Assembly: GCF_031128465.2 (NCBI RefSeq)
Contig: NZ_CP155618.1
Span: forward strand, 1,993,501-2,057,500
Direction: 5' to 3'
DNA from: Mariniflexile litorale
Lineage (GTDB): Bacteria; Bacteroidota; Bacteroidia; Flavobacteriales; Flavobacteriaceae
Length of the DNA stretch: 64,000 nt
Both the position numbers and the translations under genes were made by a program. Shown here one piece after another: positions 1 to 64,000 of the stretch. Within the stretch, counting starts at the first letter, position 1. The number at the start of each line of letters is the position of its first letter. Below the pieces are notes generated by a model. It made no database searches. It had not been told where the DNA came from and was given only the letters and a program-made list of their open reading frames with translations.

Positions 1-1347
1 TGTAAATGGGTGGTGCATGGCGTGGTAACGGCCTGTATCTTCATCCCATTCTAAAAGAGGGAAATCCATCACCCAAAGTGGTGCAAATTTCTTAGGGTTT
101 CTAAGTCCTAAACGTTCGGCTAGTTCCATACGCAAAGCACTCAATTGAGCACGTACTTTATTTTTATTTCCAGAAAGGACGCAAATTAAATCGCCTGTTT
201 TGGCACCCGTTACTTCAGCCCATTTTCCTAGGTCGATTTCATCATAAAATTTATCTACGGACGATTTATAAGTGCCATCGTCGTTACAACGCACGTAAAT
301 CATTCCTAAAGCACCAATTTGTGGACGCTTAACCCAATCAATTAATTGGTCTATTTCTTTACGAGTGTATGTGTTTCCTCCTGGTACTGCAATACCAACA
401 ACTAATTCAGCATCATTAAATACTTTAAAATCTTTGTGTTGAGAAACCTCGTTTAATTCACCAAATTCCATTCCAAAACGAATGTCTGGTTTGTCGTTTC
501 CGTACAAACGCATGGCGTCGTCGTATAACATTCTTGGGAATTTTTCAACATCAACACCGTTTACTTCCTTTAGTAAATGTCTTGTTAAACCTTCAAACGC
601 ATTTAAAATATCTTCTTGATCAATAAAGGCCATTTCACAATCTATTTGTGTGAATTCTGGTTGTCTATCAGCACGTAAATCTTCATCTCTAAAACATTTA
701 ACGATTTGGAAATATTTATCCATACCACCAACCATAAGCAATTGCTTAAAAGTTTGAGGTGATTGCGGAAGCGCATAAAACTGGCCCGCATTCATGCGAG
801 AAGGTACTACGAAATCGCGTGCACCCTCAGGAGTCGATTTTATTAAATAAGGCGTTTCAACTTCAATAAACCCTTCTTTAGATAAGTAGTTTCTAACTTC
901 TTGTGTTACTTTATGTCTAAAAATTAAATTGTTTTTTACAGGGTTACGACGAATATCTAAGTAACGATATTTCATTCGTAATTCTTCGCCGCCATCTGTT
1001 TTATCTTCAATAGTGAAAGGAGGTAATAGAGATTCATTTAATATAATTAATTCTGAAACCAATATTTCTATATCACCTGTTGAAAGATTTGGATTTTTTG
1101 AAGCACGTTCAATAACCGTTCCTTTTACTTGTATAACAAACTCACGACCTAAGTTTTGAGCCTGCTCCAGCATGTCTTTTGAAGTGCGTTCTTCATCAAA
1201 AACTAATTGTGTAATACCGTAACGATCGCGCAAATCGACCCAAACAATAAAGCCTTTATCTCTAGATTTTTGAACCCACCCAGCAAGTGTTACTTCTTTA
1301 TTTATATATGACGCATTTAGTTCGCCACAATTATGACTTCTATACAT
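1..1347 (-). CDS. aspS: Aspartyl-tRNA synthetase (partial, C-terminal end outside the window)
   Basis: Class II aminoacyl-tRNA synthetase that charges tRNA-Asp in the cytoplasm. Translating the minus strand from the ATG at 1347 gives 449 codons with no stop, beginning [10 protein letters not shown]. An N-terminal OB-fold anticodon-binding segment ([20 protein letters not shown]) is followed by the motif 2 region [18 protein letters not shown]. The visible part ends at HAMHHPFT, which lies near residue 450 of a bacterial-type enzyme of about 585 residues, so roughly 135 residues are missing beyond base 1. A TAnnTTTG element (minus strand, 1372-1365) sits 18 nt upstream of the ATG, without a clear -33 partner. 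The gene stands alone and diverges from the TonB receptor. Identification is firm. Confidence 0.95.
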
Positions 1348-1644
1348 AGTTGAAAATTGAAGTGCAAATTTAATGAAATACCGTGGAGTAGACATGTTTT
1401 GACAATTTTTTTTAAGGCTGTATTTAGGTCTTAAAAACGAACGAGTATGCTGAGGTTTATTTTAATATTGATAACAAATTATTGTTTAATGTGAGGATTG
1501 AATGCATTTCATTCGTGATAATTCATTTTTCAAGTGTTTTTTCATATAAAAATTTATATGTACGCATAATAAACATGTGTTTTTTGTCAGAAAGACCTTT
1601 ATTTTGCGTATCTTGTAGGAACTAAACACTAAATTAAAACAAAT
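1348..1644. other. Divergent intergenic region between aspS and the TonB receptor
   Basis: A stretch of about 300 AT-rich bases separates two divergent genes and must hold both promoters. For aspS a TAAATTTG -7 element is visible at 1372-1365 on the minus strand. For the receptor only an imperfect element (around 1600-1615) can be seen. No ORF or RNA gene was recognised. Confidence 0.5.
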
Positions 1645-4608
1645 ATGAAAAATTTTTCACTATTTAAAATCTGCTTGATTTTAGGTTTGTTTTTTCCTTT
1701 GGCAATTGCCGCCCAAGGAGTCATTACAGGAACTATAATAGAAGCAGGAACCAATGCTCCTTTACCAGGAGCTAACATTATTATCAAGGGAACTACTAAT
1801 GGTGCTATTTCTGATTTTGATGGAAAATTTAGTATCAATGTAGCTGCATTTCCAGTAACGGTTGTCGTATCGTCGGTGGGATTTAATTCTAAAGAAGTTA
1901 TAGTAACTTCATCTAAAAGTATTAAAGTCTTGCTTCAAGAAGGTGTTTCTTTGGATGAAGTTATGCTAATTGGGTCAAGAAACCCAAGTAGAACATCGGT
2001 TGATACAGCTGTGCCTGTGGACGTTATTGATATGGCCGAATTAACGACTGCTGGTCCTCAAGTATCTGTGACGCAAATATTAAATTATGTGGCGCCATCA
2101 TTTTCATCGAATACTCAAACGGTATCAGATGGAACAGATCATATAGATCCTGCACAATTAAGAGGTTTGGGCCCCGATCAAGTATTGGTGCTGGTAAATG
2201 GTAAAAGAAGGCATACATCTTCTTTGGTAAATGTTAATGGAACTCCAGGGCGTGGATCAGTAGGCACCGATTTAAATGCGATTCCAGCTGCATCTATAAA
2301 AAGAATTGAGGTGTTACGAGATGGTGCTGCAGCACAATATGGATCTGATGCCATTGCTGGTGTTATTAATATTGTATTAAAAAATAATGTTAATGAATTA
2401 ACAGCCACAGTAACAACAGGTGCTAATATCTCGAAAAATGCTAACGACCATGATGGGGGTATAGATGGAGAAAAAACTCAAATCGACATAAATTATGGCA
2501 TTCCTTTAGGCGATAATGGAGGCTTTATAAACTTAACAGGATCTTTAACATCGCGTAACCGTACGTCTAGAGCCAAAGCTTTTAGTGGTCGAATTTTTAA
2601 TGAATACAACGCCATAGAGTGGCAGGCTAGTAATGCTGGTTTCAATTTATCCGAATTAAGAACTAACCTAGGTGCTATTCAAACTTTTGCTCAATCAGTC
2701 CCTTATTTTGATAACGCCTTAAAAACACAAATAGCGAATGCGAATAGTATAGAAGAATTATCGGGATATAATGTAGCAACAGGAGTGCAAGGAGCAGGGA
2801 TATTAAAAGGAGTAGGAGATTTTACTGATCAAGAACTAGCTGTTAGAGGTCAAACCCGTAATGATTATAATATGAGTGTTGGTCAATCTGGTTTAGATCA
2901 AGGGCAGTTTATGGGGAATCTTGAGATTCCATTTGGTGATAAAGAAAATGAAACTAAGTTTTATGCTTTTGGAGGATTGTCCTATAGACATGGTGATGCT
3001 TCTGGGTTTTATAGAGCACCTGGAACTGGTTCAGGTAGAGGAAATACATTAGCTTACATTAATGGTTTTTTACCAGATATAGAGTCGGATATTATCGATA
3101 AATCTTTAGGATTTGGGATTAGCGGAAAAATTAATGATTGGAATGTCGATTTATCTCATACGTGGGGAAAAAACACTTTTGCTTATATTATTACTAATAC
3201 CACTAACTTCTACTTGCAGGCATCTTCACCTACTGAATTTGAAGCAGGTTTAAATGGATTTCAACAAAATACAGTTAATCTAGATGTATCTAAATTTTAT
3301 GACGATATTATGTCTGGATTAAATGTAGCTTTTGGAGCCGAATATAGAGTTGAAAACTTTTTTATTGAAGCTGGTGAAGAATCATCTTACGAAAGATATG
3401 ATATTAATGGAGAAATCGCATCAGGAGTAGCAATAAGTGCTACTCCTGCTTTGAAAGTTACTGATTTTTATGGTGATCAACCTTCTGAAGGGGCGCAAGT
3501 TTTTAAAGGTTTCACCCCAGAAAATGTGATTGATGCGAATAGAAACAGTATGGCGTTGTATGTAGATGTTGAAGGTGATATTTCTGAAGAATTTTTGTTG
3601 AGTGGTGCTGTTCGTTATGAAGATTTTAGCGATTTCGGAAGCACTTTAAATGGTAAGTTAGCCATGCGTTATAAATTAAGCCAAAATACAAATTTAAGAG
3701 GTGCGGTAAGCACTGGGTTTAGAGCACCTTCTTTACATCAACAGTTTTATAGTAAATCAAACACGCTATTTAACGATCAAGGTATTTCTCAAGAAGTTGG
3801 TACATTTACTAATAATTCTAGAGCCGCCAAATTGTTTGGTATTCCCAAACTAAAAGAGGAGACTTCTTTTAATGCCAGTTTAGGGTTTACGTCTAAAATA
3901 CCTAGTGCTAATTTAACACTTACTGTGGATGGATTTTATATTGCGATAGACGATAGAATTACTTATACTGGAAACTTTTCTAACCCTAATGATGGGAGTG
4001 CCTTAAGTGATGTTTTTGATAATCTAGATATTGGTCAAGCTGCATTTTTTGCAAATGCCATAGATACAGAAACAAAAGGAGTAGATGTTGTTATAGCACA
4101 TAAAGCGAATGTAGGTAAAGGTAAATTAACAAATAATTTAGCTGCCACTTATTCTAAAACCACTAAAGTAGGAGCCACTAAGGGTAGTGATATACTAAAG
4201 AATGCTGGTTTATTAGAAACGTATTTTGACGAGAGTTCTAGAGTATATTTAGAATTAGCCGTACCAAGAGTGAAAGCCAATTTAAGTCATAACTTAGACA
4301 TGGGTAAATGGAATTTCTTTTTAAGAAATGCATTTTTTGGAAGTGTTGAAGATACAGGAACTTTAAATGATGGATCTGGTAATCATCCAGTTATTGGGTC
4401 TGTTGTTGTAACAGACTTGACCATAGGATATAACTTTAGCGATGCCTTAAGATTAACGGTTGGAGCTAATAACTTACTAGATGTGTATCCAGATGAATTA
4501 CCTGGTTATTTAACTTCAAGTAATCAATTTGTATATTCAAGACGGGTATCTCAATTTGGGAACAACGGACGTTATGTATTTGGTAGATTAAGTTTTAATT
4601 TGAAATAG
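1645..4608 (+). CDS. TonB-dependent outer-membrane receptor with CarboxypepD_reg N-terminal domain
   Basis: A 987-residue outer-membrane active transporter. A Sec signal peptide ends near residue 24 (AIAAQG). It is followed by a carboxypeptidase-regulatory-like beta-sandwich (about 25-105), a TonB-box-like stretch (DEVMLIGSR), a plug domain containing QLRGLGPDQVLVLVNGKRR and the plug end EVLRDGAAAQYGSDAIAG, then a long beta-barrel ending in GRLSFNLK. No SusD-like partner follows, so a glycan (SusCD) role is not supported. The barrel and plug look more like siderophore or small-ligand receptors, but the substrate cannot be read from the sequence. The gene is monocistronic and converges on the RND pump gene across a palindromic element. 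Family assignment is firm, substrate unknown. Confidence 0.9.
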   Translation: MKNFSLFKICLILGLFFPLAIAAQGVITGTIIEAGTNAPLPGANIIIKGTTNGAISDFDGKFSINVAAFPVTVVVSSVGFNSKEVIVTSSKSIKVLLQEGVSLDEVMLIGSRNPSRTSVDTAVPVDVIDMAELTTAGPQVSVTQILNYVAPSFSSNTQTVSDGTDHIDPAQLRGLGPDQVLVLVNGKRRHTSSLVNVNGTPGRGSVGTDLNAIPAASIKRIEVLRDGAAAQYGSDAIAGVINIVLKNNVNELTATVTTGANISKNANDHDGGIDGEKTQIDINYGIPLGDNGGFINLTGSLTSRNRTSRAKAFSGRIFNEYNAIEWQASNAGFNLSELRTNLGAIQTFAQSVPYFDNALKTQIANANSIEELSGYNVATGVQGAGILKGVGDFTDQELAVRGQTRNDYNMSVGQSGLDQGQFMGNLEIPFGDKENETKFYAFGGLSYRHGDASGFYRAPGTGSGRGNTLAYINGFLPDIESDIIDKSLGFGISGKINDWNVDLSHTWGKNTFAYIITNTTNFYLQASSPTEFEAGLNGFQQNTVNLDVSKFYDDIMSGLNVAFGAEYRVENFFIEAGEESSYERYDINGEIASGVAISATPALKVTDFYGDQPSEGAQVFKGFTPENVIDANRNSMALYVDVEGDISEEFLLSGAVRYEDFSDFGSTLNGKLAMRYKLSQNTNLRGAVSTGFRAPSLHQQFYSKSNTLFNDQGISQEVGTFTNNSRAAKLFGIPKLKEETSFNASLGFTSKIPSANLTLTVDGFYIAIDDRITYTGNFSNPNDGSALSDVFDNLDIGQAAFFANAIDTETKGVDVVIAHKANVGKGKLTNNLAATYSKTTKVGATKGSDILKNAGLLETYFDESSRVYLELAVPRVKANLSHNLDMGKWNFFLRNAFFGSVEDTGTLNDGSGNHPVIGSVVVTDLTIGYNFSDALRLTVGANNLLDVYPDELPGYLTSSNQFVYSRRVSQFGNNGRYVFGRLSFNLK

Positions 4609-4626
4609 AAAATATAGTTTTTAAAC

Positions 4627-4768
4627 AAAAAGAAGCTGTCAGAAAAGTGTATTTTATTTACTTTGTCAGGTTGAGCTTGTCGAAACTGATATTAATTATC
4701 AATAAGTTTAAATATTTCGACAGGCTCAATATGACACAGAATAACACTTTTCAGGCAGCCTTTTTTAT
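4627..4768. repeat. MITE-like 140-bp palindromic element, also a likely bidirectional terminator
   Basis: An imperfect inverted repeat of about 140 bp lies between two convergent genes. The outer arms read GCTGTCAGAAAAGTGT on the left and, as the reverse complement of the right end, GGCTGCCTGAAAAGTGT. Inside is a second arm pair, TTGAGCTTGTCGAAA and TTTCGACAGGCTCAA. A T-run follows the right arm. The outer arms resemble those of the element at 21538-21668, so the two appear to belong to one dispersed family. No coding capacity was seen. Confidence 0.7.
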
Positions 4769-4785
4769 TTTTATTCAATTATAAA

Positions 4786-7700
4786 CTAAATAGTTTCTTC
4801 TTGAATTATTTCATTTGAGGTTGTTTTACTTCTTATCCACATTTTTAATTGCATAGTTAAAAAGAATAATACAGGTACTACTATTAAAGTTAAAAACGTT
4901 GCTACAAATAAGCCGTAAATAACGGTCCAAGCTAATGGTCCCCAGAAAATAACGTTATCACCACCAAAATAAATGTGAGGGTTAAACTCGCTAAATAGCG
5001 TAAAGAAATTAATGTTTAAACCAATGGCTAATGGTATTAAACCTAAAATAGTTGTAATAGCTGTTAGTAATACAGGACGCAGACGTGCTTTACCTGCTTG
5101 TACGATGCTGTTAAATAAATCTTCTTTTTCTAGATATTCATCTTCATCTAAACCTCTATCATATTTTTTTCTATCAATAAGAAGTTGGGCATAATCCAAC
5201 AGAACAACTCCGTTATTTACCACAATACCTGCTAGTGATATAATACCCATCATGGTCATCATAATTACGAACGCACTACCAGTAATAACAATACCACTAA
5301 ACACCCCAATTAAGCTTAAAAATATAGCAAGCATGATAATTGCTGGTTTTGAAAATGAATTAAATTGGAAAATAAGAATTAAAAATATTAAGAATAATCC
5401 AGTAAAAAAAGCGCCCATTAAGAATGCCATTTGCTTATTTTGCTCCTCAATTTGTCCTGTATAATCTATTTTTATATTTTTAGGTAATTCATTGAACTCT
5501 TTCATGACATGCTGAACTTGTTTAACTACTGCGCCTGCATCAGTATAACCTGGTGCTAAGGCAGAATATACAGTAACTACTCGACGTACATCTCTGTGTT
5601 TAATGGAACTAAATCCAGAGGTGTTGGACTGTTTAGCCACAGCAGATACGGGTACTTCTTTAATTTGTCCAGAAGCCATATCTCTAAAGGTTATTCTTTG
5701 ATTAAAAATAGCACTAGAGTTATATCTATTTTCTTCATTAAAACGAACATAAATATCATAATCGTCGCCATCCTCTTTATATACTCCCGCTTTGGCTCCA
5801 AAAATAGCATTTCTTAATTGTTGCCCCACTTGCGAAGAACTAATGCCTAATTCGCCTGCTTTTTCTCTATCGACAACCACTTGCATTGCTGGTTTGTCTT
5901 TATTAACATCTATTTTTAATTCATCAATGCCTGCAATACTTCTAGAGTTGATAAAGTCTCTCATTCTTTCGGCTGTATTAATAAGCTCCGAATAATCATC
6001 ACCTTCTAATTCTATATTAATTGGCGCACCTGCTGGTGGTCCGTTAGCATCTTTTTCAACCGAAATTAATACCCCTGGATAGATCCCAACTAAAGCCTCT
6101 TGTACCTTTTGACGCATTAATTCACTGTCTTCTCCTTCTCTGAATTTATACTCACGCATAGAGGCAGTGATTTTTCCTTTATGAGGCATTTCTGCGGCTG
6201 AACCACCATCGGTTTGAGGGTTTCCAGCTCCTTCACCTACTTGAGATACGGCACTTTCTACCATAAAGTTATAGCCGTCTTTATTATACATGTCTTCATT
6301 TAAAACATGATAAACCTTCTTTTCTATTTCTTTAGTAATGGTATTGGTTTTTTCAATATCGGTTCCTTCAGGATATTCAATATAAACTATAATTTGATTT
6401 GGTTTATTGTCTGGGAAGAATTCTACTTTGGTTCGTTGTGTTCCCAAAGAAATTCCAAATACTATAAAGGATATAATAAGCAGCACAAAAGTTCCAATAC
6501 TTATAAAATAAGGTCTCTTTCCTTTTAAGGCACTTTTTAATGATTTTTCATAAATGTTTTCAAGTTTAACAAGTGTTTTATTTTGAAAACGATTTGCCAT
6601 TTTACGAAGGATTAAACGGTATACCCACAGCATGATGGCCGTGAAAATCATAAGAGAACCTAACGCTTTATAATCACCACCAATTATAAGAATAATGAGC
6701 CCTATAATAGAGATTGTAGCCGTTATATAAATAATGCGTTTTACAGGCATGTCTTTGTCTTCCACCGTCATAAACTGCGAAACTAATACGGAGTTGAAAA
6801 ATATAGCAACAAATAAAGAGGAGCCTAAAACCACGGATAATGTTATTGGGAAATACACCATGAATTGTCCCATAACTCCTGGCCATAAACCTAAAGGAAT
6901 AAAGGCAGCTACAGTGGTTGCTGTTGAAATAATAATAGGGAAAGCAATTTCACTAATCCCTTTTTTAGCGGCATCAACTCTGCTCATACCTTCTTCGTCC
7001 ATAAGCCTATAAACATTTTCAACCACCACAATACCGTTGTCTACTAACATTCCGAGACCCATGATGAGTCCGAAAAGAATCATGGTATTCATAGTGTAGC
7101 CTAATAAGCTTAAAATCATCAAGGACATAAACATAGACATGGGTATAGCAAACCCAACAAACAAGGCATTTTTAAATCCTAAAAAGAACATTAAAACGGT
7201 TACAACTAAAATGATACCAAAAATAATGTTGTTTACTAAGTCATCAACCTGTCCAATAGTTTTTGAAGATTGATCATTAGTAATAGTAACTTTCAAGTTT
7301 TTTGGGAATACGTTTTCAATCGCATTATTTTTAATAAGTTCTATTTTTTCGGCAGCCTCCACCATGTTTTTACCGGCACGCTTTTTAACATCAAGCATGA
7401 CAACTGGTTCACCAAACTCGCGAGCATAAGTTGTCTTATCTTTTTCTTTAAAACTTACATCAGCAATATCTTTTAAATAAATAGGGTTATTATGTTCCGA
7501 CTTTACAACAAAATTTTTCAAACTATTGGGGTTATCTATTTCTCCAATAATTCTAATGGTTCTTCGCTGACCACTGGCTATAAAATTACCAGCAGACATG
7601 GTCATATTTCCTTGGCTAATAGCACCTATAACATCGTCAAAACTCACTTGAGATGCCATCATTTTATAAATATCTACGGCTACTTCAACTTCTTTTTCTT

Positions 7701-8283
7701 GAGCACCACGAATATCTACTTTTTTAATTTCGGTTAAATTTTCTATTTCATCTTGAAGATATTCTCCAAACTCTTTTAGTTTTTCAATCGGGTAATCGCC
7801 AGAAATATTAATGTTAAGAATAGGCATTTCTTCAGACATACTCAACTCAAACACATTCGGTTCTACTTTAGCACCATTAAATGTGGGCCAATCTTCACCT
7901 GAAGTTTCAGAATCTATTTCGTCCTTTACCTCTTGTTTGGCTTGTTCTACGGTAATATCTTCATCAAATTCCACAATAATCATAGAGTAATCCTCTTGTG
8001 ATGATGAAGTTATTTCTATCGCATTGCTTACAGTTTTAAGTCTGTCTTCAAGCGGATCTGTAATTAGTTTTTCAATATCTTCAGCTGTATTTCCAAAAAA
8101 TGGCGTGCTGATATAAATTTTAGTTTCTTTAATTTCAGGAAAACTTTCTCTAGGCATTTTAAAATAAGCTGAAATACCTAAAAAGAGAATCATAGCCATC
8201 GTCATGTAAATGGTGGTTTTATTATGTATCGCCCACGATGATAGTTTGAATTCTTTATCGACTTGTTTTTGTTGTTTCGTCAT
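4786..8283 (-). CDS. RND efflux pump inner-membrane permease (AcrB/AcrD/AcrF family)
   Basis: A 1165-residue proton-driven inner-membrane pump that would export drugs or toxic compounds with the periplasmic adaptor and TolC-like channel encoded just upstream. The usual two-fold layout is visible: TM1 near residues 22-40, a large periplasmic porter domain, TM2-6 (about 350-510), and a second half with TM8-12 near the C-terminus. TM4 carries GMLVDNGIVVVEN, where AcrB has two adjacent aspartates, so the second is Asn here. TM10 has VVNNGVVLLD where AcrB has its lysine. About 70 extra residues with two hydrophobic stretches (IIYITATISIIG and SLMIFTAIMLWVY) sit between TM6 and the second half, making the protein over 100 residues longer than AcrB. 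Substrate is unknown. Confidence 0.92.
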   Translation of the reverse strand: MTKQQKQVDKEFKLSSWAIHNKTTIYMTMAMILFLGISAYFKMPRESFPEIKETKIYISTPFFGNTAEDIEKLITDPLEDRLKTVSNAIEITSSSQEDYSMIIVEFDEDITVEQAKQEVKDEIDSETSGEDWPTFNGAKVEPNVFELSMSEEMPILNINISGDYPIEKLKEFGEYLQDEIENLTEIKKVDIRGAQEKEVEVAVDIYKMMASQVSFDDVIGAISQGNMTMSAGNFIASGQRRTIRIIGEIDNPNSLKNFVVKSEHNNPIYLKDIADVSFKEKDKTTYAREFGEPVVMLDVKKRAGKNMVEAAEKIELIKNNAIENVFPKNLKVTITNDQSSKTIGQVDDLVNNIIFGIILVVTVLMFFLGFKNALFVGFAIPMSMFMSLMILSLLGYTMNTMILFGLIMGLGMLVDNGIVVVENVYRLMDEEGMSRVDAAKKGISEIAFPIIISTATTVAAFIPLGLWPGVMGQFMVYFPITLSVVLGSSLFVAIFFNSVLVSQFMTVEDKDMPVKRIIYITATISIIGLIILIIGGDYKALGSLMIFTAIMLWVYRLILRKMANRFQNKTLVKLENIYEKSLKSALKGKRPYFISIGTFVLLIISFIVFGISLGTQRTKVEFFPDNKPNQIIVYIEYPEGTDIEKTNTITKEIEKKVYHVLNEDMYNKDGYNFMVESAVSQVGEGAGNPQTDGGSAAEMPHKGKITASMREYKFREGEDSELMRQKVQEALVGIYPGVLISVEKDANGPPAGAPINIELEGDDYSELINTAERMRDFINSRSIAGIDELKIDVNKDKPAMQVVVDREKAGELGISSSQVGQQLRNAIFGAKAGVYKEDGDDYDIYVRFNEENRYNSSAIFNQRITFRDMASGQIKEVPVSAVAKQSNTSGFSSIKHRDVRRVVTVYSALAPGYTDAGAVVKQVQHVMKEFNELPKNIKIDYTGQIEEQNKQMAFLMGAFFTGLFLIFLILIFQFNSFSKPAIIMLAIFLSLIGVFSGIVITGSAFVIMMTMMGIISLAGIVVNNGVVLLDYAQLLIDRKKYDRGLDEDEYLEKEDLFNSIVQAGKARLRPVLLTAITTILGLIPLAIGLNINFFTLFSEFNPHIYFGGDNVIFWGPLAWTVIYGLFVATFLTLIVVPVLFFLTMQLKMWIRSKTTSNEIIQEETI

Positions 8284-8314
8284 GATATTGTCTTTAGTCT
8301 ATAGTCTTTAGACG
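8284..8314. repeat. AGTCTTTAGACG-type degenerate repeat tract, 3' flank of the four-helix-bundle gene
   Basis: A short run built from repeats of the kind GTCTTTAGTCTATAGTC fills the gap between the four-helix-bundle gene and the RND permease start. Related sequence (TAGTCTGTAG, TTTTAGACGG on the minus strand) lies on the other side of the gene at 8711-8760. Together they bracket the gene like the edges of an insertion. Confidence 0.5.
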
Positions 8315-8710
8315 TTAGTTTTTATTGTTTGTTTTGAGATGTTTTTGAAGGCTGATAATCATTTTTGATAGTTCTTCAAGCTTTTCTCTTAATTTTTTTT
8401 CTTGTTCAACTGAAATATAATTTTGTCTTTTTGCAATGGTTATACATGCGACACATTCTTTAACAGAACTAATTGCAATTTGTAAGAATCTGTTAAATTG
8501 AGAATTGGTGTCACCAGAACCTTCAGCTATGTTTAATGGAATAGATAATGTAGCTCTAGTAAATTGTGATGTTAAGGCATAACGTTCAAAATCTGGAAAT
8601 TTTTTAGTTATTTTATAAGATGAATCAACAAAATCCAATGCTTTTTGATAAACTTGTAAATCTTCGAATTTGAATTTAATGTCTTTCATTTGATTTTTTA
8701 AGTCATTCAT
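8315..8710 (-). CDS. Four-helix-bundle protein (23S rRNA intervening-sequence / S23 family)
   Basis: A 131-residue all-helical protein. The family signature is clear: FKFEDLQVYQKALDFVD, ALTSQFTRATLSIPLNIAEG, then RFLQIAISSVKECVACI. Members of this family were first found in intervening sequences of 23S rRNA genes and are related to Avd accessory proteins of diversity-generating retroelements. Free-standing copies are common in Bacteroidota and their function is not established. Here the gene sits inside an efflux operon, between the adaptor and the pump, on the same strand and flanked by degenerate short repeats. No reverse transcriptase or variable repeat was found nearby, so a retroelement role is not supported. 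Family assignment is firm, function unknown. Confidence 0.88.
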   Translation of the reverse strand: MNDLKNQMKDIKFKFEDLQVYQKALDFVDSSYKITKKFPDFERYALTSQFTRATLSIPLNIAEGSGDTNSQFNRFLQIAISSVKECVACITIAKRQNYISVEQEKKLREKLEELSKMIISLQKHLKTNNKN

Positions 8711-8760
8711 GTTATAGTTCTTAAACCCTAGTGACTACCGTCTAAAATCTACAGACTATT
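8711..8760. repeat. Degenerate repeat tract, 5' flank of the four-helix-bundle gene
   Basis: On the minus strand this gap reads AATAGTCTGTAG and then TTTTAGACGGTAGTCACTAG, similar to the AGTCTTTAGACG-type tract on the far side of the four-helix-bundle gene. The first bases also form the last codons and stop of the upstream adaptor gene, so the repeat edge reaches into its 3' end. Confidence 0.45.
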
Positions 8761-9924
8761 AATAACCTTAACAGTTTGACCGTCATTAACACTTCTAGCA
8801 CCTTCTTGAATAATTTCAGCACTGTTTTCAAGTCCTTTTGTCACTTCAATAACATCACCTTGAGATTTTCCTGTTTCTATAATAGTACGTTTTGCATTGC
8901 CTTCGTTATTGGCATTTTTATTTTCAATAACGTAGATGTATTGTTCACCTTCAGCATTTTCTGAAATGATACTCTGAGGAATTAAAATAGCATTTTCACT
9001 AGTGTAATCGTTAATTTTAAGTCTCGCAGTAAGATTTGGTTTGATACTTTTATCTTTATTAGGAACCGCAACTTCAATTTTAAATGTTCTGTTAGCAGGG
9101 TTTATAAAATTACCAGCTTGTCTAATTTTAGCGTCCATAGATTTTCCTAAAATAGGAAACTCAACTTTTACAGTTTTGTTAACGGTAACATTTGAAATAT
9201 AATTTTCAGGGACATCTGTTTCAATATACATGTCTTCTAAATTAACGATACGCATTAATTGTGATTGTCCTGGAGCAACTACGCTCCCTTGATCTGTAAT
9301 AACATCATCAATTACACCTGAAAATGGAGCTCTAACAGAGGTCTTTTCAAGTTGACTTTTTAATTGACTTACTGCTCGTTGTTGTGCTTCATAACTAGAT
9401 TTTGCTTGTAGAAATTGAATTTCGCTTCCTATTTTCTGATTCCATAAACGTTCTTGACGCTCAAAAGTAGTTTTAGCTAAATCGGCTTGAATTTGTAGTT
9501 GGGCTACTTGTTGGCTTAAACCGCCATCATCTATAGTTGCAAGTAGTTGTCCTTTGGTTACATTTTGTCCTTCTTTTACATAAACGCGTGTTAACGTACC
9601 TCCCATTTCTGGATAAATAACAAGGTTTTGTTTGGTTTGTACATTCCCTTGTAATTCTAAATAATGATCAAATTTTTCGGATTTTACGCGAACTGTAGTT
9701 ACCAATGGTAATTTTTTAACGGTATCTAGTTCAGAAATTCTTTCGTTAATTAGTTTTAATTGTTCTGCAAATTCTTGTTGTTTTGAATCAATTTCTTCAC
9801 GTTTTTGTTTCAATGCTTCTAAATTATTTGAAGCTATTAAATCGTCTACAGATTTCTCTTTTTTCTCTCCACCACAAGCGGTTAAAAGAATAGTTATGAT
9901 TAATAAAGAATATATATGTTTCAT
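8749..9924 (-). CDS. Periplasmic adaptor (membrane fusion protein) of the RND efflux system, lipoprotein
   Basis: A 391-residue HlyD/AcrA-type adaptor that would bridge the inner-membrane pump and the TolC-like channel. A lipoprotein signal peptide with lipobox LTACGG puts the modified Cys at residue 17. A coiled-coil stretch follows (about 25-70). Then come the barrel-sandwich/lipoyl half-motifs (GGTLTRVYVKEGQNVTKGQ and SVRAPFSGVIDDVITDQGS), an alpha-helical hairpin between them, and beta-barrel and membrane-proximal domains. The last codons (INSL, stop) run into the repeat tract that flanks the four-helix-bundle gene, so the extreme C-terminus may have been changed by that insertion. It is 24 nt downstream of the tolC-like gene, in the same operon. 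Assignment is firm. Confidence 0.93.
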   Translation of the reverse strand: MKHIYSLLIITILLTACGGEKKEKSVDDLIASNNLEALKQKREEIDSKQQEFAEQLKLINERISELDTVKKLPLVTTVRVKSEKFDHYLELQGNVQTKQNLVIYPEMGGTLTRVYVKEGQNVTKGQLLATIDDGGLSQQVAQLQIQADLAKTTFERQERLWNQKIGSEIQFLQAKSSYEAQQRAVSQLKSQLEKTSVRAPFSGVIDDVITDQGSVVAPGQSQLMRIVNLEDMYIETDVPENYISNVTVNKTVKVEFPILGKSMDAKIRQAGNFINPANRTFKIEVAVPNKDKSIKPNLTARLKINDYTSENAILIPQSIISENAEGEQYIYVIENKNANNEGNAKRTIIETGKSQGDVIEVTKGLENSAEIIQEGARSVNDGQTVKVINSL

Positions 9925-9948
9925 TTTTAAGTGTTTTATGTATGTTGA

Positions 9949-11292
9949 TTAGTTATTGATTGAATTCAGTATAGTTTCCAACTCAGCTTTTTTGTTTATC
10001 ACATCAAGCATGGCTTGTAAAAATTCTTGTTGTGCCGTATATAATTGCGTTTGTGCTTGTCTTAAATCGAAACTTGAAGCAATACCTTCAAAGAATTTGG
10101 TTTGATTCTTTTTTTCGATACGTTCTGCAAGGTTTAAGTTTAGTTTTTTGTTATCATAATCTTCAATAGCAAATTGATAGTCGCTTTTTGCGGCTGCTGT
10201 TTCAAGTTGAAGTTTTTGTTCGGTTTCTATTAAATTGTATTGTGCTTTTTCAAGATTTATTCTAGCCCGTTGTGTAGCAGCACTTCTGCCTAAAGAACTG
10301 AAAATAGGAATGTTTAAAGTTACACCAAATAGCGATGAGCCAAACCATTGTTGATCTTTGCTAGTAAAATTAAATTTGTCATCATAAGCAGAATATCCAC
10401 CATTTATAAAAGCGTTTAAAGTTGGCAATGCCTTGCTTTTTTCTAACTTAAGCAATAATTCTTTAGCTCTTTTATCATTTTCAGAGATTTGATAATCTAT
10501 AGAATTATCTAAGTCTAAATCAGAATCAACAAGCTCTAATGATATATTTTGAACTGTTAAACTTTCAAGACTATCTGTTACAACAGTATTACTATAAACA
10601 TCTATACCTAAAGTAATATTTAGCATTTGATAGGCGAGTGTTTTTAATCGAATAGTGTTGTTTAGCGAACTGTTTACACCCGATAATGTAATTTGTAGTT
10701 GTTCTACACTTTCTTCTTCCTCTAAACCATTTTGATAGATTTTTGATAAATCGTTTAGGTTCTTTTCTAGAATTGATTTGTTTTTTTCTAGAATAGCAAG
10801 ACTTTCATCGGCAAGTAGCACATTTCCGTAAGCATTAATTACTGCTTTTCGAACTTCTAAATCGGTTTTGGTTTTGGCATTATTTGAAATTTCTAAAAAC
10901 ACTTTAGCCGATTGTAAACCTACTAAATAAGAACCATCAAATATTTTTTGGCTTAAAGTAGCAGTAGCTGTCATGTTTTGCTTTTGTGAAAAAACTACAG
11001 GCTCAAAAGTTCCAGGGGCACCTCCAAAAAGTTCTGCAGGTATTAAAGATACTTGTTGTTTTAAAAAGTTTTGATAACCAATTTCTGCTGATATTTGAGG
11101 TAAACCCGTAGCAGTGGTTTCCCATTTTTGTTGTTTTGCTGCTTCAATATCTAATGTGGCATTTTTTGCAGTTCTGTTGTTTTGTAGTGCATAGTTTATG
11201 GCTTCCTGCAGCGAGAAACTTTGTGTGTTTTCTTGCGAAAAGCCCGCTATCGAAAGTGATAAACTAAGAAATAGTATTAGTTTGTGTTTCAT
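9949..11292 (-). CDS. TolC-family outer-membrane efflux channel protein
   Basis: A 447-residue outer-membrane efflux channel subunit. A Sec signal peptide is followed by FSLQEAINYALQNNRTAKNA, the typical opening of an OEP repeat, and by long amphipathic helices with two OEP repeats (about 25-230 and 265-440). It would form a trimeric tunnel for the adaptor and pump encoded next in the operon. It lies 12 nt downstream of the TetR regulator gene, consistent with cotranscription from the regulator's promoter. Assignment is firm and substrate unknown. Confidence 0.92.
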   Translation of the reverse strand: MKHKLILFLSLSLSIAGFSQENTQSFSLQEAINYALQNNRTAKNATLDIEAAKQQKWETTATGLPQISAEIGYQNFLKQQVSLIPAELFGGAPGTFEPVVFSQKQNMTATATLSQKIFDGSYLVGLQSAKVFLEISNNAKTKTDLEVRKAVINAYGNVLLADESLAILEKNKSILEKNLNDLSKIYQNGLEEEESVEQLQITLSGVNSSLNNTIRLKTLAYQMLNITLGIDVYSNTVVTDSLESLTVQNISLELVDSDLDLDNSIDYQISENDKRAKELLLKLEKSKALPTLNAFINGGYSAYDDKFNFTSKDQQWFGSSLFGVTLNIPIFSSLGRSAATQRARINLEKAQYNLIETEQKLQLETAAAKSDYQFAIEDYDNKKLNLNLAERIEKKNQTKFFEGIASSFDLRQAQTQLYTAQQEFLQAMLDVINKKAELETILNSINN

Positions 11293-11304
11293 TTTATGAT
11301 TGAT

Positions 11305-11910
11305 TTATGATTGATTGTTGTTTAAATATTGGGTTAAATGTTCTAATCCTTTTGGAGTACAAATGCCTCTTAAATGATATTCTAAATAATTATTCATTAA
11401 ATCTTGCATAGAAAAATTATTTAAAGGAAATAGTTCTTTATCTTTTAAAGCCATCATGCAGCTAAAATATATTTTTGATACAAATTCAGTACTTATGGTG
11501 TCTCTATACAACCCTGCTTTTATGCCGCGTTCTAAATTATTGGTAACGCAATCTTCCATAACACATGATTGTTTAGATTTCAATGAGTCACATATTTTTG
11601 GATAATATTTTTGAAGTTGATATTGAGGTGACGATTTTTCATCTTTAAGATGTTTCATTAAAAATCGTTTTATTTCATAAATTTCTTCAATTGGATTGTT
11701 TTGTTGAGCAATAATGTCTTCAATTCCACTAGAAATCATTTGAAACATAAACAATGTAGTTTCTTCTACTAAAATATTTTTGTTTTCAAAATATTGATAA
11801 ACGGTTTTTTTTGACATACCAAGTGCATTAGCTATATCATCCATCGTCACACTCTTAAACCCATAGGTTAAGAATAAATCGGCTGCTGTTTTTAAAATAT
11901 CTTCTTTCAT
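11305..11910 (-). CDS. TetR/AcrR-family transcriptional regulator of the efflux operon
   Basis: A 201-residue one-component repressor. The reading frame is open upstream, but the ATG at 11910 gives the usual short N-terminus (MKEDILKTAADLFLTYGF) and lies 9 nt after a perfect -7 element, so I chose it over the ATG at 11973. The HTH is SVTMDDIANALGMSKKTVYQYFENK (read in two parts: SVTMDDIANALGMSK and KTVYQYFENK). The C-terminal ligand-binding domain contains several Cys (CDSLKSKQSCVMEDC), which is unusual enough to note. It is first gene of the tetR-tolC-MFP-(S23)-RND operon. A 9-bp inverted repeat overlapping its promoter is a strong candidate for its own operator, predicting autorepression with the whole pump. 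Confidence 0.9.
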   Translation of the reverse strand: MKEDILKTAADLFLTYGFKSVTMDDIANALGMSKKTVYQYFENKNILVEETTLFMFQMISSGIEDIIAQQNNPIEEIYEIKRFLMKHLKDEKSSPQYQLQKYYPKICDSLKSKQSCVMEDCVTNNLERGIKAGLYRDTISTEFVSKIYFSCMMALKDKELFPLNNFSMQDLMNNYLEYHLRGICTPKGLEHLTQYLNNNQS

Positions 11911-11919
11911 AATTCGGGG

Positions 11920-11960
11920 CAAATGTACAACAGGAAACTTTAAAAACAAAAAAAGTTTCC
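11920..11960 (-). promoter_or_regulatory. Promoter and palindromic operator of the TetR/efflux operon
   Basis: On the minus strand a TTTG (11950-11947), 19 nt and TACATTTG (11927-11920) form a full Bacteroidota promoter ending 9 nt before the regulator's ATG. A perfect 9-bp inverted repeat, GGAAACTTT (11933-11941) and AAAGTTTCC (11952-11960), separated by 10 nt, straddles the -33 element. This is the size and position expected for a TetR-family operator that blocks polymerase. Confidence 0.8.
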
Positions 11961-11997
11961 AAAGTTTTAACAATTTATTAATATTGGACTAAAGTTG

Positions 11998-12029
11998 TTG
12001 GATTAGTGCGGGCAATTACATTATTTTTG
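11998..12029 (+). promoter_or_regulatory. Promoter of the polyprenyl synthetase gene
   Basis: TTG (11998-12000), 21 nt, then TATTTTTG (12022-12029) match the Bacteroidota promoter. The ATG follows only 4 nt after the -7 element, so the transcript may be leaderless or nearly so. Confidence 0.6.
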
Positions 12030-12033
12030 TTTG

Positions 12034-13008
12034 ATGCAAAACATACAATTTTATCAAGACGCATTTACGGCCCATTTAAAAGGTTTTACTAAACACAAAG
12101 AACCAGCGTCTTTATACAGTCCTATAAATTATATTCTACAATTAGGTGGTAAACGATTGCGCCCAGTTTTAACTTTAATGACAGCTGATATTTTTGGTAG
12201 CGATTCGAAAAAAGCGCTGGATGCTGCTTTAAGCATTGAGGTGTTTCATAATTTCTCATTAGTACATGATGATATTATGGACGATGCTCCTTTGCGACGC
12301 GGACACGAAACAGTACACGAAAAATGGAATTTAAATACAGGCATACTTTCGGGTGATGCTATGTTAATTATGGCGTACCAGTTGTTTGAAAACTATGAGT
12401 CTAAAACATTTCAAGCTTTGGCTAAATTGTTTAGTAAGACCGCTTTGGAAGTTTGTGAAGGACAACAATATGATGTAGATTTTGAAATACGTAATGATGT
12501 GGCTATTGCTGAATATTTAAAAATGATTGAATATAAAACGGCTGTTTTGGTTGGTGCTGCTATGAAAATGGGTGCTATAGTTGCTAATGCGTCCCTAGAA
12601 GATCAAAATAGTATTTATGAGTTTGGTAAAAATTTAGGTATTGCATTTCAATTACAAGACGATTATTTAGATGCCTTTGGCGACCCAAAAACTTTTGGAA
12701 AACAAGTGGGTGGCGACATTATTGAAAATAAAAAAACATATTTGTACCTAAAAGCATTGGAATTTTCAAACGAATCAGATAGGTTACAATTGAATCAATT
12801 ATTTTCATCAAACCCAGAAGATCTTTCAGCTAAAATAAATACGAGTAGACAAATTTTTGAATCCTCTGGTTCAGCAGAAGCTACAAAAGATGCCATTCAA
12901 GAATACACTCATAAAGCATTTAGTGTATTAAATACTATTAATATTTCTGAAGACAAAAAAGCATTATTATATGACTTTGGAAACAATCTTATGCATAGAA
13001 ACGTTTAA
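12034..13008 (+). CDS. Polyprenyl diphosphate synthase (octaprenyl/solanesyl type)
   Basis: A trans-prenyltransferase of 324 residues that condenses isopentenyl diphosphate onto an allylic primer, probably for the menaquinone side chain. Both aspartate-rich motifs are present: the first in LVHDDIMDDAPLRRG and the second in LQDDYLDAFGD. GGKRLRP, the primer-binding motif, precedes the first. An upstream in-frame TTG exists at 12031, but the ATG at 12034 is preferred. The stop codon overlaps the start of the next gene by one base (TAATG), so the two are translationally coupled. Chain length cannot be fixed by eye, so no gene symbol is given. Confidence 0.92.
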   Translation: MQNIQFYQDAFTAHLKGFTKHKEPASLYSPINYILQLGGKRLRPVLTLMTADIFGSDSKKALDAALSIEVFHNFSLVHDDIMDDAPLRRGHETVHEKWNLNTGILSGDAMLIMAYQLFENYESKTFQALAKLFSKTALEVCEGQQYDVDFEIRNDVAIAEYLKMIEYKTAVLVGAAMKMGAIVANASLEDQNSIYEFGKNLGIAFQLQDDYLDAFGDPKTFGKQVGGDIIENKKTYLYLKALEFSNESDRLQLNQLFSSNPEDLSAKINTSRQIFESSGSAEATKDAIQEYTHKAFSVLNTINISEDKKALLYDFGNNLMHRNV

Positions 13009-13358
13009 TGAGTTTACCATCTACATTCGAAGATTTAGTTGAAAAAGCCAATCAATTAGATTTATATAAAAGTTTAGTAATTCAACTAAATAAAGATTTT
13101 TTACTGGCCAATATCAATCTAGATTTTCATGAAGACGTTTTACCAACTAGTTTAAAATTTTTACTCCATGAAACGGTTTATAAGCTTATTCAGGAAAAAT
13201 TTACTGAATATTTAAGTCTACTTTACATTATAGATGTTTCAGAAAAACAAGTAAAAGCATTAAATGGTGAAGACACTCTTAAGCTGTCTGAAGAAGTAAC
13301 ATTTTTAATTTTGCAGCGGGAATGGCAAAAGGTATGGTTTAGAAATAAATACAAATAA
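13008..13358 (+). CDS. Small conserved protein coupled to polyprenyl synthetase (unknown function)
   Basis: A 116-residue cytosolic protein, Leu/Lys/Glu-rich and predicted mostly alpha-helical, with no signal peptide, membrane segment or Cys cluster. It begins MSLPSTFEDLVEKANQLDLY and ends in a basic tail (VWFRNKYK). I do not recognise a characterised family. The start codon overlaps the stop of the prenyl synthetase gene by one base, so the two proteins are probably made in fixed ratio. A role connected with that enzyme is possible but unproven. Confidence 0.75.
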   Translation: MSLPSTFEDLVEKANQLDLYKSLVIQLNKDFLLANINLDFHEDVLPTSLKFLLHETVYKLIQEKFTEYLSLLYIIDVSEKQVKALNGEDTLKLSEEVTFLILQREWQKVWFRNKYK

Positions 13359-13373
13359 ATTAAATAAGATAAA

Positions 13374-13405
13374 TTTGTCCTGATTAAATTGTTTTTATAC
13401 ATTTG
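13374..13405 (+). promoter_or_regulatory. Promoter of the Rrf2/RIC operon
   Basis: TTTG (13374-13377), 20 nt, and TACATTTG (13398-13405) match the Bacteroidota consensus exactly and lie 20 nt before the Rrf2 ATG. The Fnr-like palindrome seen at the nirK and nos promoters is not present here, so this operon is probably controlled differently, perhaps by its own Rrf2 protein. Confidence 0.7.
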
Positions 13406-13425
13406 TATTAAATTAAAGAGTTAAT

Positions 13426-13860
13426 ATGTTTTCAAAAGCTTGTGAGTATGGTATTAAGGCGTGTATTTTTATTGCGATAAATTCGTATGAAGGGAAGCGT
13501 GTAAGTCCTAAAGAAATAGCCGAAGAAATTAATTCTCCTCAAGCCTTTACAGCTAAAATCCTGCAAGCTTTGGTAAGGAATAACATTATTAATTCGGTTA
13601 AAGGTGCATATGGCGGTTTCGAGGTAAGTAAAAATGAAATCCAGCATATTAAACTCTCACAAATTGTAAAGGCTATTGATGGAGATAGTATATACATCGG
13701 TTGTGGTTTAGGTTTAGAAAAGTGCGATGAAAACCATCCATGTCCAGTACACGATAAATTTAAAGGGGTGCGAGATGAGCTTAAAAAAATGCTAGAAAGT
13801 ACTAGTTTAGAAGAACTTGCCTTAAACATAAAATCTGGAGCTGCCTTTTTAAAAGCCTAA
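13426..13860 (+). CDS. Rrf2-family transcriptional regulator, probable Fe-S sensor
   Basis: A 144-residue Rrf2/IscR/NsrR-type regulator. The winged HTH lies in the first 70 residues (SPKEIAEEINSPQAFTAKIL, then GAYGGFEVSK for the wing). Three cysteines at 93, 100 and 106 (GCGLGLEKC, HPCPVH) match the spacing used by IscR and NsrR to hold an Fe-S cluster. It is followed after 48 nt by the RIC repair gene, and the denitrification genes begin 2.5 kb further on, so sensing nitric oxide or cluster damage is the natural inference. NsrR versus IscR cannot be decided from this sequence alone. Confidence 0.88.
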   Translation: MFSKACEYGIKACIFIAINSYEGKRVSPKEIAEEINSPQAFTAKILQALVRNNIINSVKGAYGGFEVSKNEIQHIKLSQIVKAIDGDSIYIGCGLGLEKCDENHPCPVHDKFKGVRDELKKMLESTSLEELALNIKSGAAFLKA

Positions 13861-13908
13861 AATAATTTGAATACAAATAGGATAAAATTATCCGAAATAA
13901 AAAACATT

Positions 13909-14640
13909 ATGGAAACAATACAAGAAGAATCACAAAAACAAATAGGAGAGTTTGTTGCAGGCGATTTTAGAACCGCCGCCGTATTTAGTAATTATGGTAT
14001 CGATTTTTGCTGCAAAGGACATAGAACCGTTGAAGAGGTTTGCGAGAAAAAAGGAATTGATCCTAACGATTTATTAGAGAAACTTCATGCTGTTTTGAAT
14101 TCTAAAACAGACCAAACCATTGATTATAAATCTTGGCCATTAGATTTATTGGCAGAGTATATCGAGAAAAAACATCACCGTTACGTAGAAGAAAAAATCC
14201 CTGTATTACGTCAGTTTTTAGATAAATTATGTAAAGTGCATGGTGAACGACATCCAGAACTATTTAAAGTTAATGAACTTTTTTCTGCTTCCGCAGGAGA
14301 ACTAGCAAGCCATATGAAGAAAGAAGAATTAATTCTTTTTCCATTTGTAAAAAGAATGGTAAAAGCAAGATTAGAAGAAGGCTCCATACAATCACCACAA
14401 TTTGGAACTGTTGAAAACCCTATTGCTATGATGATGCATGAACATGATACAGAAGGAGAGCGTTTTAGACACATAGCTGAGTTAACAAACAATTACACGC
14501 CGCCTGCCGATGCTTGTAATACCTATAAAGTTACTTTCGCCATGTTAGACGAGTTTGAAAAAGATTTGCATTTACATATTCATTTAGAAAATAATATTTT
14601 ATTCCCTGAAGCTATTAAATTAGAAAAACAGTTTAGTTAA
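13909..14640 (+). CDS. ric: RIC-family iron-sulfur cluster repair di-iron protein (ScdA/YtfE/NorA)
   Basis: A 243-residue cytoplasmic di-iron protein that restores iron-sulfur clusters damaged by nitric oxide or oxidants. The N-terminal ScdA_N (DUF542) domain is clear (GEFVAGDFRTAAVFSNYGID, then the Cys pair FCCKGH at residues 34-35). The C-terminal hemerythrin-like domain supplies metal ligands (KKHHRYVEEK, CKVHGERHPEL, HMKKEELILFPF, MHEHDTEGE, HLHIHLENNILFPE). An upstream in-frame TTG at 13867 would add 14 residues without homology to the usual start, so the ATG at 13909 was chosen. It follows the Rrf2 regulator and is terminated by a hairpin at 14682-14720. Assignment is firm. Confidence 0.93.
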   Translation: METIQEESQKQIGEFVAGDFRTAAVFSNYGIDFCCKGHRTVEEVCEKKGIDPNDLLEKLHAVLNSKTDQTIDYKSWPLDLLAEYIEKKHHRYVEEKIPVLRQFLDKLCKVHGERHPELFKVNELFSASAGELASHMKKEELILFPFVKRMVKARLEEGSIQSPQFGTVENPIAMMMHEHDTEGERFRHIAELTNNYTPPADACNTYKVTFAMLDEFEKDLHLHIHLENNILFPEAIKLEKQFS

Positions 14641-14681
14641 TGATTAGTAAGTTGAAAATATAATTTTTTAATGGTGACTAA

Positions 14682-14720
14682 AATCCGGAAGATTACTTTT
14701 GTTTCTTTCGGATTCTTTTT
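14682..14720 (+). terminator. Intrinsic terminator after ric
   Basis: AATCCG (14682-14687) pairs with CGGATT (14709-14714). Further pairing is possible inside the stem, and a T-run follows. It separates the Rrf2-ric unit from the membrane protein gene downstream. Confidence 0.55.
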
Positions 14721-14756
14721 ATTTTCAGTTTTGTCTAACCTAAAAATGATTTAAAA

Positions 14757-15989
14757 ATGTCTAAAAAACATGTTTTTATATGCTTGCTCAATTTTTTTAT
14801 AGCAGCAATTTTAGGTTTGGCATTACGTTATTTTTATGTGCAGTCTATAGGACTTAACTATCGGTTTTTAACGCATGCCCATTCACATATTGCGATGTTG
14901 GGTTGGGTATATTTAATGTTGTATACGCTTATTGTTTATTATTTTGTTCCCGAAAAAAAATCAATTTATAATAGGTTATTTTGGTTAACAGAATTTGCTG
15001 TTATTGGTATGTTGTTAAGCTTTCCGTTTCAAGGTTATGCTGTAGTTTCAATAAGTTTTTCAACTTTACATATTTTTTGCAGTTATTATTTTGTGTATTT
15101 AATTTTTAAGCATCATAAAACCAAATCGTTAGTAACGCAATATTTATTAAAAGCGTCACTCATTTTTATGCTCATATCTACTATGGGGGTTTGGTGCTTA
15201 GGACCAGCAGTAGCCTTGGCTGGGCAAGCTTCGGCATTTTATCAAATTGCCATTCAATTCTTTTTACATTTCCAATTTAATGGCTGGTTTTTAATAGCGC
15301 TGATAACGGTGTTATTTCATCAATTGCAACTGGAAGACTCTAAACAGTTTCGTTTGTTTTTTAAGCTTTTAATAGCTTCTACGATATTAACGTTTGCATT
15401 GCCTGTTCATTGGTTTACTCCTCATTTTGTTTTACTTTGGATCAATGGAATAGGTGTTGTATGTCAATTAATGGCCTTGTTTTATTTTATTAAGGTTATA
15501 AAACCCGAATTTAAAATGTTCATTAAAAAGCATACGAGCCTCACGCAACTTATGTATGGTTTTGCTTTGTTGTGTTTTGTGCTTAAAATCGTATTGCAAT
15601 CAATATCATTAATTCCTGAAGTTTCAAATCTGGCATACCAACATAGAAATTTTGTAATAGGGTTTATTCATTTAACTATGCTAGGTGTTGTTTCAGGCTT
15701 TTTGTTTGGGTTCTTGCTTCAGAGTACATTAATTAAATATACTAAAACTTTGGGTTTTGGGAGTTATACGTTTATATTGGGTGTTATATTAACAGAGCTT
15801 ATTTTGTTTATTCAAGGTATCTTGTTTTACTTCGGAAAAGGTCTATTACCAAACTATTATTTTATATTATTTTTATGTAGTATATTATTACCATTGGGTA
15901 TTGGTTGCTTCATTTATAACATTTTAAAAGCTGAAAATCATGTCACAAAAACCACTGAAGCGCCACAAAGCACTGCAACCTTTAAGTAG
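14757..15989 (+). CDS. Polytopic His-rich membrane protein, resembling heme-copper oxidase subunit I / NnrS
   Basis: A 410-residue protein with about 12 predicted membrane helices. Conserved-looking histidines lie in or near helices: THAHSHIAMLGW near residue 40, FFLHFQFNGW near 180, HWFTPHF near 220 and HRNFVIGFIHLTMLG near 305. This spread of membrane histidines recalls heme-binding proteins of the heme-copper oxidase subunit I superfamily and of NnrS, but the canonical HH pair and HxH motif of true oxidases were not seen. It lies between ric and a hemerythrin-domain gene and overlaps the latter by 50 bp, inside a denitrification region. A heme- or NO-related role is inference. The function is not established. 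Confidence 0.7.
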   Translation: MSKKHVFICLLNFFIAAILGLALRYFYVQSIGLNYRFLTHAHSHIAMLGWVYLMLYTLIVYYFVPEKKSIYNRLFWLTEFAVIGMLLSFPFQGYAVVSISFSTLHIFCSYYFVYLIFKHHKTKSLVTQYLLKASLIFMLISTMGVWCLGPAVALAGQASAFYQIAIQFFLHFQFNGWFLIALITVLFHQLQLEDSKQFRLFFKLLIASTILTFALPVHWFTPHFVLLWINGIGVVCQLMALFYFIKVIKPEFKMFIKKHTSLTQLMYGFALLCFVLKIVLQSISLIPEVSNLAYQHRNFVIGFIHLTMLGVVSGFLFGFLLQSTLIKYTKTLGFGSYTFILGVILTELILFIQGILFYFGKGLLPNYYFILFLCSILLPLGIGCFIYNILKAENHVTKTTEAPQSTATFK

Positions 15990-16398
15990 AGATCATCATC
16001 ACGGATTATTATTGTCTTGGAAAATTAGAGCAGGTTTCAGTAAAAACATTGAGCCGGAACGCATAAAAACTTATGCTGATTGGTTTTTTAAAACTCATTT
16101 AATTCCTCATTTTGAAATGGAAGAACACTATGTTTTTTCTATTTTGGAGCCTGAGAATGATCTTGTTAAAAAAGCATTGGCAGATCACAGACTTTTAAAG
16201 CGTTTGTTTGCAAATGAAGATATAAAACTTGCTTTAAGTAATATTGAAGAAGTGTTGGATAAGCACATTCGTTTTGAAGAGCGGGTATTGTTTCCAGAAA
16301 TACAAAAAGTGGCTACTGAAGCTCAATTACTGGATATAGAAAAAATCCATAAGGAAGCTGATTTTATAGATAAGCTTGATGATGAATTTTGGAAATAA
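15940..16398 (+). CDS. Hemerythrin HHE-domain protein
   Basis: A 152-residue cytosolic protein consisting almost entirely of one hemerythrin-like four-helix domain. Candidate ligands are in SRDHHHGLLLSW, HLIPHFEMEEHYVF, DHRLLKRLF and HIRFEERVLFPEIQ. Such proteins bind a non-heme di-iron centre and may carry or detoxify oxygen or nitric oxide. The ATG lies 50 bp before the end of the preceding membrane-protein gene in another frame, a long overlap that suggests tight coupling. No later in-frame ATG gives an intact domain. The gene ends at a bidirectional hairpin shared with the convergent Sco gene. Confidence 0.88.
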   Translation: MSQKPLKRHKALQPLSRDHHHGLLLSWKIRAGFSKNIEPERIKTYADWFFKTHLIPHFEMEEHYVFSILEPENDLVKKALADHRLLKRLFANEDIKLALSNIEEVLDKHIRFEERVLFPEIQKVATEAQLLDIEKIHKEADFIDKLDDEFWK

Positions 16399-16420
16399 CC
16401 ACCTTTTTAAGGTGTTATTT
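16393..16420. terminator. Bidirectional terminator between hemerythrin and Sco genes
   Basis: AAATAACCACCTT (16393-16405) pairs with AAGGTGTTATTT (16409-16420) with one bulged C. The hairpin overlaps both stop codons and is flanked by T or A runs in each direction. Confidence 0.7.
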
Positions 16421-17120
16421 TCAGAATAGTTTCAATAGTCTCTTTGTTATTTACGCCTAAACCTTCTTGTTGGTGTATTAATTCACCTTGAGAATTGAAT
16501 ATTGAAATGATGTTCGAGTGTGAAAAATCTACAGGTGAAATTTCTTTATATTTTACTGACAATACATTTGCAAATTCCCTTACGCCGCTTACGGAGCCTT
16601 GTAAAAACGTCCATTGATCATCGTCCATAACGTTCTCTTTTGCAAAAGCTTTTAATTTTTCAGGAGTGTCGGTTTCAGGGTCTATGCTCACCATTACAAA
16701 TTGAATGTTTTTTATTTTTTCATCAGGAATTTGAGCTTCGATGTTGCGCATATCAGCAACTAAACGAGGGCAGGCTGCTTTACATGATGTGTAAATCATG
16801 ACCATGACCAAAGTTTTCCCTTTTAAATTTTCAAGTTGAATGGTTTTACCTTCTTCGGTATGCCAATTGGAGGTTAAATTGAAGATAGACGCTTCTGAAA
16901 TACTTCCGTCATCAACAGTTTTTAAATTATTTTCAACAAGAGCTAAATCCATTTTACAAACAGGGCAGTTTCCTGTTTCATCATAAATTTTATCGCCTTC
17001 ACATTGCATAGGACATTGATATACTTCAGAAGTATTATCTTTTGATTTATTACCTGAATTACAGCTTAAAACGGACAAAACTACTATTAATACGATTGCT
17101 ATATATTTTAAAAATTTCAT
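16407..17120 (-). CDS. SCO1/SenC-family copper chaperone with N-terminal heavy-metal-binding domain, lipoprotein
   Basis: A 237-residue lipoprotein (lipobox VLSC, Cys20). Residues 35-60 form a small Cys-rich metal-binding segment (YQCPMQCEGDK, then GNCPVCKMDL) of the kind found at the N-terminus of copper-handling proteins. The thioredoxin-like Sco domain follows, with the copper ligands Cys113 and Cys117 (TSCKAACP) and His201 (DFSHSN). Sco proteins insert copper into CuA and related centres or keep their cysteines reduced. Here it is the last gene of the nirK, nirV-like, sco operon, which points to copper loading of NirK and possibly of the NosZ CuA centre. The assignment is firm, the client is inferred. 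Confidence 0.9.
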   Translation of the reverse strand: MKFLKYIAIVLIVVLSVLSCNSGNKSKDNTSEVYQCPMQCEGDKIYDETGNCPVCKMDLALVENNLKTVDDGSISEASIFNLTSNWHTEEGKTIQLENLKGKTLVMVMIYTSCKAACPRLVADMRNIEAQIPDEKIKNIQFVMVSIDPETDTPEKLKAFAKENVMDDDQWTFLQGSVSGVREFANVLSVKYKEISPVDFSHSNIISIFNSQGELIHQQEGLGVNNKETIETILKITP

Positions 17121-17125
17121 AATTG

Positions 17126-17902
17126 TTATTTTAAATCACTGTCTTTTACACATCGAAATCCTAAATTTTTCATGGAATATTTGGCTTTTAAACTGCCACG
17201 AATGGCATAGCGCATAAAAGCGGCATAATTCATCAAATCGGTAGCATTAACAGCGGCACTTCCACAAAATAAATTACTATCTTTATCTCCATCTTTTCTA
17301 GATTCTCCTGTTATTAAAACCGAATTAAAATCTAAAGTCCATTCCCATACCAAACCATGTAAATCGTGAACGCCCCATACGTTTTTTGGATGTTCTCCAA
17401 TTTTGTTTTCGTTAGATCGTGGTGCTTCATACCAAGCTAAAATTTGCTTGTTGTATGAGGCTTTTACCCGTGCATCTTTTGTTGTTTCATCTGCCATGGC
17501 TACATATTCCCATTCATCAATAGTTGGTAAGCGTTTGCCTTGGCATTCGCAGTAATCTTTAGCAGCAAACCATGAAATATACGTTACGGGACTGTCTGGT
17601 TTTTCAGAGTCTTTAAGTTGTAAATCGTTTTTCCAATTGGTTAAATAACTTTTGTCAGCAAACAATTTAATGACTTTTGACTTTTGCCACTTTGGATATT
17701 TTTTTACAAAACTCACAAAATCGGCATTAGTAACTGGGTAAATATCTATCTCAAAATTTTTGACTTCAACAACGGTAGAATCGCGTCCATATAGAGGTAT
17801 ATAACGACTGCCTTTTATAGAAACCATGCCTTTAGATTGTGCAAAAAGTAGTGGTTGAATCATGAATAAAATCAACAACAGAATAAAGGCATGGTTTTTC
17901 AT
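17126..17902 (-). CDS. Formylglycine-generating-enzyme (SUMF1) family protein, NirV-like
   Basis: A 258-residue exported protein: signal peptide (LLILFMIQPLLFAQS) and then an FGE-sulfatase domain running to the C-terminus. Typical features are VKNFEIDIYPVTNADFVSFV, KRLPTIDEWEYVA, HDLHGLVWEWTLDF and the ending LGFRCVKD. Family members of this type located next to copper nitrite reductase genes are called NirV, and their exact job is unknown. The gene lies 12 nt downstream of nirK and 5 nt upstream of sco. Catalytic formylglycine formation is not demonstrated for this subfamily, so only the family and the link to NirK are claimed. Confidence 0.82.
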   Translation of the reverse strand: MKNHAFILLLILFMIQPLLFAQSKGMVSIKGSRYIPLYGRDSTVVEVKNFEIDIYPVTNADFVSFVKKYPKWQKSKVIKLFADKSYLTNWKNDLQLKDSEKPDSPVTYISWFAAKDYCECQGKRLPTIDEWEYVAMADETTKDARVKASYNKQILAWYEAPRSNENKIGEHPKNVWGVHDLHGLVWEWTLDFNSVLITGESRKDGDKDSNLFCGSAAVNATDLMNYAAFMRYAIRGSLKAKYSMKNLGFRCVKDSDLK

Positions 17903-17914
17903 TATTATATTTAA

Positions 17915-19390
17915 TTATTTACTGTTTTTTACTTTTTCTACCATGGCTTTGGTAACCACTTTTTTCGAGTTACCCCAGCTATTATATACATAGGTTAATA
18001 CGTTGGCAATTTCATCAGAAGACAGCATTTGTCGCGTCATAACACTGTTGTATTTTTGACCGTTTACTGTAATCTCTCCAGTTTTACCATGTAAAACAAC
18101 ACCAATAGCTCTATCAACATCGGCATTCAGATAATCAGATTTTGCTAAAGGAGGAAACGCATTTGGCACCCCTTGACCTTCGGCCTGGTGACAAGCAAAA
18201 CAGGTTTGCATGTAAGCTTGTTTTCCAAATTCCATTTGTTCTTCAAATGATTTTGCAGGAATTTCTGAAGCAATAATTTCTCCAGTTGTGGGCATAGATT
18301 GAATACCAGGTCCTTCGGGTAAATAAATATCATCACGAATCTCACCAGAGTAAATTTTCTTGTCTTTTTCACCTTCCACTTTCAACATACCTAAAGCACC
18401 TTTATTGAAAGCTCTAAAAATAGAGTGGTCTACTAAGATAAATGTACCAGGAACATCTACTTTAAATTCTATCATGGCTGTACCGCCAGCTGGAATTAAT
18501 GTGGTTTGAACGTTTTCATTTATCAAGTCACCACCTTCAACATGTACTCTATCAAATATTTCACCAATAACGTGGAAAGACGATACTAATCCAGGGCCGC
18601 CATTACCAACAAAAAGTCGAACGGTTTCACCCACTTTAGCTGTAATGGCATTGTCACCAGTAAGTGCACCCACTTTACCATTAAACACCACATAATCTGC
18701 TTTTTCATCAACTGCTTTTTGCATATCGAAGGGTTGTAAACCACGTTCTCCGTTTGCGCCTTTGGTATAAAAATCGCCTTGCATAATATAATATTCTTTA
18801 TCAACTAGAGGTAAACCGCCTTCTGGTTCTACCAAAATTAGACCATACATACCATTCGCAATGTGCATGCCTACTGGAGCGGTAGCACAATGGTAGACAT
18901 ACAAACCTGGATTTAAGGTTTTAAATGAAAATACTTTTTCGTGACCAGGAGCCACAAATGATGATTCTGCACCTCCACCAGGACCTGTTACTGCGTGCAA
19001 ATCGATATTATGTGGTAACTTATTATTTGGGTGGTTTTGTAAATGAAATTCAACTTCATCGCCAACACGGGTTCTAATAAAACTCCCTGGAACGGTGCCG
19101 CCAAATGTCCAATATATATATTTAACACCATCGGTCATTTCACCTTCTTTTTCTAGAATTTCCATTTTTACAATAAGCTTTTTAGCTTTTCTTTTTCCAA
19201 CAGGGGTTGGTACATTGGGTGGAGATGTTAATTCTGCAAGCATTTCTCTATTTACAGGAATGTCGGCTGAATTTTCATATTCTTTTTTATCGTTGCTAAT
19301 GCAAGCTGTCATTAATAGCAAAACAGACGCTATTAATTTTATAGACAAAACAAATGGTTTTGTTTTGAGTAATGTGTGTTTTAGTGTCAT
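17915..19390 (-). CDS. nirK: Copper-containing nitrite reductase with C-terminal cytochrome c domain
   Basis: A 491-residue periplasmic enzyme reducing nitrite to nitric oxide. A lipoprotein-like signal (LLLMTAC, Cys30) suggests membrane anchoring. Two cupredoxin domains follow. Copper ligands are visible: His127, Asp130 and His132 in [12 protein letters not shown], His167 and Cys168 in YVYHCATAP, His176 and Met181 in MHIANGM, and the second-domain histidines 273 (SSFHVIGE) and 322 (LVDHSIF). The form resembles Neisseria AniA. Residues about 385-470 form a class I cytochrome c domain (TCFACH at 396-401, probable axial Met451), giving a built-in electron donor. First gene of the nirK, nirV-like, sco operon, with an activator-type promoter upstream. 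Assignment is firm. Confidence 0.96.
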
Positions 19391-19447
19391 TGATATGTAT
19401 TTTAATTGGTTATTTGTTAAAGGATAAAATTGTCTTTTTAATTAAAC

Positions 19448-19491
19448 CAAAAATACAAGGTAGTGAATTTTAAAAGTATGATTTATGTCAG
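19448..19491 (-). promoter_or_regulatory. nirK promoter with Fnr/Crp-like upstream site
   Basis: On the minus strand TATTTTTG (19455-19448) is a -7 element about 57 nt before the nirK ATG. No TTTG lies at the -33 position. Instead a near-palindrome CTGACATAAATCAT occupies 19491-19478, centred 36.5 nt from the last base of the -7 element. The nos promoter has a matching site at exactly the same distance. This arrangement is that of a class II activator site near -41. Confidence 0.7.
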
Positions 19492-19522
19492 CTTTTTAGA
19501 AAACTCAATATTTTGAAAAACA

Positions 19523-21523
19523 TTAAAGAATTAAATAAGATAAGTTTATATAAATATTTCTACCTTGTCTTGGTATGTTGTTCCAATCGGCATAGGTAGA
19601 ATAGTTGGCGTCTAATATATTTTCAATACCATATTTTAATACTAATTTATGTTCTTTAATATATAATATATTTCCGAGATTTAGATTTAAAATAGCATAT
19701 TGTGGCGTTTCATCCTCACCATAAAAATGGCTATATTTACTTTGGTTGCCATTCCCTTCAAGCTGGATTGCAGCGTTAAAAAGAGGTGTAGAATAATTAA
19801 TTTCGGCTAAATACGAAAATGGTTTTATTAGTGGTAACGATACATCATTGCTTCCTGTTCCATAGTTGTAGCCAACGGTTCCATTAACCGAAAATGTTTT
19901 TGAAAATTGATATGAACTATTGAAATACACATTAAAAATAGTAGCATTATTTAGCTGTGTATAAACCTGAACTCCATTAGCACCAATTGTCATCGGGCTT
20001 AAAGTAACATCAATGTCACCAATAATATAATCCATAATATGAAAATAAGAAGATTCAAGACCAATCTGAAGTTTTTTAAAATGATAGTTGGTTTTAAAAT
20101 TAGCTTCCATAGCTTTTTCATTTTTTAAAGTGGGATTTCCTATATAATCATAATTATCGAAACTATTGAATAAGAAAAATCCATAGCCTTCACTTACCGT
20201 TGGTGCTCTTTCTCCATATCCAAGTCCCAATGTTAGATCGAACACATGCTTTTTCATCTCATAATTTGATGAAAAACTTGTTAAAAATCGACTTTTTGTA
20301 TCTGAGATTTCTGGATAGAATATTTGAAGACTTTCCAAGCCTGTTTCATTTGCAATTCTGTTTTTATGAAAACCAAAACGAAGCGATGTTGAAAGCGTTT
20401 CATTTGTATTTAAACTATAGCTGTCTTTGGCGTAAATGCCTGTGTATAGGGTTCTGACATCTGGCCATGTGTACATAAACATGGCAGGTTGATTGGAATC
20501 ATTTGGGTACATGGTCATTTCTGCTAAAGACCTGTTGTAGTAACCGTTAAAATTGAAAATCACATCGTGTTTATTTTCTTTAACACTTGCTTTACTATAA
20601 AAACCATAGGTATCGCTCCACCCTGGCATATCCATACGGATAGGAACTAGGGGACGCTTAGAATCGTCCATAATATGGGTTATGGTGTTAAAATATAATT
20701 TAGTTTCTAACGATTTTATAAAAGTTGAATCGTTTGAATACTTGTGTGTTAAAGATGTAATTAATGCTTCCGCCAGTGATACATCCATAGGTAAAGCAGG
20801 ATAACCAACATCGGTTGCTTTATCGTAAATTACGTTTGCATCTAAAGATTCATGATTATTTAATTTATAACCGCCTTGTAATGAAATGTTATATTTTTCA
20901 AATTGAGAATAAAGCACTTCTTTATTTCTTCCTGATTTGTAATTATCCGATTTTCTATAAATTCCATCGGCATTTAAATAGAATGTCGTGCTGGAATATT
21001 CCATATCTAATCCGGTTGTTTTATAATTACCATTGGATTCGTAACCTAGATCAATGGTTGTTTTTAACCCTGAATCATAAAATGTAGATTGTGGTAATTG
21101 CAAGTCGATACCACCACCAAGGCAATGACCATTTTCTGTTCCTTCTTGTCCAGAACCTACATCCACTTTTTCTAGATTTGAAACATCTACATACGATGTG
21201 ATTGGATCCATTTTGTCTGTACAAGCTCCAAAAATTTGCATCCCATCAATGGTTAAGGAAAGCCTGTTACTATTCATATTATTAAGTGATGCTTCCCATG
21301 CATAATTTCCGCGTTTTATCATAGTGATTTTATTAGATTTTTCTAAAAAATCATCTATACTGGATAAGGTTTTTTCTTGGCGGTAGTTACTTAGTTTATG
21401 TCTTCCAACCACAATAATTTCATCTAAACTAGTCGTGTCTTTTTTAGTGGTGTTTTCTATGTCTTGAGCAAGCAATAGTCCTGTAAAAATTAAACTTAAG
21501 CCCAATAGAATATATTTTTTCAT
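19523..21523 (-). CDS. TonB-dependent copper receptor, OprC/NosA-like
   Basis: A 666-residue outer-membrane receptor. A signal peptide ends near Ala19 (LLLAQD), a TonB-box-like LDEIIVVG follows, then plug and 22-strand-type barrel. Unlike the receptor at 1645 it lacks the CarboxypepD_reg domain. In the plug, FGACTDKMDP supplies Cys101 and Met105 (CxxxM), and in the barrel THIMDD supplies His283 and Met285 (HxM). This CxxxM plus HxM pair, about 180 residues apart, is the copper site described for Pseudomonas OprC, related to NosA needed for N2O reductase copper supply. Position between nirK and the nos operon fits. Copper uptake is therefore a well-supported inference, not proven. Confidence 0.85.
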   Translation of the reverse strand: MKKYILLGLSLIFTGLLLAQDIENTTKKDTTSLDEIIVVGRHKLSNYRQEKTLSSIDDFLEKSNKITMIKRGNYAWEASLNNMNSNRLSLTIDGMQIFGACTDKMDPITSYVDVSNLEKVDVGSGQEGTENGHCLGGGIDLQLPQSTFYDSGLKTTIDLGYESNGNYKTTGLDMEYSSTTFYLNADGIYRKSDNYKSGRNKEVLYSQFEKYNISLQGGYKLNNHESLDANVIYDKATDVGYPALPMDVSLAEALITSLTHKYSNDSTFIKSLETKLYFNTITHIMDDSKRPLVPIRMDMPGWSDTYGFYSKASVKENKHDVIFNFNGYYNRSLAEMTMYPNDSNQPAMFMYTWPDVRTLYTGIYAKDSYSLNTNETLSTSLRFGFHKNRIANETGLESLQIFYPEISDTKSRFLTSFSSNYEMKKHVFDLTLGLGYGERAPTVSEGYGFFLFNSFDNYDYIGNPTLKNEKAMEANFKTNYHFKKLQIGLESSYFHIMDYIIGDIDVTLSPMTIGANGVQVYTQLNNATIFNVYFNSSYQFSKTFSVNGTVGYNYGTGSNDVSLPLIKPFSYLAEINYSTPLFNAAIQLEGNGNQSKYSHFYGEDETPQYAILNLNLGNILYIKEHKLVLKYGIENILDANYSTYADWNNIPRQGRNIYINLSYLIL

Positions 21524-21537
21524 AGTTGAAATTTTGA

Positions 21538-21668
21538 AGAGGTTGTCTAAAAAGCGTGGTTTTTCGTCATTGTGAGTAACGAAGTAATCTGTGTGTTATT
21601 AATAGTTAATTAACAGATTACTTCACTACGTTCGTAATAACGGTTTTTCACACTTTTTAGATAGCCTC
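21538..21668. repeat. MITE-like 130-bp palindromic element
   Basis: A long inverted repeat with outer arms GAGGTTGTCTAAAAAGCGTG and, read on the minus strand, GAGGCTATCTAAAAAGTGTG. Inner arms contain ACGAAGTAATCTGT and its complement, a sequence type often dispersed in Bacteroidota genomes. The outer arms resemble those of the element at 4627-4768. It separates the copper receptor from the upstream copper-type lipoprotein gene on the same strand, where it may end transcripts or serve as a spacer insertion. Confidence 0.7.
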
Positions 21669-21690
21669 GAATTTTGAAAGCTTTTAAAAT

Positions 21691-22536
21691 CTAAAATTCT
21701 AACTCTAGATACAATGAACTTTGAGTGGTTTCAGTTGTTATATCCTCACCTTTTAATACTTCATTTTGAGTATTAAGTAGTTTTAAATTAAGGACCCAAT
21801 AGCCCGTCATGGTAAGTGATAAGTTCCCATGATACATAGCATCTTCAGCATTATAAGTTAAATCTGTGTTGTTAGGCGAACTGTGATTTCCCATTCCTGG
21901 CATGCGAGGGTCTAGAGTTATTTTGTAATTTTCAACAACAGGAAAAGACATCATGGTTTCCATTTTATACAAACCAACCATCATGTTATTAATCGCAATT
22001 TTAGGTGTTTTTGGGTCAACCATTGCAATAATATAACGACTACCATCTGTTCCCATAAAACTGGCAACATTTTGCTTCGCATTTTGCATTACGTTTATAG
22101 TGTCTGTTATAGAATAATCAACATCATTTATGGTGTAATTTATAGTTAATGACCAGCCAGAGCCATCTAAATTTGCCATTTGATAGATTATGAAACCTTT
22201 ATAAACTGTGTTTTTGTCTGAAGCTTTTGTAATAATAGATTTAGGACAAGAATGTTGCATAGTTGGCATTTGCATTATTGGATTCCAACTTATAGAAGCG
22301 TTTTCTATAAAATTGTTAGTTACGTTATCTTTTATACGAATACTAATGGCATTATAACCTGTTTTAAATAGGCCTATAGTGTTATACAATTCGATAGTAT
22401 GTGTGCTATTTGAAAGGTCTTTAATTTTAATAAGTCCTTCAACCTCATTAATAATTATGTCATCGTCATTATCTGATGAACAAGATGTTACAGCAATAGC
22501 AATGAGCAGTATTGGTAAAATATATTTTAATTTCAT
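21691..22536 (-). CDS. Met/His-containing lipoprotein upstream of the copper receptor
   Basis: A 281-residue predicted lipoprotein. The frame is open to 22599, but the ATG at 22536 gives a textbook signal (MKLKYILPILLIAIAVTSCS, Cys19), so it was chosen. The mature part is beta-rich and contains MQMPTMQHSCP near residue 90 and RMPGMGNHSSP near 210, clusters of Met, His and Cys like those that bind copper(I). Two similar beta-sandwich halves are suggested by the two clusters. It is the gene directly before the OprC-like receptor, separated by a palindromic element. I infer a copper-binding surface or periplasmic accessory protein. No characterised family was recognised with confidence. Confidence 0.7.
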   Translation of the reverse strand: MKLKYILPILLIAIAVTSCSSDNDDDIIINEVEGLIKIKDLSNSTHTIELYNTIGLFKTGYNAISIRIKDNVTNNFIENASISWNPIMQMPTMQHSCPKSIITKASDKNTVYKGFIIYQMANLDGSGWSLTINYTINDVDYSITDTINVMQNAKQNVASFMGTDGSRYIIAMVDPKTPKIAINNMMVGLYKMETMMSFPVVENYKITLDPRMPGMGNHSSPNNTDLTYNAEDAMYHGNLSLTMTGYWVLNLKLLNTQNEVLKGEDITTETTQSSLYLELEF

Positions 22537-22565
22537 TTTTAATTTTTTATTGGTTTTAAAATTTA

Positions 22566-22637
22566 TGTAGCATGAAAAATTTATATTGCATTTAAGCACT
22601 AAAAAGATATGCTACAAATTTTTGTAATACATATTAC
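22566..22637 (-). promoter_or_regulatory. Inverted repeats upstream of the copper-type lipoprotein gene
   Basis: Two symmetric sequences lie in the probable promoter region: TGTAGCAT (22566-22573) with ATGCTACA (22609-22616), and GTAATA-CA-TATTAC (22624-22637). The second has 10 of 14 positions in common with the nirK/nos palindrome. No good TAnnTTTG element was found, so the promoter is undefined and the role of the repeats is uncertain. Confidence 0.35.
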
Positions 22638-22692
22638 CTCTTGCTCGCTTGTAAAAAAGCCAGAAAAGGGTAATCAATAAACTATAAAAAAA

Positions 22693-23088
22693 CTAAATAA
22701 AAATAGGAGGAGGAGTATCGATATCGTAATAGGTTTGAAGTAGATTTTGTGAATAGGAGTTGAACCCAGTTTTATCTTTTTTATTAACAAAATTTAGGCT
22801 TTCAGCTGAATTAACTTTATAAAGACAAAATGAATCTAAAGAAAAACGTTTTGTTTCTTGAACAGGTATGGTTGTATTCGATTCTGGTGTGTTTTCCTTT
22901 AATTCTTTCATTAACTGACACTTTCCATTACACCCTTGTTGGTTGTTTTTTTGAATACACAAGGTTTTGGCAATGAAATCCTGATTTATAACAAAATCGC
23001 CAATAATAGCAAGTGTATTTATATTATGTGCAAATAATATAAATACTAAAACAAATGCTGTTATTTTATTAGCAATGGCTGATATCAT
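22693..23088 (-). CDS. Small exported protein with CNGKC motif
   Basis: A 131-residue protein with one N-terminal hydrophobic segment (about residues 8-32), acting as a signal or anchor. A Cys motif follows: LCIQKNNQQGCNGKCQLMKE, with Cys at about residues 43, 53 and 57. The C-terminus ends in a short proline-rich tail (DTPPPIFI). Small proteins with a CxGKC-type motif recur in Bacteroidota beside copper and TonB-receptor genes, but no function has been assigned to my knowledge. It lies between nosY and the copper lipoprotein gene, on the same strand, behind its own promoter. A metal-handling role is inference from the cysteines and context. Confidence 0.7.
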   Translation of the reverse strand: MISAIANKITAFVLVFILFAHNINTLAIIGDFVINQDFIAKTLCIQKNNQQGCNGKCQLMKELKENTPESNTTIPVQETKRFSLDSFCLYKVNSAESLNFVNKKDKTGFNSYSQNLLQTYYDIDTPPPIFI

Positions 23089-23092
23089 GTTA

Positions 23093-23128
23093 CAAATTTA
23101 ATTATCTCACATAATTTATATGTGACAA
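23093..23128 (-). promoter_or_regulatory. Promoter with internal palindromic operator before the CNGKC gene
   Basis: On the minus strand TTG (23128-23126), 25 nt and TAAATTTG (23100-23093) lie just before the ATG at 23088. A 19-bp palindrome, TCACATA-ATTTA-TATGTGA (23107-23125), fills the space between the two promoter elements, the classic place for a repressor operator. It could also work as a weak terminator for the nos operon, which ends at 23150. The ATG is only 4 nt past the -7 element. Confidence 0.55.
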
Positions 23129-23149
23129 CGGTCATGTTTTTATTCTAAT

Positions 23150-23932
23150 CTAGAAATCTTTCTTTTTTGACTTAAAAACAATTCTTAAAACGGGTAAAAT
23201 AACCCAAAGAGCTAACGCTAGGAATGATGTTATTATTCCAAAACTAGTCCCGAAAAACTGTTTAAAAATCGCGCCAGTATATCCTAATAAAGCAGATATA
23301 TCAAGTTTTAGTAATATAAGCGTTCTTGATAAATCAATGGGATTTAGCATCGTTCCAATTAATGATATTTTATCTAATGGATAATCTTCAAATAGTATTA
23401 AAGACATTAAAAAGATACCGTCGTAAATAATGCCTAAAAACAACCATAGCAAAATGGCATACCCAAAGCCTTTAATTTTGTTTTCGTTAGATAAGGCAAT
23501 GTTAAATGCTAAAGCTGTAAATATTAAAGTTAGAAAGGTTCCTGTAATCAACAATAGTGAAAAATCCCAAATGGCATTGCTTTTAAATAAGCCATAAAAT
23601 ACAAATGGCAATCCTAAGCCTAAAATTAAACTCATAGATAAAGACAAGGCAACACCTAAATACTGGCCTAAAAATATGGAAGAGCGTTTTATAGGTTGTG
23701 CCAAAAGAAGCTCGGTAAATTCTTTGGAATTATAATAATACATCACGCCAAAAATGGTTCCAATAAGTGGAACTAAAACGATGATTACATTCATTAAGGT
23801 AATGACTGCTTTAGATAAATCGTTGTTTAAAAAAAGTAGCACAATGCCTAGCAGTAAATAAAAGGCGAAATACACATAACTCCAACGGCTTCGCATTAAA
23901 TCGTAAAAACTATATTTTAATATTTTAAGCAT
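23150..23932 (-). CDS. nosY: ABC transporter permease of the nos operon
   Basis: A 260-residue integral membrane protein with about six membrane helices and no other domain, of the ABC-2/NosY type. With the NosF ATPase it forms the inner-membrane transporter required for assembling the CuZ centre of N2O reductase. The motif YYYNSKEFTELLLAQPIKRS in the first cytoplasmic loop is typical of these permeases. It is the last gene of the operon and overlaps the end of nosF by 8 bp. Assignment rests on family and context and is firm. Confidence 0.9.
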   Translation of the reverse strand: MLKILKYSFYDLMRSRWSYVYFAFYLLLGIVLLFLNNDLSKAVITLMNVIIVLVPLIGTIFGVMYYYNSKEFTELLLAQPIKRSSIFLGQYLGVALSLSMSLILGLGLPFVFYGLFKSNAIWDFSLLLITGTFLTLIFTALAFNIALSNENKIKGFGYAILLWLFLGIIYDGIFLMSLILFEDYPLDKISLIGTMLNPIDLSRTLILLKLDISALLGYTGAIFKQFFGTSFGIITSFLALALWVILPVLRIVFKSKKKDF

Positions 23933-24632
23933 GATTTTTAGTTAAAATGGATGCAATAGCATGTTCAAAATCGGGTTGATCGGTTTTTGTTTTTAATTCT
24001 GAAACGGTGCCTTTGAAGTAAATTTTCCCCTCTAATAGAAACACTATTTCATCGGACACTTCTTCAACAAAACTCATGATGTGCGAGGTTATTAAAATGG
24101 TTTTTCCTTTCGCTTTTTCGGCCTGAATTAAATCTTTTAACCGAATCATTGAAATGGGATCGAGTCCTGAAGTTGGTTCATCTAAAATAATTAGGGGACT
24201 GTTAAACATAAAGGCTAAAACCAAATTCACTTTTTGTTTGGTTCCTCCAGAAAGTGTTCCTAATTTTTTATCTAGAAATGAATGCAATTTAAATAAATCG
24301 ATAAGACGTTCGTCTTCATTTGTTTTCCCTCGTAAGTCCTTAATCATTTTAATAAGTTCTTTTACTTGTAAATTACTAGGGAAGTTGGCGATTTGAGGTA
24401 AATAATCTATGTTATAGCGATAATCTGAATTGTTTTTTATGTTTTGGTTATAAACTGTTATTGTGCCTTTGTTAGGAATTACCATGCCTAAAATAGATTT
24501 TATTAAAGTAGTCTTTCCAGAGCCATTTGGGCCAAGAACCGCAAAAATACCACCTTCTTTAATAGATAAATCGACACCACTTAACACTTGGTTTTTTCCA
24601 AATTTTTTATGAAGATTTTGAATGTTTACCAT
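23925..24632 (-). CDS. nosF: ABC transporter ATP-binding protein of the nos operon
   Basis: A 235-residue ABC ATPase. The Walker A motif is GPNGSGKTT (near residue 35), the signature LSGGTKQK (near 127) and Walker B LIILDEPTSGLD, followed by the switch histidine in TSHIMSF. It would energise the NosY permease and work with periplasmic NosD in maturation of N2O reductase; the transported sulfur or copper species is debated. Its start overlaps the end of nosD by 7 bp, and its end overlaps nosY by 8 bp, so the three are tightly coupled. Assignment is firm. Confidence 0.92.
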   Translation of the reverse strand: MVNIQNLHKKFGKNQVLSGVDLSIKEGGIFAVLGPNGSGKTTLIKSILGMVIPNKGTITVYNQNIKNNSDYRYNIDYLPQIANFPSNLQVKELIKMIKDLRGKTNEDERLIDLFKLHSFLDKKLGTLSGGTKQKVNLVLAFMFNSPLIILDEPTSGLDPISMIRLKDLIQAEKAKGKTILITSHIMSFVEEVSDEIVFLLEGKIYFKGTVSELKTKTDQPDFEHAIASILTKNHA

Positions 24633-25861
24633 GAGATTTTTTTTGTTGCAGGATTGTTGTCTAAAAGATTATCTGGTGTAAAAACGGGCGACACTTTTTC
24701 AGAAAAATCTATAATGTCCATAAATAGGCTACGCAATAAAATGATGGTTTCTGGTGTACGATTTACAATATATGAAAAGAGTTTAACGGGCCGGTAAGGT
24801 ATATCGCCTATGCCATCTTTGTTTAAATCGTAACCAGTATAACTACTCCAATAATTCCTATCAAAAACATTGTCGTTTACATTGCTATTGTATGATATGT
24901 CGAAGGAATTATACAAAAAATTATTTTCTAAAAAACTATTGGTATAACAAGCTCCACGTACTTTAATGGCCCAGCCATTATTGGTGAAATTGTTATTTTT
25001 ATAAACGATCCTGTTTGATCCTTCAATGTTAATGCCTATAGTATTTTCTTCAAACGTATTTCCTGTAATTTCAGCATCATTTATTTCTTTTAACAACATG
25101 CCGTATGATGCGGTTCCCCAGTTTTCTTTAAAGGTGTTATTGTACATTTTAATTTTTTTAGAAAACATGACGGCAACACCAGCACCATTGTTTTCGAACG
25201 TATTGTCTTGATAGCTGTCGTTATTGGAAAACATAAAATGCAATCCGTATCTTAAATTCAGTGCACTCACATTATTTTTAATCAAGCAATCGTCTGAAAA
25301 TTCTAAATAAATGCCATCGCGCACATGTTCAACGTAATTATGTTCAATTTGAATATGGTTACTATACCATAATTGAATGCCGTTTCCAGAATTGTATTCT
25401 TGTATAGCATCACCAACAATTTTATTGTGATAAATTTTTCCATAGCTAGATTTTTCAATGTAAATGCCAAAAAACAATTTCTCTAATACTAGATTTTTAA
25501 TCACAAAATGTTTGCTTCTTTTAATACGAATGGCAGCATAATCTTCAGTATAACTGGTGCCAACATTTATAATGAATAAGCCATCAACCGTTACATGATC
25601 TGAAATTACAGTTATAATTTCACCTTTTTTTTCGCCATCTATTACAGGGTAGTTTTTACCAATAATAGTTAGAGGTTTGTCAACTATAATTTTATGTTCT
25701 TTATAGGTGCCTTTTTTTACTATAATGGTGTCATAATCTTTGGCTTGAGCTATTGCTTTTTTTAATGAAGTGATTGCACAAGTATTGCATACTTCAATTT
25801 TTTGAGCATAACTTGAGCAAGCTATTAAAATGATTAGTAAAAAAACGGCTATCTTATGCAT
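24626..25861 (-). CDS. nosD: Periplasmic copper-site maturation protein NosD
   Basis: A 411-residue exported protein with signal peptide (LLIILIACSSYAQ). Nearly the whole mature chain consists of right-handed parallel beta-helix repeats of the NosD/CASH type, with many Asn-ladder turns (YHNKIVGD, IKNNVSALN, MYNNTFKEN, ITGNTFEEN). Residues 26-31 contain a CNTC motif, at the start of the mature protein. The C-terminal tail includes the usual NosD segment GDIPYRPVKLFSYIVNRTPE. NosD acts with NosF and NosY in CuZ assembly. It lies 4 nt after nosL and overlaps nosF. Assignment is firm. Confidence 0.94.
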   Translation of the reverse strand: MHKIAVFLLIILIACSSYAQKIEVCNTCAITSLKKAIAQAKDYDTIIVKKGTYKEHKIIVDKPLTIIGKNYPVIDGEKKGEIITVISDHVTVDGLFIINVGTSYTEDYAAIRIKRSKHFVIKNLVLEKLFFGIYIEKSSYGKIYHNKIVGDAIQEYNSGNGIQLWYSNHIQIEHNYVEHVRDGIYLEFSDDCLIKNNVSALNLRYGLHFMFSNNDSYQDNTFENNGAGVAVMFSKKIKMYNNTFKENWGTASYGMLLKEINDAEITGNTFEENTIGINIEGSNRIVYKNNNFTNNGWAIKVRGACYTNSFLENNFLYNSFDISYNSNVNDNVFDRNYWSSYTGYDLNKDGIGDIPYRPVKLFSYIVNRTPETIILLRSLFMDIIDFSEKVSPVFTPDNLLDNNPATKKISW

Positions 25862-25865
25862 AACA

Positions 25866-26303
25866 CTAGTTTTTTAAATGTTCTAGTAATTGGTTCCAGG
25901 AATATAAACTGCCACCTTTTTCAGTTTGAAATTTTTGAGCTTCCTTATCAGTTTTAAATGCCGATAAAAATGCTCCCATGGGACTTGGAATATTCTTACT
26001 AATTAAAAAAGTAGCTTTCGTAGCGTCGATAAGTGTTTCGGGTTCTGTATAATTATTTGAAAGGTATCGTTTGATTTCTGAAGTATCAAATCCCTGAATA
26101 AAATGAATCATACATTCTGATGCGTCAAACTTATAAACTTTGCCTTTTTTGGTCACTATTTCAGCAGCATGTACTTTATCAACTATAGTCATTTTGCAAA
26201 AATGACACCCCTCATTTCCATAATCTATTGCTTGTGGACCCGTATTACAACTGGTTAATGCCAATATGAATGTCATAAAAGAAAATTGTTTTAATTTTTG
26301 CAT
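25866..26303 (-). CDS. nosL: NosL copper chaperone lipoprotein
   Basis: A 145-residue lipoprotein (lipobox LTSC, Cys19) of the NosL family, which binds copper(I) and delivers it to NosZ. The diagnostic metal-binding segment is GCHFCKMTI followed by VHAAEIVTKKGKVYKFDASECMIHF. The single-domain length is normal. It sits between the nos membrane protein and nosD, with gaps of 12 and 4 nt, in the same operon. Assignment is firm. Confidence 0.94.
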   Translation of the reverse strand: MQKLKQFSFMTFILALTSCNTGPQAIDYGNEGCHFCKMTIVDKVHAAEIVTKKGKVYKFDASECMIHFIQGFDTSEIKRYLSNNYTEPETLIDATKATFLISKNIPSPMGAFLSAFKTDKEAQKFQTEKGGSLYSWNQLLEHLKN

Positions 26304-26315
26304 AATTTTAAGTAT

Positions 26316-26957
26316 TTAGTTTAAAGCTTTGTTTGGTGTATTATTTAGCTGTTTTAAGCTAACTTTTCTACCCAACCAAAATGCTACAAGTGTTAATAAC
26401 ATTCCTAGAAACATAAGGTATCCGCCTGTGTGTGGTAAAGAAGTGACATCAAAGTTGAGTAATTTTTGAAATCCTAATAATGGTGGTTTGTAAGACATAG
26501 GTGTACCATCTGAATTAGTTACTTTAATGATGGCGTGTGGATCTAGATTACTACCATAATCTATTAGCCAATTATTAAAGTCGTACATACCTAAGACACC
26601 CAATACAGACATCAATAGGAACCAACCTAAAAAGTATTTATAGCTTACTTTTTCAAAATAGCCCAACAAGCCAATTATTACACCCAAAATTACCATGCCA
26701 ATAATAACTTTAGGAAATAATGAAAACTCCCACATTTCTTCAGCTTTGGGAATGGTTTTCATTCCAATGTAGTGATTTAAACCATCTATATTTTGTAAAT
26801 CGAATTCTTGAACACCTTTAATACCTTCAATGTAGATATTCATCCCTAAAGGATCAGGATATTGTGGAGCACCAAGCATGATGTTCCATAAAGGGAATTT
26901 AAAAAGGCCTAATAACAAAAGCGATCCTATTATCATAATAATACCAGCTTTTTTCAT
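26316..26957 (-). CDS. nos-cluster-associated membrane protein (clade II type)
   Basis: A 213-residue protein with four predicted membrane helices: residues 5-23, about 83-102, 108-125 and 180-200. Between the first two is an extracytoplasmic segment with DGLNHYIGMKTI, and between the third and fourth another with MSYKPPLLGFQ. Proteins of this type recur directly between nosZ and nosL in clade II nos clusters, but no biochemical role is known. A pair of hairpins separates it from nosZ, so its expression level may differ from that of nosZ. The family is recognised by context more than by motif. Confidence 0.75.
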   Translation of the reverse strand: MKKAGIIMIIGSLLLLGLFKFPLWNIMLGAPQYPDPLGMNIYIEGIKGVQEFDLQNIDGLNHYIGMKTIPKAEEMWEFSLFPKVIIGMVILGVIIGLLGYFEKVSYKYFLGWFLLMSVLGVLGMYDFNNWLIDYGSNLDPHAIIKVTNSDGTPMSYKPPLLGFQKLLNFDVTSLPHTGGYLMFLGMLLTLVAFWLGRKVSLKQLNNTPNKALN

Positions 26958-27005
26958 AATAAATTTATTTTGAATTAATCATTTTGTTCATGTATTTAAA
27001 AAAGT

Positions 27006-27072
27006 AAGGCGAGAGCGATAAATTCAACTCTCGCCTTGCTAAGGGAAATAAACACTAAAACAAAATTTCCCT
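27006..27072 (-). terminator. Tandem hairpins after nosZ
   Basis: Two inverted repeats follow the nosZ stop. The nearer pairs AGGGAAAT (27042-27049) with ATTTCCCT (27065-27072). The second is a perfect, unusually GC-rich 10-bp stem, AAGGCGAGAG (27006-27015) with CTCTCGCCTT (27028-27037), followed on the minus strand by ACTTTTTT. They may act as a partial terminator or protect the nosZ message, giving more NosZ than maturation proteins. Confidence 0.65.
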
Positions 27073-27083
27073 AGTTTTATTTA

Positions 27084-29042
27084 TTATTCCCCTAAAGACC
27101 AAGATAAAGGTAAGGTGGATGTAGCTGGAGATACCCGCACATAGCCTTGCATTTCTTGATGTAAAGCAGAACAGAAATCGGTACAATAAAATGGCCAAAC
27201 ACCCACCTGTTTAGGTTCCCATATTAAGGTTCTTGTTTGACCTGGTGAGATTAACAATTCAGCATTATTAGCTCCAATCATAGCAAAACCGTGAGGTACA
27301 TCGAAATCTTGTTCTAAATTAGTGATATGGAAGAACACCTTGTCTCCTACTTTAATCCCTTCAATATTGTCTGGTGAGAAGTGACTACGTATCATGGTCA
27401 TATAAATGTGAACGTCTTTGCCATTTCTAATTACTTTAGTATCAGCATCGCTTGTGGCTTTGTTTGGGTGCTCATTTTCAGATAACTTATAGATTTTTTT
27501 CGAATTATTTTTAATAATTTCTGCAGGAATAGCTGCTGCATAGTGAGGCTCACCATGCGTAGGGAAATCTAAAAGTAATTCCATTTTATCTCCAGAAATA
27601 TCATATAGTTGTGCAGAGTGCTCCATTTCAGGACCAACTGGTAAATAACGGTCTTTAGTAATTTTGTTCATAGCGAACATGTATTTGCCAAATGGTTCTC
27701 TTGAGTTTCCACCAGGAATTGTTAAGTGACCAACAGAATAGTAAGTTGGTTTTCTATCAATAACTTCCCAGGTTCCTAATTTCCATTTTACCACTTCAGA
27801 AGATATAAAGAACGTTGTATAAGCATTTCCCTTGCCGTCAAACTCGGTATGTAAGGGGCCTAAACCTGGCTGTTCTACAGAGCCTGCTAATACATCTTCA
27901 AATTTTAAGATTGGAATGCCGTAAGCATCACCATCAAATCTTTTATTTTCAATAGCTTTAAGCATTTTAGTAAATGAATGTACCGTTAAGTTTGCTGATA
28001 GTTTTCCATTACCAACAATGTACTCTCCAGTGGGATCTACGTCGCAACCATGTGGTGATTTTGGTGTTGGTAATAAATAAACTGCACCAGGAATCTCGGC
28101 AGGATTAACTACACGCACTTCCTTTTTTATAGTAGAAGTAGCTGTATGTGTGGTTTCATTATATACATTATGTGCATAATTTGCAGGCATCATAGTACCA
28201 CCCCCATTATTTACGTATTCTTCAATTTTTTTCCAATTAATTGCAGCAATAAAATCTTTATCATTTTGAGAAGCGTTGACTTCTAATAACGTATTTGCTT
28301 CTTCGGTGTTATAAGTTGTAAAGAAGAACCAGCCATGAGATTTTCCACGACCAGGATGTGATAAATCGTAGTTAAATCCTGGCATTAACACTTGAAATTT
28401 GATGTCCATATGTCCATGTTCTGGATCAACAGAGATAAATGACAAAGCTCCTTTAAAATTACCTTTATAGTCTTTAATAGGCATATCTTTTTGTGGAATT
28501 GGGACAGAAAAACGCGTTCCCGCAACTACATATTCTGTGTTTTCTGTAATAAAAGATGAACTATGGTTTCCAGCACTATTAGGAACTTCAATAATTTCTT
28601 CAGTTTCAAAAGTTGTTAAGCTAATTCTGGCAATACGTGGTGTGTTGTTTCCATTAATAAAAATCCAACGGCCGTCTAATTTACCATTCGTTTGAGAAAT
28701 GTCTGGGTGATGCGAATCATCCCAGGGTATAAAACCATAGGACGTTTCTAACATAGCTTTGGTTTCTTCAGAATACCCATAACCATTTGTTGGGAATTGA
28801 GAAAACACGGGAATTTCTTTAAACATGCGTCCAGAAGGTAAGCCGTAAACGGTAAGGTTTCCACTGTAGCCTCCTGAGATGAATGCGTAATGCGAATCGT
28901 GTTCACCCGGAGCAATATATACTTTTTCGGCAGCGTTAGTACTTAACGCACTATTTGATTTTGAAGATTCTCCATTATTGCAGCTAGTGAAAGCGAAAGC
29001 AATAATTAAAAATCCAATTGAAATATTTAAGAATTTTTTCAT
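27084..29042 (-). CDS. nosZ: Nitrous-oxide reductase, clade II
   Basis: A 652-residue periplasmic copper enzyme reducing N2O to N2. The signal peptide is of the Sec type and not Tat, the hallmark of clade II, and carries a lipobox (FAFTSC, Cys21), so the enzyme is probably membrane-anchored. A seven-bladed propeller carries the CuZ histidines, among them EHDSHYAF near the start and PHGCDVDP and GPLHTEF further on. The C-terminal cupredoxin holds CuA: His584 (PHGFAM), then Cys620, Cys624, His628 and Met631 (YCTDFCSALHQEM). Length is normal. It is third in the operon after a cytochrome c and a fasciclin-domain gene. Assignment is firm. Confidence 0.97.
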   Translation of the reverse strand: MKKFLNISIGFLIIAFAFTSCNNGESSKSNSALSTNAAEKVYIAPGEHDSHYAFISGGYSGNLTVYGLPSGRMFKEIPVFSQFPTNGYGYSEETKAMLETSYGFIPWDDSHHPDISQTNGKLDGRWIFINGNNTPRIARISLTTFETEEIIEVPNSAGNHSSSFITENTEYVVAGTRFSVPIPQKDMPIKDYKGNFKGALSFISVDPEHGHMDIKFQVLMPGFNYDLSHPGRGKSHGWFFFTTYNTEEANTLLEVNASQNDKDFIAAINWKKIEEYVNNGGGTMMPANYAHNVYNETTHTATSTIKKEVRVVNPAEIPGAVYLLPTPKSPHGCDVDPTGEYIVGNGKLSANLTVHSFTKMLKAIENKRFDGDAYGIPILKFEDVLAGSVEQPGLGPLHTEFDGKGNAYTTFFISSEVVKWKLGTWEVIDRKPTYYSVGHLTIPGGNSREPFGKYMFAMNKITKDRYLPVGPEMEHSAQLYDISGDKMELLLDFPTHGEPHYAAAIPAEIIKNNSKKIYKLSENEHPNKATSDADTKVIRNGKDVHIYMTMIRSHFSPDNIEGIKVGDKVFFHITNLEQDFDVPHGFAMIGANNAELLISPGQTRTLIWEPKQVGVWPFYCTDFCSALHQEMQGYVRVSPATSTLPLSWSLGE

Positions 29043-29063
29043 AATGTGTTCTTTTTAAGGTTT

Positions 29064-29636
29064 TTAGTTATCAGGCAAAATCACTTTGTCAATTACATGA
29101 ATAATTCCATTCCCAGCAGGTACACTAGCAATTATTTTGGCACCTCCAACAAATACATCATCACCTATAACTTCCACTTTTACATTTTGATTATTAGCTT
29201 GGCCTAGTTTTTTAAATTTCTTTAGAAAGTCTTTTGAGTAGTTGCCTGGAGTTACATGATATTTTAAAATATTTGCTAAGGCTTCTTTGTTTTCTGGTTT
29301 TAATAAATTTTCAACCGTTCCAGCAGGCAATGCCGCAAAAGCTTCGTTAGTAGGCGCGAAAACCATTAATGGACCTGCATTTACTAAGACATTTTCTAAT
29401 GAAGCAGCTCGAACAGCAGCAACAAGTGTGGTGTGATCTTTCGAACCAATTGCTATTTGTAAAACGTTTGGAGTAGAGCCATCATCTGCTATAAATGCTT
29501 GTCCTTGTTTTTCATCAGTTGCATTTGTAATTGTTGTGATGGAGGATTCTACAGGAGTTTCTTTATTGTTTTTACAATTAAAAAAGAAAACAGCAAGTAA
29601 AATGTTAAATAGAAGAAGGTTTACGTTGGGTTTCAT
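29064..29636 (-). CDS. Fasciclin-domain lipoprotein in the nos operon
   Basis: A 190-residue lipoprotein (FFFNCKN, Cys near 21) with a single FAS1 domain covering the last 140 residues: TLVAAVRAASLENVLVNAGP, VFAPTNEAFAALPAG, LKYHVTPGNYSKDF and the closing GNGIIHVIDKVILP. Fasciclin domains usually mediate adhesion or protein contact. Genes of this kind appear within nos clusters of Bacteroidota, where a scaffold or partner role for NosZ or the cytochrome can be imagined but is not shown. It lies 6 nt after the cytochrome gene and 21 nt before nosZ. Confidence 0.88.
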   Translation of the reverse strand: MKPNVNLLLFNILLAVFFFNCKNNKETPVESSITTITNATDEKQGQAFIADDGSTPNVLQIAIGSKDHTTLVAAVRAASLENVLVNAGPLMVFAPTNEAFAALPAGTVENLLKPENKEALANILKYHVTPGNYSKDFLKKFKKLGQANNQNVKVEVIGDDVFVGGAKIIASVPAGNGIIHVIDKVILPDN

Positions 29637-29642
29637 TAGGTT

Positions 29643-30143
29643 CTATTTTAATGTTCTAAAATACTCTAGCACAGCTCTAGCATCTTCTTGGGTAAGTCCT
29701 TGGTTAGCCATAGGAGATCCATTAAATTCTATAAGTAATTCTTTTGCTAATAGATCTTTTTGAACCATTTCATCTGGATTTAAAATCATATTCATTACCC
29801 ATTCTGGTGTTCTACGTTCTAAAATTCCACTAGGTGCTGGACCAATAAATTTTTTATCTGGTCTGTGGCAAGCTGTACACATTTTTTTATACACATCTTC
29901 GCCATGAGTAGCCATGGTTTGGTCAATTTCAGCAGGAAGTACAAGTTCTTTAATTGGGCCAATGCCCTTGCTGGTAAGATCAATTCTTTTTGATGCGGGA
30001 ACCGACTCGATTTTGGTTACAGTTTGTTCCGTAGGAGCTGTTTTTTCATAAGAAAACTTCTCTTTTTTCTTTTCTTCTTTCCCACCACAGCTTACAAGTA
30101 GCGAAATAAAAAGGATCGTTAAAATTTTTAATGCTTTTTTCAT
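29643..30143 (-). CDS. Class I cytochrome c lipoprotein, first gene of the nos operon
   Basis: A 166-residue lipoprotein (LLVSCGG, Cys19) with a charged linker (about 22-60) and a monohaem cytochrome c domain. The haem site is MCTACHRPD with Cys89, Cys92 and His93. The likely axial Met lies in GSPMANQGL near residue 150. Lipid anchoring at the periplasmic side and its place at the head of the nos operon make it a likely electron donor to NosZ. The promoter upstream carries the same activator-type palindrome as nirK. Assignment to family is firm, the electron-donor role is inferred. Confidence 0.9.
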   Translation of the reverse strand: MKKALKILTILFISLLVSCGGKEEKKKEKFSYEKTAPTEQTVTKIESVPASKRIDLTSKGIGPIKELVLPAEIDQTMATHGEDVYKKMCTACHRPDKKFIGPAPSGILERRTPEWVMNMILNPDEMVQKDLLAKELLIEFNGSPMANQGLTQEDARAVLEYFRTLK

Positions 30144-30165
30144 AAGTTTGATTCATTTAATCCAA

Positions 30166-30209
30166 CAAAATTAAGCAGTTAGAAGACCTCATAATATGAT
30201 AAATATCAT
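30166..30209 (-). promoter_or_regulatory. nos operon promoter with Fnr/Crp-like upstream site
   Basis: On the minus strand TAATTTTG (30173-30166) is a full -7 element 22 nt before the cytochrome gene. No -33 TTTG is present. A perfect 6-bp-arm palindrome, ATGATA-AA-TATCAT (30196-30209), is centred 36.5 nt from the last base of the -7 element, so about 41 nt before the predicted start of transcription. The nirK promoter has a matching site at the same distance. An anaerobic or NO-responsive Crp/Fnr-family activator is the likely ligand. Confidence 0.75.
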
Positions 30210-30598
30210 GTTTCGGACAAAAATGTCTTTTTTAAGTTTTGAACTGTTATGCTAGATTGAAAAGCTTTCAAATTCATAGAAATATGCTGTTATAGCAGAG
30301 CTGTTTTGGATGTTGACCTTTAATAAATGGAAAATGGATATCTATAAACTTAATTTATTGGAAGCAAGCTTATATTTCTAAATTATTGAAACTTTTGATT
30401 AAAAATAGAGTGTTATTTATGAAAGGAAATAAAGATGGGTTTTACTTAGATGAAGATAATTTGAATAAATTTAAACTAGGAATTATTTTGCTAATAAATG
30501 AGTTAAATGTTTATGTACCGAGTTTATAAAAGATATAATATTGAAATCTTGTTAGTTTTATAATATACTAAGTTCATCAAAATATCAAATAGTAAAAA
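30210..30598. other. Intergenic region between the nos operon and the barrel protein
   Basis: About 390 AT-rich bases upstream of the nos promoter. Apart from the small ORF at 30419-30529 I saw no gene, RNA, repeat or clear hairpin. Confidence 0.5.
30419..30529 (+). CDS. Possible 36-residue ORF (doubtful)
   Basis: An ATG-initiated frame of 36 codons encodes MKGNKDGFYLDEDNLNKF and a hydrophobic end (LGIILLINELNVYVPSL). There is no recognisable promoter. It may be the eroded 3' end of a lost gene, or chance. I do not recognise a family. Confidence 0.2.
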   Translation: MKGNKDGFYLDEDNLNKFKLGIILLINELNVYVPSL

Positions 30599-31129
30599 TT
30601 AGAAATAAAATCTCACAAAAGGAGTCAATGCATTGGCGTATATGCTATTGTTTTCATCGTATAGTAAATCATATCTCATACCAAATGTTACATTGCCATT
30701 TCTATAACCAGCGCCTAAAAATAAAGCGGGAGACCAATACGTATCGTTTTCTAAATTTAAATTACTTTCATAACGCCTGTTAACATGAAGTTCTTCAAAT
30801 TCGGCCGATAGTTGAATTTCACTAATAGGGCTAAATAAACCTATTAAACTACCTCCTAAAATGGTCGATTTGTAAAAATCTTTTTGTTTGTTGTAAGTGC
30901 CGTTTAATCCAAAGCCTAACGCTACTTGGTTGTTAAATTCGTATATGGCACTTGGGGCTAGGGTGCCACTAAAAAAATCATCACCAAAACTCAAACCTAT
31001 ACCGCCTCCAAAACGCACAGAATTCCAGAAATTACTACTGCCTTGTTGGGCATTCAAAGTACTCATAGAACTAAGGATTATGAAAAAAAATAGTACGGAA
31101 ATTTTAATAATTAAATAAAATCTATTCAT
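30599..31129 (-). CDS. Outer-membrane beta-barrel protein divergent from sucA
   Basis: A 176-residue exported protein. The signal peptide ends near residue 27 (STLNAQQ). The mature chain has alternating hydrophobic strands, repeated Gly and aromatic residues (RFGGGIGLSFGDDF, VALGFGLNGTYN, FLGAGYRNG) and ends in Phe (LTPFVRFYF), as expected for an eight-strand barrel. No enzyme motif is present. Homologues beside sucA have sometimes been labelled as 2-oxoglutarate decarboxylase, apparently by position only; this protein is far too small and is a barrel. Function unknown. Confidence 0.78.
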   Translation of the reverse strand: MNRFYLIIKISVLFFFIILSSMSTLNAQQGSSNFWNSVRFGGGIGLSFGDDFFSGTLAPSAIYEFNNQVALGFGLNGTYNKQKDFYKSTILGGSLIGLFSPISEIQLSAEFEELHVNRRYESNLNLENDTYWSPALFLGAGYRNGNVTFGMRYDLLYDENNSIYANALTPFVRFYF

Positions 31130-31238
31130 ATAATTAGAAATATTTAAAAAATTAACATGAAAAATTAATTTATTAATATTACGATTGTTGTTGGTTTATA
31201 AATATAGCAAAAGAAACATCTAATTTTAGTAAAAGTTG

Positions 31239-31246
31239 TATTTTTG
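31239..31246 (+). promoter_or_regulatory. -7 promoter element of sucA
   Basis: TATTTTTG lies 38 nt before the sucA ATG. No convincing TTTG was found at the -33 distance, so confidence is moderate. Confidence 0.45.
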
Positions 31247-31284
31247 CTAGAAATTTGATTTAAATAAGTGTATTAAAAATTATA

Positions 31285-34026
31285 ATGGATAAATTTTCCT
31301 TTTTAAACGCAGCACATACATCGTATTTTGCCGATTTATATGACCAATATTTACAAAGTCCAGATTCTGTAGAACCAAGTTGGAGAGCCTTTTTTCAAGG
31401 CTACGATTTTGGCAGTGAAAATTCTGAATTATTAGGCGAAATTGGTGAGGTTTCTTTAGCACAAATGCCAGAATCTCTTCAGAAAGAATTTCAAGTAGTA
31501 AAACTTATTGATGGCTATAGAATGAGAGGGCATTTGTTTACCAAAACAAATCCTGTTCGTGAACGCAGAAGCTACGAACCTACATTGGCAATCGAAAATT
31601 TAGGACTTACCGTAAACGATTTAGATACCGTTTTTAATGCAGGTGAGGTTTTGGGTATTGGTCCTCAAACTTTACGCGAAATTTTAATTCATTTAGAAAA
31701 AATTTATTGTAGTTCTATTGGGGTTGAATATATGTACTTGCGAAACCCAGAGGTTATTTCATGGTGGCAAACGCAGTTGAATGTTAATGATAATCAGCCT
31801 AGTTTTAATGAAGATTCTAAAAAATACATTCTTTCTAAACTAAATCAAGCCGTTACTTTTGAGAATTTTTTACAAACCAAATATGTAGGTCAAAAAAGAT
31901 TTTCGTTAGAAGGAGGCGAATCACTTATTCCAGCTCTTAGCAATACACTGTATATCTCTAGTGAAAAGTATGGTGTAAAAGAGTGTGTTTTAGGAATGGC
32001 CCATCGTGGTCGTTTAAGTACGTTAGTTAATATTTTTAGAAAACCAGTACACGAGCTTTTTAGCGAGTTTGATGGTAAAGATTTTGAAGATTTAGATATT
32101 GATGGCGACGTAAAATACCATTTAGGTTTAACCTTAGATAAAACCTATCAAAACGGGAAGACTATTAAGATGAATTTGGTACCAAATCCATCGCACTTAG
32201 AAACTGTTGCATCGGTAGCAGAAGGAATTACACGAGCTAAAATAGATAGTGATTATAATGGTGATGATTCTAAAATTTTACCAATTATCATACATGGAGA
32301 TGCTGCTATTGCAGGTCAAGGCATTGTTTATGAAGTGGCGCAAATGAGCCAACTTAGTGGATATAAAACAGGAGGTACGCTTCATATTGTTGTAAATAAC
32401 CAAATTGGTTTTACTACCAACTATTTAGATGCGCGTTCTAGTACTTATTGTACGGATGTTGCTAAAGTAACATTGTCTCCTGTACTTCATGTTAATGCAG
32501 ATGACGCCGAAGCTGTTGTACATGCCGTAGAACTGGCATTAGCGTATAGAATGCGTTATAAAAAAGATGTTTATATCGACTTATTAGGTTATAGAAAATA
32601 TGGGCATAATGAAGGAGATGAACCTCGTTTTACACAGCCTAAATTATATAAACAAATAGCGAAACACGACAATCCATTTAAAATATATTCAGATAAATTA
32701 ATTGCTGAAAAAACAATAGATCAAGCGTATACCGACGGTATTACAGAAGAATTTAAAAATGTTTTAGAAACAGCTTACGAAAAATCTAAAGATGAAAAAT
32801 CATCTAAGGTTAGAGAGTTTATGTCTGAGCGATGGAAAGGCTTTAGCCGTAAAGGATTAGAAGCCATACTTAAAACTGAAAACACATCGTATCCTAAAAA
32901 TAATTTAGAAGGAATTGCTAAGGTAGTGTCAACAGTTCCAGAGGGTGTGAAATTTGTTCGTAAAGCAGAAAGAATTTTGGATGGTAGAGCATCTATGGTT
33001 TTTGAAACTGATACTCTAGATTGGGGAATGGCTGAAACCTTGGCTTACGGAACTTTATTAGAAGAAGGTTTCAATATTCGTATTTCTGGTCAAGATGTAG
33101 AACGTGGTACATTTAGTCACCGTCATGCTATTTTACGTGATGAAATTTCAGAAGACCGTATTAATTTATTAAACACCAACCCATTGAATAAAGGTAAAAT
33201 GGATATTTATAATTCCTTTTTGTCTGAATATGGCGTTCTTGGTTTCGATTATGGCTATGCCATGGCAAACCCGAATACATTAACCATTTGGGAAGCACAG
33301 TTTGGTGATTTTAGTAATGGAGCTCAAATTATTTTCGACCAGTATTTATCGGCAGCTGAAGATAAGTGGAAATCTCAAAATGGTATTGTAGTTTTATTGC
33401 CTCATGGGTACGAAGGTCAAGGGTCTGAACATTCTTCAGCTAGAATAGAGCGTTATTTACAACTATGTGCAGATGATAATATGATTGTAGCCGATTGTAC
33501 AACCCCTGCAAACTTTTACCATTTATTGCGTCGTCAAATGAAATGGGATTTTAGAAAACCTTTAATTGTTTTTACACCAAAAAGTTTATTACGTCACCCA
33601 AAAGCAGTGTCATCATTAAATGAACTAGCAACTGGTGAATTCCAAGAAGTTATAGATGATACAATAAATCCAGAGCAAGTAACTAAATTAGTTTTTTGTA
33701 CAGGTAAATTCTATTATGATTTATTGGCACAGCGTGAAAAATTGGATAATTCTAATGTGGCTTTAGTGAGAATAGAGCAATTATTCCCGCTTCATGAAGA
33801 AAAGATAAAACAAGTGGTTGCGAAGTATCCGAATGTGAAAAATTATATTTGGGCACAAGAAGAACCTAAAAACATGGGTGCGTGGAGTCATATCGTACAG
33901 CGATTGGATTTTATTAAACTAGAAGTTATCTCGCGACCTTATAGTTCTGTTCCTGCACCAGGTTCTAGCACAAGAGACAAGAGAAGGCAACAAAGAGTTA
34001 TTGACAACGTATTTGATATAGTGTAA
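31285..34026 (+). CDS. sucA: 2-oxoglutarate dehydrogenase E1 component
   Basis: A 913-residue thiamine-diphosphate enzyme that decarboxylates 2-oxoglutarate and passes succinyl groups to the E2 lipoyl arm, in the TCA cycle. The short N-terminal segment AHTSYFADLYDQYLQSPDSV is typical of bacterial E1o, which docks to E2. VLGMAHRGRLSTLVN, IIHGDAAIAGQGIVYEVAQM and HIVVNNQIGFTT mark the ThDP-binding core. The C-terminal half has VLLPHGYEGQGSEHSSARIE. It is followed after 51 nt by sucB and is divergent from a barrel-protein gene. Length and motifs are normal. Confidence 0.97.
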   Translation: MDKFSFLNAAHTSYFADLYDQYLQSPDSVEPSWRAFFQGYDFGSENSELLGEIGEVSLAQMPESLQKEFQVVKLIDGYRMRGHLFTKTNPVRERRSYEPTLAIENLGLTVNDLDTVFNAGEVLGIGPQTLREILIHLEKIYCSSIGVEYMYLRNPEVISWWQTQLNVNDNQPSFNEDSKKYILSKLNQAVTFENFLQTKYVGQKRFSLEGGESLIPALSNTLYISSEKYGVKECVLGMAHRGRLSTLVNIFRKPVHELFSEFDGKDFEDLDIDGDVKYHLGLTLDKTYQNGKTIKMNLVPNPSHLETVASVAEGITRAKIDSDYNGDDSKILPIIIHGDAAIAGQGIVYEVAQMSQLSGYKTGGTLHIVVNNQIGFTTNYLDARSSTYCTDVAKVTLSPVLHVNADDAEAVVHAVELALAYRMRYKKDVYIDLLGYRKYGHNEGDEPRFTQPKLYKQIAKHDNPFKIYSDKLIAEKTIDQAYTDGITEEFKNVLETAYEKSKDEKSSKVREFMSERWKGFSRKGLEAILKTENTSYPKNNLEGIAKVVSTVPEGVKFVRKAERILDGRASMVFETDTLDWGMAETLAYGTLLEEGFNIRISGQDVERGTFSHRHAILRDEISEDRINLLNTNPLNKGKMDIYNSFLSEYGVLGFDYGYAMANPNTLTIWEAQFGDFSNGAQIIFDQYLSAAEDKWKSQNGIVVLLPHGYEGQGSEHSSARIERYLQLCADDNMIVADCTTPANFYHLLRRQMKWDFRKPLIVFTPKSLLRHPKAVSSLNELATGEFQEVIDDTINPEQVTKLVFCTGKFYYDLLAQREKLDNSNVALVRIEQLFPLHEEKIKQVVAKYPNVKNYIWAQEEPKNMGAWSHIVQRLDFIKLEVISRPYSSVPAPGSSTRDKRRQQRVIDNVFDIV

Positions 34027-34077
34027 CAAACATATTAGTTGAGTTGAAAAACTCGTAAAAACATTAAAATAAAAAGA

Positions 34078-35289
34078 ATGATTTTAGAAATGAAAGTGCC
34101 TTCACCAGGCGAGTCTATAAAAGAAGTTGAAATAGCAACTTGGTTAGTTCAAGATGGCGATTATGTTGAAAAAGATCAAGCCATTGCAGAAGTAGATAGT
34201 GATAAAGCTACTTTAGAACTTCCTGCTGAAGCTGCTGGTATTATAACCCTTAAAGCAGAAGAAGGAGATGCTGTAGCAGTAGGAGCAGTAGTATGTTTAA
34301 TAGATACGAGTGCAGCAAAACCGGAAGGAACTGAAGCACCGAAAGAGGAAAAGAAAGCTGAAGCACCAAAAGTAGAAGCGCCTAAACCTGCAGCGACAGA
34401 AACTAAAACTTATGCAACAGGAACGGCAAGTCCTGCAGCGAAAAAGATTTTAGCTGAAAAAAACATGGATGCATCATCAATTTCTGGAACAGGAAAGGAT
34501 GGTCGTGTAACTAAAGAAGATGCTGTAAGTGCGGTACCTTCTATGGGAACACCAACTGGTGGAAGCCGTGGTACTTCAAGAAGTAAAATGTCTATGCTAC
34601 GCAGAAAGGTAGCTGAGCGTTTGGTAGAGGTTAAAAATACAACGGCTATGTTAACCACGTTTAACGAGGTTGATATGTCGCCTATTTTTGCACTACGTAA
34701 TGAATATAAAGACACTTTTAAGACAAAACATGGTGTTGGCTTAGGGTTTATGAGTTTTTTCACTTTAGCTGTGGTTAGAGCTTTAGAAATGTATCCATCA
34801 GTGAACTCTATGATGGATGGTAAAGAAATGTTGTCTTATGATTTTTGCGATATAAGTATTGCCGTTTCTGGACCAAAAGGATTAATGGTTCCAGTAATTA
34901 GAAATGCTGAAAACTTAAGCTTTAGAGGTGTTGAATCTGAGGTGAAACGTTTAGCGCTTCGTGCAAGAGATGGTCAAATTACGGTTGATGAAATGACTGG
35001 AGGAACATTCACCATTACAAATGGAGGTGTTTTTGGTAGTATGTTATCTACGCCAATCATCAATCCTCCTCAAAGTGGTATTTTAGGAATGCATAATATT
35101 GTAGAAAGACCAGTTGCTATTAATGGTAAGGTTGAAATTCGTCCTATCATGTATGTGGCTTTATCTTATGATCATAGAATTATCGATGGAAAAGAAAGCG
35201 TCGGTTTTTTAGTTGCTGTTAAAGAAGCTTTAGAAAACCCAACGGAGCTATTAATGAACAATGATGTTAAAAAGGCTTTAGAGCTTTAA
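34078..35289 (+). CDS. sucB: 2-oxoglutarate dehydrogenase E2 component (dihydrolipoyl succinyltransferase)
   Basis: A 403-residue acyltransferase forming the core of the 2-oxoglutarate dehydrogenase complex. An N-terminal lipoyl domain has the lipoylated Lys43 in [12 protein letters not shown]. An Ala/Pro/Lys-rich linker (about 83-115) leads to the E1/E3-binding domain ([26 protein letters not shown]), then the catalytic domain with the active-site [13 protein letters not shown] near the end. One lipoyl domain is usual for E2o. It ends at a strong terminator. Assignment is firm. Confidence 0.97.
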
Positions 35290-35310
35290 TAAAATCATTT
35301 TTAATTAAAT

Positions 35311-35350
35311 AAAAAAGTGCTAACACAGTTTTATGTGTTAGCACTTTTTT
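35311..35350 (+). terminator. Intrinsic terminator after sucB
   Basis: A 17-bp perfect stem: AAAAAAGTGCTAACACA pairs with TGTGTTAGCACTTTTTT across a 6-nt loop. The A and T runs make it functional in both directions, so it can also end transcripts of the small minus-strand ORF at 35362. Confidence 0.9.
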
Positions 35351-35361
35351 TTAACGAAGAA

Positions 35362-35463
35362 CTATCTTATGCAATAAAAGATATTTATTGTAATAACTAT
35401 AACAACCAATGTAATTAATCCAACTATAAAATATTTATCCAGATAACTGTTATCTTTTTCCAT
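35362..35463 (-). CDS. 33-residue single-helix membrane peptide
   Basis: On the minus strand the ATG at 35463 opens a 33-codon frame: MEKDNSYLDKY followed by a hydrophobic segment (FIVGLITLVVIVITINIFY) and CIR. It has a charged cytoplasmic head and one membrane helix. It lies between the terminator of sucB and the duplicated hairpin region behind the response regulator. A similar 29-residue membrane peptide occurs at 41536-41625. No family is recognised. Confidence 0.5.
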   Translation of the reverse strand: MEKDNSYLDKYFIVGLITLVVIVITINIFYCIR

Positions 35464-35767
35464 GGGTTTTATTTTTTGGGTTTTCAACAGCTTAGTATAG
35501 AATTCTACGCTATAAAGCACAGAGTTGTTGAATATTATATAGACGATGTCTTATATAATTAATTAATAGCCATGTAAAGATATGTTTTGTGTAAGTAAGA
35601 AAAAATACGCACTTCTACGTATTTTTATTTAATGATAATTTATAAAATGCAGAAGGCTTCAAACATTACGTTTAAAGCCTCCCATAATTCTCCCTAAGAA
35701 CTAATTAATAGCACTGTAAAGATATAATATAGATATGATATAAAAAATACGCACTTCTACGTATTTT
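35464..35767 (-). repeat. Non-coding region with a duplicated hairpin unit
   Basis: Two copies of a unit of about 70 bp occur at 35561-35630 and 35702-35771. Each has, on the plus strand, AATTAATAGC, then TGTAAAGATAT, about 25 variable bases and a hairpin with stem AAAAATACG/CGTATTTTT and loop CACTTCTA. The spacer holds another hairpin (GGCTT with AAGCC near 35653-35680). The second hairpin directly follows the response-regulator stop. Minus-strand RNA would be structured. No ORF beyond a few codons was seen. Confidence 0.6.
35601..35626 (-). terminator. Hairpin terminator, distal copy
   Basis: AAAAATACG (35601-35609) pairs with CGTATTTTT (35618-35626). It is a copy of the hairpin immediately behind the response-regulator gene and gives two terminators in series. 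Confidence 0.65.
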
Positions 35768-35768
35768 T
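35743..35768 (-). terminator. Hairpin terminator directly after the response-regulator gene
   Basis: AAAAATACG (35743-35751) pairs with CGTATTTTT (35760-35768). The stem abuts the stop codon, and a T-run follows on the minus strand. Confidence 0.7.
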
Positions 35769-36397
35769 TAAAGATGCTGTTTATTAAGACTAGCCCAAAT
35801 TGAAAGCGAAGTGGGTTTATTGTCTAAACCTAGTTTACATACAATATTGCTTCGATGTTTATCTACAGTACGAACCGATATGGAAAGTTCTTCCGCAATG
35901 TCAAGACTGGTTTTATTTTCAGAAATAAGTTTTATTATTTTTAATTCAGATTTAGTGAGTTGTTCTAGATTAACTGGTTTTTTATTTGAATTATGATTTA
36001 GATAGGATGCTATTTCTTTACTAAAATAACGTTCGTTGTTAATGGCGTGGTTGATGCAAATTTCAATTTCTTCAACAGCAAATTCTTTTAAAATATAACC
36101 ATATACATTAAAATCCTTGGCTTTGTCATATAATTCTTCTTCTTTATCGAAAGTTATAAGAATAATTTTAGTTGGTAAATTGTTTTTTTTACAAGCTTCG
36201 GCAATTTCTAATCCTGTTTTATGAGGCATTCTAATATCTAGAATGGCAATTTCTGGTTTTAATTTTACAATAAGATTATAAGCTGTATTGCCATCTTGGG
36301 CGCTTCCAACAATATTAAAACCTTTTGAAGTTAAAAAATCGGTAAGACCCCTCAGCATAAGCGGATGGTCATCGGCAATCACAATAGAGGTATTCAT
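35768..36397 (-). CDS. NarL/FixJ-type response regulator (LuxR HTH)
   Basis: A 209-residue two-component response regulator. The receiver domain (1-120) has the acidic pair in IADDHP, the phosphorylated Asp54 in AILDIRMP and the conserved Thr/Lys positions (LITFDKEEE, YILKEF). The LuxR-type HTH (about 140-200) includes LTKSELKIIKLISENKT and SVRTVDKHRSNI. No histidine kinase is encoded nearby, so its partner is elsewhere or it is controlled otherwise. It is the last gene of a probable operon with the retropepsin-like and CHAT proteases, 69 nt behind the former, and ends at a hairpin terminator. Confidence 0.9.
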   Translation of the reverse strand: MNTSIVIADDHPLMLRGLTDFLTSKGFNIVGSAQDGNTAYNLIVKLKPEIAILDIRMPHKTGLEIAEACKKNNLPTKIILITFDKEEELYDKAKDFNVYGYILKEFAVEEIEICINHAINNERYFSKEIASYLNHNSNKKPVNLEQLTKSELKIIKLISENKTSLDIAEELSISVRTVDKHRSNIVCKLGLDNKPTSLSIWASLNKQHL

Positions 36398-36466
36398 TAA
36401 AGGGAGGGAATTAAGATGCGATTAATTAAAAATGCTATTAATTGAAAAGGATAAATATAATAAATA

Positions 36467-36910
36467 TTAAACTTTTAAGTAAAGATATTTTTTCTCATAA
36501 TCTATAACAGCATTCGATTTTTTTAAAATATCGGCACCAATGATGCCATCAACGGGTTTTGAATTATGGTTTATAAGCGCGGTATTTACATGTGTAAGGT
36601 TGAATAAAACCAAAACAACTTTATTAGTTTCCCATTTTCCAATTTTCATCTTGTTTTTTTTAGACATTTTAGTCTCCATATTAATAGCTCCAGCTCCTGC
36701 TGCCAAAATATGTGAATCTTTTACCTTGAGATTAAAATTGTCTACAGCTTCAAATCCTACACATGAGTTGGATGCTCCAGTATCTAGTATAAAACGACCT
36801 TTAACACCATTTAGGGTTGCTTTTATTTCGAAATGATTGGTTTTGGTAAGACGTAACTTTACTTGAATATAGCCTTTGTTAAGAAGAAATTCTTGAAGGG
36901 TTTCTGTCAT
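36467..36910 (-). CDS. Retropepsin-like aspartic protease, single domain
   Basis: A 147-residue protein with one retropepsin-type domain. The catalytic motif is ILDTGASNSC with Asp43, and the C-terminal family motif is GIIGADILKKSNAVIDYEKK. Such single-domain aspartic proteases act as dimers. There is no signal peptide or membrane segment, so it should be cytosolic. The start overlaps the end of the CHAT-protein gene by 32 bp in another frame, implying coupled translation. Co-occurrence with a caspase-like CHAT protein and a response regulator suggests a proteolytic signalling role, which is inference. Confidence 0.85.
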   Translation of the reverse strand: MTETLQEFLLNKGYIQVKLRLTKTNHFEIKATLNGVKGRFILDTGASNSCVGFEAVDNFNLKVKDSHILAAGAGAINMETKMSKKNKMKIGKWETNKVVLVLFNLTHVNTALINHNSKPVDGIIGADILKKSNAVIDYEKKYLYLKV

Positions 36911-39464
36911 AATTTTTAAATTTCAAGAATAAAAGTAACATAATCATAATGATTGCTATGCTAAAAATAATATAAAATATGGTATTATCGGGTTTGGCAG
37001 GTTCAAGTGTTCCGTAATAAACAAAGGCACTCCAATAATAAGGCGATTTTTTTACATTGCTAATGGTTTCATTTTCGAGGTATTCTATTTTTGATTGTTG
37101 ATTAGCTAGGTACGCCGATTCCGATTTATTATAATTTTCATAAAAAGATTGCATGATTTGTGATGTCGATAAATCATTAATTTGCCAAAGTGAAAATAAT
37201 AGGTTTTCTGCCCCGGCATACTGAAACCCTCGGGCAATACTCATAGCTCCTTCACCTTTGTAAAGCTTACCAATACCCGTTTCGCAGGCACTTAAAACGA
37301 CTAAATTGGGGTTTAGGTCTAAACTGTATAATTCATTTAAAAACATAGTCTCATTGTAAAACGATATGTTAGCAGGGTTTACAAAATCGCCGCTACTTGC
37401 ATGGGTTGATAAATGTAAAATACTGTAATTACTGGCATTTTCTATAAAATTTTGTTTTGATGCTTTGTTATTCATAAACAAACGAGCGGGCATTTCATTT
37501 TCAATGGCATGTGCTTCATTAATTGAATACGTTAGTTTATGATTGGTGTTTTCAAATACTGGAAAAAAACCAAGCAATTCTTTGTTTTTACGTTCTTGAC
37601 TTTTGGCTAGGTAAAATGTTGCACTCGAATTATAAATAATATTTTGACTTTTAATTACAAAAGGCATTTTTGAAAAGGAAGTTGAGGTAGTTTTTAAACT
37701 GATTAGTGCTTCAAATGGAATAAAATTTAGTAAACCATCAGGAATTATCACCACATTTTTATGGAGTGAAAATTTATCAAAATTTAGTAGTTTGAAAATA
37801 GTATAAGCTTGACGGGTGTAATTATTTATATCGTTATTTATAATGGAAGCATCATCAAATAAATGAATAAAGCTTATAATGTTTTTTCTGATTTCTTCAG
37901 TTAACTGAAGACGTTCAATAGCAATATCTTTTTCTGAAATTATAAATTGATACAAAGTGTTTTTTCCGAAGAAGTATTCAACTAAGATAGCTTCGTCTTT
38001 ATTTAATTTATTTTGAAAATGCACTAAAGAATCGGTTCGATTTTTTTCTGGATATTTTTTGGTAATGACTGCTTTTAGGGTTTTTAGTTGAAGACTAATA
38101 GCGCTAAGTTTTTCGCTTAAATTGTTTACTGTTGATGCTTTATTAGTGCTAAGTTGTTCTTTTATTAATAAACCTGTATAATATTCTTGCGTTTTTAAAA
38201 GTTGAAACTCTTTAGAAAGTAAACTGTCGTTTGGAAACTTTTGTAAGCGCCATTTTTTTTGATTCATATCCTTTAAAATCGAAGCTTTATTGTTCTCTGA
38301 ATATTGAAATGCTTCAAACAAAAGTGATTTGTTTTTAGTTTGTTCATAGGTGTTAAAAAGGAGGTCTATACAGTGTTCACTCCTAATTCGGTTAGAGGTT
38401 TCATTGAAAATTTTAGCTTCTTGCGAAGTCCAATTTTCTTGCAATAAATCAGATACAAAAAAACTTAAATCGTAACTTTCTAATGCTTTTTTGGGGTCGA
38501 TTTGAATGGTAGCATATAAATCAAAAATGTCTATGAATGTGTTTTCTGGGTATAAATATTTTTTATTTGGTAAGCCATTTCCTTGAAAATTTGGTAATAA
38601 TATTTTGGAGGCTTGTTGCAAACTTTTTAGAGCTTCGTTGGGTTGTTTAAGTAAATGAAATAATTGTGCTTCTTCAACATGAAACTTTGCTAAATCCCTT
38701 GTTGCTAAATCCATTTTAACAAGATATTCTTTTGCTTTTTGAAAAGAAGAAAGAGCATTTTCGTAATTGCCTTTTTGAAGTTCAATTAGATAATTGTTTT
38801 TATGCGTTTCAAAATTTAAATTGGTAGAGGTACTGTTTAATAGAGATGCATCTTCGTATTTGTTTAAAGCCGCTAAACTGCTTGTTTTTATGCTTTGAAG
38901 CAATGATTTTTGGTCGCTATTTATATTAGGAAATTTAAAAGCGTCCGCAACAATTTTCAAGACGGTTTCATGCTTATTAATTGTTTGATATAGTTTAGCC
39001 AAATTGATAGCACCACTAATTTGGTGTGTAATGTTTTTACTTTTTTCAGCTAAAAAAATATATTGGTTGATGGTACTAACGGCGTTGGTATAATCGCCAG
39101 TTTTGGTATATAAATTTCCCAGGGGTTTTAAACAGTTTTCAATGATATCGAAATCTGAAAGTTTTGAAAGTTCATTTTTGTTGAATCGTTTTAAAGCATC
39201 TTCATATGTAGAAATGGCTTCTTTTAATTTTGAATGTTCATCTAAATAATACCCTTTATGGCATTGTAAAAAAACCAGTGCCAACTGCTCATCTTTAGTT
39301 TTTGCATGGTTTTTAAAAGTGGATTCCTGCTGGGTTAATAGCTTTAATGAAGCTTTATTTTTATTGCTAATAAATGTTTCGGCAGCGGTATAAATACCTT
39401 CTTCTAAATTTTGAGAAAATGAAATTCCGCATATAAAAAAGGATAGAAAAAATATTTTTTTCAT
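36879..39464 (-). CDS. TPR-CHAT domain protein (caspase-like protease), membrane-anchored
   Basis: An 861-residue protein. The frame is open to 39545, but the ATG at 39464 starts a signal peptide (MKKIFFLSFFICGISFSQN), so it was chosen. A long TPR array (about 30-400) is followed by helical linkers and a C-terminal CHAT peptidase domain with the His/Cys dyad: His688 in ILHLSTHASSG and Cys727 in VLSACETG. One membrane helix lies near the C-terminus (IIFSIAIIMIMLLLFLKF), then a short basic tail. The protease should face the periplasm. CHAT proteins are caspase/separase relatives that often cleave specific partners. It lies 31 nt behind the PKD/barrel gene and overlaps the retropepsin gene. Confidence 0.88.
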   Translation of the reverse strand: MKKIFFLSFFICGISFSQNLEEGIYTAAETFISNKNKASLKLLTQQESTFKNHAKTKDEQLALVFLQCHKGYYLDEHSKLKEAISTYEDALKRFNKNELSKLSDFDIIENCLKPLGNLYTKTGDYTNAVSTINQYIFLAEKSKNITHQISGAINLAKLYQTINKHETVLKIVADAFKFPNINSDQKSLLQSIKTSSLAALNKYEDASLLNSTSTNLNFETHKNNYLIELQKGNYENALSSFQKAKEYLVKMDLATRDLAKFHVEEAQLFHLLKQPNEALKSLQQASKILLPNFQGNGLPNKKYLYPENTFIDIFDLYATIQIDPKKALESYDLSFFVSDLLQENWTSQEAKIFNETSNRIRSEHCIDLLFNTYEQTKNKSLLFEAFQYSENNKASILKDMNQKKWRLQKFPNDSLLSKEFQLLKTQEYYTGLLIKEQLSTNKASTVNNLSEKLSAISLQLKTLKAVITKKYPEKNRTDSLVHFQNKLNKDEAILVEYFFGKNTLYQFIISEKDIAIERLQLTEEIRKNIISFIHLFDDASIINNDINNYTRQAYTIFKLLNFDKFSLHKNVVIIPDGLLNFIPFEALISLKTTSTSFSKMPFVIKSQNIIYNSSATFYLAKSQERKNKELLGFFPVFENTNHKLTYSINEAHAIENEMPARLFMNNKASKQNFIENASNYSILHLSTHASSGDFVNPANISFYNETMFLNELYSLDLNPNLVVLSACETGIGKLYKGEGAMSIARGFQYAGAENLLFSLWQINDLSTSQIMQSFYENYNKSESAYLANQQSKIEYLENETISNVKKSPYYWSAFVYYGTLEPAKPDNTIFYIIFSIAIIMIMLLLFLKFKNYDRNPSRISS

Positions 39465-39495
39465 TTGAGTGAGTTGCCAAAAGAACCTTAGGTTC

Positions 39496-41454
39496 TTAAA
39501 ATTTCCAAATGGCATAAAACTGCCAATAATTAAAATCTTTTTCAAAATTCATAATATAACGGGCGCCTAAACTTGGGCCAATTCTAGCAAAACCTGCGGT
39601 AGCTTCAAACAACAAGCCTGTTCTTAAATTGTTAAATGAATTAGTTTCATTAGTGGTGTTTTCTTTAGTGCTAAATGGAGGTGAATCTGTTAGGTCACCT
39701 TCAAATTGTTCCACTAAAACCGATTGTTCTTGTTTTTCACTAAGTGAAATGGTGTTTTGTAAGCCAGCACCAAGTCCAATATAATTATTAAGGTTATAAC
39801 GGAGTAAAACAGGTATATCCCAATCAATATTTTTAAAAGAATTATTAGTTGTAGTCCGTTGTAAAAAACGAAATCCCTGTGCGCCATCTTGTATAAATTC
39901 TTCTCTTACATTTGTTTGGGTGTTGTAATTATGAAAATTATTCATTAATTCTACTTGCCAGTACAAGCGATACGATTTATATGGCGAGAGCGTAGCTCCA
40001 AAAAAGTAACTTTCAGAATTATTTAAATCTGAAAACGAATTGACTCCAACTTTGGCACCAATGGAAATACCTGGTAGGAAGCGTGTCGTAGAATAGTTGG
40101 TGATAATCGGGTCGTTTTTATCGAAAATAATAGCGGTTCTGCTTTTGGTTTTTTTCTTATGAAAATCTTTAGCAAATTTAATACTGTATTTTACGAAGCC
40201 TTTCGTAGAATCATACTCTTTTACGTTTTTTTGTTCACTCCCAGAGAGGTAAATATTTTTGAAAGTGAAGATCGCCTGGGAATCTGTAAACGTTGTATCC
40301 AAACAACTGTATAATACTTCCTTTTTAGGGCAGATATCACATTTGGGATACATATCTAAAACATTTAGAGTCGATTTGTCCAACATTTCTGGAATATCGG
40401 TTTCCAATCGAATAGTTCGTGCTGGTCCTTCACCGTTATTCTGGAACTTGATTTTATATTTTAAAGTTTTAAAACGTACCAAGCGGTAATTCATAAAGGT
40501 TCCGTTTGAAGACATTTTATTAGGGTCGTGCGAGGTTACAATTTCCATTTCCATATCCTTAACTTTATGGTTGTCATAATTAGCATCGGGTACATATACA
40601 CCTCTAACCGAAATGATGGCACTGGTATCTTTAAGCATTTCGGGTGTGGTTTTTAAACTGAAAAAGACATTGCGTTCTTCTTTAGGTTGCATATTATCGA
40701 ATTCTAAAAGGCTCCAGTTTTTGTAAAAAGCTTTAGAGTTTGCAACGGTTAAAGGTAGATTGGTTTTTTCGGTGGAATCTTGTGAAAAGGTACGAGTTTC
40801 AATAAATTTGTTATTGGAAGAAGCTAAATAAGTGCCATCATCATCAATATTTCGTGTGAAAGCGAATCCTTCTGCCGAAATATTTTTTTCCTTGTGATAT
40901 GTTCGAGTATCAGTTAATTCGAAATTATTGGCTTTGTATTGGTGTTCGTTATAAAACAGATAGAGTTTTCCATTTGTTGTGTAATCTTTTGGGTTTTTAT
41001 AACTAACTACTATTACCATTTCTTCATCAGGGACAGGTTCTCGATTGCGTTTTAGTATGAAATCTTCATCCATACTAGCAATATCTTTATACTCGGTAGT
41101 TATTTCGCTTATGGCAATTTTTTTTGGTCTGGTTGTTGGGGGCTTACCTGTGTCATAATTATTAGTTGCCCATAATTTTACTTCGTAGTCGCCTGTTTTT
41201 TTATACGTGTGTTTTGGTTTTTCTTCAGTACTGTAATGGCCATCACCAAATTCCCAATAATGGGTGTAAAATGCTTTTGGAGCACCGGCTATTTGATTTA
41301 ATATAGGTGTTTCTGGGGTAAACAAAATTTCATTACCATTGGTGGTATTCTTAATGTTTGCAACTCTTGTAACTGTGTCGTTTGCGATTAGTTTTTGTGC
41401 ATAACCGTAAACACCAATTAAAAATAATAATAGAAAAGAAAACCGTTTGTTCAT
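39496..41454 (-). CDS. PKD-domain protein with C-terminal outer-membrane barrel-like region
   Basis: A 652-residue exported protein. The ATG at 41454 gives a proper signal peptide (MNKRFSFLLLFLIGVYGYAQ); the frame extends to 41502 without one. A PKD domain is near residues 55-115 (YWEFGDGHYSTEEKP, HTYKKTGDYEVKLWA). A middle region contains beta-rich segments with DUF11-like character (KFQNNGEGPARTIRLETDIP). The last 190 residues have alternating strands (GISIGAKVGVNSFSD, YRLYWQVELMNN) and end in Phe (FYAIWKF), like an outer-membrane barrel. The combination is unusual. It precedes the CHAT protease gene in the same operon and may be its surface partner or target. Confidence 0.75.
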   Translation of the reverse strand: MNKRFSFLLLFLIGVYGYAQKLIANDTVTRVANIKNTTNGNEILFTPETPILNQIAGAPKAFYTHYWEFGDGHYSTEEKPKHTYKKTGDYEVKLWATNNYDTGKPPTTRPKKIAISEITTEYKDIASMDEDFILKRNREPVPDEEMVIVVSYKNPKDYTTNGKLYLFYNEHQYKANNFELTDTRTYHKEKNISAEGFAFTRNIDDDGTYLASSNNKFIETRTFSQDSTEKTNLPLTVANSKAFYKNWSLLEFDNMQPKEERNVFFSLKTTPEMLKDTSAIISVRGVYVPDANYDNHKVKDMEMEIVTSHDPNKMSSNGTFMNYRLVRFKTLKYKIKFQNNGEGPARTIRLETDIPEMLDKSTLNVLDMYPKCDICPKKEVLYSCLDTTFTDSQAIFTFKNIYLSGSEQKNVKEYDSTKGFVKYSIKFAKDFHKKKTKSRTAIIFDKNDPIITNYSTTRFLPGISIGAKVGVNSFSDLNNSESYFFGATLSPYKSYRLYWQVELMNNFHNYNTQTNVREEFIQDGAQGFRFLQRTTTNNSFKNIDWDIPVLLRYNLNNYIGLGAGLQNTISLSEKQEQSVLVEQFEGDLTDSPPFSTKENTTNETNSFNNLRTGLLFEATAGFARIGPSLGARYIMNFEKDFNYWQFYAIWKF

Positions 41455-41535
41455 TATAATGAGGTATAAATAGGTTTTAAATATACAAAAAGTGGTATTC
41501 ATGAAACTGTTTTAATAAGTATCTGTTTAAAATGA

Positions 41536-41625
41536 TCAGATATTAGCTATGATTATAGTAATATTCGCATATATTATTAATAATATGATGCATACAAAAA
41601 TGAATATAGAAACAAACTTTTTCAT
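41536..41625 (-). CDS. 29-residue single-helix membrane peptide, first ORF after an ECF-type promoter
   Basis: The minus-strand ATG at 41625 opens a 29-codon frame: MKKFVSIFIFVCIILLIIYA, then NITIIIANI and a TGA stop. A basic N-terminus and one hydrophobic stretch suggest a membrane peptide. It starts about 14 nt after the predicted transcription start of the GGTAACAA-N17-TATAA promoter at 41646-41675 and lies 81 nt before the PKD/barrel gene. It may be a real peptide or a leader. No family is recognised. Confidence 0.5.
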   Translation of the reverse strand: MKKFVSIFIFVCIILLIIYANITIIIANI

Positions 41626-41645
41626 GAGATGTGTTCTGTATATCA

Positions 41646-41675
41646 TTATATCAATAAAGTAGGTGTTTTGTTACC
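41646..41675 (-). promoter_or_regulatory. Putative ECF-sigma promoter (copy 4), before the peptide/PKD/CHAT operon
   Basis: On the minus strand GGTAACAA (41675-41668), 17 nt, and TATAA (41650-41646). Both elements and the spacing are identical to those of three other promoters in the next 2.5 kb. It lies directly after the terminator hairpins of the lipoprotein gene and drives the peptide at 41625 and presumably the whole operon down to the response regulator. Confidence 0.75.
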
Positions 41676-41692
41676 CTTTTTTAATAGAAAAA

Positions 41693-41758
41693 GACCTCAC
41701 AAGTTTTTAAAAACCTGTGAGATCTAAAAAAATCCCAGAAACTTAGTGTCTCTGGGAT
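41693..41758 (-). terminator. Two tandem hairpins after the 325-residue lipoprotein gene
   Basis: ATCCCAGA (41732-41739) pairs with TCTGGGAT (41751-41758). A second, longer imperfect hairpin at 41693-41724 pairs GACCTCACA with TGTGAGATC and is related to the hairpin at 45513-45542. Both are flanked by T-runs on the minus strand. Confidence 0.7.
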
Positions 41759-41823
41759 AAAAAGTAGGTTAAGAATTTTAACAAACCATGACTTTTAAGT
41801 AGGTAATTATAATGAATAGATAA

Positions 41824-42801
41824 TTATGGTAACGCATTAATAATGGTTGTAAGTTGCGCTTCGGTAGCGATAGAAGTTTCACCTTCAGTAAATGTGATAA
41901 TACCGTTTTCAACAATAGTTACAGCTTTTATAGCGTATTTCCAGTCTCCACCATCTTCGGTTGCGAAAATAACATGACATTCTAAACCTATTGGAATTTG
42001 TCCGTAATGTTCGCTGAATAATCCAGTTTGTGCATCGTAAGTGTCAAGACCAGCCAATCCTGAATCTTCACCATCATAAGATAAATATACCGAGCTGTTT
42101 GTGTTATCGTATCCTGTTGGTACTGCTACTAAAATAGTTGTTTTTGGACGTGGATCGCTGTAAAAACGATCTACGTTAGACCATCCAAACGATTGAAAAA
42201 AGCCATAGTATTGGTTTCCTTCGGCAAATACACCACCTTGCCCTTGAGCATCTCGTTTTTCCTCAGCCCAAGCAAGGTTTCCGTCTTCATCAATAATACC
42301 ATTCCATAGTATCATATCGTTATCCGCACCTCCCGTTAAATCGGTAGGGATTTGCATTTGGAAACCACAGTTAGTTTCTAAAGCAACACCATTTTGCGTA
42401 GCTTGTACAAAAAACTCACCACCAGTAATTAGTAGGGCTTTGTCTCCGTTTGGTAAAATTCCCATGGTTGGTTTGTTCGTAGTAAGCATGTTTCCTTTAT
42501 CAAATATTTCGATAAATTCTAATTCTACGGCTCCAGTTACAGCGACACCATTCTTGGTTAAGCAACCACCGTTTATGTAAATTTCAACACCTTTTTCTGA
42601 GGTTAAGTTAATTGATCCATCTTCGGCATTAAATTGGAATGTTTGTGTTAAATCCTCTAAAGCTTGTTCTCTTATAGCATCAAACTCTTGAGCTGTCGCT
42701 GGGATTATTAAACTGTCATTGTCATTGTCGTTTTTTGTACAACTTGTAAATACTAAAGCTGTTAATAAAAGTGTTCCTAAAATGTGTTTTAAATTTTTCA
42801 T
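41824..42801 (-). CDS. Surface or periplasmic lipoprotein of unknown function
   Basis: A 325-residue lipoprotein (LVFTSCTKNDNDND, Cys21, with an Asn/Asp run after the Cys as in flavobacterial surface-exported lipoproteins). The mature part is beta-rich and begins with a segment containing GSINLTSEKGVEIYINGGCL, where the conserved-looking Cys may pair with the one in LETNCGFQMQIP. I do not recognise a characterised family. It stands behind its own GGTAACAA-N17-TATAA promoter and ends in tandem hairpins, so it is monocistronic within the putative sigma regulon. Confidence 0.75.
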   Translation of the reverse strand: MKNLKHILGTLLLTALVFTSCTKNDNDNDSLIIPATAQEFDAIREQALEDLTQTFQFNAEDGSINLTSEKGVEIYINGGCLTKNGVAVTGAVELEFIEIFDKGNMLTTNKPTMGILPNGDKALLITGGEFFVQATQNGVALETNCGFQMQIPTDLTGGADNDMILWNGIIDEDGNLAWAEEKRDAQGQGGVFAEGNQYYGFFQSFGWSNVDRFYSDPRPKTTILVAVPTGYDNTNSSVYLSYDGEDSGLAGLDTYDAQTGLFSEHYGQIPIGLECHVIFATEDGGDWKYAIKAVTIVENGIITFTEGETSIATEAQLTTIINALP

Positions 42802-42832
42802 GATAAATTGGGTTTTAAATTGTTATTCATTG

Positions 42833-42862
42833 TTATATAAATAGGGCAACTGTTTTGTTACC
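42833..42862 (-). promoter_or_regulatory. Putative ECF-sigma promoter (copy 1), before the 325-residue lipoprotein gene
   Basis: On the minus strand GGTAACAA (42862-42855), 17 nt and TATAA (42837-42833), about 32 nt before the ATG. About 58 bp around it are closely similar to the region at 43504-43560, a recent-looking duplication of the promoter cassette. The GGGTAAC part can also pair with GTTGCCC as a hairpin, so termination of the upstream gene may be combined with initiation. Confidence 0.75.
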
Positions 42863-42887
42863 CTGTTTGGGGAATTATTTCTAATTT

Positions 42888-43478
42888 TTAATATACTTGG
42901 AAGCCAAAAGCGATGTAAGGTTGAGCAAAATCGGGGATGGGACCACCAGTACCATAGAAGTTAGAGTTTAAAAACTCGATGTTTCCTTGAATTACTGGAT
43001 AAGGAACATTTGCGTTGTTAGATTTTCTTAATACTCTCCCTATGGTTTCGTTTAGCATGGTATATCCTGGTAATATGGTTCTTTTTACTATAATAATATC
43101 GCCAGAATTAACTTGAACAGGTATGGTAATAGGTTGGTAATCGAGACCTGTTTGAGAAAAAACATGAACTCCACTGTAAGAGGTATTTGTATTTGTGTTG
43201 ATTATTTCCATAGTATAGCCGCCAGTGTATGTGCTAGGGTTTTGGTAACCTATACTACATATTTCTCCTGCAGCATTAATTTTAACAGAATATTCATGGG
43301 TTTCTAAATCCATAAATTCGGCTAAGTCGTCATATCCATTTGCTGCTGAATAAGCATTAGTAATTGCAGATGATACATAAGTAGTGTCGCAAACATTATT
43401 TGTAGGGTTATTGTCGTTGTCGCAACTATTAATGAGTATTACAAAAAATGAAAATAAAAGTGCTTTAAAAGTTTTCAT
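42888..43478 (-). CDS. Small lipoprotein of unknown function
   Basis: A 196-residue lipoprotein. The frame is open to 43520, but the ATG at 43478 yields the normal signal (MKTFKALLFSFFVILINSCD, Cys19) and lies correctly behind the promoter. After the Cys there is an Asn/Asp-rich run typical of exported lipoproteins. The mature domain is beta-rich with many Tyr and Gly residues (SIGYQNPSTYTGGYTMEI) and may be a small beta-sandwich. No family recognised. One of four transcription units with the shared promoter motif. Confidence 0.7.
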   Translation of the reverse strand: MKTFKALLFSFFVILINSCDNDNNPTNNVCDTTYVSSAITNAYSAANGYDDLAEFMDLETHEYSVKINAAGEICSIGYQNPSTYTGGYTMEIINTNTNTSYSGVHVFSQTGLDYQPITIPVQVNSGDIIIVKRTILPGYTMLNETIGRVLRKSNNANVPYPVIQGNIEFLNSNFYGTGGPIPDFAQPYIAFGFQVY

Positions 43479-43503
43479 AATGTTTAATTTAGAGTTTATA
43501 TCA

Positions 43504-43533
43504 TTATATAAACAGGGCAACTAATTTGTTACC
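43504..43533 (-). promoter_or_regulatory. Putative ECF-sigma promoter (copy 2), before the 196-residue lipoprotein gene
   Basis: On the minus strand GGTAACAA (43533-43526), 17 nt and TATAA (43508-43504), about 26 nt before the ATG. Closely similar to copy 1 over nearly 60 bp, including the flanking GGAATTATTT-type sequence. Confidence 0.75.
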
Positions 43534-43560
43534 CTGTTTTGGGAATTATTTTTAATTTTT

Positions 43561-43998
43561 TTAGTGTTGAGGTTGACTCATAATTATTTTTGAGATTACA
43601 GCATCGCCAGAAGCAACTAATTGTATCATTTTATTAGCATAATCTTCAGAAGAGGCATATCCTTTTGCAGAACCTGTTTCAGTTTCAACTTCCCAAAAAT
43701 AATTTCTATTGGTGTTGATTTCAGATTTTAGAACCAAGTAACTTTGAATTTCAGTTCCTAAAACAATTTCGCTAGAGCTAGAAATAGCAATCATTTCTTT
43801 TGCATTTTCAAGAGTAAGGGAAGTTCCTGAATAGATGCCTTTGTCTGTTTCAACTTTCCAGTCAAACACTTGAGCTATGTTTTCTCTTGTTAGAGTTACA
43901 ACTTCAGTTGAAGTGTTGAAGGGTGTTTTTTCATTTGTAGCGTTTACGTTTAATATTGATAAAGCTACTGTTGCGATAATTAAAATTGATTTTTTCAT
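43561..43998 (-). CDS. Small secreted protein with an internal duplication
   Basis: A 145-residue exported protein with a type I signal peptide (about 1-20, LNVNATNEK). Two similar repeats make up the mature chain: FDWKVETDKGIYSGTS from residue 46 and FWEVETETGSAKGYAS from residue 101, each followed by an AKEMI/ANKMI helix-like segment, with Trp48 and Trp102 in equivalent places. No catalytic motif was seen and no family is recognised. It is divergent from the sigma-factor gene, with its GGTAACAA-N17-TATAA promoter in the shared intergenic region, and is the nearest candidate target of that sigma factor. Confidence 0.72.
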   Translation of the reverse strand: MKKSILIIATVALSILNVNATNEKTPFNTSTEVVTLTRENIAQVFDWKVETDKGIYSGTSLTLENAKEMIAISSSSEIVLGTEIQSYLVLKSEINTNRNYFWEVETETGSAKGYASSEDYANKMIQLVASGDAVISKIIMSQPQH

Positions 43999-44056
43999 GA
44001 TTTTTAATTTATGGATTAATTAAAATTTTTGTTTAAGCATTTCTGCTGTTACACCC

Positions 44057-44086
44057 TTATATCAAAACCATTTAAAAATTGTTACC
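44057..44086 (-). promoter_or_regulatory. Putative ECF-sigma promoter (copy 3), divergent from the sigma gene
   Basis: On the minus strand GGTAACAA (44086-44079), 17 nt and TATAA (44061-44057), about 59 nt before the ATG at 43998. Outside the two elements it does not resemble copies 1 and 2, which shows that the elements themselves are conserved and do not merely reflect a duplicated block. Confidence 0.75.
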
Positions 44087-44132
44087 TGTTTATTTTAAAC
44101 TTTTTTTAAATTAGCAGTAAATACAAGGGTTA

Positions 44133-44714
44133 ATGAGCGAAAAAAAAATACATGAAGACCAAAAGTATATTGATGGATTGTTGAAAAACAACTCTTTTAT
44201 TATACAGGCTATTTATAATAAATTCGTACCTAAGGTTATTAATTACATAAAGCAGAACAGTGGCGATGCAGACCAGGCACAAGACATTATACAGGATACT
44301 TTAATAACAATATATAATCAAGCAAGCGAAAAGAAATTAGAGCTTACCTGTCCGTTTGATGCGTATTTCTTTTTACTGTGTAAGCGTAAATGGTTAAATG
44401 AATTAAAAAAATCTTCAAATAAACAGGTAACAATTAATGAAGAAGTTTTATATAAAGATGACGACGCTCAAGAACTAGCATTTGAAACAGAGGTATTTGG
44501 TGAAAAACAAGCTTTATTTACTGAAATGTTTCAAAAATTAGGAAACGCTTGTAAAGAATTATTAACAGCTACTTTTAAAATAAAATCGATGGAAGAAGTA
44601 GCGTTAAGTTTAGGTGTAACATATGCTTACGCTCGAAAAAAGAAATCTTTATGCATAGGCAAATTAACTGAGCTGGTTCAAGAGTCGCCCAAGTTTAACC
44701 AACTTAATAATTAA
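44133..44714 (+). CDS. ECF-type RNA polymerase sigma factor
   Basis: A 193-residue sigma-70-family factor with region 2 (about 25-95; DADQAQDIIQDTLITIYNQ and FDAYFFLLCKRKWLNELKK) and region 4 (about 130-185; MEEVALSLGVTYAYARKKKS). Region 3 is absent, as in extracytoplasmic-function factors. It is followed after 5 nt by a one-helix membrane protein with a cytosolic N-terminus and extracytoplasmic TPR repeats, the layout of an anti-sigma factor. Its promoter could not be identified. Neighbouring genes on the other strand share an unusual promoter motif, making this factor the natural candidate to read it. Confidence 0.88.
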   Translation: MSEKKIHEDQKYIDGLLKNNSFIIQAIYNKFVPKVINYIKQNSGDADQAQDIIQDTLITIYNQASEKKLELTCPFDAYFFLLCKRKWLNELKKSSNKQVTINEEVLYKDDDAQELAFETEVFGEKQALFTEMFQKLGNACKELLTATFKIKSMEEVALSLGVTYAYARKKKSLCIGKLTELVQESPKFNQLNN

Positions 44715-44719
44715 CTGTT

Positions 44720-45454
44720 ATGGAGAATCCCGATTACATATTATTTGAAAATTATCTTTTAGGAGATCTTTCTAAGGAAGAAATAATTGCTTTTGAAACC
44801 CGTTTGGAAAGCGATTTAAAATTCAAAAATAGTTTTAATACTTATAAAGAATTGTCTTCCTTTTTAGAACATAAATTTGAAAATGAACCTAATTCAACAG
44901 CATTTCAAAATAACTTAAAGTCTATTTCTAAAACCTATTTTGAAAAGCAAGAATCATCTAAAAAAGTTATTAGGTTTAAACCTTGGCAATATGCCATAGC
45001 TGCTAGTATCGCTTTGTTAATTGGAATAACGTTGTTTAATAACCTTTCAAGCCCAATTTATAGTGATTATGCGAATTACGAAAGTATCAGTTTAACGGTT
45101 AGAGGCAGTCAAGATGGCTTATTGAAAACAGCTGAAAAGGCTTTTAATAGTAAAGACTTTGTTACTGCAGAAGTGGCCTTTAAAGAATTGCTATTAACAG
45201 ATGAGCAAAATTCTGAGTTACAGTTTTACAGAGGAGTTACTAATATTGAGTTGAATAATTTTGCCATTGCAGATTGGTTGCTAGAAGGATTGAAAGAAGG
45301 ACAATCGGTATATAAAAATAAAGCGACTTGGTATTTGGCATTAAGTAATTTAAAACAAAAAAAATACGATGTTTGTTTAGAAATCTTAAAAGAACTTCCT
45401 GAAGATGCTGATGATTATGATAGAGCACAAAAACTTATAAAGAAGTTAGATTGA
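44720..45454 (+). CDS. Membrane protein with extracytoplasmic TPR repeats, probable anti-sigma factor
   Basis: A 244-residue protein with a cytosolic N-terminal region (about 1-88) that begins YILFENYLLGDLSKEEIIAF, similar to the start of many zinc-less anti-sigma domains in Bacteroidota. One membrane helix follows (about 90-108, YAIAASIALLIGITLF), then about three TPR-like repeats (AEKAFNSKDFVTAEVAFKEL, FAIADWLLEGL, KKYDVCLEILKELPED) outside the membrane. It could bind the sigma factor inside and sense protein partners outside. The anti-sigma role is inferred from position and topology. Confidence 0.75.
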   Translation: MENPDYILFENYLLGDLSKEEIIAFETRLESDLKFKNSFNTYKELSSFLEHKFENEPNSTAFQNNLKSISKTYFEKQESSKKVIRFKPWQYAIAASIALLIGITLFNNLSSPIYSDYANYESISLTVRGSQDGLLKTAEKAFNSKDFVTAEVAFKELLLTDEQNSELQFYRGVTNIELNNFAIADWLLEGLKEGQSVYKNKATWYLALSNLKQKKYDVCLEILKELPEDADDYDRAQKLIKKLD

Positions 45455-45512
45455 TGTCTGTCAAGTCCCGCATTGTTGAGAAATAAAAATATTTTTGAGT
45501 TTAAAGAATTTG

Positions 45513-45542
45513 GACCTCACAGGTTTTAAAGCCTGTGAGGTC
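45513..45542. terminator. Hairpin after the anti-sigma-like gene
   Basis: GACCTCACAGG (45513-45523) and CCTGTGAGGTC (45532-45542) form an 11-bp perfect stem followed by CTTTTC. The same stem sequence in diverged form occurs at 41693-41724, so it is also a recurring palindrome. Confidence 0.7.
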
Positions 45543-45605
45543 TTTTCATTTGTGAAAATTTGTGAAATTCGTGTCAAACTTTAAATACTTCATTATTTTT
45601 ACCAA

Positions 45606-46373
45606 ATGATTATTACCGATACCCATACTCATTTATATAGTGAAGCTTTTGATGAAGATAGAAACGCCATGATTACACGAGCATTAGATGAAGGAATTTC
45701 ACGTTTTTTTATTCCAGCCATCGATTCTACGTATACAGAATCGATGTTGCAGTTAGAAAACGATTATCCAAATAATGTATTTTTAATGATGGGTCTGCAC
45801 CCAACACATGTAAAAGATAATTATAAAGAGGAGTTGAAGCATGTTGAAGAGATGCTGGCAAATCATAAGTTTTATGCTGTGGGTGAAATAGGTGTTGATT
45901 TATATTGGGATAAATCGACACTCGATATTCAGCTTGAAGCTTTTAAATACCAAATTCAATTAGCTAAAAAACACAAGTTGCCCATAGTAATTCATTGTAG
46001 AGAGGCCTTTGATGCCATATTTGAAGTTTTAGAGGCAGAGAAGAGTGATGATTTATATGGAATATTTCATTGTTTTACTGGTACTTTAGAACAAGCGCAT
46101 CAAGCCATCTCCTATAACATGAAATTAGGTATTGGTGGAGTTACTACTTTTAAAAACGGAAAAATCGATCAGTTTTTAAGTCAAATAGACTTAAACCATA
46201 TTGTATTAGAAACCGATTCACCTTATTTGGCACCAACACCATATCGAGGGAAGCGTAATGAAAGTGCTTATATAATAAAGGTGTTGGAAAAATTATCAGA
46301 AATATATACTGTACCTTTAGAAACAATAGCTGAAACAACTACGCAAAACTCCAAAGACGTATTCGGAATTTAA
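45606..46373 (+). CDS. TatD-family metal-dependent hydrolase
   Basis: A 255-residue cytosolic TIM-barrel hydrolase. The metal-binding series is complete: DTHTHLYSEAF at the N-terminus, MGLHPTHV, GEIGVDLYWD, IVIHCREAFD, GIFHCFTGT and LETDSPYLAP. TatD proteins are 3'-5' DNA/RNA exonucleases linked with repair and quality control. The stop codon is directly followed by the ATG of the asparaginase gene, with no gap, so the two are cotranscribed. Assignment to the family is firm; which TatD subgroup is unclear. Confidence 0.93.
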   Translation: MIITDTHTHLYSEAFDEDRNAMITRALDEGISRFFIPAIDSTYTESMLQLENDYPNNVFLMMGLHPTHVKDNYKEELKHVEEMLANHKFYAVGEIGVDLYWDKSTLDIQLEAFKYQIQLAKKHKLPIVIHCREAFDAIFEVLEAEKSDDLYGIFHCFTGTLEQAHQAISYNMKLGIGGVTTFKNGKIDQFLSQIDLNHIVLETDSPYLAPTPYRGKRNESAYIIKVLEKLSEIYTVPLETIAETTTQNSKDVFGI

Positions 46374-47405
46374 ATGAGCAAATTAAAACCAAACATACTA
46401 CTTATATATACTGGTGGCACCATTGGTATGATTAAAGATTCTAAAACGGGAGTATTAAAGGCTTTTGACTTTAAAAATCTTTTAGATAAAATTCCGGAGC
46501 TCCAACTGTTAGATTGCCATATTGAAACGGTTTCTTTTGAGGAACCTATAGATTCTAGCAATATGAATCCAATATACTGGATTAAAATTGCTGAAATTAT
46601 AGAAGAAAATTATAATGAATTTGATGGGTTTGTCGTGCTTCATGGAAGTGATACCATGAGTTATACAGCATCGGCTTTAAGTTTTATGTTAGAAAATTTA
46701 GCAAAACCAGTGGTGTTTACAGGTTCTCAATTACCAATAGGCGATTTAAGAACGGATGCAAAAGAAAACTTAATCACCTCCATTCAAATGGCGTCTTTAC
46801 AAGAGAACGGTATACCTTTGGTTAAAGAAGTTTGTTTATATTTTGAATATAAATTGTACCGAGCTAATAGAACTACGAAACTTAATGCCGAAAATTTTAA
46901 AGCATTTGCATCATTAAATTATCCTGAATTAGCCGAATCGGGAGTACATTTAAAAATTAATAACGATTATTTATGGAAGCCAGACACCGAAAAAAACTTA
47001 ATTGTTCATAAAAATTTAGAGACCAACATAGCACTTATTAAATTATTTCCGGGGATATCTGAGCCTTTTTTGAAGACTATATTCGCTATTCCTAGTCTAA
47101 AAGCAGTCATTTTAGAGACCTATGGCTCTGGAAATTGCACTACAGAAGTATGGTTTATTAATCTTTTAGAAAAAATAATTAAAAAAGGAGTACATATTAT
47201 AAATGTAACACAATGCGTAGGAGGAAGTGTGATGATGGGGCATTATGAAACAAGTAATCAGCTGAAAACCATAGGGGTTATTTCTGGAAAAGACATGACA
47301 ACAGAAGCGGCAGTTAGTAAATTAATGTATCTTTTAGGAAAAAATATACCAAAAAAAACTTTCAAAATTATCTATGAAAAGGCGTTGAGAGGTGAATTGT
47401 TTTAA
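46374..47405 (+). CDS. ansA: Type I (cytoplasmic) L-asparaginase
   Basis: A 343-residue enzyme that hydrolyses asparagine to aspartate and ammonia. The first catalytic threonine lies in IYTGGTIGMIKD and the second in VVLHGSDTMSYTASAL. There is no signal peptide, so the enzyme is cytoplasmic, type I. C-terminal elements (VILETYGSGNCT, VTQCVGGSVMMGHYE) are as in the family. It starts at the base after the tatD stop and is followed by the tRNA-Ser gene. Assignment is firm. Confidence 0.92.
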   Translation: MSKLKPNILLIYTGGTIGMIKDSKTGVLKAFDFKNLLDKIPELQLLDCHIETVSFEEPIDSSNMNPIYWIKIAEIIEENYNEFDGFVVLHGSDTMSYTASALSFMLENLAKPVVFTGSQLPIGDLRTDAKENLITSIQMASLQENGIPLVKEVCLYFEYKLYRANRTTKLNAENFKAFASLNYPELAESGVHLKINNDYLWKPDTEKNLIVHKNLETNIALIKLFPGISEPFLKTIFAIPSLKAVILETYGSGNCTTEVWFINLLEKIIKKGVHIINVTQCVGGSVMMGHYETSNQLKTIGVISGKDMTTEAAVSKLMYLLGKNIPKKTFKIIYEKALRGELF

Positions 47406-47482
47406 AATTAACTCATAAAATTTTAGTGTTCAAAGTTTTTTTTGTTATTTGTCCACCCATAAAAAAGTACAATATAAAATAA

Positions 47483-47570
47483 AGAGAGGTGGCCGAGTGG
47501 TCGAAGGCGCACGCCTGGAAAGTGTGTATACCTCAAAAGGGTATCGAGGGTTCGAATCCCTTCCTCTCTG
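47483..47570 (+). tRNA. tRNA-Ser (anticodon GGA)
   Basis: An 88-nt cloverleaf with a long variable arm as in serine tRNAs. The acceptor stem pairs AGAGAGG (47483-47489) with CCTCTCT (47563-47569), and the discriminator is G. The D-arm contains GCCGAGTGGTCGAAGGC, the anticodon loop has GGA at 47517-47519, and the T-loop is TTCGAAT. The 3' CCA is not encoded and must be added. Confidence 0.95.
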
Positions 47571-47648
47571 CTGTTATTTTTATTTTTTTATTGTATTTTT
47601 TTTATATCTTTAACACATTAATTAACTAATAAAATTAAGATTTAGAAC

Positions 47649-48422
47649 ATGAAAAGATTATTTTCTATCCTTGCCATAACAGGAATGATGGCTTTTGGAA
47701 CTGTTAATGCAACTACGAATGCAAACACAAGTACAGTTGCAACAACTGTAGCAAGTATGACACAAGATGACACTGCAGAACTAGCAGAAGAACTTGGGTT
47801 TCATCAAGAATTAAAAAAGAGATTTATTGAAGGAGGTCCTGGATTTATGGGGATTGTGTTATTATGTTTAATTCTTGGATTAGCCATTGCTATAGAAAGA
47901 ATTATCTTTTTAAATCTTTCAACTACAAACACAAAAAAATTAACTCAAGAGGTTGAAGATGCACTTGCTTCTGGAGGTGTTGAAGCAGCTAAAGAAGTTT
48001 GCAGAAACACAAAAGGACCTATTGCTTCTATCTATTATCAAGGTTTAGATAGAACGGATGAAGGTTTAGACGCTGTTGAAAAAGCTGTTGTAGCTTATGG
48101 TGGTGTTCAAATGGGTCAATTAGAGAAAAATGTATCTTGGATTTCATTATTTATCGCATTAGCACCAATGTTAGGTTTCATGGGAACTGTAATAGGTATG
48201 ATTAATGCATTTGATAAAATTGAAGCTGCTGGAGATATGCAACCATCACTTGTTGCTGGAGGTATTAAAATCGCACTTTTAACAACAGTATTTGGTCTTG
48301 TTGTTGCGATGATTCTTCAAGTTTTTTATAATTATATTATTGCTAAGATTGATAGTATTGTTAACGATATGGAAGATGCTTCTATCACGTTAATGGATCT
48401 TTTAATCAGAAATAAAAAGTAA
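47649..48422 (+). CDS. exbB: MotA/TolQ/ExbB proton channel family protein
   Basis: A 257-residue inner-membrane protein that with ExbD uses the proton gradient to energise TonB. An N-terminal signal-like segment (ITGMMAFGTVNAT) precedes the usual three helices: about 65-85 (GIVLLCLILGLAIAIERIIF), about 150-175 (APMLGFMGTVIGMINAF) and 190-215 (IALLTTVFGLVVAMILQVFY). The N-terminal extension is common in Bacteroidota ExbB. It begins an operon of four genes. Assignment is firm, while ExbB versus TolQ rests on context. Confidence 0.88.
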   Translation: MKRLFSILAITGMMAFGTVNATTNANTSTVATTVASMTQDDTAELAEELGFHQELKKRFIEGGPGFMGIVLLCLILGLAIAIERIIFLNLSTTNTKKLTQEVEDALASGGVEAAKEVCRNTKGPIASIYYQGLDRTDEGLDAVEKAVVAYGGVQMGQLEKNVSWISLFIALAPMLGFMGTVIGMINAFDKIEAAGDMQPSLVAGGIKIALLTTVFGLVVAMILQVFYNYIIAKIDSIVNDMEDASITLMDLLIRNKK

Positions 48423-48440
48423 TAATTAAAACAAAAAATC

Positions 48441-48863
48441 ATGAATTTATATAAAATACTCAAGTATTTAGCTTATGCTCTTGGTATTATTGGTGCTGTT
48501 TTCGCACTAATGCTAATGACCACAGATTCAGAAAGCATGATTGATAATATATTAGTGGTTACTTATATTGCACTTTTTATTGTCATAGCTTTAATACTTA
48601 TATATGTGCTTAAAGGCATATTTGCAGGGAATATCAAAAAAACCTTAACAACCGTTGGATTGTTTTTAGGAGTTGTTTTGATTTCTTACTTTATGTCGTC
48701 TGGTACAGATTTAGATTTAAAGCAATTTAACGACAAAGGTTTAGGCATTACAGAAGGAATATCTAAGAACGTAGGAGCAGGTTTATATGCTTTTTACTTT
48801 CTTGCGGTAATTGCAGTAGTTGCAACTTTTCTTTCTAGTGCGAAAAAACTATTAAATAGATAA
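48441..48863 (+). CDS. Four-helix membrane protein between exbB and exbD
   Basis: A 140-residue membrane protein with about four predicted helices: about 8-25, 35-60, 70-88 and 113-133. No catalytic motif or Cys. It is located 18 nt behind exbB and 3 nt before the first exbD. Proteins of this type occur in flavobacterial exbB-exbD-exbD operons. Its role is unknown; an accessory subunit of the energy-transducing complex is a possibility. Confidence 0.72.
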   Translation: MNLYKILKYLAYALGIIGAVFALMLMTTDSESMIDNILVVTYIALFIVIALILIYVLKGIFAGNIKKTLTTVGLFLGVVLISYFMSSGTDLDLKQFNDKGLGITEGISKNVGAGLYAFYFLAVIAVVATFLSSAKKLLNR

Positions 48864-48866
48864 ATT

Positions 48867-49457
48867 ATGGCAAAAAGAGCAGCACCAGAAGTAAATGCAG
48901 GCTCCATGGCCGACATTGCGTTCTTACTATTAATATTTTTCTTAGTAACAACCACTATTGAAACGGATTCTGGATTAAACAGAAAGCTACCGCCTATCGA
49001 GGATAATGTAGAACCGCCTATTATTAAGCAAAAAAATATTTTTACTGTACTTTTAAATGGTAAAGATCAATTGCTTGTTGAAGACGAATTAATGGAGCTT
49101 AAAGATTTAAGAAAAGCAGCCACAGAGTTTTTAGACAATGGTGGTGATCGTACTTGTGATTATTGTAATGGAAAGAAGGATCCTGAATCTTCAGACAATC
49201 CAGACAAAGCTGTTATATCATTAAAGAATGAGCGCGAAACAACTTACAAGACTTATATAGCAGTTCAAAATGAATTAGTAGCAGCATATAACGATTTAAG
49301 AAATATTAGAGCTCAAGCTTTATATGGTAAATCTTTTGTCGAAATGGAAGCGAACCTTAACGATGTTAATTGGCCAGGAAATAAAGCAAAGCTAAAAGAG
49401 CAACTTGAGAAAATAAAAATCGAGTATCCTCAAAAGCTTTCGGAAGTACAAAATTAA
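48867..49457 (+). CDS. exbD: ExbD/TolR family protein, long variant with CxxC insertion
   Basis: A 196-residue protein with an N-terminal cytosolic segment, one membrane helix (ADIAFLLLIFFLVTTTIE, with the essential Asp in MADIAF) and a periplasmic domain. The domain contains an insertion with CDYCNGKKDPES, a CxxC motif not expected in ExbD, near residues 93-105, and a long C-terminal helical stretch. It is the first of two tandem exbD genes. Family assignment is firm. The insertion is unexplained. Confidence 0.88.
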   Translation: MAKRAAPEVNAGSMADIAFLLLIFFLVTTTIETDSGLNRKLPPIEDNVEPPIIKQKNIFTVLLNGKDQLLVEDELMELKDLRKAATEFLDNGGDRTCDYCNGKKDPESSDNPDKAVISLKNERETTYKTYIAVQNELVAAYNDLRNIRAQALYGKSFVEMEANLNDVNWPGNKAKLKEQLEKIKIEYPQKLSEVQN

Positions 49458-49473
49458 AATTTAACACCTTATT

Positions 49474-49950
49474 ATGGCTAAATTTAAAAAGAAACAAGGC
49501 GGAGAAATGCCAGCAATATCAACGGCATCATTACCAGATATTGTATTTATGTTATTATTCTTTTTTATGGTGGCAACTGTTATGAGACAGAACACTTTAA
49601 AAATAGAGAATAATTTACCATTTGCAGATCAGGTAGAAAAGTTAGATAAGAAAGATTTGGTTATGTATATATATGCAGGTAAACCAAGTGCTAATTATAG
49701 AAATTATGGTACGGAAACCAGAATTCAACTTAATGATGATTTTGCTGATGTAAAAGACATTGCTGCTTTTATTGCTGCTGAACGCGCTAAAAAAAGAGAA
49801 GAATTAATTCCGTTTTTAACTACAGCTTTAAAAGTAGATAAAGATGCTAATATGGGATTAATTGGTGATATTAAGCAAGAATTGCGTAAAGTAAATGCGC
49901 TTAAAATAAATTACACCACTAAAAAAGGTGCTGTGTCTAGCAACAACTAA
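49474..49950 (+). CDS. exbD: ExbD/TolR family protein
   Basis: A 158-residue protein: cytosolic N-terminus, one membrane helix (LPDIVFMLLFFFMVATVM with the proton-path Asp) and a periplasmic domain. It follows the longer exbD paralogue by 16 nt. Two ExbD paralogues after one ExbB are usual in Bacteroidota and may form a mixed complex. The operon ends at a terminator 25 nt downstream. Assignment is firm. Confidence 0.9.
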   Translation: MAKFKKKQGGEMPAISTASLPDIVFMLLFFFMVATVMRQNTLKIENNLPFADQVEKLDKKDLVMYIYAGKPSANYRNYGTETRIQLNDDFADVKDIAAFIAAERAKKREELIPFLTTALKVDKDANMGLIGDIKQELRKVNALKINYTTKKGAVSSNN

Positions 49951-49973
49951 TATCTATATTCTTAATTTTATAT

Positions 49974-50006
49974 AAAAGGTGTTTTGAAATTTCAAAACAC
50001 CTTTTT
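49974..50006. terminator. Intrinsic terminator after exbD
   Basis: A perfect palindrome: AAAAGGTGTTTTGAAA pairs with TTTCAAAACACCTTTTT. It closes the exbB operon and is symmetric. Confidence 0.88.
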
Positions 50007-50023
50007 ATTTTTAATAAATATCC

Positions 50024-50031
50024 TATGTTTG
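50024..50031 (+). promoter_or_regulatory. -7 promoter element before the porin-family gene
   Basis: TATGTTTG fits the Bacteroidota -7 consensus and lies 24 nt before the ATG. A -33 element is not clear. Confidence 0.4.
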
Positions 50032-50055
50032 TATAACTAATTATAACTGCTAAGA

Positions 50056-50748
50056 ATGAAATCTCCATATAGAATCATACTTATTTTACTTAGTGTTCAT
50101 TTGTGTTATTCACAAGAAGATAGTATTACTAGCGTTGATAACTTTTACAAAGAGGATCAATTTTACATAGGTGCAACCTATAACTTATTAGGTAAAAAAC
50201 CAAAAGATTTATCTCAAAGTGGGTTTTCTAGCGGTATTCATTTTGGTATTATAAAAGACATGCCTTTGAATGATGCCAGAAATGTGGCTGTTGGTATTGG
50301 ATTAGGATATTCATTAAATTCATTCATTCAAAATTTATTTATAGATAAAGATAGTAATGGGAATATAACCTATGCAATTTTAGAAGATGGTTCTACTTAT
50401 TCAAAGAATAAATATACAAATCAATTAATAGAACTTCCTATAGAGTTTAGATGGCGTACATCCACTCCAACCGAATATAAGTTTTGGCGTATTTACGCAG
50501 GTTTTAAGTTTGGTTACTTGGTTACTAGTACCATAAAGTTTAAAGGAGACTCTGAGGCCTTTAAACACCGTAATATTAGCGATTTTAATAAGCTTCAATA
50601 CGGCTTAACACTATGTGCGGGCTATAATACTTGGAATTTTTATATGTATTATGGGTTGAATCCTATTTTTTCTGATAAAGCAATATTGAATGGTAATGAT
50701 ATAAAAACAAATACTTTAAAAGTAGGATTGATGTTTTATGTTTTGTAG
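50056..50748 (+). CDS. Outer-membrane beta-barrel (PorT-like) protein
   Basis: A 230-residue exported protein. A signal peptide ends near residue 19 (VHLCYSQED), and the mature chain has the alternating strand pattern of the PorT/OMP_b-brl_2 type: FYIGATYNLLG, VGIGLGYSLNSF, ELPIEFRWR, IYAGFKFGYLV, FYMYYGLNPIF and KVGLMFYVL at the end. PorT-type proteins include a component needed for type IX secretion, but this family is broad and a secretion role cannot be claimed. It is monocistronic, behind the exbB operon. Confidence 0.78.
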   Translation: MKSPYRIILILLSVHLCYSQEDSITSVDNFYKEDQFYIGATYNLLGKKPKDLSQSGFSSGIHFGIIKDMPLNDARNVAVGIGLGYSLNSFIQNLFIDKDSNGNITYAILEDGSTYSKNKYTNQLIELPIEFRWRTSTPTEYKFWRIYAGFKFGYLVTSTIKFKGDSEAFKHRNISDFNKLQYGLTLCAGYNTWNFYMYYGLNPIFSDKAILNGNDIKTNTLKVGLMFYVL

Positions 50749-50764
50749 TTTTTAAAGAGATAAA

Positions 50765-51373
50765 TTAATTCAACCAATAATTCACTAAGATTAACTGAGG
50801 CATCACACCAATAAAAAAGCCCATAATTAATTCTTTATAATCATGTGCTTTTAAATGTAACCTAGAAGTGGCTACGGCACCTGTTATGATGCTCATTAAG
50901 GCTAATATTTCATTTATGTTAATACTAAAATGAATGCTTAAAACAATAAAAAACATAAAAAGACCCGATAAAGCAATCATGTGAATACTGGCTTTAAATT
51001 TAAAAAAGGCTAATATCATGCAGGCCATTGTGGAAATTAATATACCTACAAAAAAGAAGTAAAGTTCTATAAATAGCGTTTGAGTTAGAATACGCTGTAA
51101 AACAATTAGAATAATCACACAATTTAGAGCAAGAGGCAAAATACGCTCTTTGGTTGTCCTTAAATAGATAGATTGTATTTTACCTAAGGTTTTTAATAAA
51201 AAGTATATTAAAATAGGTAGTATAATAGTTAGTATCGATAAAGATACAAGTTTAGCATATATTATTTCATTAGGGGTAAAGCGAGGAGATACTAAAAAAT
51301 AAAAAACAACCCCAGATAGAGGCATCAATAATGGGTGAAAAATAAACGAGATACTTTTTAAAATACGATTCAT
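50765..51373 (-). CDS. Polytopic membrane protein, degenerate PAP2-like
   Basis: A 202-residue protein with about six predicted membrane helices. Its sequence follows the PAP2 acid phosphatase layout in part: a Lys/Arg cluster (TTKERILPLAL), a His-containing loop (KASIHMIALSG) where PSGH would stand, and SRLHLKAHDYKE where SRxxxxxHxxxD is expected, with Glu in place of the last Asp. The first motif is incomplete. It may be a divergent phosphatase of lipid carriers or an inactive relative. The start abuts the stop of rpoN (sharing base 51373). Confidence 0.6.
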   Translation of the reverse strand: MNRILKSISFIFHPLLMPLSGVVFYFLVSPRFTPNEIIYAKLVSLSILTIILPILIYFLLKTLGKIQSIYLRTTKERILPLALNCVIILIVLQRILTQTLFIELYFFFVGILISTMACMILAFFKFKASIHMIALSGLFMFFIVLSIHFSININEILALMSIITGAVATSRLHLKAHDYKELIMGFFIGVMPQLILVNYWLN

Positions 51374-52833
51374 TATATTTTTTTTCGTAAACGAGCTACC
51401 GAAATATCTAGTTGTTCTCTATATTTAGCAACAGTACGTCGTGCTATTGGATAACCTTTTTCTTTTAGAATCGAAGCTAAAGTTTCATCGGTTAAAGGCT
51501 TTCTTTTGTCTTCTTCTTCAATAACAGTTTCTAAAATTTTCTTTATTTCTCTTGTTGAAACATCTTCTCCTTGGTCGTTTTTCATCGATTCTGAAAAGAA
51601 TTCTTTAATCAATTTGGTTCCGTAAGGGGTGTCTACATATTTACTATTTGCAACTCGAGATACTGTTGAAACATCCATAGATATTTCATCGGCTATATCT
51701 TTTAGAATCATGGGTTTTAAATTGCGTTCATCACCGGTAAGAAAATATTCTTCTTGATAATGCATAATGGCACTCATAGTAACAAATAAAGTTTGCTGAC
51801 GCTGTTTAATAGCTTCAATAAACCATTTCGCGGCATCTAGTTTTTGTTTGATAAAAATAACAGCATCTTTTTGAGACTTCGATTTGTCTTTCGACTCTTT
51901 ATATCCTGAAAGCATATTGTTATATTCTCTAGAGACATGAAGTTCTGGAGCATTACGTCCATTAAGTGTTAACTCCAATTCACCATCAACGATCTTAATG
52001 GCAAAATCGGGAACCACATGTTCTACAATTCGATTATTGCCTGCATAAGAACCACCAGGTTTTGGGTTTAGGTGTTCAATTTCATGAATAGCATCTTTTA
52101 ATTGAATTTCTGAAATGTCAAATTTTTGAAGTAACTTATCGTAATGTTTTTTGGTAAATTGTTCGAAAGCGGTGTCAATAATTTGAATAGCTAGTTCCGT
52201 ATCGGGTGTTTTTTCTTTTCTGTGCAATTGAATGCTTAAGCATTCTTGTAAATTTCTAGCACCAACACCAGCAGGATCTAATTGATGCACAATTCTAAGA
52301 ATTTTACCAATTTTTTCTTCGGTAGTATAGACGCTTTGTGTAAAAGCCAAATCATCCATAATATCTGGTAAAGAACGCCTTATATAACCACTTTCATCAA
52401 CGCTGCCAACTAAGAATTCTGCAATTTCATATTCTTCCTCATCTAATCGATATGTATTTAGCTGAGTGATTAAATGCTGTGTAAACGAGGTTCCTGCAGC
52501 ATAAGGCATCGTTTTTTCTTCATCATCACTGCTATAATTATTAGCTTGGGTACGGTAATCTGGAATTTCGTCATCACTTAAATATTCGTCAACATTTATA
52601 TCGTCATTCCCTATAGTTTCACTATCGTCAAAATCATCATTGGTATTGTCAAAATCTGAATCAAAATCACTTTCAATTTCTTCAGTACCACCCTCAAGAG
52701 CTGGGTTTTCTTCAAGTTCTTGTTTTAAACGTTGCTCAAATGCCTGTGTAGGCAACTGTATCAATTTCATTAATTGAATTTGTTGCGGCGACAGTTTTTG
52801 CGATAATTTGAATTGTAAATGTTGTTTGAGCAT
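51373..52833 (-). CDS. rpoN: RNA polymerase sigma-54 factor
   Basis: A 486-residue sigma-54. Region I is the Gln/Leu-rich start (MLKQHLQFKLSQKLSPQQIQ), which contacts enhancer-binding activators. An acidic region II (about 45-105, many Asp) follows, then the core-binding domain, the HTH (MDVSTVSRVANSKYV) and the RpoN box near the C-terminus (ARRTVAKYREQLDI). Length is normal. The gene is followed by the PAP2-like gene with no gap. Assignment is firm. Confidence 0.97.
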   Translation of the reverse strand: MLKQHLQFKLSQKLSPQQIQLMKLIQLPTQAFEQRLKQELEENPALEGGTEEIESDFDSDFDNTNDDFDDSETIGNDDINVDEYLSDDEIPDYRTQANNYSSDDEEKTMPYAAGTSFTQHLITQLNTYRLDEEEYEIAEFLVGSVDESGYIRRSLPDIMDDLAFTQSVYTTEEKIGKILRIVHQLDPAGVGARNLQECLSIQLHRKEKTPDTELAIQIIDTAFEQFTKKHYDKLLQKFDISEIQLKDAIHEIEHLNPKPGGSYAGNNRIVEHVVPDFAIKIVDGELELTLNGRNAPELHVSREYNNMLSGYKESKDKSKSQKDAVIFIKQKLDAAKWFIEAIKQRQQTLFVTMSAIMHYQEEYFLTGDERNLKPMILKDIADEISMDVSTVSRVANSKYVDTPYGTKLIKEFFSESMKNDQGEDVSTREIKKILETVIEEEDKRKPLTDETLASILKEKGYPIARRTVAKYREQLDISVARLRKKI

Positions 52834-52902
52834 ATTTTGATTTGGTTTAAAATAATAGTAAAATATGTTTTTACTAATTTGTTACCAAGATACTAATGTT
52901 TT

Positions 52903-54342
52903 TTAAAATTCAGCATTCTGAGGTGTTCTTGGAAACGGAATAACATCTCTAATATTGCTCATGCCAGTTGCAAACATAACTAAACGCTCAAATCCCAAAC
53001 CAAAACCGGCATGTACGGCGGTTCCAAATTTACGTAAATCTAAATACCACCAAAGGTCTTCTTCAGGAATATTAGTAGCTGCCATTCTTTGTTTTAGGAC
53101 ATCCAAACGTTCTTCTCGTTGTGCACCGCCAATAATTTCTCCAATACCAGGGAATAGAATATCCATAGCACGAACGGTTTTACCATCATCATTTAAACGC
53201 ATGTAAAATGCTTTGATGTCTGCGGGATAATCGAACAAAATAACAGGACATTTAAAGTGTTTTTCAACAAGAAAACGTTCATGTTCACTTTGCAAATCGG
53301 TACCCCAATCTTTTATAATGTATTTGAATTTCTTTTTCTTATTAGGTGTACTGTCGCGAAGAATATCAATGGCTTCGGTATAGCTTACACGTTTGAAATT
53401 ATTATCGGTTACAAAGTTTAATTTTTCAATTAAACTCATCTCGTTGCGTTCGTTTTGAGGTTTTGTTTTGTCTTCGTCTTGTAAGCGCTTATCTAAAAAT
53501 TCCAAATCTTCATGATTGTTCTTCAAAATGTATTTTAGTACATACTTCATGAAGTCTTCAGCTAGATCCATATTACCAGCTAAATTCATAAAAGCAACTT
53601 CGGGTTCTATCATCCAGAATTCGGCTAAATGACGCGACGTGTTTGAGTTTTCAGCTCTAAACGTAGGACCAAATGTATACACTTTTCCTAGCGACATAGC
53701 GTAAGTTTCAGCTTCTAACTGTCCAGAAACGGTTAAATTAGTTTCTTTCCCGAAGAAATCTTCCGAATAATCTACGTTGCCTTCCTTATTTAAGGGCAGT
53801 TTTTTTGCATCTAGATTGGTAACTCTAAACATTTCGCCAGCACCTTCGGCGTCACTTCCAGTAATAATTGGTGTATGTACGTAATAAAAACCGTTTTCAT
53901 TAAAGTATTTATGAATGGCGAAAGATAACGAAGAACGCAAACGCATTACCGCACTAAAGGTATTTGTTCTAGTTCGTAAATGGGCATTTTCTCTTAAAAA
54001 TTCAAAAGAATGTTTTTTAGGTTGAATGGGGTAAGTTTCAGGATCTGAATCTCCCAAAATATGGATACTGGTTACTTGAATTTCGACATTTTGACCCTTG
54101 CCTTGACTTTCAACTAGGTCACCTTTAATGTGTACAGCTGCTCCCGTTGTAATACGTTTTAATAGAGCTTCATCTAAGGTTTCAAAATCAACAACACATT
54201 GTATATTATTAATTGTAGAACCATCGTTTAAAGCAATGAATCGATTCGCTCTAAAGGTTCTAACCCATCCTTTTATGTCAACTTCAGAACTAACAAAATC
54301 TTGTGATAGTAATTCTGAAATGGTACGTGATTTCATAAGCAT
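52903..54342 (-). CDS. asnS: Asparaginyl-tRNA synthetase
   Basis: A 479-residue class II synthetase charging tRNA-Asn. An N-terminal OB-fold anticodon-binding domain ([20 protein letters not shown]) is followed by the catalytic core: [51 protein letters not shown] (motif 2) and the C-terminal motif 3 ([15 protein letters not shown]). ATGs at 54342 and 54336 are both possible starts and differ by two residues. The downstream order asnS, rpoN is conserved here. Assignment is firm. Confidence 0.97.
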
Positions 54343-54433
54343 TAAAATTTAATAATGTAAAGATAAAGGTTTAGAAGATGAAAAATCAAATTCTAAAAAC
54401 CAAATTCAGCAATCTGAAATGGAGATTTATTTT

Positions 54434-56839
54434 TTAAGTGTTGGAATTTAAATCTTCCCTTTCGTCTTCCTCAGGAATAATATTAATGGCAGGTTCTCGT
54501 AACACTTCTTTATTAGCAATACTACGTTCTAACGACAATAATAAGGAAGGAAGTAATAGCAAGTTAGATAACATGGCGAAAAGTAATGTGGCGGATACTA
54601 AAGCACCTAAAGCGACAGTGCCACCAAAACTAGAAATGGTGAATACTGAAAATCCAAAAAAGAGCACAATAGATGTGTAAAACATGCTTACACCCGTTTC
54701 ACGTAAAGCACCATAAACCGAAATTTTAATTTTCCAATTGTTGGCTTGCAGTTCTTGCCTGTATTTTGCTAAAAAGTGAATGGTATCATCTACCGAAATA
54801 CCAAAAGCGATACTAAACACCAAAATGGTTGAAGGTTTTATAGGTACGCCCAAATAGCCCATGAGTCCTGCAGTTACTAATAGAGGAATAAGATTTGGTA
54901 TTAATGAAATGATAATCATACGTGCCGATCTGAACATGTACGCCATAAAAAGGGCAATTAGAAATATTGCAAGCGATAAAGAAATGGCTAAATTTTTAAC
55001 CAAATAAGTGGTTCCTTTTTGGAACACTAAAGCTTTACCAGTCATAGTAACATTGTATTGTTCTTTCGGGAAAAGTTTATCTATTTTAGTTTGAATATTT
55101 TCTTCTATACGTTTTATTTTATCAGTTCCAATATCTTTCATAAAGGTTGTGATACGGGCATATTGACCTGTACTGTCTACAAAATTTTTAAGTAAATCAA
55201 CCTCTGATGTAGAGTTTTTTGCATACGATAAAATAAAACTATTTTCCTGTGATGTAGGGAGCTGGTAAAATTTGGGATTTCCGTTATAATAGGCTTGCTT
55301 GGAATATTTCACTAAATCAACTACCGAGATAGGTTTGGATAACTCAGGTGTTTCTGCAATTAATTCCTGCAATTCGTCCATACGTCTTAAAGTAGAAAGT
55401 TTCATAACCCCTTGTTTGCGTTTGGTGTCTATCATAAACTCTAAAGGCAAAATGCCATTAAATTCTTCTTCAAAAAACCGAATATCATTAACAAATTCTG
55501 AATCTTGGGGCATGTCTTCAATGATACTGCCCGAAATTTTTATTTTATAGATCCCAATAATGCTTACTATTAAGAGCACCAACGCTACCGAGTAAATGGC
55601 GATGCGCTCGTGTTTAACCATGCGCTCCATCCAGTTTACAAAACCACCAATCCAACGTTTATTTAAGTGTTCTAAATGTCTGTCTTTAGGATAAGGTAAA
55701 AACGTATAAATAATAGGAATAATAAGCAAGCATAAAATAAAAATTGCTAAAATGCTTAAAGATGCCACAATACCAAATTCTTTTAAAAGGGTACTTTCCG
55801 TAAGTATAAATGTCGCAAATCCAGAAGCTGTGGTAACATTGGTCATTAAAGTAGCATTACCAATTTTTGTAATAACACGCTGTAATGATTTTACTTTGTT
55901 ACCATGTAATTTTACTTCATGCTGATATTTATTAATTAAAAAGATGCAGTTTGGTATACCAATTACAATAATTAAAGGAGGAATAAGTGCCGTTAAAGCC
56001 GTTATTTCGTAGTTTAATGCACCAATAATCCCTAAGGTCCACATGACTCCAATACAAACTACTACAAGTGAAATGAAAGTGGCTCTAAATGATCTAAAAA
56101 ATAAAAAGAAAATGAGAGAGGTTACCAATAACGCTGCCAGAACAAACCAAACAATTTCATCAACTATTAATTGAGAGTTAAGTGTTCTAACATAAGGCAT
56201 TCCCGAAATGCGAACATCTAAATTAGTCTCTGCTTCAAAAGCCTTAACCTTAGGTTCTAATTCATTAATTATAAAATCTTTTCTAGCCGATGTATTAACA
56301 ATAGCTTTATCAAGATAAATAACGGTTCTTATGGTTTTTGTTTTCTTATTAAATAAGAAATTATCATAAAATGGATATTGGTTAAAAAGCTCATCCTCAA
56401 GTGTATTTATTTGAGATAAAGAAGTAATGGAATCTTTAATAAAAGGCTCTAAACTAAATTTTTGATGAAGAGTGTCTTTTACAAGTTTCTGAAGATCTTT
56501 AACAGAAATAACAGTTTCTACTTCATCGTATTTTTTAAAACTATGGGCTAATTTATTCCATGCATTTAGTTTTTCGACAGATAATAAGGTGCTGTCTTTT
56601 ACACCTATAATAACTAGATTTCCTTCTTCGCCAAAGGTTTTTAAAAAGTTTTGGTAGGTTATATTTACTTCGTGGTCGTCTGGTAAAAGGTTTGCTCCGG
56701 TATTGGAAAAACGCATATTTTTCCATTGTGTACTAAACAAAATTGTAATAATAACTATACTAACAAGAATACTTATTTTATTACGTAAAATTAATCTTGC
56801 GATAACGTCCCAAAAATCTTTGGTAAAAAGTTTTAACAT
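54434..56839 (-). CDS. MMPL/RND-superfamily transporter
   Basis: An 801-residue inner-membrane protein with two equivalent halves, each with one helix, a large extracytoplasmic domain and five more helices, as in the MMPL/HpnN group. Helix clusters lie near residues 20-40, 225-390 and 420-440 with 620-770. Motifs include RFSNTGANLLPDDHEV after the first helix and FSIAFGISVDDTIHFLAKYR in the second half, with the proton-path aspartates. Substrate is probably a lipid or another hydrophobic molecule but cannot be read. It lies 47 nt behind the barrel-protein gene. Confidence 0.85.
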   Translation of the reverse strand: MLKLFTKDFWDVIARLILRNKISILVSIVIITILFSTQWKNMRFSNTGANLLPDDHEVNITYQNFLKTFGEEGNLVIIGVKDSTLLSVEKLNAWNKLAHSFKKYDEVETVISVKDLQKLVKDTLHQKFSLEPFIKDSITSLSQINTLEDELFNQYPFYDNFLFNKKTKTIRTVIYLDKAIVNTSARKDFIINELEPKVKAFEAETNLDVRISGMPYVRTLNSQLIVDEIVWFVLAALLVTSLIFFLFFRSFRATFISLVVVCIGVMWTLGIIGALNYEITALTALIPPLIIVIGIPNCIFLINKYQHEVKLHGNKVKSLQRVITKIGNATLMTNVTTASGFATFILTESTLLKEFGIVASLSILAIFILCLLIIPIIYTFLPYPKDRHLEHLNKRWIGGFVNWMERMVKHERIAIYSVALVLLIVSIIGIYKIKISGSIIEDMPQDSEFVNDIRFFEEEFNGILPLEFMIDTKRKQGVMKLSTLRRMDELQELIAETPELSKPISVVDLVKYSKQAYYNGNPKFYQLPTSQENSFILSYAKNSTSEVDLLKNFVDSTGQYARITTFMKDIGTDKIKRIEENIQTKIDKLFPKEQYNVTMTGKALVFQKGTTYLVKNLAISLSLAIFLIALFMAYMFRSARMIIISLIPNLIPLLVTAGLMGYLGVPIKPSTILVFSIAFGISVDDTIHFLAKYRQELQANNWKIKISVYGALRETGVSMFYTSIVLFFGFSVFTISSFGGTVALGALVSATLLFAMLSNLLLLPSLLLSLERSIANKEVLREPAINIIPEEDEREDLNSNT

Positions 56840-56886
56840 GCCTTAAATAAAAGTTGCGCAAAGGTAGAAAAAATGAGGTTAATACC

Positions 56887-58158
56887 TCATAAAGTCAGGT
56901 TAAATGTAAATTTAAAAGCAATATTATCACCAATTTCTGGCAGGTGGTATGCACCATAACGGTAAGAAAAACTCAATCCAAATCCGAAAAGTAATTTGTT
57001 AATTTCAAAACCCGATTCGGTATAGCCTTTTTTAAGTGAACCAAAAGTCACATTTTGGTGTTTTTCTGGCTGTTTTACATCTCCTATGGCGTAACGGGTA
57101 ATTAAAACCATTTGAGGTTTGTAATGTTCTGTAATATAAAATGGTTTCAAAAAATGTTTAAGTTGAAGCGTAGCAAACTTATCAGAAAAAAATTCGTTAA
57201 AAAACATGGTTTCAAAACTATTAGTACCCGCAACTGAAAAGCGTTGCATAATCGTTTCTTTATTAATGTTGTTAGGGTAGGCGTGGTATAAATGTGTTAA
57301 TGGAATATCTCCATTTGCCATACCTGCAACTAAAGTAAGCTCAGAAAGATTACCTTCTTTTTTACCAATTTGATGAATGGCTCTAAAATCTAACTTCGAA
57401 AAACCTAAATCACTTTTTAAAATATCGTTAAAACTTTTCGTGTATTGTAAAGTAAATATGGGAAATTCATTTTTAGTATCCTTTAACTCTGTTTCGGATG
57501 CTTTTAAACTTTTAAATGGGCTCCATTGAAATGCAAATTTGGCCAGACTTAAGTCAAAAGTATTTAGAATGCCCTTGTTAGTGATATATCCGTAATTATA
57601 AGTAGGATCAATGCTACTTATTGAAAATTCTGTTTCAGCATTTAAGTTATTTAATATTTGCTGTTCGAAAGCCACAGCTTTTGTAATGTGTTTGTGAAAT
57701 AAATCGATATTAAGTAAACGGGGTTCGAAAAATTGAAAGAAGCGTTTGTCTGTTAAAAATTTGGTGCTTCCAGTTTCTTGCAAATCGTCGGTATAAGAAA
57801 ACGTCATCCATGTGTTCGTTTTTTCATCTAATCGAAAACTAGTACTTACACTGTATTTAAAACGGTCGTCTCTAAACCCATAAACAGTGTAGCCGCTTAT
57901 TTTTATTTTTTTTGAAAATGCATCGTTTGTAACACCTCCTATTCCCGTTCGTACACCTTCATATTGGTTGTATTTTATTAGGTACCTTAGATCAAAATTG
58001 AAATATTTTGTTGGAATGTACCCATTTCCAAGCCCTTTTACAAAGGCATTTTTTTTAACAGAATCTTGAGCTGTTTCTAATTGGTCTTCATGAGGGTTTT
58101 GTGCTTGATATACTGTAGTATACATAACATAAAATAGAAGAATACAATATTTAAACAT
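56887..58158 (-). CDS. Barrel-type outer-membrane protein, resembling the C-terminal half of DUF5686 proteins
   Basis: A 423-residue exported protein with a signal peptide (LLFYVMYTTVYQAQN). The mature part consists of beta-barrel-like strands and matches in style the C-terminal barrel of Bacteroidota DUF5686 proteins (FDLRYLIKYNQYEGVRTG, LKHFLKPFYITEHY and the end GFGLSFSYRYGAYHLPE, FKFTFNLTL). The usual CarboxypepD_reg N-terminal domain of these 800-residue proteins is missing, so this is a barrel-only form. It precedes the MMPL transporter, and the pair might work together. Function unknown. Confidence 0.7.
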   Translation of the reverse strand: MFKYCILLFYVMYTTVYQAQNPHEDQLETAQDSVKKNAFVKGLGNGYIPTKYFNFDLRYLIKYNQYEGVRTGIGGVTNDAFSKKIKISGYTVYGFRDDRFKYSVSTSFRLDEKTNTWMTFSYTDDLQETGSTKFLTDKRFFQFFEPRLLNIDLFHKHITKAVAFEQQILNNLNAETEFSISSIDPTYNYGYITNKGILNTFDLSLAKFAFQWSPFKSLKASETELKDTKNEFPIFTLQYTKSFNDILKSDLGFSKLDFRAIHQIGKKEGNLSELTLVAGMANGDIPLTHLYHAYPNNINKETIMQRFSVAGTNSFETMFFNEFFSDKFATLQLKHFLKPFYITEHYKPQMVLITRYAIGDVKQPEKHQNVTFGSLKKGYTESGFEINKLLFGFGLSFSYRYGAYHLPEIGDNIAFKFTFNLTL

Positions 58159-58215
58159 AAGTATTATACATAGGCTAAAGTTTGTAAAAAAAGCGACTTG
58201 ATAGTCGCTTTAAAA

Positions 58216-58773
58216 TTATACAGTCATGATTTCCCTGTCTTTTGCTTCAAAAAGGTCATCAATCTTTTTAACGTATTTATCGGTTAAATGTTGCACATCA
58301 ACTTCAGCGTTCTTTTTTAAATCCTCAGATACGTCATCTAATTTTTTAATATCGTTATTGGCCTCTTTCCTGGCAGAGCGAACACCTATTTTAGCGTCTT
58401 CGGCTTCGGCTTTAGCTTGTTTTGCTAAATCGCGGCGACGTTCTTCTGTTAGAGGTGGTACGTTAATAATAATGATGTCGCCATTGTTCATGGGGTTAAA
58501 ACCTAGATTTGCAATTTGAATCCCTTTTTCAATTTCTTGAAGCATCTTTTTTTCCCAAGGTTGTACGGTGATGGTTCTACCATCTGGAGTGTTTACATTG
58601 GCAACCTGTGATAAAGGTGTTTGAGCACCATAATAATTAACCATAACACTTCCTAGCATGGCAGGACTTGCTTTTCCCGCTCTAATATTAACAAATTGCT
58701 TTTCTAAATGCTTGATAGCATTATGCATTGCTTCATTTGTGGAGTCTAATATAAATTGTATATCTTCATTCAT
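58216..58773 (-). CDS. frr: Ribosome recycling factor
   Basis: A 185-residue factor that with EF-G splits ribosomes after termination. A three-helix bundle domain and a short beta domain are recognisable: NAIKHLEKQFVNIRAGKASP, VNVNTPDGRTITVQPWEKKM-type segments (NTPDGRTITVQPWEKKML) and NVPPLTEERRRDLAKQAKAE. Length is normal. It lies 42 nt behind pyrH, a gene pair conserved in bacteria. Assignment is firm. Confidence 0.97.
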   Translation of the reverse strand: MNEDIQFILDSTNEAMHNAIKHLEKQFVNIRAGKASPAMLGSVMVNYYGAQTPLSQVANVNTPDGRTITVQPWEKKMLQEIEKGIQIANLGFNPMNNGDIIIINVPPLTEERRRDLAKQAKAEAEDAKIGVRSARKEANNDIKKLDDVSEDLKKNAEVDVQHLTDKYVKKIDDLFEAKDREIMTV

Positions 58774-58815
58774 AATATCAACTTTTTAATCAATTACTCA
58801 AAAATTACGCCAAAT

Positions 58816-59523
58816 TTAAAGATTTACTTCGGTTCCTACTTTTTCACCAGCAACCACTTTAAGTAAATTGCCTTTTTTATTCATGTCGAATACAATTATA
58901 GGTAGTTCGTTTTCTTGACTAAGCGTAAATGCGGTAGTATCCATAACTTTTAAACCTTTTTTTAACACATCATCAAATGTGATAAAATTGAATTTAATAG
59001 CTTTATCATCTTTTTCAGGATCCGCATTATAAATGCCATCAACTCGAGTTCCTTTTAAAATAACATCGGCTTCTATTTCAATTGCACGTAAAACGGCCGC
59101 AGAATCTGTTGTGAAATAAGGATTCCCTGTACCGCCACCAAAAATAACAACACGTCCTTTTTCTAAGTGACGCATGGCTTTACGTCTTATAAAAGGTTCG
59201 GCAACTTGGTTAATATGTACGGCACTTTGTAAACGTGTGGGTAAACCAGCATCTTCTAAGGCACTTTGTAAGGCTAAACCGTTTATAACGGTTGCTAGCA
59301 TGCCCATATGGTCTCCTTGCACACGATCCATACCGTTGCTTGCACCAGCTACACCTCTAAAAATATTGCCTCCGCCAATCACGATGGCAACTTCAACGCC
59401 TTTTTCAGTAATGGTTTTAATATCTTGTGCATATTCGGATAATCGTTCAGGATCGATACCATATTGGCGATCTCCCATAAGGGCTTCACCAGATAGTTTT
59501 AAAAGAATTCTTTTATATTTCAT
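58816..59523 (-). CDS. pyrH: UMP kinase
   Basis: A 235-residue amino-acid-kinase-fold enzyme that phosphorylates UMP to UDP. It begins [18 protein letters not shown] and has [26 protein letters not shown], the substrate loop [18 protein letters not shown] and [20 protein letters not shown]. Length is normal. It is followed by frr. A likely -7 element (TAGTTTTG on the minus strand, 59640-59633) lies 109 nt before the ATG. Assignment is firm. Confidence 0.97.
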
Positions 59524-59632
59524 CTGTTTTTTTCTATTGTTTCAAAAGGTTAGATGTTATATCTAAATAATCATTCTTCTGTTTAAGAAAAATTTAGTCA
59601 TTGATGTTTTACCTTAGTTTTTGAAAGTTGAG

Positions 59633-59640
59633 CAAAACTA
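59633..59640 (-). promoter_or_regulatory. -7 promoter element before pyrH
   Basis: TAGTTTTG on the minus strand matches the consensus. A TTTCG about 20 nt further upstream could serve as an imperfect -33 element. The leader would be about 105 nt long. Confidence 0.4.
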
Positions 59641-59740
59641 CATAATTTTTTGCTGTTTATCGAAAACCTATTTATCAAAAATATGATAATTAGGTAAAAT
59701 ATTAGCAATATTTTACATCACTATAAAGGATTTTTTATAA

Positions 59741-59778
59741 AAAAAGACCGCTATACTTCTAGGTATAGCGGTCTTTTT
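59741..59778. terminator. Intrinsic terminator after tsf
   Basis: AAAAAGACCGCTATAC (59741-59756) pairs perfectly with GTATAGCGGTCTTTTT (59763-59778). It closes the ribosomal-protein operon rplM-rpsI-rpsB-tsf. Confidence 0.9.
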
Positions 59779-59807
59779 AATAAGATATATGTTCTGGTAG
59801 GAATATA

Positions 59808-60782
59808 CTACCCTAAAGCCACACGTTTAAATCCTGAAATAGCAACATCTCCATAAGATGCTACATATTTGGCAACATTTATTTTATCATCTTTAATAAA
59901 GTTTTGATCTAATAAACATTGTTCTTGATCTAAAGTTGTGTTATCTGAAATGAAACGTTCTATTTTACCTGGTAAAATTCTATCCCAAATTTGTTCTGGT
60001 TTCCCTTCAGCTTTTAATTCAGCTTTAGCATCTTCTTCAGCTTGTGCTAACACTTCTGGTGTTAATTGTGCCATAGAAATGTATTGAGGTACATTTTTAA
60101 GTGTTTTACCTAAACGTGCAAATTCTTCATTGTCTTTTTCAATAACTGCAATTCTTGCCTCTAATTCTGAAGTGATAAAAGCAGGATCAAAATCTTTGTA
60201 AGATAATGTAGTTGCTCCCATTGAAGCTATTTGCATAGCAACATCTTTAGATAATGTTTCAGCATTTTTTACATTAGCAGTTAAACCTACTAAAGCAGCA
60301 ATTTTGTTAATGTGAACGTAAGAACCAACATAAGGAGCTTCTAATTTTTCAAAAGCATTGATATCTAATTTTTCTCCAATAACTCCTGTTTGCTCAATTA
60401 ATTTATCTGCAACAGTCATTCCACCAAAATTAGCAGCTAAAAGCTCTTCTTTAGTGTTTACTGTAAATGCTAAATCAGCCAATTGGTCTGCTAATGCAAT
60501 AAAGTTTTCGTTTTTACCAACAAAGTCAGTTTCGCAACCTAACACGATAGCAACACCTACGGTATTGTCAGCATTTACTTTTGCTATTGCAGCACCCTCA
60601 GAAGATTCACGATCTGCTCTGTTTGCAGCAACTTTTTGCCCTTTTTTACGTAAAACTTCAATTGCTTTATCAAAATTGCCTTCAGCTTCAACTAAAGCTT
60701 TTTTACAATCCATCATTCCTGCACCCGTAGCTTGTCTTAATTTGTTAACCTCAGCTGCTGTAATTTTTACTGTAGATTCCAT
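59808..60782 (-). CDS. tsf: Translation elongation factor Ts
   Basis: A 324-residue nucleotide exchange factor for EF-Tu. The frame is open to 60812, but the ATG at 60782 gives the normal start MESTVKITAAEVNKLRQ, followed by the UBA-like domain and TGAGMMDCKKAL signature. The core domain has GVAIVLGCETDFVGKNENFI and VGSYVHINKIAALVGL. It is somewhat longer than E. coli Ts because of extra sequence in the C-terminal half, as in other flavobacteria. It lies behind rpsB, the usual bacterial order. A hairpin precedes its start. Assignment is firm. Confidence 0.96.
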   Translation of the reverse strand: MESTVKITAAEVNKLRQATGAGMMDCKKALVEAEGNFDKAIEVLRKKGQKVAANRADRESSEGAAIAKVNADNTVGVAIVLGCETDFVGKNENFIALADQLADLAFTVNTKEELLAANFGGMTVADKLIEQTGVIGEKLDINAFEKLEAPYVGSYVHINKIAALVGLTANVKNAETLSKDVAMQIASMGATTLSYKDFDPAFITSELEARIAVIEKDNEEFARLGKTLKNVPQYISMAQLTPEVLAQAEEDAKAELKAEGKPEQIWDRILPGKIERFISDNTTLDQEQCLLDQNFIKDDKINVAKYVASYGDVAISGFKRVALG

Positions 60783-60801
60783 ATGTATTTTAAATTTAAA
60801 A

Positions 60802-60844
60802 AAGTCGTTCAAATATTCCTGTAAAGAAAATAATTAAACGACTT
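60802..60844 (-). terminator. Hairpin between rpsB and tsf
   Basis: AAGTCGTT (60802-60809) pairs with AACGACTT (60837-60844) across a 27-nt loop. On the minus strand the stem is followed by TTTT only about 20 nt before the tsf ATG. It may attenuate or process the message. The stem is short and the loop long. Confidence 0.4.
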
Positions 60845-60866
60845 ATTTGTATTGTGAAATTGTTAA

Positions 60867-61640
60867 TTATTCTTCCTCGTCGGCAACAACAGCTTTAGAA
60901 GCACGCTTTTTAGTTGGTGCAACTGTTTCATTGTCATCATCTTGGTCTTTATCAGATTTTCTATCGGCTAAACCAGCAGCGATAGATGCTGTTACATAAG
61001 ATAACACTTTGTCGATAGATTTAGAAGCATCATCATTTGCAGGTATTACATAATCAACTTGACGTGGATCAGAGTTGGTATCAACCATTGCAAAAATTGG
61101 AATGTTTAATTTTTGAGCTTCTTTAATAGCGATGTGTTCACGTTTAATATCAACTACAAATAATGCACCTGGTAAACGTGTCATGTCTACAATAGAACCT
61201 AAGTTTTTCTCTAACTTAGCTCTTAAACGATCTACTTGTAAACGTTCTTTTTTAGAAAGCGTTAAGAATGTTCCGTCTTTCTTCATTCTATCAATCATTG
61301 CCATTTTTTTAACAGCTTTTCTAATAGTTACGAAGTTGGTTAACATACCACCTGGCCATCTTTCTGTGATGAAAGGCATGTTAATAGAACCTGCTTTTTC
61401 AGCTACGATATCTTTTGCTTGTTTTTTTGTTGCAACGAATAAAATTTTACGACCAGAAGTTGCGATTTTAGCTAATGCTTCTCCAGCTTCGTCAATTTTT
61501 GCCGCTGTTTTATAAAGGTTTATAATATGGATGCCGTTACGCTCCATGTATACGTAAGGAGCCATGTTTGGATCCCACTTACGTGTAAGGTGACCGAAGT
61601 GTACACCTGCTTCAAGTAATTCTTTTACTTCTACTGCCAT
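60867..61640 (-). CDS. rpsB: Small ribosomal subunit protein uS2
   Basis: A 257-residue ribosomal protein. Typical segments are LLEAGVHFGHLTRKWDPNM, YVYMERNGIHIINLYKT, WPGGMLTNFVTIRK and FVVDIKREHIAIKEAQKLNI. The C-terminus has an acidic/basic extension (DKDQDDDNETVAPTKKRAS and a final EEE) beyond the conserved core. It is the third gene of rplM-rpsI-rpsB-tsf. The 233-nt gap to rpsI holds a simple repeat tract. Assignment is firm. Confidence 0.97.
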   Translation of the reverse strand: MAVEVKELLEAGVHFGHLTRKWDPNMAPYVYMERNGIHIINLYKTAAKIDEAGEALAKIATSGRKILFVATKKQAKDIVAEKAGSINMPFITERWPGGMLTNFVTIRKAVKKMAMIDRMKKDGTFLTLSKKERLQVDRLRAKLEKNLGSIVDMTRLPGALFVVDIKREHIAIKEAQKLNIPIFAMVDTNSDPRQVDYVIPANDDASKSIDKVLSYVTASIAAGLADRKSDKDQDDDNETVAPTKKRASKAVVADEEE

Positions 61641-61682
61641 TTTGTGATAGTTTACGTTCTGTTGATTAGCAATGTTCCTTTT

Positions 61683-61733
61683 GGGCTTTAGGCTTTAAGC
61701 TGTATGCTTTAGGCTATTGGCTTTAGGCTTCAT
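61683..61733. repeat. Short tandem repeat tract of GGCTTTA units
   Basis: About 50 bp built from degenerate copies of GGCTTTAGGCTTTAAGC and TATGCTTTAGGCTATT. It lies in the rpsI-rpsB gap. Its style is like the tracts that flank the four-helix-bundle gene at 8.3-8.7 kb. No gene is present in the 61641-61873 gap. Confidence 0.55.
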
Positions 61734-61873
61734 TTAGATGCTTAACTAAATCCTGACCTTTTGGGTCATGGACAACAATAACTGGTTAAATTTTTTTTAA
61801 TTTGAAATTTATATTGAAAGTAGCCTCGACCAAGCTTAGCATAACAATCCAATAAATATTTCGAAATTGGGTA

Positions 61874-62260
61874 TTAACGTTTAGAGAATTGGAATTTCTT
61901 ACGCGCTTTTTTCTGACCGAATTTTTTACGCTCCACCATTCTTGGATCTCTTGTTAATAAGCCTTCTGGTTTAAGGGTTAATCTGTTTTCTGCATCTAAT
62001 TCGCACATAGCACGAGAGATAGCTAAACGAACAGCTTCTGCTTGACCAGTAATACCGCCACCTAATACACTTACTTTAATATCAAAGTTACCTTCGTTAT
62101 TAGTCAAAGCTAATGGTTGGTTTACTTTGTATTGTAAAGTAGTTGTAGTAAAGTAAGCGTTTAATTCTTTTTTGTTTACTGTGATGTTTCCTTTTCCTGG
62201 AGAAACATATACACGAGCAACTGCCGTTTTTCTACGACCAATTTTGTGAATTACTTCCAT
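61874..62260 (-). CDS. rpsI: Small ribosomal subunit protein uS9
   Basis: A 128-residue ribosomal protein. It begins MEVIHKIGRRKTAVARVYVS and has VSVLGGGITGQAEAVRLAIS, LLTRDPRMVERKKFGQKKAR and the C-terminal FQFSKR, whose basic end reaches the P-site tRNA. The ATG overlaps the rplM stop by one base (TAATG). Length is normal. Assignment is firm. Confidence 0.97.
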   Translation of the reverse strand: MEVIHKIGRRKTAVARVYVSPGKGNITVNKKELNAYFTTTTLQYKVNQPLALTNNEGNFDIKVSVLGGGITGQAEAVRLAISRAMCELDAENRLTLKPEGLLTRDPRMVERKKFGQKKARKKFQFSKR

Positions 62261-62715
62261 TACTTGAATTCGGTTAAGTTAATTGTTTTTGGTTTTTGTG
62301 CAGCATGTGTATGCGCTGTACCAACAACAACATTTAAATTACGGAATAAATCTGCACCTAATTTGTTTTTAGGTAACATTCCTTTTACTGATTTTTCTAC
62401 TACTCTTGCAGGATCTTTTCCAAACAATTCTGTAGCAGTTAAACTTCTTTGACCACCTGGATAACCTGTGTGACGAATGTACGTTTTATCGTTCCATTTG
62501 TTTCCAGTTAAGTTGATTTTTTCAGAGTTGATAACAATTACGTTATCACCACAATCAACGTGTGGTGTGAAGCTAGGTTTATGTTTGCCTCTTAAAAGTT
62601 TTGCAACTTTTGAAGCTAAACGACCCAAAGATTGACCTTCAGCGTCAACTAAAACCCACTGCTTATCCGCAGTAGCTTTGTTCGCTGAAATGGTTTTGTA
62701 GCTTAATGTGTCCAC
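62260..62715 (-). CDS. rplM: Large ribosomal subunit protein uL13
   Basis: A 151-residue ribosomal protein with WVLVDAEGQSLGRLASKVAK, GDNVIVINSEKINLTGNKW, RHTGYPGGQRSLTATEL and VKGMLPKNKLGADLFRNL, all diagnostic. First gene of the ribosomal operon, translationally coupled to rpsI, behind a full Bacteroidota promoter. Assignment is firm. Confidence 0.98.
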   Translation of the reverse strand: MDTLSYKTISANKATADKQWVLVDAEGQSLGRLASKVAKLLRGKHKPSFTPHVDCGDNVIVINSEKINLTGNKWNDKTYIRHTGYPGGQRSLTATELFGKDPARVVEKSVKGMLPKNKLGADLFRNLNVVVGTAHTHAAQKPKTINLTEFK

Positions 62716-62762
62716 GTTATTAATTATTTTTTATTAAACATTCCTCTCTCAAAAAGAGTTTG

Positions 62763-62793
62763 CAAATGTACGATAATCTGTTTGATTACCAAA
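62763..62793 (-). promoter_or_regulatory. Promoter of the rplM-rpsI-rpsB-tsf operon
   Basis: On the minus strand TTTG (62793-62790), 19 nt and TACATTTG (62770-62763) match the Bacteroidota consensus fully, about 47 nt before the ATG. The same element pair and spacing is found at the TetR operon promoter. Confidence 0.75.
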
Positions 62794-63053
62794 TAGTAAA
62801 CAGGAAATTTTATTTATGAAGTATTGTATTGAAAATTAGAGTTCTCAATATTTCTGGTTAAACATTAAAAAGAAGTTATAAATTCAATTATAAGAGGCTT
62901 GATTTTCCGTAATCTAAAACTTTATTATACGAGTAATTAAGTCGGTTGTAAGAGTATTATTTAATGGGAACAGCACAGAGCCTTTCTCTTGTTTAAAAAC
63001 ACTTAATTTTTTAGCACAAACTCCATGGCCAAGTAGGTGTGGCATAAAATCCA

Positions 63054-63143
63054 ATCTGCTTTTTATAATCTGCGAAATCAGTGGGATAATTAAAGATAGT
63101 GAATTGTGAAATTATCCCACTGATTTCACAGATTTATGCAGAA
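63054..63143. repeat. Long imperfect palindrome
   Basis: Two arms pair over about 35-40 bp: the inner part GAAATCAGTGGGATAATT matches AATTATCCCACTGATTTC exactly, and further out CTGC and GCAG, and TCTG and CAGA, also pair. The loop is about 18 nt. It may be a REP-like dispersed palindrome. No coding capacity. Confidence 0.7.
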
Positions 63144-63256
63144 TAAAAACAAATGTTTGTTTTTTCTTGACAGCATAAAAAAGTCACCATAGAACAACTA
63201 TTTATGGATTTATGATATTTTAAGGATAATCAAATTTTAAAATTAAAAAAAGCTAT

Positions 63257-64000
63257 ATGTTTGTTGGTATGAGAACAAAAAGATTAGCTATTGTAGGCTG
63301 CGGAAAACTCGCAAACATTGTTGTAGAAGCATTCATTAAAGGGTTGTTGCCCGATTACAAACTTATAGGAACTTTTTCAAGGACGTTTAGTAAGGCAGAA
63401 GGCATTGCAAAGCATATTCAAGATTTAGAAACAAGTTATAAGTGTATACTATGTCATTCTATTGAAGAATTGCTTGATCTTAAACCTGACTATATCGTTG
63501 AAACAGCATCGCCAACAGCTTTAAGAGAACTAGCATTGCCTGCATTAATAAACGGATCTTCCATAATAACACTGTCTATGGGAGCATTTGCTGATGTCGA
63601 TTTTTATGAAAATGTTAAAAAAACAGCTTTGAAATATGGTACGCGTGTACATCTTGCATCAGGAGCCATTGGTGGTTTTGATGTTTTGAGAACGGTCTCT
63701 TTAATGGAAGCATGTCTTGTGACTTTTGAAACTAAAAAAGGGCCAAATTCCTTAAGAAACACAAATGTTTATAATGAAACATTACAAACTGAAGAACGCA
63801 GGGTTTTTGAAGGTGATGCCATTGAGGCTATCACACTTTTTCCAACACAGGTAAATGTTGCTGTAGCGGCCTCTTTAGCTTCAACAGGTCCTAAAAACAT
63901 GAAAGTGTCTATAGACTCAATTGCAGGTTATGTTGGTGATGATCATCGTATTGAAATAAAAAGCGAGCAAGTTCATGCTATTATTGATGTATATAGCAAA
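63257..64000 (+). CDS. Aspartate dehydrogenase-like protein (partial, 3' end outside the window)
   Basis: A frame of 248 codons runs to the window edge without a stop. ATGs at 63257 (MFVGMRTKRL) and 63269 (MRTKRL) are both possible; I give the longer form. A Rossmann fold begins with RLAIVGCGKLANIVVEAF (GxGxxA-like). VETASPTALRELALPALING and LASGAIGGFDVLR follow, typical of the AspDH/NadX family (DUF108), which oxidises L-aspartate to iminoaspartate with NAD(P) for NAD synthesis or aspartate breakdown. No nadA or nadC neighbour is visible on this side, so the pathway is open. Family assignment is good, symbol withheld. Confidence 0.82.
   Translation, partial: MFVGMRTKRLAIVGCGKLANIVVEAFIKGLLPDYKLIGTFSRTFSKAEGIAKHIQDLETSYKCILCHSIEELLDLKPDYIVETASPTALRELALPALINGSSIITLSMGAFADVDFYENVKKTALKYGTRVHLASGAIGGFDVLRTVSLMEACLVTFETKKGPNSLRNTNVYNETLQTEERRVFEGDAIEAITLFPTQVNVAVAASLASTGPKNMKVSIDSIAGYVGDDHRIEIKSEQVHAIIDVYSK

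Follow-up and report, generated by a model that had tools for sequence, protein, structure and literature searches.

An ECF sigma factor paired with a membrane anti-sigma factor is exemplified by RpoE-RseA of E. coli, which has envelope targets and an AAC-bearing -35 element. To our knowledge, a promoter motif or a signal has been identified for few ECF sigma factors of Bacteroidota. One ECF sigma and membrane anti-sigma pair in this group is Das-Dma of Bacteroides (PMC13088901). A sigma factor is also associated with a TPR-CHAT protein in the CASP system of type III-E CRISPR loci, which comprises Csx29 (TPR-CHAT), Csx30 and CASP-sigma (PMC10028731). That system is linked to Cas7-11, its activation is triggered by RNA, and its CHAT protein cuts the sigma inhibitor. 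In addition, the sigma factor FliA of E. coli uses intragenic promoters that drive the next genes, such as the one inside flhC that serves motAB-cheAW, and only 5 of 30 intragenic FliA sites accompany a detectable RNA change (PMC4183435).

The locus examined here is a sigma, TPR anti-sigma and TPR-CHAT module, with the anti-sigma assignment being probable. It lies in a 64,000-nucleotide window, by which we mean the whole stretch of Mariniflexile litorale DNA that was analysed. We are confident, in the absence of any transcript, binding or mutant data, that it encodes an ECF sigma factor with a tiny and mostly local regulon, an intragenic copy of the promoter and a probable membrane anti-sigma factor. 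It resembles RpoE-RseA and Das-Dma in having a small two-region sigma factor, an adjacent gene for a probable membrane anti-sigma factor, envelope protein targets and an AAC-bearing -35 element. What sets it apart from those systems is that the motif is missing upstream of the sigma gene and is found instead inside the coding sequence. It also differs in that the locus includes a TPR-CHAT gene and the C-terminal domain of the anti-sigma candidate is a TPR domain.

The original prediction placed four copies of one motif on the minus strand, at 44057..44086 (P1), 43504..43533 (P2), 42833..42862 (P3) and 41646..41675 (P4). Scans of the window and the genome recovered all four. In each, a spacer of exactly 17 nt separates GGTAACAA from TATAA, and the last motif bases lie 58, 25, 31 and 20 nt, respectively, from an ATG, within the range of 20 to 60 nt that had been claimed. 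A fifth copy had been missed, which lies at 44426..44455 on the plus strand, inside the sigma gene. The extended duplicated block had been assigned to P1 and P2 (39 of 71 bases shared), but it is P2 and P3 that carry it (54 of 71). Exact matches are confined to this locus, with all five in the 4.52-Mb genome falling inside 2.8 kb, whereas a backward control pattern has one match in the whole genome. The chance expectation for the window is 0.03 matches, and five were reached in none of 100 shuffles. When one mismatch is allowed, the genome yields 16 extra scattered matches against 32 for the control, and therefore it is the strict motif that defines the set. Chance clustering and simple duplication as origins of the motif are ruled out by the shuffles, the genome scan and the orthologous loci. 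Across loci the consensus is RGGTAACAAWW, a 17-nt spacer and TTKATATAA, with the sequence logo built from the 156 exact-motif sites only. An Rfam search of 36800-45600 returned nothing at gathering score, and a consensus scan for sigma-70 promoters and terminators gave results near the shuffle mean and was of little use.

Comparisons among genomes establish that this one promoter-like sequence precedes divergent exported-protein genes and accompanies the sigma gene. The divergent strand carries the motif in 76 of 80 loci with an orthologous sigma gene and the strict motif is absent from the other four, while the reversed control pattern has no match in any of the 80. When spacers of 16 to 18 nt were scanned in these loci, the spacer was 17 throughout except for a single 18. 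Among 299 same-family genomes, 39 have both motif and sigma orthologue, 5 the sigma gene only, 4 the motif only and 251 neither (cross-tabulated by hand; Fisher p about 1e-38, not corrected for kinship). Because the sequences are related, such p-values overstate independence. Two of the five sigma-only genomes lack any site even by matrix, and the strict match does not adjoin the sigma gene in 5 of the 39 genomes with both (G079, G101, G190, G224 and G289). Thus, the proposal of a putative local regulon is supported by genome confinement, by the orthologous loci and by co-occurrence.

The sites are also specific to particular genes. Upstream regions score above 20 bits for 63 of 63 c11 genes, 72 of 88 c1, 9 of 11 c16, 2 of 7 c18 and 14 of 77 c4, and for none of 76 CHAT, 80 anti-sigma, 73 tatD or 71 exbB genes. 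This scoring left out one locus at a time on the same seed sites, close relatives remain, and its shuffles move two-base blocks. Of 272 sites scoring above zero in 81 loci, five lie elsewhere. The targets had been described as exported or membrane-linked, which is true of this locus and extends to the unlinked sites of sigma-positive genomes, of which 14 of 15 precede exported ORFs (judged by eye; one of the 15, in G026, is inside a coding region). Of the four sites in sigma-negative genomes, three do not precede exported ORFs; the remaining one, from an assembly that is 82% complete, lies before a c1 homologue.

The sigma factor itself (44133..44714, plus strand, 193 aa) matches the sigma70-ECF superfamily profile TIGR02937 at 49.5 bits (cut-off 42.9) and Sigma70_r2 at 27.4 (cut-off 24). 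It is a short protein with regions 2 and 4 only, as defines an ECF sigma factor, and the motif has the AAC-type -35 and conserved spacing expected of an ECF target, although its use as a promoter has not been shown. Region 4.2 residues Y164, Y166, R168-S172 and C174 are invariant in all 98 sigma orthologues. Positive autoregulation through a motif before the sigma gene is common among ECF sigma factors but not obligatory, and none of 80 sigma starts has an upstream region above 20 bits. The next gene (44720..45454, plus strand) adjoins the sigma gene in 79 of 81 loci, the remaining two (L023 and L080) being cut off where the contig or stretch ends. Its product has N-terminal helices, one transmembrane segment (91-111) and a C-terminal TPR domain, whose fold in a structure model (pLDDT 79.9) resembles YbgF/CpoB. 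We consider it a probable anti-sigma factor on the basis of position, topology and a weak match to the anti-sigma profile NF052375 (23.8 bits, under the cut-off of 100).

All genes of the divergent series are on the minus strand. P1 precedes c11 (43561..43998, in 63 of 81 loci), a small secreted protein of 145 aa for which a Pfam search found no match over cut-off, and a strong motif match lies upstream in every one of its 63 orthologues. An optional lipoprotein-like member, c16 (42888..43478, 196 aa), is present in 9 of 81 loci. The lipoprotein-like c1 (41824..42801, 325 aa, in 77 of 81 loci) has an invariant Cys21 (44 of 44 aligned) and appears to combine a GAIN/ZU5-UPA-like domain with a transthyretin/CnaB-like one. 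VIA-align matches c1 to CD97 GAIN (Z 10.4, rmsd 3.2, 139 aligned) and to ankyrin-B (Z 9.9, rmsd 3.3, 129 aligned), whereas Foldseek itself ranks other proteins highest, at TM-scores near 0.2. Autoproteolysis sites of GAIN and FIIND domains carry HL/T or SFS-type motifs, and this activity, suggested by the GAIN/FIIND-like fold, was rejected for c1 on finding by eye no such site among its invariant columns.

The ATG noted originally for P4, at 41625, begins the ORF nearest to this site, but this ORF (41536..41625) encodes a membrane peptide of only 29 aa, recognized by a transmembrane window, in the leader of the PKD-protein gene c4. The exact motif lies upstream of c4 in 16 loci, including the window, and inspection by eye shows a short hydrophobic ORF in 15 of the 16 leaders; these ORFs are 19-43 aa long and fall into two sequence types. 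The c4 product (39496..41454, 652 aa, in 76 of 81 loci) has PKD, DUF7619 and DUF7849 domains by Pfam, and its last residues are the only basis for inferring a C-terminal beta-barrel. Among 295 class-level genomes from other families, two match DUF7849, one of them below cut-off. The locus over cut-off has c4- and c5-like genes and leaves the sigma and anti-sigma queries unmatched, and none of the queries matched at the locus below cut-off. Finally, c5 (36879..39464, 861 aa, in 76 of 81 loci) is a TPR-CHAT protease-like protein with CHAT (1e-40) and TPR profile matches. Since it has a signal-like N-terminus and a C-terminal transmembrane window (825-852), it is probably periplasm-facing. Its His and Cys motifs occur in 70 of 73 orthologues longer than 500 aa, the other three being cut by the stretch end.

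The fifth copy points towards the anti-sigma gene and sits in the linker between sigma regions 2 and 4. Its GGTAACA is intact in 98 of 98 sigma orthologues (counted on an alignment of genes that are all distinct but not independent), and the bases of both boxes are fixed though the encoded amino acids vary. Of 130 columns tested, codons 98, 107, 100 and 99 deviate most strongly from pooled codon use, with the caveat that serine columns score high partly from serine's two codon boxes. Among the 53 columns with fourfold or greater degeneracy, only 99, 100 and 107 have a single codon in at least 95% of sequences. Thus, the copy is conserved at the DNA level as far as these alignments reach, and codon bias as its cause is ruled out by the codon-column and fixed-third-base analyses. 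It is likely a promoter for the anti-sigma gene, with its firing being inferred. Its -10 usually reads ATCTA, a conserved departure from ATATAA, and therefore the site may be weak.

The internal element recurs in paralogous CHAT-linked sigma families, where it follows each subfamily's own -10 box. For this comparison we used 24 of 39 paralogue rows, 8 further rows being the window's own family. The internal element tends to occur together with the upstream motif (12/2/1/9, p 5e-4), and at the 12 loci with both, the -10 regions of the two match within a locus (permutation p 2e-4). This statistic was chosen after the sequences had been inspected, and -10 types were judged by eye. GTAAC is absent from inside the sigma gene at 10 of the 24 loci and in three of the better-scoring class-level relatives (L191, L192 and L194), with L195 yielding no ORF for this comparison. 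GTAACA occurs at the corresponding place in 0 of 20 generic ECF genes.

Other explanations for these elements deserve consideration. The intragenic element might be a pause for sigma-holding RNA polymerase, or a holoenzyme roadblock, that tunes sigma expression without being a promoter. Its sense orientation within the transcribed sigma gene and its non-consensus -10 are compatible with this idea. However, known sigma-dependent pauses need mainly a -10-like element, whereas here the two boxes remain a promoter-like distance apart and vary in step with the promoter of each subfamily, and so we regard a pause or roadblock as unlikely. We give hardly any credence to the proposal that protein-level constraint or codon usage, without a DNA role, accounts for the conservation. 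Val99 and Thr100 are themselves invariant in all 98 orthologues, and because of this part of the internal conservation may indeed be protein-level. Yet GTA and ACA, which each account for roughly one third of the synonymous codons used in the sigma gene, reach 98 of 98 here. The last base of codons 98 and 106 is also kept while the residue varies, with G fixed in codon 98 via six codons for six residues and A fixed in codon 106 via six codons for five residues (98 of 98 in both), and codons 102 and 103 between the boxes show ordinary usage.

Alternative roles must likewise be weighed for the inverted repeats over P2 (43512..43537, minus strand, 9 of 10 pairs) and P3 (42841..42866, minus strand, 8 of 10 pairs), which we interpret as probable terminator hairpins of c11 and c16. 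These could be operators bound by another, dimeric regulator that controls the lipoprotein genes, as the repeat covers the -35 box and spacer, its arms change together and its tail reads TTTATATAA, with no long run of T. Moreover, a terminator consensus scan lists the core of the P3 repeat as terminator-like and does not flag the P2 repeat. Against this, the repeat accompanies sites that have the end of a same-strand gene immediately before them (43 of 58 c1 and c16 sites) and almost never first-gene sites (1 of all 81), and the arms have compensating changes in several species. These counts cover exact-motif sites only, leave out the downstream sites of c4 (hairpin at 1 of 15) and c11 (hairpin at 0 of 2), and include several pairs that involve fixed motif bases. 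An operator is therefore disfavoured, with a small chance of being correct, but not excluded. We prefer to view the promoters inside the cluster as fused to the preceding gene's terminator-like hairpin, and because one gene's hairpin and the next gene's promoter share bases, most genes look like separate transcription units. It is also conceivable, but very unlikely, that the reader of the motif is some other regulator or sigma factor, the neighbouring sigma gene being merely linked. Direct binding data are absent, and GGTAACAA exceeds the usual length of an ECF -35 box. On the other hand, ECF -35 boxes usually hold an AAC core, 251 of the 255 genomes without the orthologue also lack the strict motif, and unlinked sites before exported genes occur in orthologue-bearing genomes, bar one incomplete assembly.

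If the neighbouring sigma factor is the reader, it would recognize the motif through its invariant region 4.2 helix, an inference made without binding data. An inner-membrane anti-sigma factor, with cytoplasmic helices, one transmembrane segment and a periplasmic TPR domain, would keep hold of the sigma factor pending an envelope signal. Once active, the sigma factor could then direct synthesis of the secreted protein, the lipoproteins and the membrane peptide, and of the PKD and TPR-CHAT proteins through their own promoter or readthrough. Firing of the intragenic copy, which is inferred, would lift anti-sigma output and provide negative feedback. More tentatively, a Bacteroidota superfamily of envelope-signalling modules might exist in which a periplasmic TPR-CHAT protease cleaves a membrane anti-sigma factor with a TPR domain, freeing an ECF sigma factor whose gene has an intragenic promoter and thus forming a pulse generator. 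In such a circuit, a promoter targeted by the sigma factor would lie within the coding sequence of its own gene, and therefore the released sigma factor would at once raise the ratio of anti-sigma to sigma.

The sharpness of the motif should allow the regulon to be predicted in most flavobacteria possessing the sigma gene. In marine flavobacteria, the sigma factor appears to switch on a few neighbouring cell-surface genes via one shared promoter sequence. The intragenic copy offers a clean case of DNA-level control in a regulator's codons, repeated across paralogues with different -10 boxes. Among open-licence papers we found no description of a sigma, TPR anti-sigma and TPR-CHAT module, none that joins GGTAAC with sigma factor and Flavobacter, and only PMC10028731 for a CHAT domain with an ECF sigma factor; GTAAC was not found in the available part of PMC12596196.

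The present locus is similar to CASP in uniting a TPR-CHAT protease, an ECF sigma factor and its probable inhibitor, with sigma motifs before locus genes. As in CASP, the TPR-CHAT protein has catalytic His and Cys motifs (70 of 73 for c5). A linked Cas7-11 is not indicated, since no Cas model of PADLOC-DB matched any of ten window proteins (36.9-48.4 kb). A further difference is that the CHAT protein here has a signal-like N-terminus and a C-terminal transmembrane segment and so probably faces the periplasm. The repeated TPR-CHAT linkage points to a chromosomal system acting in the periplasm as the counterpart of the CHAT-controlled sigma switch, which we found described only for CRISPR type III-E loci. 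With FliA, the locus would share a sigma-dependent promoter inside a gene that serves downstream genes, which here is predicted from sequence conservation only. In contrast to the FliA sites, which lie inside other genes, this one belongs to the gene of the sigma factor itself and is conserved as DNA across paralogous families.

The four putative minus-strand promoters of the original prediction (44086-44057, 43533-43504, 42862-42833 and 41675-41646), each with an 8-mer -35 box separated by 17 nt from TATAA, are present as described. The extended duplicated block that had been assigned to the first two copies is instead common to those at 43533 and 42862 (54 of 71 bases). Exact matches are not scattered through the 4,521,428-base genome: there are five, every one inside 41646-44455 of the window, and the fifth (44426-44455, plus strand) lies within the ECF-type sigma gene (44133-44714, plus strand). 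With one mismatch permitted, 16 more matches appear versus 32 for a backward control, and therefore no wider regulon of that kind is visible in the M. litorale genome.

We regard the existence of a regulon as well supported. Among 299 genomes of the same family as M. litorale, the motif in a stricter form occurs in 43 and a clear sigma orthologue (>200 bits, next best matches <105 bits) in 44. By hand tally, 39 genomes have both; the sigma gene occurs without the motif in five, the motif without the sigma gene in four, and 251 lack both (Fisher p about 1e-38, without correction for relatedness). The strict match does not adjoin the sigma gene in five of the 39 (G079, G101, G190, G224 and G289). 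Two of the five sigma-only genomes have the motif with other spacing or an altered -10 flank and one has a near match; no motif was found in the sigma-only loci L107 and L108. Four sites fall in genomes without an orthologue, one of them before a homologue of the lipoprotein-like protein c1 in an assembly that is 82% complete, and nothing like a c1 homologue lies downstream of the other three. In sigma region 4.2, Y164, Y166, R168-S172 and C174 are invariant in 98/98 orthologues.

For the check proposed at orthologous sigma genes, the 80 stretches with the best match to the sigma protein were taken out of 349 related ones, and 76 of them carry the motif on the divergent strand. In these 80, where spacers of 16-18 were scanned, the spacer is 17 at all motif sites except one, and a reversed control motif has no match in any. 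Within the collection that was scanned, the nearest orthologue of the sigma protein comes from Mariniflexile sp. AS56 (Flavobacteriaceae) and is 93% identical. When genes were clustered across these 80 loci plus the window, the probable anti-sigma gene (44720-45454, plus strand) was present in 79/81 and c1 in 77; c4 (a PKD protein) and c5 (a TPR-CHAT protein) were each present in 76, the small secreted protein c11 in 63, the lipoprotein-like c16 in nine and c18 in six. The loci without c4 and c5 are L015, L025, L042, L063 and L072, and some of these stretches end early. Scored with a leave-one-out matrix, upstream regions exceed 20 bits for c11 (63/63), c1 (72/88), c16 (9/11), c18 (2/7) and c4 (14/77), and none does so for c5 (0/76), sigma (0/80), anti-sigma (0/80), tatD (0/73) or exbB (0/71). 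A both-strand matrix scan of the 81 loci gave 272 sites above zero, five of them outside both the sigma gene and the upstream regions of those target genes.

Fifteen motif sites lie far from the locus in sigma-positive genomes. One is within a coding region and 14 precede exported proteins, 12 at 21-69 nt and two at 199 nt. These targets include one protein whose match to a type IX tail is weak, and OmpA-like proteins of the same kind in three genera (L088, L096 and L217), unlinked to the sigma gene; two are OmpA-family by Pfam, and the third was assigned from N-terminal resemblance alone. In two related genomes (L092 and L093), the ORF of a curlin-repeat protein (one of the two was scanned) has the motif 199 nt upstream, at a distance from the sigma locus, which suggests that curli-like fibres can belong to the regulon.

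The intragenic copy was compared in 98 sigma genes, all distinct: the window's own, those of the 80 loci and 17 more divergent ones (down to 52% identity). GGTAACA is intact in all 98 and GGTAACAA in 96; the kept sequence is GGTAACA followed by ATCTA at promoter spacing. Tyr replaces Ser in 9/98, the window included, which turns ATCTA into ATATA and gives the exact fifth match. Codon bias might be offered for this conservation. However, of the 130 columns that could be tested, codons 98, 99, 100 and 107 stand furthest from pooled codon use: all 98 genes have GTA at codon 99 and ACA at codon 100, codon 98 is GAG in 82/82 genes with Glu, and codon 107 is TCT in 87/87 with Ser (TCT, TAT or TTT overall). 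In the stretch separating the boxes, usage is ordinary at codons 102 and 103 (104 and 105 vary too much for this comparison). Furthermore, codon 98 ends in G in 98/98 despite being GAG, AAG, GGG, CAG, AGG or GCG, and codon 106 ends in A in 98/98 despite being TTA, GTA, CTA, ACA, GCA or GGA; codon 108 begins with A in 90/98. Bases in each box thus stay fixed even where the amino acid varies. We consider codon bias a very improbable explanation, and a DNA-level role is well supported, albeit from sequence comparison alone. The element points toward the anti-sigma gene, and no motif precedes the start of that gene itself (0/80). Our best reading is a promoter that lets active sigma boost its own anti-sigma, although both its firing and its purpose are inferred. 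Ahead of the sigma ATG (44057-44132), close to the divergent -35 box, a conserved T-rich, TAnnTTnG-like stretch may be sigma's housekeeping promoter.

A further element, an inverted repeat with the common form ACAGGGTAAC-N6-GTTGCCCTGT, overlaps c1-type promoters. At least 8/10 pairs form at 38/69 of these, compared with 0.05% of shuffled spacers, and both arms vary together in several species. On the simplest reading it is the preceding gene's terminator, its left arm containing the next gene's -35 box. Allowing G-T pairs, the repeat occurs at 43/58 c1 and c16 sites with a same-strand gene just before them, versus 1/81 first-gene sites (p 7e-22). The weakness of the terminator reading is the tail, TTTATATAA, which is not a long T run; an operator remains conceivable but seems unlikely to us. 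P4, the copy at 41675-41646, is preceded by two separate terminator-like hairpins.

Paralogous sigma proteins from other genomes of the family (28-36% identical) occupy the same kind of locus, with a TPR-CHAT protein in 6/7 inspected and TPR matches in both anti-sigma proteins scanned. Across 24 of 39 paralogue loci, internal GTAAC and upstream GGTAACA occur together in 12, internal only in two, upstream only in one and neither in nine (p 5e-4). By eye, three types of -10 region can be told apart (GAAC, CTCTT and TATATAA). Within a locus, the internal -10 is closer to the upstream -10 than to those of other loci (permutation p 2e-4, 12 loci; statistic chosen after the sequences were seen). L216, from another family of the class, has the same plan, including a TPR-CHAT gene, with two GGTAACAA...GATATCA sites upstream of proteins with type IX tails and AGGTAACA...GATATGA within the sigma gene; its 18.5 kb also hold three other GGTAACA sites outside the plan. 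GTAACA is absent from the intragenic place in 20/20 lower-scoring class-level ECF genes examined (L196-L215), and likewise in the better-scoring L191, L192 and L194. One genome, G199, carries seven CHAT-linked sigma paralogues; a single genome may therefore hold the module in several copies.

In the model of the probable anti-sigma protein, helices make up the N-terminal part, there is a single TM segment, and the TPR domain at the C-terminus is similar to YbgF/CpoB. In c1, Cys21 is invariant in 44/44, and the fold resembles both GAIN (CD97, Z 10.4, rmsd 3.2, 139 residues) and ZU5-UPA (ankyrin-B, Z 9.9, rmsd 3.3, 129 residues), with a transthyretin/CnaB-fold likeness in the second domain (Z 5-6); by Foldseek alone, matches to other proteins, at TM-scores near 0.2, came out on top. 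The CHAT His and Cys motifs of c5 are kept in 70/73 orthologues. It has a C-terminal TM segment and, by eye, a signal-like N-terminus, so c5 probably faces the periplasm, judging from these predicted features. Behind P4 lies an ORF for a hydrophobic 29-aa membrane peptide (41536-41625, minus strand). By eye, such an ORF is present in 15/16 c4 leaders, in two sequence types; these are the window's own and counterparts of 19-43 aa in 14/15 leaders from other species.

We think it likely, partly by analogy, that an envelope signal would inactivate the anti-sigma, possibly through the CHAT protein, and set sigma free. Free sigma would drive production of surface proteins, while the intragenic promoter would replenish the anti-sigma. 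Action of the CHAT protein on the anti-sigma is a hypothesis. The scheme is modelled partly on the CRISPR-linked CASP system, where the inhibitor of a sigma factor is removed by a TPR-CHAT protease (PMC10028731).
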